Of a stretch of 15,384 nucleotides of DNA, positions 1-15,384 are shown piece by piece. The DNA is from Candidatus Rokuibacteriota bacterium (GTDB lineage Bacteria > Methylomirabilota > Methylomirabilia > Rokubacteriales > JACPHL01): the NCBI GenBank assembly GCA_016188625.1, contig JACPHL010000280.1, positions 1 to 15,384 on the forward strand. Direction: 5' to 3'. The notes beneath the pieces were generated by a model that was not told the origin of the DNA, made no database searches, and saw nothing but the letters and a program-made list of their open reading frames with translations. Within the stretch, counting starts at the first letter, position 1, and each line of letters opens with the position of its first letter. The translations under genes were made by a program, and so were the position numbers.

Positions 1-37
1 GCGGGCGCGCCACCGGGTGGGCGAGGGGGCGCGGGCG
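1..37. repeat. 37-bp direct repeat, copy 1 (copy 2 at 766-802)
   Basis: Bases 1-37 match 766-802 with one mismatch (position 9 g, 774 t). The offset of 765 is a multiple of three, so both copies are read in the same frame (RVGEGARA). Copy 2 lies in the conserved catalytic domain, whereas copy 1 lies in what should be linker. This could be a real duplication or a contig end placed on a repeated k-mer. Confidence 0.85.
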
Positions 38-1090
38 GCGGCCGGGCCGGCGGCAGAGCGGGCCGAGGCGGAGCCCGAGGCGCGGCCCCGGGAGCGGGAG
101 GCCGAAGAGGAGGTGGAGGAGACCGGGGCGGGGCCGGCGCGCCGCGGGGAGGGACGGCAGCGGATCACCCCCGTGGTCGCCAGGCTGATGGAGCGCCACG
201 GCCTCGGCATCGAGGATCTCGGGGCGATCGAGGGGACCGGGCTTGGCGGCCGGGTGACCAAGCAGGATCTCCTGACCTACCTGGAGCGCCGCGGCGGGGC
301 CGAGACGGCCGCTCCCGTGCCGCCCCGGGCGGAGCTGGCGCGCCGCCCGCGGCCGCTGGCACCGGAGCGGGAGGCGGAGGAGGCCGAACCCCGCGAAGAG
401 CCGATCGAGGAGATCCCCCTCAAGGGGCTCCGCAAGGCGATCGCCGAGCACATGGTCCTCTCCAAGCGGACCGCCCCCCACGTCACCACCGTGGCCGAGG
501 TGGACATGACGACCCTGGTCGAGTTCCGGGCGCGGCACAAGGCCCGCTTCCAGGAGGAGGAGGGGGTCCCGCTCACCTTCATGCCGTTCATCGTCCGCGC
601 CGTCTCGGAGGCCCTCAAGGCCTTCCCCTCCCTCAACGCCTCCCTCGTGGGGGAGAAGATCCTGCTCCGGCGCTACTACCACATCGGGGTGGCCGTGGCG
701 ACCGAGGCCGGACTCGTGGTCCCGGTCGTCCGGCACGCGGACCGGCTGTCGATCCGCGAGCTGGCGCGGGCGCTCCACCGGGTGGGCGAGGGGGCGCGGG
801 CGCGGAAGCTCTCCCCCACGGAGCTGGAGGGCGGGACCTTCACCATCACCAACCCCGGGGTCTTCGGGGGGATCCTCTCGACCCCGATCATCCACCAGCC
901 GCAGGCCGCCATCCTGGGCGTCCAGGCGATCCGGAAGCTGCCGGTGGTGCGGGACAATCAGATCGTGATCCGCTCCATGATGTACCTCTGCCTCTCCTAC
1001 GATCACCGGATCGTGGACGGGGCGACCTCGGTCCAGTTCCTCCAGGCGGTCCGCCGCCACCTGGAGGATCCGATGGGGATGCTGGTCTAG
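2..1090 (+). CDS. 2-oxoacid dehydrogenase complex E2 component (dihydrolipoamide acyltransferase), 5'-truncated by the window
   Basis: This is the acyltransferase core of a pyruvate/branched-chain-type 2-oxoacid dehydrogenase complex, which moves an acyl group from lipoyl-lysine to CoA. The frame is open to the left edge, so the GTG at 17 is probably internal and the N-terminal lipoyl domain lies outside. Counting from that GTG, an Ala/Glu/Arg-rich linker is followed by an E3-binding domain (about residues 49-92, ITPVVARLMERHGL... GRVTKQDLL). A second charged linker and the catalytic domain follow (about 130-357), ending with the active-site motif SYDHRIVDGA (His330, Asp334). The substrate cannot be read from E2 alone and no E1 or E3 gene is in view. 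Bases 1-37 nearly duplicate bases 766-802, in frame, so the extreme 5' end may be an assembly join. Family assignment is firm. Confidence 0.93.
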   Translation, partial: RARHRVGEGARAAAGPAAERAEAEPEARPREREAEEEVEETGAGPARRGEGRQRITPVVARLMERHGLGIEDLGAIEGTGLGGRVTKQDLLTYLERRGGAETAAPVPPRAELARRPRPLAPEREAEEAEPREEPIEEIPLKGLRKAIAEHMVLSKRTAPHVTTVAEVDMTTLVEFRARHKARFQEEEGVPLTFMPFIVRAVSEALKAFPSLNASLVGEKILLRRYYHIGVAVATEAGLVVPVVRHADRLSIRELARALHRVGEGARARKLSPTELEGGTFTITNPGVFGGILSTPIIHQPQAAILGVQAIRKLPVVRDNQIVIRSMMYLCLSYDHRIVDGATSVQFLQAVRRHLEDPMGMLV

Positions 1091-1145
1091 GGCGCCGGGT
1101 GACTGGAGCGCCGGGAGGCTCACCCTGAGCTGGGGAGAGGAGACC

Positions 1146-2519
1146 ATGAGCATGAAGAAGTCGCGTGGGTACGAGATCCCGAAGGTCTTCGAGGAGGCGC
1201 ACGCCCGCGGGTTCTCCGGCTTCCAGCTCGCCCCCAACCCGGAGGAGCTCCTCGACCCCAGGGACCCCGACCGCACGCTCCGCCCCGAGCGTTACAGCCA
1301 CGAGACGGTCCTCAAGCGGCGGGCCCCCAACGCCAACCGCCAGGCCTCCCTGGCGGAGATCGAGGCCCTCAAGGCGAAGGCGGAGCAGGTCCTGGCCGGC
1401 CCCCACCGGTACGAGGCCCAGGCCGTCATCGGCGGGATGCCGGTCCGCCTCCGCACCAACTCCCCCCACGCCTCCAACTTCTGGCGCCGGAACTGGTTCC
1501 TCACCGACCCCGCCGCCGTGGATGCGGCCGCCGGGCGGTACGGGGTCGCGGTGGTCCGGATGTGGTGCGCCCTCGAGCGGCGCGACCCCGACTCGGCCGG
1601 GGCCTACTACTGCCGGGAGACCAGCGAGTGCGTCTTCTGGAACACCGACTACTACGGCCAGATGAAGAGCTGGGCCCTCGGGGCCGCGGGGGCCGAGCTG
1701 GCCCGCTTCGGGATCCACTCGATCCACGGCGCCTGCGTGGACATCAACGGGCACGGCGTCCTCATCATCGCCCCGACCGGCACCGGGAAGTCCACCTACA
1801 CCCAGCTCCTCGCCTACGTCGAGGCCCTGGACCCCCGCTTGACGGGCGAGATCAACTCGGACGACTGGGTCTACGTGAAGGACGGCGTGGCCACCCCCTC
1901 GGAGCGGCACATCTACGTCAGGACCAACGCCGTCCGCGACGACCTGGACGAGGCGGCGATGGATCCCGGGATGGCCAAGCTCAAGGGGATCTTCGACGCG
2001 AGCCCCGCCGAGAACGTCCCGGTCGGGGCCGGCCGCCGCCTCTACAGCGAGGTCCCCAACTCCCGCTGCATGATCGACCCCGGGACCCTGGCCCGGGTCA
2101 CCTTCAGGACCCCCATCGACCTGATCGTCCTCCTCCGCCGCGACGACCGCTCCCCGTTCGAGCGCTTCCTCTCCACCGTGGAGGCCCTCGCGGTCCTCGA
2201 GGAGGGGGAGTTCACGGTCCAGCCGGGGGCGGGGCCGAAGGAGCAGTGGGGGAAGCTCGCCAAGGAGCCGTGGTACAACCCCTACCTCCTCCGCCCGGAC
2301 CGGGAGTTCGAGCGGCGGATGTTCGCCTCCTACCAGGACGTCCACGGGGCGCGCTACCTGATCTACAACACCGGGGCCGCGGTCTGCGCCCGGGAGTTCG
2401 GGATCAAAAAGCCTGTCGAGGCCCTGACCCACGAGGACTACCAGCGGATCATCGAGGGGACGGGCCGGCGGATCCTCGAGCGCCTCGAGGAGGTCGCCGC
2501 GGCGAAGCGCCGCCGGTAG
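1146..2519 (+). CDS. P-loop kinase-like protein related to HPr kinase / ATP-dependent PEP carboxykinase
   Basis: A 457-residue protein with a clear Walker A motif, APTGTGKST (residues 209-217, Lys215), following a beta-strand GHGVLIIA. Downstream NSDDW (Asp239-Asp240) is placed like the metal-binding acidic pair of the PEPCK/HprK fold. The order GTGKST, then SDD, then arginine-bearing segments (SERHIYVRTNAV, NSRCMIDP, VLLRRDDRSPFERF) is that of HprK and ATP-dependent PEPCK, but overall it is neither standard enzyme. The N-terminal 200 residues are unassigned. The ATG at 1146 has a strong ribosome site (GGAGAGGAG) just upstream. It lies 55 bp after the E2 gene and may be co-transcribed. No HPr or other PTS gene is in view, so the substrate is unknown; a small-molecule or protein kinase, or a PEPCK-like enzyme, are all possible. 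Confidence 0.7.
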   Translation: MSMKKSRGYEIPKVFEEAHARGFSGFQLAPNPEELLDPRDPDRTLRPERYSHETVLKRRAPNANRQASLAEIEALKAKAEQVLAGPHRYEAQAVIGGMPVRLRTNSPHASNFWRRNWFLTDPAAVDAAAGRYGVAVVRMWCALERRDPDSAGAYYCRETSECVFWNTDYYGQMKSWALGAAGAELARFGIHSIHGACVDINGHGVLIIAPTGTGKSTYTQLLAYVEALDPRLTGEINSDDWVYVKDGVATPSERHIYVRTNAVRDDLDEAAMDPGMAKLKGIFDASPAENVPVGAGRRLYSEVPNSRCMIDPGTLARVTFRTPIDLIVLLRRDDRSPFERFLSTVEALAVLEEGEFTVQPGAGPKEQWGKLAKEPWYNPYLLRPDREFERRMFASYQDVHGARYLIYNTGAAVCAREFGIKKPVEALTHEDYQRIIEGTGRRILERLEEVAAAKRRR

Positions 2520-2542
2520 GCAACGCAGCGAGTAACCTGCCC

Positions 2543-2612
2543 GGCGCCCACCCCTCGCTCCGCAGCTCCACGGCGCCCTTCCGTGGCCGGCTTGGCGGCC
2601 CCAATGAGACCC
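2543..2612. repeat. Degenerate partial copy of the dispersed TIR repeat
   Basis: About 70 bp after the P-loop gene align by eye with the left half of the repeats at 5058 and 10805. Shared blocks include cccctcgctcc, gctccacggcgc, then gtggc..g.c...gcggcccc and gacccgc. Several mismatches and small gaps are present. The right half is missing, and AT-rich islet DNA begins directly afterwards. It may be an old copy interrupted by the islet. Confidence 0.4.
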
Positions 2613-2640
2613 GCAGTTTTCCTTAATAGTTTATGCATAG

Positions 2641-2656
2641 AAGTAGCAATCTACTT
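2641..2656. repeat. Perfect inverted repeat AAGTAG-CAAT-CTACTT
   Basis: A 6-bp perfect inverted repeat with a 4-base spacer in the AT-rich leader of the HTH gene, abutting the first TATAAT box. It could be an operator half of an autoregulated promoter or a small RNA hairpin. Confidence 0.5.
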
Positions 2657-2707
2657 ATAATAAAGTATAATTTCCTTCTTGACTATGACAATCATTGTGA
2701 TAAACTT
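2656..2707 (+). promoter_or_regulatory. AT-rich promoter region of the HTH/nucleotidyltransferase pair
   Basis: Two perfect TATAAT hexamers occur at 2656-2661 and 2666-2671, without good -35 boxes at the usual distance. A third candidate is TTGACT (2679-2684), 16 bp, TAAACT (2701-2706). The last would start transcription at or inside the beginning of the gene, giving a leaderless or very short-leader mRNA, in keeping with the lack of a Shine-Dalgarno sequence. Which one is used cannot be decided from sequence. Confidence 0.5.
2685..2701. promoter_or_regulatory. Imperfect 17-bp palindrome, candidate operator
   Basis: The sequence is atgACAATcATTGTgat, a perfect 11-bp core (ACAAT C ATTGT, 2688-2698) extended by two more paired positions on each side after a G/G mismatch. 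It fills the spacer between TTGACT and the likely -10, a few bases before an HTH gene. This is the usual place and size for an XRE-type dimer site, so autorepression is a reasonable inference. Confidence 0.55.
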
Positions 2708-3408
2708 TGAGCGAGATGCCGGGACGGGCTCTGAAGATGGCACGTTTAAAACGGGGGTGGAGCCAAACGGAGGCTGCTGCTCGTCTGGGTGTCTCCCAGG
2801 CCTATCTCGCCATGCTTGAAAGCGGTAAGCGACGACTTCCGCCCCGTCTCGCTCGACAGGCCATGAGGCTCTACGGTCTACCGCCAACGGTTCTGCCGCC
2901 ATCCGGCTCTGTCGCAAAGAGGACGGCTAACGCCGAGACCTTGGCAAAGCAGCTTGCAGCATTGGGATACCCAGGCTTTGCCTACCTTCGCCTGCAAGGC
3001 GTTCCGCGGAAGAATCCTGGTGAAGTGTTGCTAACGGCTCTGGCCCAGGAAGATCTGGAGCCACGGGTGGTGGAGGCCCTTCCCTGGCTTCTTCTCCAGT
3101 ATTGGGAACTTGACCGGGCCTGGCTGGCCCGGGAGGCAAAACTGCGAGATCTCCAAAACCGATTGGGGTTCGTTGGCGGCCTGGCGCGGCGGCTTGCAGA
3201 AAGGGCGGGGAACGAGAAAATGGTCCGGGCGTTGAGCGAGCTGGAAGCGGAACTGGATCGAAGTCGGCTTGCGCGAGAGGATACGTTGTGCCGATCCTCC
3301 ATGCCAGAACGGGAACGGCAGTGGTTGAGGGAGTACCGGCCGCGGGAAGCAAGGCACTGGAATTTACTTACCGACTGGAGACCAGAGGTTCTTCCCTATG
3401 CAGCCTGA
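2707..3408 (+). CDS. XRE-family helix-turn-helix protein, putative antitoxin/regulator
   Basis: A 233-residue protein. Residues 7-60 form a Cro/C1-type HTH (GRALKMARLKRGWSQTEAAA, then RLGVSQAYLAMLESGKRRLP), the second part being the recognition-helix region. The remaining 170 residues are a helical, charged domain (ALGYPGFAYLR, NPGEVLLTALAQEDLEPRVV, REAKLRDLQNRLGFVGGLAR) that I cannot assign to a named fold. The start is TTG at 2707 or ATG at 2716; neither has a clear ribosome site. The next gene begins 11 nt before this stop, which implies co-translation. Base composition is visibly less GC-rich than in the flanks, suggesting transfer. By arrangement (HTH gene first, nucleotidyltransferase second, palindrome in the promoter) it would be the antitoxin and autoregulator of a two-gene module. 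The HTH is firm; the antitoxin role is inference. Confidence 0.8.
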   Translation: MSEMPGRALKMARLKRGWSQTEAAARLGVSQAYLAMLESGKRRLPPRLARQAMRLYGLPPTVLPPSGSVAKRTANAETLAKQLAALGYPGFAYLRLQGVPRKNPGEVLLTALAQEDLEPRVVEALPWLLLQYWELDRAWLAREAKLRDLQNRLGFVGGLARRLAERAGNEKMVRALSELEAELDRSRLAREDTLCRSSMPERERQWLREYRPREARHWNLLTDWRPEVLPYAA

Positions 3409-3952
3409 CCTCCCGCGACCGTGGTCTGACTTCCTCGCGGACCTGGACAGGCTGCTCCCCGAGCCGGTGCAACTTCACTGCCTTGGAGGATTTGTTCTGA
3501 TAGCTTGCTATAAGATCCCTCGACCGACCGCAGATATCGATTGCGTCGCGGTTGTGCCCCAGCGTCAATTGGAAACTTTACTGCGCCTTGCCGGACCAGA
3601 GTCACCGTTGGCTAAAAAGCTCAAGATTTACTTCCAATATTCCGCCGCGACTCCTCTTCCCGACCATTATGATGCACGTCTAATCGAACTGTTCCCCGGG
3701 AGATTCAAGAATCTGCGGTTGTTCGCTTTGGACCCATACGATTTGATTCTATCGAAGCTACACCGAAACAGCGAAAAGGATCGGCACGACGTGGGATATC
3801 TGGCAAAGACCCTTGCTTTAGATCCCGTAGTGCTGCGGGAACGCTACCAGCAGGAGTTGCGCCCCTACGTGCTCGGGCGATCCGAATGGCATGACCAAAC
3901 GCTTGAGATGTGGATCGAGGCCTACTTCTCTGGTTCCAAGCCTCCGAACTGA
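3398..3952 (+). CDS. DUF6036-like nucleotidyltransferase, putative toxin
   Basis: A 184-residue protein of the minimal nucleotidyltransferase type. HCLGGFVL (Gly30-Gly31) is the glycine pair after the first helix, and PTADIDCV carries the metal-binding Asp46-x-Asp48. DPYDLILSKL and KDRHDV (112-132) match the C-terminal helical signature of DUF6036/AbiEii-like proteins. Such enzymes transfer NMPs to tRNA or protein targets, and several act as toxins. The ATG at 3398 overlaps the HTH gene by 11 nt in another frame, so translation is probably coupled. Its last 31 bp overlap the 3' end of the convergent alcohol dehydrogenase gene. Catalytic residues look intact. The family is fairly sure; toxicity and target are inference. 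A housekeeping nucleotidyltransferase is less likely given the partner and the composition. Confidence 0.78.
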   Translation: MQPDLPRPWSDFLADLDRLLPEPVQLHCLGGFVLIACYKIPRPTADIDCVAVVPQRQLETLLRLAGPESPLAKKLKIYFQYSAATPLPDHYDARLIELFPGRFKNLRLFALDPYDLILSKLHRNSEKDRHDVGYLAKTLALDPVVLRERYQQELRPYVLGRSEWHDQTLEMWIEAYFSGSKPPN

Positions 3953-4986
3953 ATTTTAGCGAGATCCATTTCTGATCGAGGCGCTAGGGGGGCGATCGCG
4001 AGGACGCCGGCGCCGCGGAGGCCGCCCTCCTTCAGGCGGCGGAGGGCGACGTTGGCCTCGGTGAGCGGGAAGGCCTCTACCTCGGTCCGGATCGGGATCC
4101 GGGGGGCGAGGCCGAGCAGCTCCTCGCCGTCCCGCCGGGTGGCGGCCGTCACGCTTCGGACTGTCCGCTCCCCGTAGAGGAGGTCATAGTCGAACTCCGG
4201 GACCCGGTCGAGGTAGATCGCCGCGATCGCCACCGTCCCGCCCCGCCGCACCGCCCTGAGCGCGAAGGGGAGGAGCCGGCCCGCGGGGGCGAAGAGCACG
4301 GCGCGGTCGAGCGCCCCCGCCGGGGCCTCCTCGCCCCCTCCGACCCAGGCCGCCCCCAGCGCGGCGGCCAGCCGCCGGTGCTCGGCGCCCCGGGTGAAGA
4401 CGGAGACCTCGCACCCCCAGTAGCGGGCCACCTGGATGGCGATGTGCGCGGAGGCCCCGAAGCCGAAGAGTCCCAGGCGCTCGCCCGGCCGCACCTCGGC
4501 GACCCTGAGGGCGCGGTAGCCGATGATCCCGGCGCAGAGGAGCGGCGCGGCGTCGAGGTCGGGGGAGCCGTCCGGGATCGGATGGGCGAAGGCCTCGGGG
4601 ACGACCGCAGCCTCGGCGTAGCCGCCGTCCACGTGGTAGCCGGTGAAGCGGGCGTTCTCACAGAGGTTCTCCGCGCCGCGCCGGCAGGCCGGGCAGGTCC
4701 CGCAGGTCTGGTGGAGCCACGGCACGCCGACCCGGTCCCCCTCCCGGAGCCGCCGGACCCCCGGGCCGAGCGCCTCCACCACCCCCACGAGCTGGTGGCC
4801 CGGGACGATGGGGCGCTTCGGGAGCGGCAGCTCCCCCTCGACGATGTGGAGGTCGGTGTGGCAGAGGCCGCAGGCGCGGACCCGGAGCTGCACCTCGCCT
4901 GGCCCGGGGCGCGGGACGGGGAGATCGGCCAGCTCAAGGGGCGCCTCGCTGATCGGCCTCGGCTCCCGGAGGATCATCGCCCGCAT
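3922..4986 (-). CDS. Zinc-binding alcohol dehydrogenase family protein (TIGR02822-like)
   Basis: A 354-residue medium-chain dehydrogenase/reductase. The N-terminal GroES-like domain shows catalytic zinc ligands ACGLCHTD (Cys42) and GHQ (His64), with Cys152 in LLCAGIIGYRAL as the likely third. It also shows the four structural-zinc cysteines (95, 98, 101, 109). The Rossmann loop is GLFGFGASAHIA (about 172-183). LLCAGIIGYRAL and the ADH order match the family I know as TIGR02822; the alcohol/aldehyde substrate is unknown. ATG 4986 has GGGGAGG upstream. Usual members end near residue 330, just after GAGVLAI. Here about 20 extra residues (APRSEMDLAKIQFGGLEPEK) are read from the AT-richer islet and overlap the convergent nucleotidyltransferase gene by 31 bp, so the original stop was probably replaced when the islet arrived. 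Confidence 0.9.
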   Translation of the reverse strand: MRAMILREPRPISEAPLELADLPVPRPGPGEVQLRVRACGLCHTDLHIVEGELPLPKRPIVPGHQLVGVVEALGPGVRRLREGDRVGVPWLHQTCGTCPACRRGAENLCENARFTGYHVDGGYAEAAVVPEAFAHPIPDGSPDLDAAPLLCAGIIGYRALRVAEVRPGERLGLFGFGASAHIAIQVARYWGCEVSVFTRGAEHRRLAAALGAAWVGGGEEAPAGALDRAVLFAPAGRLLPFALRAVRRGGTVAIAAIYLDRVPEFDYDLLYGERTVRSVTAATRRDGEELLGLAPRIPIRTEVEAFPLTEANVALRRLKEGGLRGAGVLAIAPLAPRSEMDLAKIQFGGLEPEK

Positions 4987-5007
4987 CGGCTCGCCTCCCC
5001 GGACAGG

Positions 5008-5036
5008 ATGCTACCCCGCGGAGGGAACCGCTGCAA
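5008..5036 (-). promoter_or_regulatory. Candidate sigma-70-type promoter of the alcohol dehydrogenase gene
   Basis: Read on the - strand: TTGCAG (5036-5031), 17-bp spacer, TAGCAT (5013-5008), each 4/6 to consensus with ideal spacing. Transcription would start near 5001, about 15 bases before the ATG, which still leaves room for the GGGGAGG ribosome site. Confidence 0.45.
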
Positions 5037-5057
5037 GGGCCAAGCCGTCCGAGCCGC

Positions 5058-5246
5058 CCCGAGCGGGAGGCGCCGGCCCCTCGCTCCACACGCTCCGCGG
5101 CGCACCCGTCAGTGGCTCGCCGGGCGGGGCCCCTCCTCCTTCGTTCCGAGCCCGCGAGCCGGCTTCCCCACCCGGCTCGCTCACGACGGGGACCCGCGCC
5201 GCTCCGCTTAAACGTTCCGCTCGGGGCCGACGCCTCCCCGCTCGGG
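5058..5246. repeat. Dispersed MITE-like repeat with terminal inverted repeats, copy A
   Basis: About 189 bp, near 90% identical by eye and in the same orientation as 10805-10990; the first 40 bases are identical. The ends are inverted repeats: CCCGAGCGGGAGGCG on the left and CGCCTCCCCGCTCGGG on the right, with the pairing continuing inward (CGGCCCC / GGGGCCG). An inner arm (GCCGGGCGGGG with CCCCACCCGGC) could also pair, so a transcript would fold over its whole length. No reading frame stays intact between the copies, so it is non-coding. No target-site duplication was recognised. Confidence 0.8.
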
Positions 5247-5259
5247 ACCGGTTCCGGTC
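5246..5259. repeat. Inverted repeat GACCGG-TT-CCGGTC
   Basis: A 6-bp perfect inverted repeat with a 2-base centre directly at the right end of repeat copy A. It is absent from copy B. Function unknown. Confidence 0.35.
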
Positions 5260-5318
5260 ACGCCGATGCTGCTCGCGCGCTCCTGACCCTCGGCGCGCGG
5301 AGGGGTGGTCCGCTCCGA

Positions 5319-5337
5319 GCGCGGGCTTTGCCCGCGC
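5319..5337. repeat. Perfect 8-bp stem-loop GCGCGGGC-TTT-GCCCGCGC
   Basis: A strong GC hairpin with a TTT loop lies between repeat copy A and the 3' end of the DUF35 gene. There is no T-tract on either side, so it is not a classical intrinsic terminator, though it may assist transcription end or RNA protection. Confidence 0.5.
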
Positions 5338-5354
5338 AACGTTGGGGGGAGGCT

Positions 5355-5380
5355 CGGAAGGGGGGCAGCGCCCCCCTCCG
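5355..5380 (-). terminator. G-tract stem-loop after the DUF35 stop, terminator-like
   Basis: CGG(A)AGGGGGG pairs with CCCCCCTCCG around a CAGCG loop, with one bulged A in the stem. It lies 6 bases beyond the TAG of the - strand gene. The same design, including the bulged A, recurs at 15357-15384, and a related one occurs at 10993-11021. No U-run follows, so termination or 3'-end stabilisation is inferred from position. Confidence 0.5.
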
Positions 5381-5386
5381 AATTAT

Positions 5387-5761
5387 CTAGGACGGCTTGA
5401 AGGCGATGAGGGGCTGGTCGCCCTGGATCAGCGGCGTGAAGACGACGGGGAGGCCGACCTTGATGGCCTCCAGGGGGAAGTCCACGAGGCGCCCGAGGAG
5501 CGAGACCCCTTCCGCCATCCGGACCACGGCGACCGCGTACGGGGCCTGCCCCGCCAGCGAGGCGGGAGGGACCCGGATGATCGTGTAGCTCGCGATCTCC
5601 CCCTTCCCGGAGAGCTCGACCCGCTCCCACTCCTTGCCGTGGCAGGAGGGGCAGAAGGCCTTGGGCGGGATCGCGAGCTCCCGGCAGCCCGCGCAGCGCT
5701 GGGCGAGGAGGTGTCCCTCGCGGACCGCGTCGAAGAACTCCTTGAGGCTGAGGCCGCTCAC
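5387..5761 (-). CDS. DUF35 Zn-ribbon/OB-fold protein, thiolase partner
   Basis: A 124-residue protein with an N-terminal helix (SLKEFFDAVREGHLLAQ) and a rubredoxin-like zinc ribbon with Cys23-x2-Cys26 and Cys37-x2-Cys40. An OB-fold follows (GKGEIASYTIIRVPPA through VGLPVVFTPL). This is the usual architecture of OB-fold proteins encoded beside SCP2-type thiolases, where they bind the thiolase and are thought to help hold CoA substrates. The GTG start overlaps the thiolase TGA as GTGA, so translation is coupled. A longer in-frame reading to 6187 exists but runs antiphase through the thiolase and is not credible. The gene itself is intact, although the thiolase it depends on is broken upstream. 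Confidence 0.85.
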   Translation of the reverse strand: MSGLSLKEFFDAVREGHLLAQRCAGCRELAIPPKAFCPSCHGKEWERVELSGKGEIASYTIIRVPPASLAGQAPYAVAVVRMAEGVSLLGRLVDFPLEAIKVGLPVVFTPLIQGDQPLIAFKPS

Positions 5762-6806
5762 GCTCGATCCCGCCCGAAGAGGCTCACGAGCACCGTCGCG
5801 GTGTTCCCGCCCAGGGTGTGGGCCAGCCCGATCCGCGCCCCCTCGACCTGGCGCGGCCCCGCCTCGCCCCGGAGCTGGGTGGCCAGCTCGGCGATCTGGG
5901 CGGCGCCCGTCGCCCCGATCGGGTGCCCCTTCGCCTTCAGCCCCCCCGAGGGGTTGACCGGGACCTTCCCGCCCAGCGCGGTCCACCCCTTCTCCGCGGC
6001 GATCCCGCCGGTGCCCGGCTCGAAGAGGCCGAGCCCCTCGGTGGCGACGATCTCGGCGATGGTGAAGCAGTCGTGCAGCTCCACCACGTCCACGTCCTGG
6101 GGACCGAGCCCGGCCTGCCGGTAGGCGGCCTGGGCCGCGCGCTCGGTGGCCAGGGCCCGCGAGAGATCGCGCTTGGCGTGGAGGCACATCTCGTCCCCGG
6201 CCTGGGCGCTGGCGAGGACCCAGACCGGCTTCCGCGTCCGGGTCGCCACCTCCTCGGAGGCGATGACGACCGCCGCCGCCCCGTCCGAGAACGGGCAGCA
6301 GTCGTAGAGCTTGAGCGGGTCGGCGATCAGGGCGCTCTTCAGGACCTGCTCGAGGGTGATCTCCTTCTGGAACTGCGCCTTGGGGTTGAGGGCGCCGTGG
6401 CGGTGGTTCTTGACGGCCACGTGGGCCCGAAGACCTCCGTGGAGCGGTCGGTCGGCATCGTGAGGACCCGCTCGGCCCCGCCCACCATGACGACGTCCGC
6501 GGCGCCGGAGGCCACCTCGAAGAGGGCGTGGCGGAAGGCGGCGTGGCTCGAGGCGCAGGCGGTCTCGAAGCGGGTGGCCGGGAGGTGGGCCACCCCGAGG
6601 GCGGAGGCCATCTGGGGGCCCATGTGGAGCTGCCGCTCCCCGGACTCGCCCACCACGTTGCCGACGTAGATCGCCTCGAGGCGCTCGGGCCCCAGGTCGG
6701 CGTCGGCCAACGCCTCGACCGCCGCCTCCGCGAACAGCTCCGCGCAGGTCCGCTCGTGCCGGCCGAACTTCGTCACCCCGACTCCGACCACCGCCACCTT
6801 GCGCAT
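5758..6806 (-). pseudogene. SCP2-type thiolase (acetyl-CoA acetyltransferase family), internal deletion and frameshift
   Basis: The 5' part (6806 down to about 6425) reads MRKVAVVGVGVTKFG through ETACASSHAAF, with nucleophile Cys84, to RSTEVFG near residue 127. The 3' part, in another frame from about 6420, reads VAVKNHRHGALNPKAQF through ELHDCF and GGLKAKGHPIGATGAAQ to the stop. Together they make about 347 residues, against roughly 385-390 for the family. The segment usually lying between these blocks (a helix ending in a RRHMHEYGTT-like stretch) is absent, so about 120 bp are missing and the frame is lost. ATG 6806 has AAGGAG upstream. Either a true pseudogene or an assembly gap at the GGGCCCAC junction (6422-6429). 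The 3' piece could be translated from GTG 6420 but would lack the catalytic cysteine. Confidence 0.85.
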
Positions 6807-6850
6807 CGAGGTCTCCTTTTCTCTCCGGAGGTTGAAGCGCTTACCGCCTC

Positions 6851-6856
6851 ATTGTA
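6851..6856 (-). promoter_or_regulatory. Candidate -10 box for the thiolase gene
   Basis: On the - strand, TACAAT (6856-6851) matches the -10 consensus at 5/6 and lies 45 bases before the ATG; no good -35 is visible. The 91-bp divergent region also holds the 8-bp palindromes AAGCGCTT (6835-6842) and TGCTAGCA (6883-6890). The second overlaps TAGCAT (6886-6891), a possible -10 for the oxidoreductase on the + strand, which would give an almost leaderless transcript. Confidence 0.35.
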
Positions 6857-6897
6857 CCGGAAAGTTCGGCGGCGGGGAAGTGTGCTAGCATGGGCCC

Positions 6898-7911
6898 ATG
6901 GCGGCGCTGGGGCTCTGTCTCCTCGGCTGCGGCTACATCGCCCGCCGCCACGCCCAGGCCGCCCGATCCCTCCGGCCGGAGGTCGCGCTCTCCTTCGCCA
7001 GCCGCGACCCCGACCGGGCGGAGGCGTACCGGAGGGCCTTCCGCGGGGTCGCGGCCTTTGCCGACTACGAGGCGGCGGCCCGCGACCCGCGGGTCCACGC
7101 CGTCCTGATCTGCACCCCGCATCACCTCCACGCCGCCCACGCGACCCTGGCCTTCCGCCACGGCAAGCACGTTTTGGTCGAGAAGCCGATCGCCGGCAAT
7201 CTGGAGGAGGCCGACGAGATGATCGCCGGGGCGCGGCGCGCCGGGGTCGTCCTCATGGTCGCCGAGAACTTCTGGTTCATGCCGGCGATGGCCGCCGCGC
7301 GGCGGCTCGTCCGGGAAGGGCGCCTCGGCGCGGTCTCGTAGATCCACCTCGCGGCGCGCGGCTACCGGGTCCCCGCGGCCTGGCGGCGACGCCGTGAGGA
7401 GGCGGGGGGCGGGGCCTTGATCGACGGCGGGATCCACTATGTCAACCTCCTCCGTCAGTGCGGGGGGGAGGTGGCGGCGGTCTACGCCCTCCGCCCGCCC
7501 CAGACGATCACGGAGATGGAGGGGGAGGACAGCGTCTCTCTCCTGGCCCGCCTCCGCTCGGGCGCGGTCGGCGTCCTGGTGAACTCCATCGGGACGCCGG
7601 GGATCGCGCGGACCCAGTGCTCCTCGGTCTCGGGGAGCGAGGGGACCCTCTTCATCGACAACCGCGGCCGGTTCCTCCTGCTCCGGGCTCGCCGGGGGCG
7701 CCGCTTCCGGGTCTTCCTCCGCGACAGCCGCGGCCACGGCGCCATGCTGCGGGAGTTCGTGGCGGCCATCCGGGACCGGCGGCAGCCGGCGACGACCGGA
7801 GAGGAAGGGCGGCGCGATCTGGCCGTCGTGCTCGCGGCCTACAGATCCCTCGCCCTCGGGAGACCGGTCGAGCTCTCCGCCCCTGACCCGCGCCCGGGCG
7901 GTTTCACCTGA
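6898..7911 (+). pseudogene. Gfo/Idh/MocA-family NAD(P)-dependent oxidoreductase interrupted by an in-frame TAG
   Basis: One continuous frame of 338 codons with a single amber codon at 148 (7339-7341). Upstream is the Rossmann part: LCLLGCGYIARRHA (Gly10, Gly12), ICTPHHLHAAHA, VLVEKPIAG (Glu95-Lys96-Pro97) and MVAENFWFMPA. Downstream is the C-terminal substrate domain: IHLAARGYRVPAAW, GGALIDGGIHYVNLLR with the usual catalytic histidine, and a last helix REFVAAIRDRR. Relatives commonly have Gln or another residue at the stop (G-x-V-x-IHLAA), and TAG is one transition from CAG. No other damage is seen, so this is a recent nonsense mutation, a base error in the assembly or, less likely, readthrough. 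Members reduce sugars or related metabolites; the substrate is unknown. Confidence 0.85.
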
Positions 7912-7955
7912 GGACCGGTTGTGTGTGGAAGGCCTCACATCGTGGATGTCCGTTC

Positions 7956-7986
7956 CTTCACAGGACCTCGTCGGTGGCGGAATAAT
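7956..7986 (+). promoter_or_regulatory. Possible promoter of the Pro-Cys-Ala repeat gene
   Basis: TTCACA (7956-7961, 5/6) and AATAAT (7981-7986, 5/6) are separated by 19 bp, longer than ideal. Transcription would start around 7993 and include both leader hairpins. A 5-bp inverted repeat ACATC-GTG-GATGT (7936-7948) lies just upstream. Confidence 0.35.
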
Positions 7987-7998
7987 CCTCGATTCGCC

Positions 7999-8039
7999 GA
8001 CTGTTGATAGTACAACAGTCTGCCCTGACGCCTCAGGGC
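7999..8039 (+). promoter_or_regulatory. Two adjacent perfect hairpins in the leader of the repeat-protein gene
   Basis: Hairpin 1 is GACTGTTG-ATAGTA-CAACAGTC (7999-8020), an 8-bp stem. Hairpin 2 is GCCCTGA-CGCC-TCAGGGC (8022-8039), a 7-bp stem. They are one base apart and end two bases before the GGAGGGGAGG ribosome site. Such an arrangement can control translation or mRNA decay; no known riboswitch is recognised. Hairpin 1 is palindromic enough that a DNA operator is an alternative. Confidence 0.5.
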
Positions 8040-8058
8040 CGGAGGGGAGGTGAAATCC

Positions 8059-8406
8059 ATGTGTCGGCGAATCCTGGCGGTCGTCACCCTCCTCAGCTTC
8101 TTCATGGTCTTCGGCAGCGCGGTGGGGGTCCTGGACGTCGAGGCCGCGTCGCACGCCAAGCAGCCCTGCGCGGCGAAGCAGCCCTGCGCGGCCAAACAAC
8201 CCTGCGCGGCCCAGCCGTGCGCCGCCAAGCAGCCCTGCGCGGCCCAACCGTGCGCGGCGAAGCAGCCGTGCGCGACGAACCCCTGCGCCGCCAAGAACCC
8301 GTGCGCGGCGAAGCAACCCTGTGCCGCCCAGCCGTGTGCCGCCAAGAACCCCTGCGCCGCGAAGAACCCCTGCGCCGCCAACCCGTGCGCGGCGAAGAAG
8401 AAGTAG
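8059..8406 (+). CDS. Small exported Pro-Cys-Ala repeat protein
   Basis: A 115-residue protein. Residues 1-31 look like a signal peptide (CRRILAVVTLLSFFMVFGSA... VEA-AS). The rest is a low-complexity array of 14 units ending in PCA, with spacings AKQPCA, AQPCA, AKNPCA, TNPCA and ANPCA, finishing AAKKK. There is one cysteine per 5-6 residues and no hydrophobic core, so it is probably disordered or metal/thiol-bridged outside the cytoplasm. ATG 8059 is chosen because GGAGGGGAGG (8041-8050) lies at proper distance; an in-frame GTG at 8050 touches that site. It stands alone, with hairpins before and after it. I do not recognise a function. Metal or heme capture, redox buffering and envelope cross-linking are guesses. 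Synonymous changes between units suggest selection on the protein rather than a recent DNA slippage product. Confidence 0.75.
   Translation: MCRRILAVVTLLSFFMVFGSAVGVLDVEAASHAKQPCAAKQPCAAKQPCAAQPCAAKQPCAAQPCAAKQPCATNPCAAKNPCAAKQPCAAQPCAAKNPCAAKNPCAANPCAAKKK
8155..8400 (+). repeat. Coding tandem repeat, units of 15 or 18 bp
   Basis: Units of the type ccctgcgcggcgaagcag (18 bp) and a 15-bp variant encode the PCA array. Third positions vary between units (tgc/tgt, gcg/gcc, aag/aaa). Unit number may be prone to change by slippage. Confidence 0.85.
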
Positions 8407-8417
8407 CCTGAAAGCGC

Positions 8418-8446
8418 GCGGCCCTGCCCGGGCAGGGCAGGGCCGC
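8418..8446. terminator. Strong stem-loop between convergent genes, bidirectional terminator candidate
   Basis: GCGGCCCTGCCC pairs perfectly over 12 bp with GGGCAGGGCCGC around a GGGCA loop, 12 bases after the repeat-protein stop and before the 3' end of the pyrophosphatase gene. No T-run follows in either direction, so it fits this genome's U-less stem-loop style. Confidence 0.6.
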
Positions 8447-8504
8447 CAGTGTCTTCGCCGACGCCCCTCCTCGAGGTCCTGGGGCAATAGCGGGCGGCCG
8501 GACC

Positions 8505-8999
8505 TCAGCGCGCGCGCTCGGCGTGACGGCGGCGGGCCGCGGCCACGCGCTCCCGGGCCGCCTCGGCCCCCTCCCACCCGCCGACGGTCGTCTCCTTGCT
8601 CTCCAGATCCTTGTAGACCTTGAAGAAGTGGCGGATCTCGTCGAGGAGGTGCCGGGGCACGTCCCCGAGGTCGCGGATCCAGTTCCACTGGGGGTCCCGG
8701 ATCGGCACGCAGAGGACCTTCTCGTCCGGCCCCTTCTCGTCGGCCATGTGGAAGAGCCCGACCGGCCGGCAGCGGATCATGCACCCCGAGAAGGTGGGCT
8801 CCCCGAGGAGGACCAGGGCGTCCAGCGCGTCCCCGTCCTCGGCGAGCGTGTCCGGGATGAAGCCGTAGTCCCCCGGGTACTGGACCGAGGAGAAGAGCAT
8901 CCGGTCGAGGAAGAACCGGCCGGTCTCGTGGTCCAGCTCGTACTTGTTCCGGCTCCCCTTGGGGATCTCGACCAGCACCAGGATCTCGTCCTCGCCCAT
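8505..8999 (-). CDS. ppa: Inorganic pyrophosphatase, family I
   Basis: This soluble enzyme hydrolyses PPi to two phosphates, pulling biosynthetic reactions forward. With the chosen start it has 164 residues. Recognisable family I blocks are [17 protein letters not shown] (Lys14, Glu21), [13 protein letters not shown], the metal-binding signature EDGDALDAL (Asp55, Asp57, Asp60, with Ala where Pro or Glu is usual), [10 protein letters not shown] and [16 protein letters not shown] 8999 is preferred because GGAGAGAGG sits immediately upstream. ATG 9023, with GGGGGAA upstream, would add eight poorly informative residues (MSNGGGER). It follows the M20 gene on the same strand after a short gap and is probably co-transcribed. 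The assignment is firm. Confidence 0.95.
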
Positions 9000-9046
9000 C
9001 CTCTCTCCCCCGCCGTTCGACATGGCGCGTTCCCCCGCCGTCGGGC

Positions 9047-10240
9047 TCAGCGAGTCCGGGCGAACTCCGCCTTCGCGGCCCCGAGCGCCTCCGGGTCCGC
9101 CAGGAGGTCGAGCGCGGTCATGGCCAGGGCCTTGGCCGCGGCCACCATCCCGGCGCGGGCGAGCGGGGAGCGGGCGGCCTCGACGAAACCCCGAGAGTGG
9201 GCGGGCACGCCGTCGGGGGCGGTGCGGATGTACGGGTGGATGGTCGGCAGGGCCTGGCTGACGTTGCCGGCATCGGTGGAGCCGTAGCCCGCCTCGGTGT
9301 CCTCGGCGTCCACGGCGAACCCGATGCGGCCGAGGTTCTTGCCGAAGAGATCGAGCATGGCGTGGTTCGGCTTCAAGGGGTCGTGGATGACCGGGTCGAA
9401 GGCGACCCGGACCCGACACCCCGTGGCGGTCGCCGCGCCCTCCGCCGCCGCCTCGAACCGCCGGCGGAGCTCCTCGAGGTACCCTTTGTCGAGCGCGCGG
9501 AGGTAGAACTCGGCCGCCGTGTACTCGGGGATGATGTTGGCCTTCTCGCCGCCGACGGTGATGATCCCGTGGACGCGGGCGTCCGGGCGGAGCTGCTGGC
9601 GCATGGCGTCCGCGGCGTTGAAGAGCCCGATCATGGCGTTGAGGGCGTTCACCCCCTGCCACGGCGCCGCGTGGGCGGCCTTCCCGAAGTACTCGACCTT
9701 GCACGCCGCGAGGCCGAGCGACGGCCGCCAGAGCTGGGTGCTCGATCGCGGGTGGATCATCATGGCCGCGTCCACGTCCCGGAAGACGCCGGCCTCCATG
9801 AGGCGCACCTTCCCCGCGCCCCCCTCCTCCGCGGGGGTCCCGATCACGACAACCCGGCCCGCGGGGGGTCGGCCCGGGAGCGCCGCGGCCAGGGCCGCGC
9901 CGGCCCCCGCCGCCGCCGCGGCGATGATGTTGTGCCCGCAGGCGTGGCCGATCCCGGGCAGGGCGTCGTACTCGGCGAGGATCGCCACGGTCGGCCCCGA
10001 TCTGGCGCCCGGCACCTCGGCGCGGAAGGCGGTGGCGAGTCCCCCCGCGCCGCGCTCCACCCTCAGGCCGTGCGCCTCGAGGAGCTCGGCGAGCCAGGCG
10101 GCGGCCTTCGCCTCCCGGTAGGCGAGCTCGGGGCTGGCGTGGATGCGGAGGGCGAGCCCCCAGAGCTCCTCGGCCAGCCGATCCACGGTCTCGGCGAGGC
10201 CCGCCTTGAGTCGCTCGACGTCGGGGAGGGGACCTTCCAC
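9047..10240 (-). CDS. M20-family amidohydrolase/peptidase (AbgB/PM20D2-like)
   Basis: A 397-residue metal-dependent hydrolase that should cleave an amide or peptide bond of a small substrate. The catalytic domain shows [18 protein letters not shown] (about 87-104, with metal-binding His103) and [11 protein letters not shown] (about 134-144, catalytic and metal-binding glutamates). The dimerisation domain holds [17 protein letters not shown], and the C-terminal [17 protein letters not shown] is typical of AbgB-like members. The substrate cannot be read; p-aminobenzoyl-glutamate, dipeptides and N-acyl amino acids are options. GTG 10240 lacks a Shine-Dalgarno site but lies only a few bases after the predicted transcription start, so the mRNA may be leaderless. 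A start a few codons downstream is possible. The pyrophosphatase gene follows. Confidence 0.88.
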
Positions 10241-10248
10241 GTCAAGGG

Positions 10249-10277
10249 AGTGTAGGGACGATCCCGGGGGCTGTCAA
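10249..10277 (-). promoter_or_regulatory. Promoter of the M20 amidohydrolase gene
   Basis: On the - strand: perfect TTGACA (10277-10272), 17-bp spacer, TACACT (10254-10249, 4/6). Transcription should start near 10242, two or so bases before the GTG at 10240, so a leaderless mRNA is predicted. Confidence 0.65.
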
Positions 10278-10294
10278 GGACCGGGGCCGCGTCC

Positions 10295-10303
10295 TGCTAT
10301 AAT
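10295..10303 (+). promoter_or_regulatory. Extended -10 promoter of the YbaK-like gene
   Basis: TGC followed by a perfect TATAAT (10298-10303) gives an extended -10; the -35 is poor (GTCAAG at 10273-10278, 19-bp spacing) and overlaps the -35 of the divergent M20 promoter. Transcription would start near 10310, leaving CAGGAG as the ribosome site. Confidence 0.6.
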
Positions 10304-10324
10304 CCGGCACACGGTCAGGAGACG

Positions 10325-10798
10325 ATGCGCGGGCGCGAGCTGGAGACGGTGAAGGCGTGGGTCGCCGCGCGGAGCGGGGTGGTGAGCTTCCACCAGCTCT
10401 CCGAGGAGACCCCGACGGTGGCGGAGACGGCCAGGGTCCTGGGCGTCCCCCCCGACGCGGTCATGAAATCCCTCCTCTTCCACGTGGCCGGGGCCTTTCA
10501 CCTGATCATCGCCAATGGGGAGCGGAAGGTCAGCGAGCGGCGGCTCGCCGAGGCGTTCGGCGTCGGGCGGAAGAGGGTGCGGATGGCCTCGGCCGACGAG
10601 GCCCTGGCCCACACGGGGTTCCGGGTGGGAACGATGCCCCCCTTCGGCCACCCCCGGCCGCTCCCGACCGTGGTGGACCGGGCCGCGCTACTCCAAGGGC
10701 GTCTCTGGGGCGGGACCGGCGACCCCCTGGTCCTCTGCTCCGTCACCCCGCCGGAGCTCGTCCGCCTGACCGAGGCCCGGGTGATGGAGGTCACGTAA
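10325..10798 (+). CDS. YbaK/ProX-family aminoacyl-tRNA deacylase
   Basis: A 157-residue single-domain protein of the YbaK/EbsC superfamily, which hydrolyses mischarged aminoacyl-tRNA such as Cys- or Ala-tRNA(Pro) in trans. Family blocks seen are ETARVLGVPPDAVMKSLLF (catalytic Lys48), GERKVSERRLAEAFG, GFRVGTMPPFGHPRPLPTVV, and GGTGDPLVLCSVTPPEL. Length is normal for the family. ATG 10325 follows a CAGGAG ribosome site and an extended -10 promoter. It is divergent from the M20 gene over 84 bp and apparently monocistronic, being followed within 3 bp of its stop by the terminal-inverted-repeat element. Which tRNA is edited cannot be read. The family is firm. Confidence 0.92.
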   Translation: MRGRELETVKAWVAARSGVVSFHQLSEETPTVAETARVLGVPPDAVMKSLLFHVAGAFHLIIANGERKVSERRLAEAFGVGRKRVRMASADEALAHTGFRVGTMPPFGHPRPLPTVVDRAALLQGRLWGGTGDPLVLCSVTPPELVRLTEARVMEVT

Positions 10799-10800
10799 GC

Positions 10801-10994
10801 AGCGCCCGAGCGGGAGGCGCCGGCCCCTCGCTCCACACGCTCCACGGCGCACCCGCCTATGGCTCGCCGGGCGGGGCCCCTCCTCTTTGTCCTCCGCTCG
10901 CCTGTCGGCTTCCCCACCCGGCTCGCTCATGGCGGGGACCCGCGCCGCTCCGCTTAACGTTCCGCTCGGGGCCGCCGCCTCCCACTCGGGCGCT
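10801..10994. repeat. Dispersed MITE-like repeat with terminal inverted repeats, copy B
   Basis: The better-preserved copy. The left end AGCGCCCGAGCGGGAGGCG (10801-10819) is the inverse of the right end CGCCTCCCACTCGGGCGCT (10976-10994) with one mismatch in 19. Over 30 bases (10801-10830 versus 10965-10994) the arms match at 26. The interior matches copy A (5058-5246) closely and in the same orientation. The element begins 3 bases after the YbaK-like stop and no target-site duplication was found. No transposase is present in the window, so any mobility would depend on one elsewhere. Confidence 0.82.
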
Positions 10995-11021
10995 CGATTT
11001 GGGGGCGAAGCCCCCTTCGAG
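10993..11021. terminator. GGGGGC-GAA-GCCCCC stem-loop, terminator-like
   Basis: An inner 6-bp stem (11001-11015) with a GAA loop is enclosed by CTCGA / TCGAG (10993-10997 and 11017-11021). It sits at the right end of repeat copy B, between convergent genes. There is no T-run; its role is inferred from similarity to the stem-loops at 5355 and 15357. Confidence 0.45.
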
Positions 11022-11043
11022 TTATGGGTCTTCCGACTTTCGA

Positions 11044-11079
11044 GTGGGTGATGGGGCCCCGGCGGCCGGCCTCACCCAC
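11044..11079. terminator. Long stem-loop GTGGGTGA...TCACCCAC between convergent genes
   Basis: A perfect 8-bp stem encloses a 20-base GC-rich loop that can itself partly pair. It lies 25 bases beyond the VOC gene stop and may end transcription from that side. The 305-bp gene-free stretch 10799-11103 holds only this, the previous stem-loop and repeat copy B. Confidence 0.45.
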
Positions 11080-11103
11080 ACGAGATGTCCTGAAGAGCCA
11101 GAG

Positions 11104-11532
11104 TTATTTAGGGGCGGGAGGGGCTTCCACCAGCTCGAGGACGTTCCCGTCCGGATCCCGGGTGAAGCCTCGGCGCGCCCCGTCGGGCGCGGGGGCCGCG
11201 GGCCAGAAGGGGTGGCCCTCGCGCTCGAGCCGCTCGACGAGGGGTTCGAACCCCCCGACCCTGAAGGCCAGGTGGCGGACCCGGCCTGCGAAGCGCTCGG
11301 CGGCGTCGCCGACGGAGCGGTCCGGGGGCGGGACGATCAGGTGGAGCTGGAAGGCCCCCAGGCCGTACCAGGCCCCGGGGAAGCCCAGGTCGGGCCGGGG
11401 GATCTCGGGGAGCCCGAGGAGGCGGCCGTAGAACTCCCGGGCCCGCGGGAGGTCGCGGACCAGGATGCCCGCGTGGAGGAATCCGTGCACCGCGGCCGGC
11501 GCCGGCTCGGCCGGCCGCCCTGCGACCGTCAC
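11104..11532 (-). CDS. VOC-superfamily (glyoxalase/bleomycin-resistance/dioxygenase) protein
   Basis: A 142-residue single VOC module pair. The two beta-alpha-beta-beta-beta repeats start at GFLHAGILVRDLPRAREFYG and RVRHLAFRVGGFEPLVERLE. Possible metal ligands at the usual places are His20, His64 (FQLHLIV), His87 and Glu133 (GNVLELVE). DPDGNVLELVE is the typical last strand. Such proteins bind a divalent metal and act on small substrates or antibiotics; the reaction here is unknown. GTG 11532 overlaps the stop of the response-regulator gene as GTGA, so the two are co-translated. This is an odd pairing, since nothing links VOC enzymes to HD-GYP signalling. The stop TAA lies in a short AT-rich stretch before the stem-loops. 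Confidence 0.85.
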   Translation of the reverse strand: MTVAGRPAEPAPAAVHGFLHAGILVRDLPRAREFYGRLLGLPEIPRPDLGFPGAWYGLGAFQLHLIVPPPDRSVGDAAERFAGRVRHLAFRVGGFEPLVERLEREGHPFWPAAPAPDGARRGFTRDPDGNVLELVEAPPAPK

Positions 11533-12596
11533 TCCAGGCTCTTCCGGCGGATCTCCTCGAGCCGCTCGAGGGGGAGGGAGAGGAAGACCTCGACGAGCCT
11601 CGGATCGAAGTGGGTGCCGGCCGAGCGCTTGATCTCCTCCAGGGCCACCTGGGGGCTGATCGCCTTCGAGTACGGCCGGTCCACGGTCATGGCGTCGAAG
11701 GCGTCCACGATGGCGAAGATCCTGGCCCCGAGCGGGATCTCCTCGCCCTTGAGCCCCATGGGGTACCCGGTCCCGTCCCAGCGCTCGTGGTGGTGGAGGA
11801 CCACGGGGATGGCCCCCTTCAGGAACTCGATGCGGGAGAGGAGCTGGCCGCCCAGCTCGGCGTGGGTCCGCATCACCTTCCACTCCTCGGGGGAGAGGGG
11901 GCCCGGCTTGAGCAGGATCGAGTCGGGGATCCCGATCTTGCCGATGTCGTGGAGGAGCACGCCGCGCTCGACGTCGGTCAGGAGGGGCTCCTCGATGCCC
12001 GCCGCCTCGGCCAGCATCCGGGCGTACCCCACCACCCGCTGGGAGTGCGCCTGGGTGCCGACGTCGCGGGTGTCCAGGGCCGAGCCGAGGGCCTCCAGGG
12101 TCTGACGGTAGGCCGCCGCGGTGGAATCGAGGGCCCGGGATAGCTGCCAGGTCTGCTCCTCGACGCGCTGCTCGAGCGTGGCCTGGTGCTCCCGGTTCTC
12201 GATGGTGAGCCGCCGCCGCTCCAGGGCGCGCTCGGCCGCGATCCGCAGCTCGTCGAAGTTGACCGGCTTCAGGATGTAGTCCGCGGCCCCGAGCTTGAGC
12301 GATTCGATGGCGGTCTTCACGTCGCCGAAGCCGGTCAGGACGACGACGGCGACGTCGGGGTCGAGCGCCTTCGCCCCGCGCAGGAGCTCCACCCCGTCCA
12401 TCACCGGCATCTTGAGGTCCGTCACCACCAGGGGAGGGCGACGGGCGCGGAAGACCTCGAGCCCCTCCTGCCCGTGCTCGGCCGCGAAGCTCCTGTACCC
12501 GATCCCGCTGAAGAGCTCGCTCAGCACCTGGCGGATCGGGGGGTCATCCTCGACGATCAGCACCTCGACGGGGCGCTCCGCCGGACCCTCTTCCAT
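11529..12596 (-). CDS. Response regulator with REC and HD-GYP domains (putative c-di-GMP phosphodiesterase)
   Basis: A 355-residue protein. The receiver domain (about 10-125) has the acidic pair Asp17-Asp18, phospho-acceptor Asp60 (VVTDLKMP), Thr88 and Lys110 (YILKPV). A coiled-coil linker (about 118-165, EREHQATLEQRVEEQ-like) leads to the HD-GYP domain with His184, His215-Asp216 (LLHDIGK), HHHERWDGTGYP (GYP 276-278) and DAFDAMTVDRPYS. All key residues appear intact, so phosphorylation should switch hydrolysis of c-di-GMP or a related dinucleotide. No partner histidine kinase is in the window. ATG 12596 is preferred because GGGAG sits five bases upstream; GTG 12602 overlaps that site. It is driven by a strong promoter at 12653-12682 and coupled to the VOC gene. 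Confidence 0.93.
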   Translation of the reverse strand: MEEGPAERPVEVLIVEDDPPIRQVLSELFSGIGYRSFAAEHGQEGLEVFRARRPPLVVTDLKMPVMDGVELLRGAKALDPDVAVVVLTGFGDVKTAIESLKLGAADYILKPVNFDELRIAAERALERRRLTIENREHQATLEQRVEEQTWQLSRALDSTAAAYRQTLEALGSALDTRDVGTQAHSQRVVGYARMLAEAAGIEEPLLTDVERGVLLHDIGKIGIPDSILLKPGPLSPEEWKVMRTHAELGGQLLSRIEFLKGAIPVVLHHHERWDGTGYPMGLKGEEIPLGARIFAIVDAFDAMTVDRPYSKAISPQVALEEIKRSAGTHFDPRLVEVFLSLPLERLEEIRRKSLE

Positions 12597-12640
12597 GGTC
12601 ACTCCCTGCCGCTCCCTACGCTCTCCAAGATTGGCCTGAA

Positions 12641-12653
12641 TGAAAGTCTTTCA
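12641..12653. promoter_or_regulatory. Perfect palindrome TGAAAG-T-CTTTCA at the transcription start
   Basis: A 13-bp perfect inverted repeat centred near the predicted start site of the response-regulator promoter and abutting its -10. This is a typical repressor position. The binding protein is unknown. Confidence 0.5.
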
Positions 12654-12682
12654 CTATAATTACGTTTGATTTTTCTTGTCAA
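12653..12682 (-). promoter_or_regulatory. Strong sigma-70-type promoter of the response-regulator gene
   Basis: On the - strand: perfect TTGACA (12682-12677), 18-bp AT-rich spacer, TATAGT (12658-12653, 5/6). The surroundings are strikingly AT-rich for this genome. It gives a leader of about 50 bases with GGGAG before the ATG. Confidence 0.75.
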
Positions 12683-12729
12683 GGGAATTTTTTGCTCAAA
12701 CCCGGACGAGATGTTGCGCGGCAGCCGGC

Positions 12730-12758
12730 TTGACGCGGGCGCGGCGGTGCGCTACGGT
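12730..12758 (+). promoter_or_regulatory. Promoter of the tusA-nifS-like-HAD-membrane operon
   Basis: TTGACG (12730-12735, 5/6), 17 bp, TACGGT (12753-12758, 4/6). Transcription would begin about 5 bases before the ATG at 12770, so the leader is almost absent. Confidence 0.55.
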
Positions 12759-12769
12759 GGTAAGGCCCC

Positions 12770-13015
12770 ATGACCACCGAAACGATCAAGCCCGACCGAT
12801 CTATCGACTGCATCGGCCTGTTCTGCCCGATGCCGATCGTGAAGACGCGCGAGGCGATAGCGACCATGACGACGGGGGAGGTGCTGGAGATGACCTCCGA
12901 CGACCCCGCCTCCGAGGCCGACATGAAGTCCTGGACCCGGCGGACCGGCCATGAGCTCCTCTCGGTCAGCAAGAACGGGAAGGTCTGGCACTTCCTCGTC
13001 CGGAAAGCCCACTAG
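12770..13015 (+). CDS. tusA: TusA-family sulfur carrier protein
   Basis: An 81-residue protein with the whole two-layer TusA/SirA fold. The motif CIGLFCPMPIVKTREAI carries Cys19 in CPMP, the cysteine that receives persulfide sulfur, plus a second cysteine (Cys14) five residues before. VLEMTSDDPASEADMKSWTRRTGHELL and the last strand NGKVWHFLVRK complete the fold. TusA proteins pass sulfur from a cysteine desulfurase or rhodanese to tRNA thiolation, molybdenum cofactor or sulfur-oxidation enzymes. Here it is the first gene of a probable operon, and the next frame is a NifS-like protein whose only usual start codon (12951) lies inside this gene. Either the two overlap by 65 nt or the second gene uses an unusual start. 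Family assignment is firm; the pathway served is not visible. Confidence 0.93.
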   Translation: MTTETIKPDRSIDCIGLFCPMPIVKTREAIATMTTGEVLEMTSDDPASEADMKSWTRRTGHELLSVSKNGKVWHFLVRKAH

Positions 13016-14198
13016 CCTCGCCCCGTCCATCGGGCAGCGCATCTACCTGGACTACGGCGGCTACGCGCCGGTGGACCCCCGGGTGCTCGCGGTGATGGCC
13101 ACCTACCTCGAGGGGTGGGTCGGCAACCCTTCGGCGCTCCACAGCCTGGGCGAGGAGGCGCGGGAGTCCCTCGAGGGGACCCGGGCCAAGGTCGCCAGGC
13201 TCATCGGGGGGCGCGCCGAGGGCGTCATCTTCACCTCGGGGGCGACGGAGGCCAACAACCTGGCGATCAAGGGGGTGGCCCTCCGCGCCGCGGAGCGGGG
13301 GCGCCATCTGGTGACCAGCGCCATCGAACACATCTCGGTCCTCACCCCCTGTCGCGACCTCACCAAGGCCGGCTTCGGCGTCAGCCATCTCCCGGTGGAC
13401 CGGGAGGGGCGGGTGAACCCGGAACAGCTCGTCCGGACCCTCCGCCCGGACACCGTCCTGGTCTCGCTCGGTTGCGCCAACGCCGAGGCGGGGACCGTCC
13501 AGCCGATCCGCGAGCTCGCCCGCGTCCTCCGCGGGCGCGGAGTGCTGCTCCACGTGGACGGCGTGGGGGCCGTCGGGCGGGTCCCCCTCCACCTGGAGGA
13601 CGACGGCATCGATCTCCTCACCCTCTCGGCCAACGACCTCTACGGCCCGCCGGGGGTGGGGGCGCTCTACGCGGCGCCCGGGGTCAAGCTCCTCCCCCAG
13701 CTCCTCGGCGGCGGGCAGGAGCACGGGCTCCGCTCCGGGACCGAGAACCTGGCCGGGATCGCCGGGTTCGGCCTGGCCGCCGAGCTGATGCGCCGGGAGG
13801 GGTCGGCCGAGGTCCGCCGCCTCGGCGCCCTCCGGGAGGCCCTGATCGAGGGGGTGCTCGCGCGGTGCGAGGGGACGGCCCTGACCGGCCCCCGCACCGA
13901 GCGCCTCCCCCACCATGCCAGCTTCACGGTCCAGGCGGTCAAGGGGGAGAGCCTCGTCATGGCCCTCGACCTGGCGGGGATCGCCGCCTCCACCGGCTCG
14001 GCCTGCGCCTCCCTGACCCAGGAGCCGTCCCACGTCCTCCGGGCCCTGGGCCTGGATCCCCGGGCCGTCGAGGGCTCGCTCTGCTTCACCCTCGGGCGCT
14101 GGTCCACCCGGGAGGACGTCGAGGGGCTCCTCCGGGAGCTCCCCCAGGCCGTCGAGCGGCTCAGGGCGATCTCCCCGCTCGCCAGGGCCCGCGGGTGA
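12951..14198 (+). CDS. NifS/IscS-like class V aminotransferase-fold protein lacking the PLP lysine
   Basis: A 415-residue protein, numbered from ATG 12951, with clear cysteine-desulfurase homology. Seen are IYLDYGGYAPVDPRV, FTSGATEANNLAIKGVA, SAIEHISVL (His127), HVDGVGAVGRVPL (Asp203), GLRSGTENLAGIAGF and the persulfide loop STGSACASLTQEPS (Cys352). Where IscS has S-x-H-K-x-x-GPKG, this protein reads SANDLYGPPG: Asn228-Asp229 replace His-Lys, so the Schiff-base lysine is missing. The IscS Gln183 position is Gly206. It may be a catalytically dead or repurposed relative that still holds sulfur on Cys352. The homologous part begins about residue 28, and no ATG, GTG or TTG lies between 12951 and there; the true start is uncertain. 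It follows tusA and overlaps the HAD gene by 4 nt. Confidence 0.82.
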   Translation: MSSSRSARTGRSGTSSSGKPTSLAPSIGQRIYLDYGGYAPVDPRVLAVMATYLEGWVGNPSALHSLGEEARESLEGTRAKVARLIGGRAEGVIFTSGATEANNLAIKGVALRAAERGRHLVTSAIEHISVLTPCRDLTKAGFGVSHLPVDREGRVNPEQLVRTLRPDTVLVSLGCANAEAGTVQPIRELARVLRGRGVLLHVDGVGAVGRVPLHLEDDGIDLLTLSANDLYGPPGVGALYAAPGVKLLPQLLGGGQEHGLRSGTENLAGIAGFGLAAELMRREGSAEVRRLGALREALIEGVLARCEGTALTGPRTERLPHHASFTVQAVKGESLVMALDLAGIAASTGSACASLTQEPSHVLRALGLDPRAVEGSLCFTLGRWSTREDVEGLLRELPQAVERLRAISPLARARG

Positions 14199-14890
14199 AG
14201 CTCGTCCTCTTCGATGTGGACGGGACCCTCCTCTCGGCGCGGGGGGCGGGGCGTCGCGCCATCGCGGTCGCCCTCGAGGAGGTCTACGGGACCCGGGGCG
14301 GCGTCGAGGCCTACGACTTCCACGGCAAGACCGATCCCCAGATCCTCTACGACCTCCTGACCGGGGCCGGCCTCCCCGAGCCCGCCATCCGCGCGCGGGA
14401 GGCGGAGTTCTTCGAGCGCTACGTCGCGCACCTCGGCCGCGAGGTCGGCGCCGGGGCCCAGGTGGAGCTCTACCCCGGGGTCGATGCGCTGGTCAGAGGG
14501 CTGGCGCGAAGCCCCGGGCACCTCCTCGGGCTCCTGACCGGGAACATCGAGGCCGGGGCCCGCATCAAGCTCGCCCCGACCGGGCTCGCCGCCTGCTTCC
14601 GCGTCGGGGCCTATGGCTCCGACGCGGCCGACCGCACCCGGCTCCCGGCCGTGGCCGCGGAGCGGGCCCGCCGCCTGGTCGGCCGGGCCTTCCAGGGGCC
14701 CGACGTGGTGGTCATCGGCGACACGCCGCTCGACATCGCCTGCGGCCGGGCGTTCGGGGCCCGCGTAGTGGCGGTGGCCACCGGCCGGCACGGGGTGGAG
14801 GAGCTGGCGACCCACGCCCCGGACTTCCTCTTCGCCGACTTCGGGGAGCCCGGGAGGGTGCTCCGGGCGCTGCTCGACGGGGAGGTCTGA
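14195..14890 (+). CDS. HAD-superfamily hydrolase (phosphoglycolate-phosphatase-like)
   Basis: A 231-residue protein. Motif I is FDVDGTLL with nucleophile Asp7 and acid Asp9; a helical cap follows (about 15-85, GAGRRAIAVALEEVYG, DFHGKTDPQIL). Motif II is LLTGN, and motif IV is VVIGDTPLDIACGRAFGA. The cap layout is that of Gph/beta-phosphoglucomutase-type HADs that remove phosphate from small metabolites; the substrate is unknown. GTG 14195 overlaps the previous stop as GTGA, and its own TGA shares one base with the next ATG, so translation along the operon is tightly coupled. A link to sulfur transfer is not obvious from its family. Confidence 0.88.
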   Translation: MKLVLFDVDGTLLSARGAGRRAIAVALEEVYGTRGGVEAYDFHGKTDPQILYDLLTGAGLPEPAIRAREAEFFERYVAHLGREVGAGAQVELYPGVDALVRGLARSPGHLLGLLTGNIEAGARIKLAPTGLAACFRVGAYGSDAADRTRLPAVAAERARRLVGRAFQGPDVVVIGDTPLDIACGRAFGARVVAVATGRHGVEELATHAPDFLFADFGEPGRVLRALLDGEV

Positions 14891-15354
14891 TGCTCGGGCT
14901 CGGGGTCGTCTGGCTCCATCTCCTCGCGGCGGCGGTCTTCCTGGGCGGGCTCCTCTACGAGGGGCACGTCCTCGCCCCCCTTCTGGCGCGGGGGGAGCTG
15001 GCGCCGGCGACCTTCCGGGAGGCCCATCGGCGCGGGCGACGGGCGACCTGGACGGCGCTCGCCCTCCTCTTCGTGACCGGCCTCTGGAACCTCGGCCAGC
15101 TCGGGGCCTCGCTCCCCGCCCTCTTCCAGCGGATCTCCGGGCCGCTCCTGGCCGCGAAGCTCTTCTTCGCCCTCCTCGTCCTCGCCCTCGCGGCCCACCG
15201 GGACTTCAAGCTCGTGCCGGCGGTGCTGGCGGCCCGCGAGGCCGGCGAGGAGCCCGGGGTCGCGGGCACGCTCCTCCGCGGGCTCGACCGGCTCCTCGTC
15301 CTCCTAGTGGTGGTTATCCTCTTCCTGGGGGTCGCCGTCTCCCGCCGAATTTGA
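14890..15354 (+). CDS. Small four-helix integral membrane protein (CopD-like)
   Basis: A 154-residue protein with four hydrophobic stretches (about 4-26, 51-70, 84-105 and 130-150). WLHLLAAAVFLGGLLYEGHVLAPLL (helix 1) carries His10 and His26. This H-in-first-helix pattern resembles the CopD/putative copper-export domain and related heme- or metal-binding four-helix proteins, and a further His follows helix 3 (LAAHRDF). The assignment is by pattern only. ATG 14890 shares its A with the upstream stop, so it is the last member of the tusA operon. It might move or sense a metal or electrons at the membrane; this is inference. A stem-loop follows 2 bases after the stop. Confidence 0.6.
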   Translation: MLGLGVVWLHLLAAAVFLGGLLYEGHVLAPLLARGELAPATFREAHRRGRRATWTALALLFVTGLWNLGQLGASLPALFQRISGPLLAAKLFFALLVLALAAHRDFKLVPAVLAAREAGEEPGVAGTLLRGLDRLLVLLVVVILFLGVAVSRRI

Positions 15355-15356
15355 AC

Positions 15357-15384
15357 TGGGAGGGGGGCTCTGCCCCCCTTCCCA
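15357..15384 (+). terminator. GGGGGGC-TCT-GCCCCCC stem-loop after the operon
   Basis: A 7-bp GC stem with a TCT loop, enclosed by TGGGA / TTCCCA with one unpaired base. It begins 2 bases after the TGA. It has the same plan as 5355-5380, including the single bulge, and the window ends exactly at its last base. Confidence 0.55.

What the first reader, a model, noticed from the sequence alone, without database searches (positions are those of the whole stretch)
2640..3952. AT-richer islet with an overlapping XRE-HTH / DUF6036-like nucleotidyltransferase pair: candidate toxin-antitoxin or defence module
Seen: a sharp drop in GC, an HTH gene and a minimal nucleotidyltransferase gene overlapping by 11 nt, intact GG and DxD motifs, and a palindromic promoter. 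Known: nucleotidyltransferases of the AbiEii, MenT and MNT groups act as toxins and are paired with HTH or other antitoxins. Inference: a mobile two-gene module in which the first protein represses the operon and neutralises the second. The 170-residue C-terminal domain of the HTH protein is not one I can name.
Basis: partly seen in the sequence, partly recalled or inferred. Interest (0 to 1): 0.7.

Follow-up and report, generated by a model that had tools for sequence, protein, structure and literature searches.

The report
XRE–DUF6036 nucleotidyltransferase toxin–antitoxin pair
A bacterial genome carries a small acquired two-gene unit whose second protein is a predicted MenT-like toxin enzyme and whose first is its predicted partner antitoxin and on/off switch; the pair recurs across two bacterial phyla, and relatives repeatedly lose the toxin while keeping the antitoxin, as expected of a poison–antidote system.

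Summary
The window is a Rokubacteriales metagenome-assembled contig (73% GC outside the islet). It holds a 1.3-kb islet at 56% GC with an XRE-HTH gene (true start ATG 2716, end 3408) overlapping by 11 nt a DUF6036 nucleotidyltransferase (NTase) gene (3398–3952). A palindromic operator (2684–2702) sits between the -35 and -10 boxes. Best reading: an autoregulated NTase toxin–antitoxin module. (1) 36 loci in Rokubacteria and Acidobacteriota keep both genes intact in this order. (2) The NTase model (pLDDT 93) best matches the MenT1/3/4 toxins and keeps R-x-T-x-D-x-D as in MenT1. (3) The operator arms covary. (4) In 19 loci the NTase is broken or lost beside an intact HTH gene; the reverse occurs once. 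(5) The unnamed C-terminal domain of the HTH protein also occurs on a winged-helix head beside another DUF6036 subgroup, so it is the likely toxin-binding part. Toxicity, target and neutralisation are untested. It fails the Pfam AbiEii cut-off and has no AbiEi or HEPN partner, so it is a new variant of a known kind, not an AbiE or MenAT member. An anti-phage role is possible but unsupported.

The parts
2684..2702 (.). operator palindrome TATGACA-N5-TGTGATA, overlapping the promoter
   Evidence: sequence; the arms covary in relatives: TATCACA/TGTGATA, TATTACA/TGTAATA, TATAACA/TGTTATA, TATAGCA/TGCTATA; Bryobacterales subgroup has the abutted form TGTAATATTACA
2679..2706 (+). predicted sigma-70-type promoter TTGACT-16-TAAACT (extended -10)
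   Evidence: consensus scan; would give a near-leaderless mRNA (inference)
2716..3408 (+). antitoxin/repressor gene, 230 aa: XRE HTH (aa 1-60) plus unnamed C-terminal helical domain (aa 66-230)
   Evidence: Pfam HTH_3 E 2.5e-14; start conserved; AlphaFold pLDDT 94; C-terminal domain shared with winged-helix proteins upstream of other DUF6036 genes
3398..3952 (+). predicted toxin gene, 184 aa DUF6036 nucleotidyltransferase
   Evidence: Pfam DUF6036 E 1.8e-13; AlphaFold pLDDT 92.9; best VIA-align matches MenT1 Z 10.0, MenT3, MenT4
3521..3541 (+). catalytic stretch R42-P43-T44-A45-D46-I47-D48
   Evidence: T44, D46, D48 invariant in 25/25, R42 in 23/25; same spacing as MenT1 R37-F38-T39-R40-D41-x-D43 (PMC11375011)
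2616..3985 (.). low-GC islet; right edge lies at the 3' end of a zinc-type alcohol dehydrogenase gene
   Evidence: GC 0.557 vs 0.731; ADH homologues align only to about aa 330-339 of 354, so the window copy reads on into the islet

Best explanation
A two-gene, autoregulated toxin-antitoxin module. The second gene makes a minimal NTase of the DUF6036 family that, by analogy with MenT, would add nucleotides to an RNA (tRNA 3' ends being the likeliest target) and stop translation. The first gene makes a two-part antitoxin. Its XRE domain binds the covarying palindrome between -35 and -10 and represses the operon. Its C-terminal helical domain binds and silences the NTase; it is made first and translationally coupled through the 11-nt overlap. 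Shown here: both genes, their conserved pairing and co-divergence, the operator sequence, the predicted NTase fold and catalytic residues, and selective decay of the NTase gene. Inferred: toxicity, the tRNA target, direct binding and neutralisation, and repression.
For: Pair intact and in the same order in 36 loci of Rokubacteria and Acidobacteriota. HTH-protein C-terminal-domain and NTase distances correlate, r 0.86, 0 of 2000 permutations (shared ancestry contributes). NTase model: MenT1 Z 10.0 over 162 aa, then MenT3/TglT, MenT4, ANT(2''), JHP933. R-x-T-x-D-x-D plus invariant K120 and D128 parallel MenT1 R37/T39/D41/D43/K137/D152 (PMC11375011; the K and D152 equivalences are inferred). Operator scores 12-14 of 14 against shuffle maxima of 9-12 in most loci, with symmetric compensatory changes. 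NTase broken or lost with HTH intact in 19 loci, the reverse in 1: P = 2e-6 on a length-weighted null; in subsets not anchored on the HTH gene 8:1, P = 0.008. The C-terminal domain of the XRE protein matches that of winged-helix proteins upstream of other DUF6036 genes (hhalign prob 93, E 3e-7; 25 column shuffles and the reversal all under prob 3).
Against: No toxicity or binding data. Foldseek itself gave no match below E 0.001, so the MenT match rests on VIA-align Z about 10 and on motifs. Some breaks (L080 and L115 late frameshifts, L118 changed C-terminus) may be harmless or assembly errors; without L115 and L118 the unanchored subset is 6:1, P about 0.03. An intact HTH beside a dead NTase would also be expected of a regulator with other targets. 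The HTH gene is under purifying selection in all pairs compared (dN/dS 0.10-0.32), NTase-broken ones included.
Confidence: 0.74

Rival explanations
1. Regulated housekeeping or resistance enzyme: the NTase modifies a small molecule (such as an antibiotic, like ANT(2'')) and the HTH protein is a ligand-responsive repressor whose C-terminal domain senses that molecule.
For: ANT(2'')-Ia and LnuA are among the structural matches (Z 6.6-7.5); autorepression fits a substrate-induced operon; the HTH gene survives NTase loss.
Against: MenT toxins match better (Z 10). The C-terminal domain follows DUF6036 genes across XRE and winged-helix heads, which fits a partner-binding domain better than a sensor. 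Repeated inactivation of the enzyme rather than of the repressor fits a costly gene product.
Confidence: 0.14
2. Anti-phage abortive-infection module of the AbiE type: the pair is silent until phage infection releases the NTase.
For: AbiEii is a distant relative of DUF6036 (window protein Pfam E 0.0013; best family member 6.4e-6), and AbiE systems are both TA and defence systems.
Against: No AbiEi partner, no PADLOC hit for the window NTase, no phage, plasmid or viral-contig homologues found, no recognised defence genes beside it in the window. This is compatible with the TA reading, not exclusive of it.
Confidence: 0.1
3. Decayed or neutral acquired islet with no current function in this genome.
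For: Single copy, GC unlike the host, no DUF6036 gene elsewhere in the genome; many relatives show decay.
Against: Both window ORFs are full length with all invariant residues and a top-scoring operator.
Confidence: 0.05

Closest known systems
MenAT1-4 of Mycobacterium tuberculosis (DUF1814/AbiEii NTase toxins)
   Same: Best structural match of the toxin (Z 10.0 to MenT1); R-x-T-x-D-x-D, including the threonine that is phosphorylated when MenA1 is present (T39; PMC11375011)
   Different: Pfam AbiEii below cut-off; antitoxin is an XRE protein with an unnamed domain; no sequence match of the NTase to any PDB chain
AbiEi-AbiEii (type IV / AbiE phage defence)
   Same: DNA-binding antitoxin upstream of an NTase toxin, autoregulatory promoter (general knowledge)
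   Different: No AbiEi domain found; toxin is shorter and DUF6036 rather than AbiEii
Xress-MNTss of Streptococcus suis (Xre-MNT TA, PMC8406773)
   Same: Xre antitoxin that binds its own promoter and neutralises an adjacent NTase toxin
   Different: MNTss is described as similar to kanamycin nucleotidyltransferase and toxic when sent to the periplasm; homology to this pair was not tested
MNT-HEPN modules (PMC2701414)
   Same: Small NTase in a two-gene module
   Different: Partner there is HEPN, probably not a DNA-binding protein; no HEPN hit here

Membership tests
DUF6036 (PF19502) | score above the curated cut-off | tested here: met
   51.1 bits vs 23.6; 25 of 25 family members match
AbiEii / DUF1814 (MenT, AbiEii) | score above the Pfam AbiEii cut-off | tested here: not met
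   19.2 bits vs 22.5
AbiEii / DUF1814 (MenT, AbiEii) | nucleotidyltransferase fold | tested here: met
   predicted model pLDDT 92.9; MenT1 Z 10.0, rmsd 3.6, 162 aligned; prediction, not a solved structure
AbiEii / DUF1814 (MenT, AbiEii) | GG/GS...(S/T)xDxD catalytic motif | tested here: met
   G30 G31, T44 D46 D48 invariant in 25
AbiE system | AbiEi antitoxin upstream | tested here: not met
   only HTH families and chance-level hits in the window protein and in 43 homologues; no AbiEi Pfam model
MNT-HEPN | HEPN partner | tested here: not met
   no HEPN match in 43 homologues of the partner
Xre-NTase toxin-antitoxin pair | Xre HTH gene directly upstream of an NTase gene, conserved across genomes | tested here: met
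Xre-NTase toxin-antitoxin pair | NTase toxic, HTH protein neutralises it | not testable with these tools
   needs expression assays
Xre-NTase toxin-antitoxin pair | autoregulation through an operator in the promoter | tested here: inconclusive
   conserved covarying palindrome over the promoter; binding not measured

The most novel reading that the evidence does not exclude
The unnamed C-terminal domain is a portable NTase-antitoxin domain, found under XRE and winged-helix heads, that silences DUF6036 toxins by forcing autophosphorylation of the invariant threonine (T44), as MenA1 does to MenT1 T39. One neutralisation chemistry would then extend across NTase toxins with unrelated antitoxins.
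Probability: 0.22. Interest if true: 0.66.

Novelty: new variant of a known kind. Interest (0 to 1): 0.45.

Why it matters
DUF6036 is a widespread 'nucleotidyltransferase of unknown function' family (61 of 199 sampled Acidobacteriota genomes have a match), and no paper in the held library names it. Tying one branch to a conserved, apparently autoregulated antitoxin, a MenT-like fold and a phosphoacceptor-type threonine gives the family a testable function. The shared C-terminal domain on two kinds of DNA-binding head points to a modular antitoxin domain, and the repeated natural toxin-only decay is independent evidence of toxin cost.

Tried and rejected
Plasmid, phage and viral-contig searches for carriers: nothing found. 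PADLOC and NCBIfam naming: no family for the NTase, only generic HTH names for protein 1. PHROGs: generic repressors only. A C-terminal-domain profile against PDB sequences: no match. Fold search of the whole HTH protein was filled by XRE domains, so the fold of the C-terminal domain alone is untested. Rfam: no RNA element in the window, so no sign of an RNA antitoxin. The comparison of type B (longer XRE) with winged-helix partners alone was weak (prob 20–33); the link runs through the window family.

Full report
WHAT IS THERE. The window lies in a 2.6-Mb, 344-contig metagenome-assembled genome whose relatives are Rokubacteria/Methylomirabilota (organism titles). Between 2616 and 3985 GC falls to 0.557 against 0.731 elsewhere, with a 29%-GC leader. 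It holds two overlapping genes. Protein 1 (230 aa) starts at ATG 2716; the TTG at 2707 is not conserved, whereas ATG 2716 aligns with the starts of relatives. Protein 2 (184 aa, 3398–3952) overlaps it by 11 nt. Pfam names an XRE HTH in protein 1 and DUF6036 in protein 2; AbiEii is below its cut-off.

INSERTION. The right edge abuts a zinc-type alcohol dehydrogenase gene on the other strand. Relatives of that gene in 66 other genomes of the phylum align only to about residues 330–339 of 354, so the last 16–22 codons of the window copy are read-through into the islet and overlap the NTase 3' end. This suggests insertion at the ADH 3' end. No mobility gene was seen. A degenerate piece of a genome-wide 154-bp repeat lies just left of the islet.

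PAIRING. In the same phylum 7 of 95 genomes (window included) have the intact pair. A scan of 84,980 species genomes with the HTH profile found 47 loci, nearly all in Rokubacteria and Acidobacteriota, plus one degraded copy in a Nitrospira bin. A search anchored on the NTase in 396 Acidobacteriota genomes found 22 close homologues; 21 have the HTH gene directly upstream and the other is cut by a contig end. Rokubacterial copies form one clade with two acidobacterial sequences as nearest neighbours, compatible with transfer between the phyla; the root is only a midpoint.

DECAY. I counted gene status in distinct loci not cut by contig ends. Both intact: 36. HTH intact but NTase broken or lost: 19. 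These are G075/L049, G052/L053 and G089/L054 (internal deletions); G016/L050 (replaced after about the ninth codon by what looks like a HigB–HigA pair, named by eye); and L055, L056, L064, L070, L073, L078, L079, L080, L083, L088, L089, L092, L115, L118, L119. L078 has an in-frame deletion that removes the GG motif. HTH broken but NTase intact: 1 (L109). Both broken: 2 (L041, L095). A length-weighted null gives P 2e-6, but one search is anchored on the HTH gene. Using only the own-phylum genomes searched with both genes and the NTase-anchored set, the ratio is 8:1, P 0.008. Random assembly errors would hit both genes in proportion to length. This is what a toxin with a protecting antitoxin predicts; a regulator with other duties would also predict HTH retention.

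OPERATOR. Upstream of the HTH gene nearly all loci outside one Bryobacterales subgroup have TATNACA-N4/5-TGTNATA, 5–37 nt before the start. The variable base changes on both sides together (C/G, T/A, A/T, and a second position in L074, L075, L094). The 14 Bryobacterales copies instead carry TGTAATATTACA, the same half-sites abutted, seen on reading their upstream sequences (L079 to L092). In the window the palindrome lies between TTGACT and TAAACT, so binding there should block RNA polymerase (inference).

TOXIN. The AlphaFold model (pLDDT 92.9, 25 aligned sequences) has an NTase fold. Foldseek put H. pylori JHP933, AbiEi and MenT1 near the top but none below E 0.001. VIA-align put MenT1 first (Z 10.0, rmsd 3.6 Å, 162 aa), with MenT3/TglT, MenT4, ANT(2'')-Ia and JHP933 following. 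R42-x-T44-x-D46-x-D48 has the same spacing as MenT1 R37-F38-T39-R40-D41-x-D43; T39 is phosphorylated when MenA1 is present, and D41 and K137 are needed for activity (PMC11375011). T44, D46, D48, K120, R123 and D128 are invariant in 25 sequences. Equating K120 with K137 and D128/D131 with D152 is my inference. The R-x-T-x-D-x-D motif is also kept in the distant DUF6036 subgroups inspected.

ANTITOXIN. The model is confident (pLDDT 94): an XRE domain and a helical C-terminal domain with no Pfam name in 43 homologues. In Acidobacteriota other DUF6036 genes follow (B) longer XRE proteins, (C) winged-helix proteins, or small proteins without a recognised HTH. The C-terminal domain of the window family matches those of B (prob 96, E 1e-9) and C (prob 93, E 3e-7); reversed and 25 column-shuffled controls stay under prob 3. 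A domain that stays with DUF6036 while its DNA-binding head is exchanged is best explained as the part that contacts the toxin. Distances of this domain and of the NTase correlate (r 0.86), which shared descent alone could also give.

VERDICT. An autoregulated toxin–antitoxin module with a DUF6036 NTase toxin is the best explanation. It works like MenAT, AbiE and Xre–MNT pairs, but it is not a member of AbiE or MenAT by the features tested. Toxicity, target and mode of neutralisation are predictions.

Noticed in passing
window 5058-5211 and 10805-10957 (+), degenerate piece 2541-2625: A 154-bp GC-rich intergenic repeat with at least 40 copies at 90-100% identity in this 2.6-Mb genome (175 candidates, only 40 scored), with only short 76-91% pieces in 12 other genomes of the phylum. 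Looks like a lineage-specific dispersed element; its fold is not clearly better than shuffles.
   Followed up: partly
window 8050-8406 (+): 118-aa predicted secreted protein made largely of PCAAK/Q/N repeats (Cys-Ala-Ala rich) after a signal-like N-terminus; no Pfam match.
   Followed up: no
L036 5906-6700 / L050 (G016): In one relative the NTase gene is lost after about its ninth codon and a HigB/HigA-like pair follows the intact XRE antitoxin gene: a possible toxin swap at the same site (named by eye).
   Followed up: partly
L145, L147, L151, L158 (Acidobacteriota): Other DUF6036 genes are preceded by a small conserved protein without a recognised HTH (LPGGDL..GL.DL..G.E..E.LLVA.GAPRLR), a further candidate antitoxin family.
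   Followed up: no
window 1146-2519 (+): 457-aa protein with a P-loop-like stretch (IIAPTGTGKSTYTQ) and no Pfam match at E 0.001; intact gene next to the islet.
   Followed up: no
L079-L092 upstream regions: In the Bryobacterales subgroup the operator half-sites are the same but abutted (TGTAATATTACA) instead of about 5 nt apart, a change of operator geometry within one repressor family.
   Followed up: partly

Follow-up and report, generated by a model that had tools for sequence, protein, structure and literature searches.

Lysine-less homologues of the cysteine desulfurase IscS are already known from Archaeoglobus fulgidus and Methanosarcina acetivorans. The A. fulgidus protein is reported to be devoid of desulfurase activity, aspartate having taken the place of the lysine (PMC7585200), and one of its cysteines is reported to coordinate the [2Fe-2S] cluster on IscU (PMC7585200; PMC5176006). 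IscS1 of M. acetivorans (MA0808), also without the catalytic lysine, is accompanied by genuine paralogues; its gene adjoins iscU1, and their cluster includes four genes without known function (PMC7585200). Ever since the A. fulgidus structures, the puzzle posed by such proteins has been where their sulfur originates if not from cysteine.

Escherichia coli IscS is an active PLP-dependent desulfurase with TusA as a sulfur partner, and its gene does not lie beside tusA (iscRSUA-hscBA-fdx-iscX); the structures of the IscS-TusA complex are 3LVJ and 3LVK. The enzyme is a dimer with a TusA site spanning both subunits, its loop Cys328 lies ~4 Å from TusA Cys19 in the complex, and TusA and IscU cannot occupy it simultaneously (PMC2854127). 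The single mutants K206A, H104Q and Q183E have no desulfurase activity and K206A retains some PLP (PMC9978102), while in L333A the IscU-dependent s2C product falls to 20% (PMC2854127). The TusA/DsrE relays of the Tus and Dsr pathways use TusA and a DsrE-family protein as persulfide carriers, but these carriers work with an active desulfurase or with dissimilatory sulfur metabolism rather than with a lysine-less IscS. One DsrE protein was persulfurated by sulfide in vitro (PMC3397948). A minimal two-gene IscS/IscU-type unit of archaea and bacteria, the MIS system (MisS/MisU), provides a further comparison, although MisS is described there as a cysteine desulfurase (PMC12442378, PMC10653786).

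The window, by which we mean the whole 15,384-nt stretch of Rokubacteriales DNA that was analysed, carries an IscS/NifS homologue immediately behind tusA (Table 1). The product of this gene, iscS-ND (ORF 12951-14198, +), is a class-V aminotransferase-fold protein whose conserved domain starts near residue 31 (~13041). It scored under every curated cut-off of the NCBIfam NifS and IscS models (NifS, 408.6 bits against 530.75; IscS, 335.8 against 643.2), and it carries the loop cysteine of the GSAC type (STGSACAS, Cys352). The only in-frame start within reach in the window is the ATG at 12951, 65 nt inside tusA. In a start-codon survey, relatives mostly used an ATG ~40 nt inside tusA and otherwise a GTG just past it. 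A TusA-IscS fusion produced by frameshifting was considered given the 65-nt overlap of the two frames, but was rejected since the ordinary starts of the relatives make ordinary overlap with translational coupling sufficient; the overlap in the window fits such coupling. An HAD hydrolase gene follows iscS-ND in most loci of the order and a CopD-like gene lies downstream in many relatives; we know of no link between these two proteins and sulfur chemistry. Elsewhere in the window, a response regulator with receiver and HD (HD-GYP-like) domains is encoded divergently from tusA (11529-12602, -), and a zinc-binding alcohol dehydrogenase-type protein (PF08240, PF00107) lies at 3922-4986 (-).

Table 1. 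Features of the tusA-iscS-ND gene run, in window coordinates.
Feature	Position	Strand	Description
tusA	12770..13015	+	81-aa TusA-family sulfur carrier; CPxP active-site cysteine (DCIGLFCPMP); PF01206, E 1.1e-24
iscS-ND, lysine-less IscS/NifS homologue	12951..14198	+	415 aa from ATG 12951; PF00266, E 2e-70
Gly206 codon	13566..13568	+	at E. coli IscS Gln183 position
SANDLYGPPG motif	13626..13655	+	compare S-x-H-K-x-Y-GPKG of IscS
AAC GAC, Asn228-Asp229	13632-13637	+	at PLP-pocket His-Lys positions
Pro234 codon	13650-13652	+	at second Lys of GPKG (E. coli K211)
Cys352 codon, loop cysteine	14004..14006	+	equivalent to E. coli IscS Cys328
Cys378 codon	14082..14084	+	at conserved pocket arginine, E. 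coli IscS Arg354
HAD-family hydrolase	14195..14890	+	next gene of probable operon; PF12710/PF00702
CopD-like membrane protein	14890..15354	+	final gene of run; PF05425, E 2e-9

At ~50% identity to solved relatives, the fold of the protein is not in doubt. A. fulgidus IscS2 was the best solved match (4EB5, E 8e-114), with the sequence SSNDIYGPKG; entry 4R5F reads SSNKIYGPKG, with lysine at the aspartate position. The window protein shares with A. fulgidus IscS2 (4EB5, 4EB7, 4HVK) a full-length IscS fold, the Asn-Asp pair, a changed Gln183 position, the loop cysteine and the same side of the tree. However, GPKG is intact in the archaeal protein and iscU adjoins the gene in its Archaeoglobus relatives, whereas the window protein has GPPG, Gly206, Cys378 in place of Arg354, and no linked iscU. 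To E. coli IscS, identity is ~40%.

The initial annotation had reported Asn-Asp at the PLP His-Lys pair, and both the AAC GAC codons and the alignment with E. coli IscS bear this out; the SANDLYGPPG sequence itself was read correctly, but it spans 13626-13655 rather than 13621-13650, a displacement of ~5 nt. The same alignment agrees with its placement of Gly206 at the Gln183 position and with the retention of Cys352, His127 and Asp203, the equivalents of C328, H104 and D180, alongside which T76, S203 and T243 are kept. Besides K206 (Asp229), H205 (Asn228) and Q183 (Gly206), three further positions that it had not listed are replaced, namely N155 (Ala), K211 (Pro234) and R354 (Cys378), the last being the arginine that positions the substrate in E. 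coli IscS. Its expectation that normal desulfurase chemistry fails is very likely right, with the equivalents of K206, Q183 and R354 all replaced and E. coli single mutants inactive. Because the lysine-less proteins of A. fulgidus and M. acetivorans and the inactive E. coli mutants point the same way, we consider it very unlikely that the window protein is a classical PLP cysteine desulfurase.

These replacements are fixed, or nearly so, in the window's order. Orthologues gathered by overall similarity, without use of the motif, were present in 55 of 60 genomes (the window's own counted) at 56-68% identity and gave 45 distinct sequences, the window's included. All 45 had the Asn-Asp pair and proline at the second lysine of GPKG. 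The Gln183 position held Gly in 40, Asn in four and His in one; it was Ala in 109 of 118 Asn-Asp proteins outside the order, among the matches listed, and Gln in 48 of 48 His-Lys proteins, a class named for its own His-Lys pair. The loop cysteine occurred in all 44 order sequences that reach it and in 111/111 other Asn-Asp sequences among the matches listed. Cysteine occupied the Arg354 position in 43 of the 44 order sequences reaching there, compared with Leu, Gln, Val or Glu in most Asn-Asp proteins outside the order and Arg in 45 of the aligned His-Lys proteins. The L333 position of the loop was Leu in 111/111 other Asn-Asp proteins (again among the matches listed), yet Gly predominated in the order, and the window protein has Gln. 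The equivalents of T76, H104, D180, S203 and T243, half of the PLP pocket, were nearly invariant. Between close pairs of order sequences dN/dS was ~0.09-0.34, and iscS-ND is under purifying selection. The strongest matches in the class outside the order (46-48% identity) were Lys-type proteins that do not have the Asn-Asp trait.

A search with the DNA pattern N-D-x-Y-G-P-x-G-[VI]-G returned at least 118 stretches. Among the matches listed, archaeal Asn-Asp proteins came from Bathyarchaeota, Asgard groups, Archaeoglobi, Methanosarcinales/ANME and Thermoplasmatota, and bacterial ones were scattered over Nitrospinota, Deltaproteobacteria, Actinomycetota, WOR-3, Eisenbacteria, Aminicenantes and Bacillota. 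In a tree of 95 rows, from which E. coli positions 155, 183, 205, 206 and 211 had been removed and for which no root was inferred, all sampled Asn-Asp rows, archaeal and bacterial, lay to one side of a single branch (SH-aLRT 99). Because rows outside the order had been chosen by motif, the tree shows that these rows group with one another but does not show that the whole branch carries the motif. The rows of the order formed one group (support 100), placed with lower support beside a Bacillota row and an Eisenbacteria-type group. On this tree and the neighbour survey below, the lysine-less relatives of IscS turn out to form a single ancient and widely distributed branch, nearly always beside tusA, and the tusA-linked Asn-Asp clade predicted from the window alone does exist. 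Not foreseen in that prediction were the earlier record of lysine-less IscS in A. fulgidus and M. acetivorans, the extension of the Asn-Asp/TusA linkage through archaea and the presence of iscU in most relatives outside the order.

Linkage was scored by equal criteria in Asn-Asp, Lys-type and His-Leu/Met loci. A same-strand tusA lay directly upstream in 45 of 45 loci of the order, and upstream in 78/92 other Asn-Asp loci among the matches listed, as against 1/41 Lys-type and 0/11 His-Leu/Met loci. In the single Lys-type exception (L214, 1474.., +), the genome (G108) also carries an Asn-Asp locus, L062. Among the matches listed, iscU followed directly in 82 of the 99 Asn-Asp loci outside the order, and a DsrE-family gene (PF02635, ~120 aa; Cys82 invariant in seven aligned sequences) lay upstream in 47 of 92. 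The operon order was often tusA-dsrE-iscS-iscU, with dsrE between tusA and iscS, in archaea and bacteria alike (e.g. L097, L053, L041, L062 and L113). Within the order, linked iscU was found downstream in none of 43 loci and linked dsrE in no locus; the operon DsrE profile had no match at E 1e-8 in the window's genome, and 12 of 30 relatives had some DsrE-like match away from the iscS-ND locus. Fisher tests on these counts take no account of shared ancestry, and we place no weight on them; a stronger point than their p-values is that tusA stays where iscU and dsrE are absent. No description of the tusA-dsrE-iscS-iscU operon was found in the openly available literature searched, and that literature likewise gave no account of an operon family centred on tusA or of an iscU-free group carrying a pocket cysteine; both may be new.

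Genomes without the gene point in the same direction as the neighbour counts. Five genomes of the order had no iscS-ND match. Four of them (G004, G078, G081 and G092) also had no orthologous tusA, with distant TusA hits at most, and since two of these four are at least 90% complete, contig gaps cannot account for all of the joint absences. In the fifth (G002), tusA is followed by the start of an iscS-ND gene at the contig end. In the order's genomes, then, tusA and iscS-ND were kept together or were missing together. The linked TusA matched the pattern with the active-site cysteine in 45/45 order loci, and the equivalent of E. coli TusA C19 was present in all the TusA sequences aligned (46/46 from the order, 85/85 from elsewhere), every one of them picked by a pattern that includes this cysteine. 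We also considered the TusA interface as a proof of binding and set it aside: of the E. coli TusA-contact positions, W45 is replaced in the order, E49 is often Ala, D52 is acidic and R55 is invariant, but the acidity of D52 and R55 are common in Lys-type proteins too, and contacts thus partly kept and partly general neither prove nor exclude binding.

A search for active-type iscS or sufS genes elsewhere in the genome, suggested in the initial annotation, recovered three Lys-containing homologues: a SufS-type protein (C314, SGHKMLGP), an IscS (C79, SAHKIYGPKG) with iscU 3 nt downstream, and a NifS-like protein (C41, SSHKIYGPKG). The cell therefore need not rely on iscS-ND for cysteine desulfuration. 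Three matches to NifU_N-type scaffolds lie beside the Lys-type enzymes, and the genome has a second, distant TusA-domain hit.

Taken together, these patterns lead us to give roughly an even chance to the reading that iscS-ND encodes a lysine-less, IscS-fold sulfur-relay partner of TusA and not a cysteine desulfurase. The initial annotation had proposed that the protein may relay persulfide to TusA or serve as a scaffold for an active desulfurase. The near-constant tusA neighbour suggests that sulfur is handed on rather than cut from cysteine. By analogy with the E. coli IscS-TusA complex, Cys352 would exchange a persulfide with the TusA cysteine, and no sulfur would be cleaved from L-cysteine on IscS-ND itself; the source of the sulfur would be one of the cell's Lys-containing desulfurases, or else sulfide or polysulfide with which TusA is charged, and inorganic sulfide may enter through TusA or DsrE. 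In the archaeal and many of the bacterial relatives the chain probably runs from TusA/DsrE through IscS-ND to IscU, where the sulfur would end as a cluster. In the window's order, where IscU is no longer linked, only TusA and IscS-ND seem to be left of this chain, and a second conserved cysteine, Cys378, lies in what would be the former substrate pocket. Because there is no linked iscU, the Leu333 position has changed (mostly to Gly) and Arg354 has become cysteine, the comparison suggests a narrower, TusA-only role for the order's protein, with a second pocket cysteine.

Several lines of evidence favour such a relay, namely the constancy of the Asn-Asp pair and of tusA (each 45/45), the single tree branch, the joint absences, the conservation of both cysteines and purifying selection. 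Against it, a pure relay would not need the half of the PLP pocket that is kept, and the linkage to tusA may reflect one ancient gene order, though the linkage has outlived the loss of iscU and dsrE. A role like that of A. fulgidus IscS2, in which iscS-ND would carry out no desulfuration and its loop cysteine would complete a [2Fe-2S] cluster on an IscU encoded at another isc locus, is unlikely. In its favour, the closest solved relative shares the Asn-Asp motif and has the reported cysteine ligand (PMC7585200, PMC5176006), iscU directly follows most Asn-Asp genes listed outside the order, and NifU_N scaffolds are encoded elsewhere in the window's genome. The constant tusA and missing iscU of the order's own loci argue otherwise, as do the scaffolds' position beside Lys-type enzymes and the loss of the loop leucine, a residue whose mutation in E. 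coli impairs the IscU-dependent product (PMC2854127). We judge it rather improbable that the protein is an inactive docking or regulatory partner, bound to TusA or paired with a Lys-type IscS in a mixed dimer, which tunes sulfur flow while carrying no sulfur. The dimeric state of IscS and a TusA site that joins both subunits (PMC2854127) would suit this role, as would the lost pocket residues and the three Lys-type homologues in the genome; but docking alone needs no loop cysteine, which every order sequence reaching the position has, and at only ~45-48% identity to the Lys-type copies mixed dimers become less likely.

The half-pocket could also belong to an enzyme that uses PLP or PMP for a different reaction, works without a Schiff-base lysine and has Asp229, His127 or Cys378 as base. 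Lysine-less PLP/PMP enzymes exist, as in GDP-4-keto-6-deoxymannose 3-dehydratase, and the retained pocket residues are nearly invariant; the E. coli K206A mutant, too, still holds some PLP (PMC9978102). Yet Arg354, Gln183, Asn155 and His205, which hold the substrate and the cofactor oxygen, are replaced in the order, and none of the genes recognised beside iscS-ND pointed to metabolism of an amino-acid substrate, which makes this alternative quite improbable. A decaying pseudogene or an assembly error has a negligible probability. One copy (L038; genome G006, contig C295, 15280-16710) is split over two frames, by a frameshift that is either real or an assembly error, but the frame is intact in nearly all genomes carrying iscS-ND, and the in-frame stops that were counted sit, judging from match starts and the start-codon survey, in the N-terminal stretch overlapping tusA. 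For the Asn-Asp pair itself, its presence in every order sequence together with the dN/dS values rules out sequencing error or pseudogene formation.

A more far-reaching version of the relay reading is tentative, and we hold it to be possible rather than probable: lysine-less Asn-Asp IscS proteins would be non-desulfurase persulfide hubs of one cysteine-independent line, TusA(-DsrE)-IscS-ND(-IscU), shared by archaea and several bacterial lineages, and in the order's stripped TusA and IscS-ND form the PLP pocket would have become a second-cysteine site (Asp229, His127, Cys378) holding sulfur or metal. For the question of sulfur origin, the near-constant tusA and the frequent DsrE-family neighbours name a directly testable donor. 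The methanogen Methanococcus maripaludis is reported to use sulfide, not cysteine, for Fe-S clusters (work cited in PMC12442378), and a cysteine-free input line would therefore fit at least part of the Asn-Asp distribution. There is also a practical side, since PF00266 calls Asn-Asp proteins aminotransferase-fold desulfurase kin, and an automatic 'cysteine desulfurase' annotation following from such calls would lead metabolic reconstructions astray for many uncultured archaea and bacteria.

A different change at the lysine position was observed in 11 loci of a family (f2) of the same order (L165, frame from 2333, +; L166, L167, L169, L170, L171, L172, L174, L177, L178 and L179). Their IscS reads TAHL or TAHM (K206 to Leu or Met), with H104 changed to Gln and S203 to Thr, and keeps Q183, R354 and C328. 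No description of such an IscS was found in the searched literature. The gene lies directly upstream of iscU in all 10 loci with enough sequence, and the corresponding IscS of the window's genome and of G003 reads the normal SAHK. Judged from the alignment, this is a separate lysine loss within the same order; in the tree, the TAHL/TAHM rows group with the Lys-type IscS of the window's genome.
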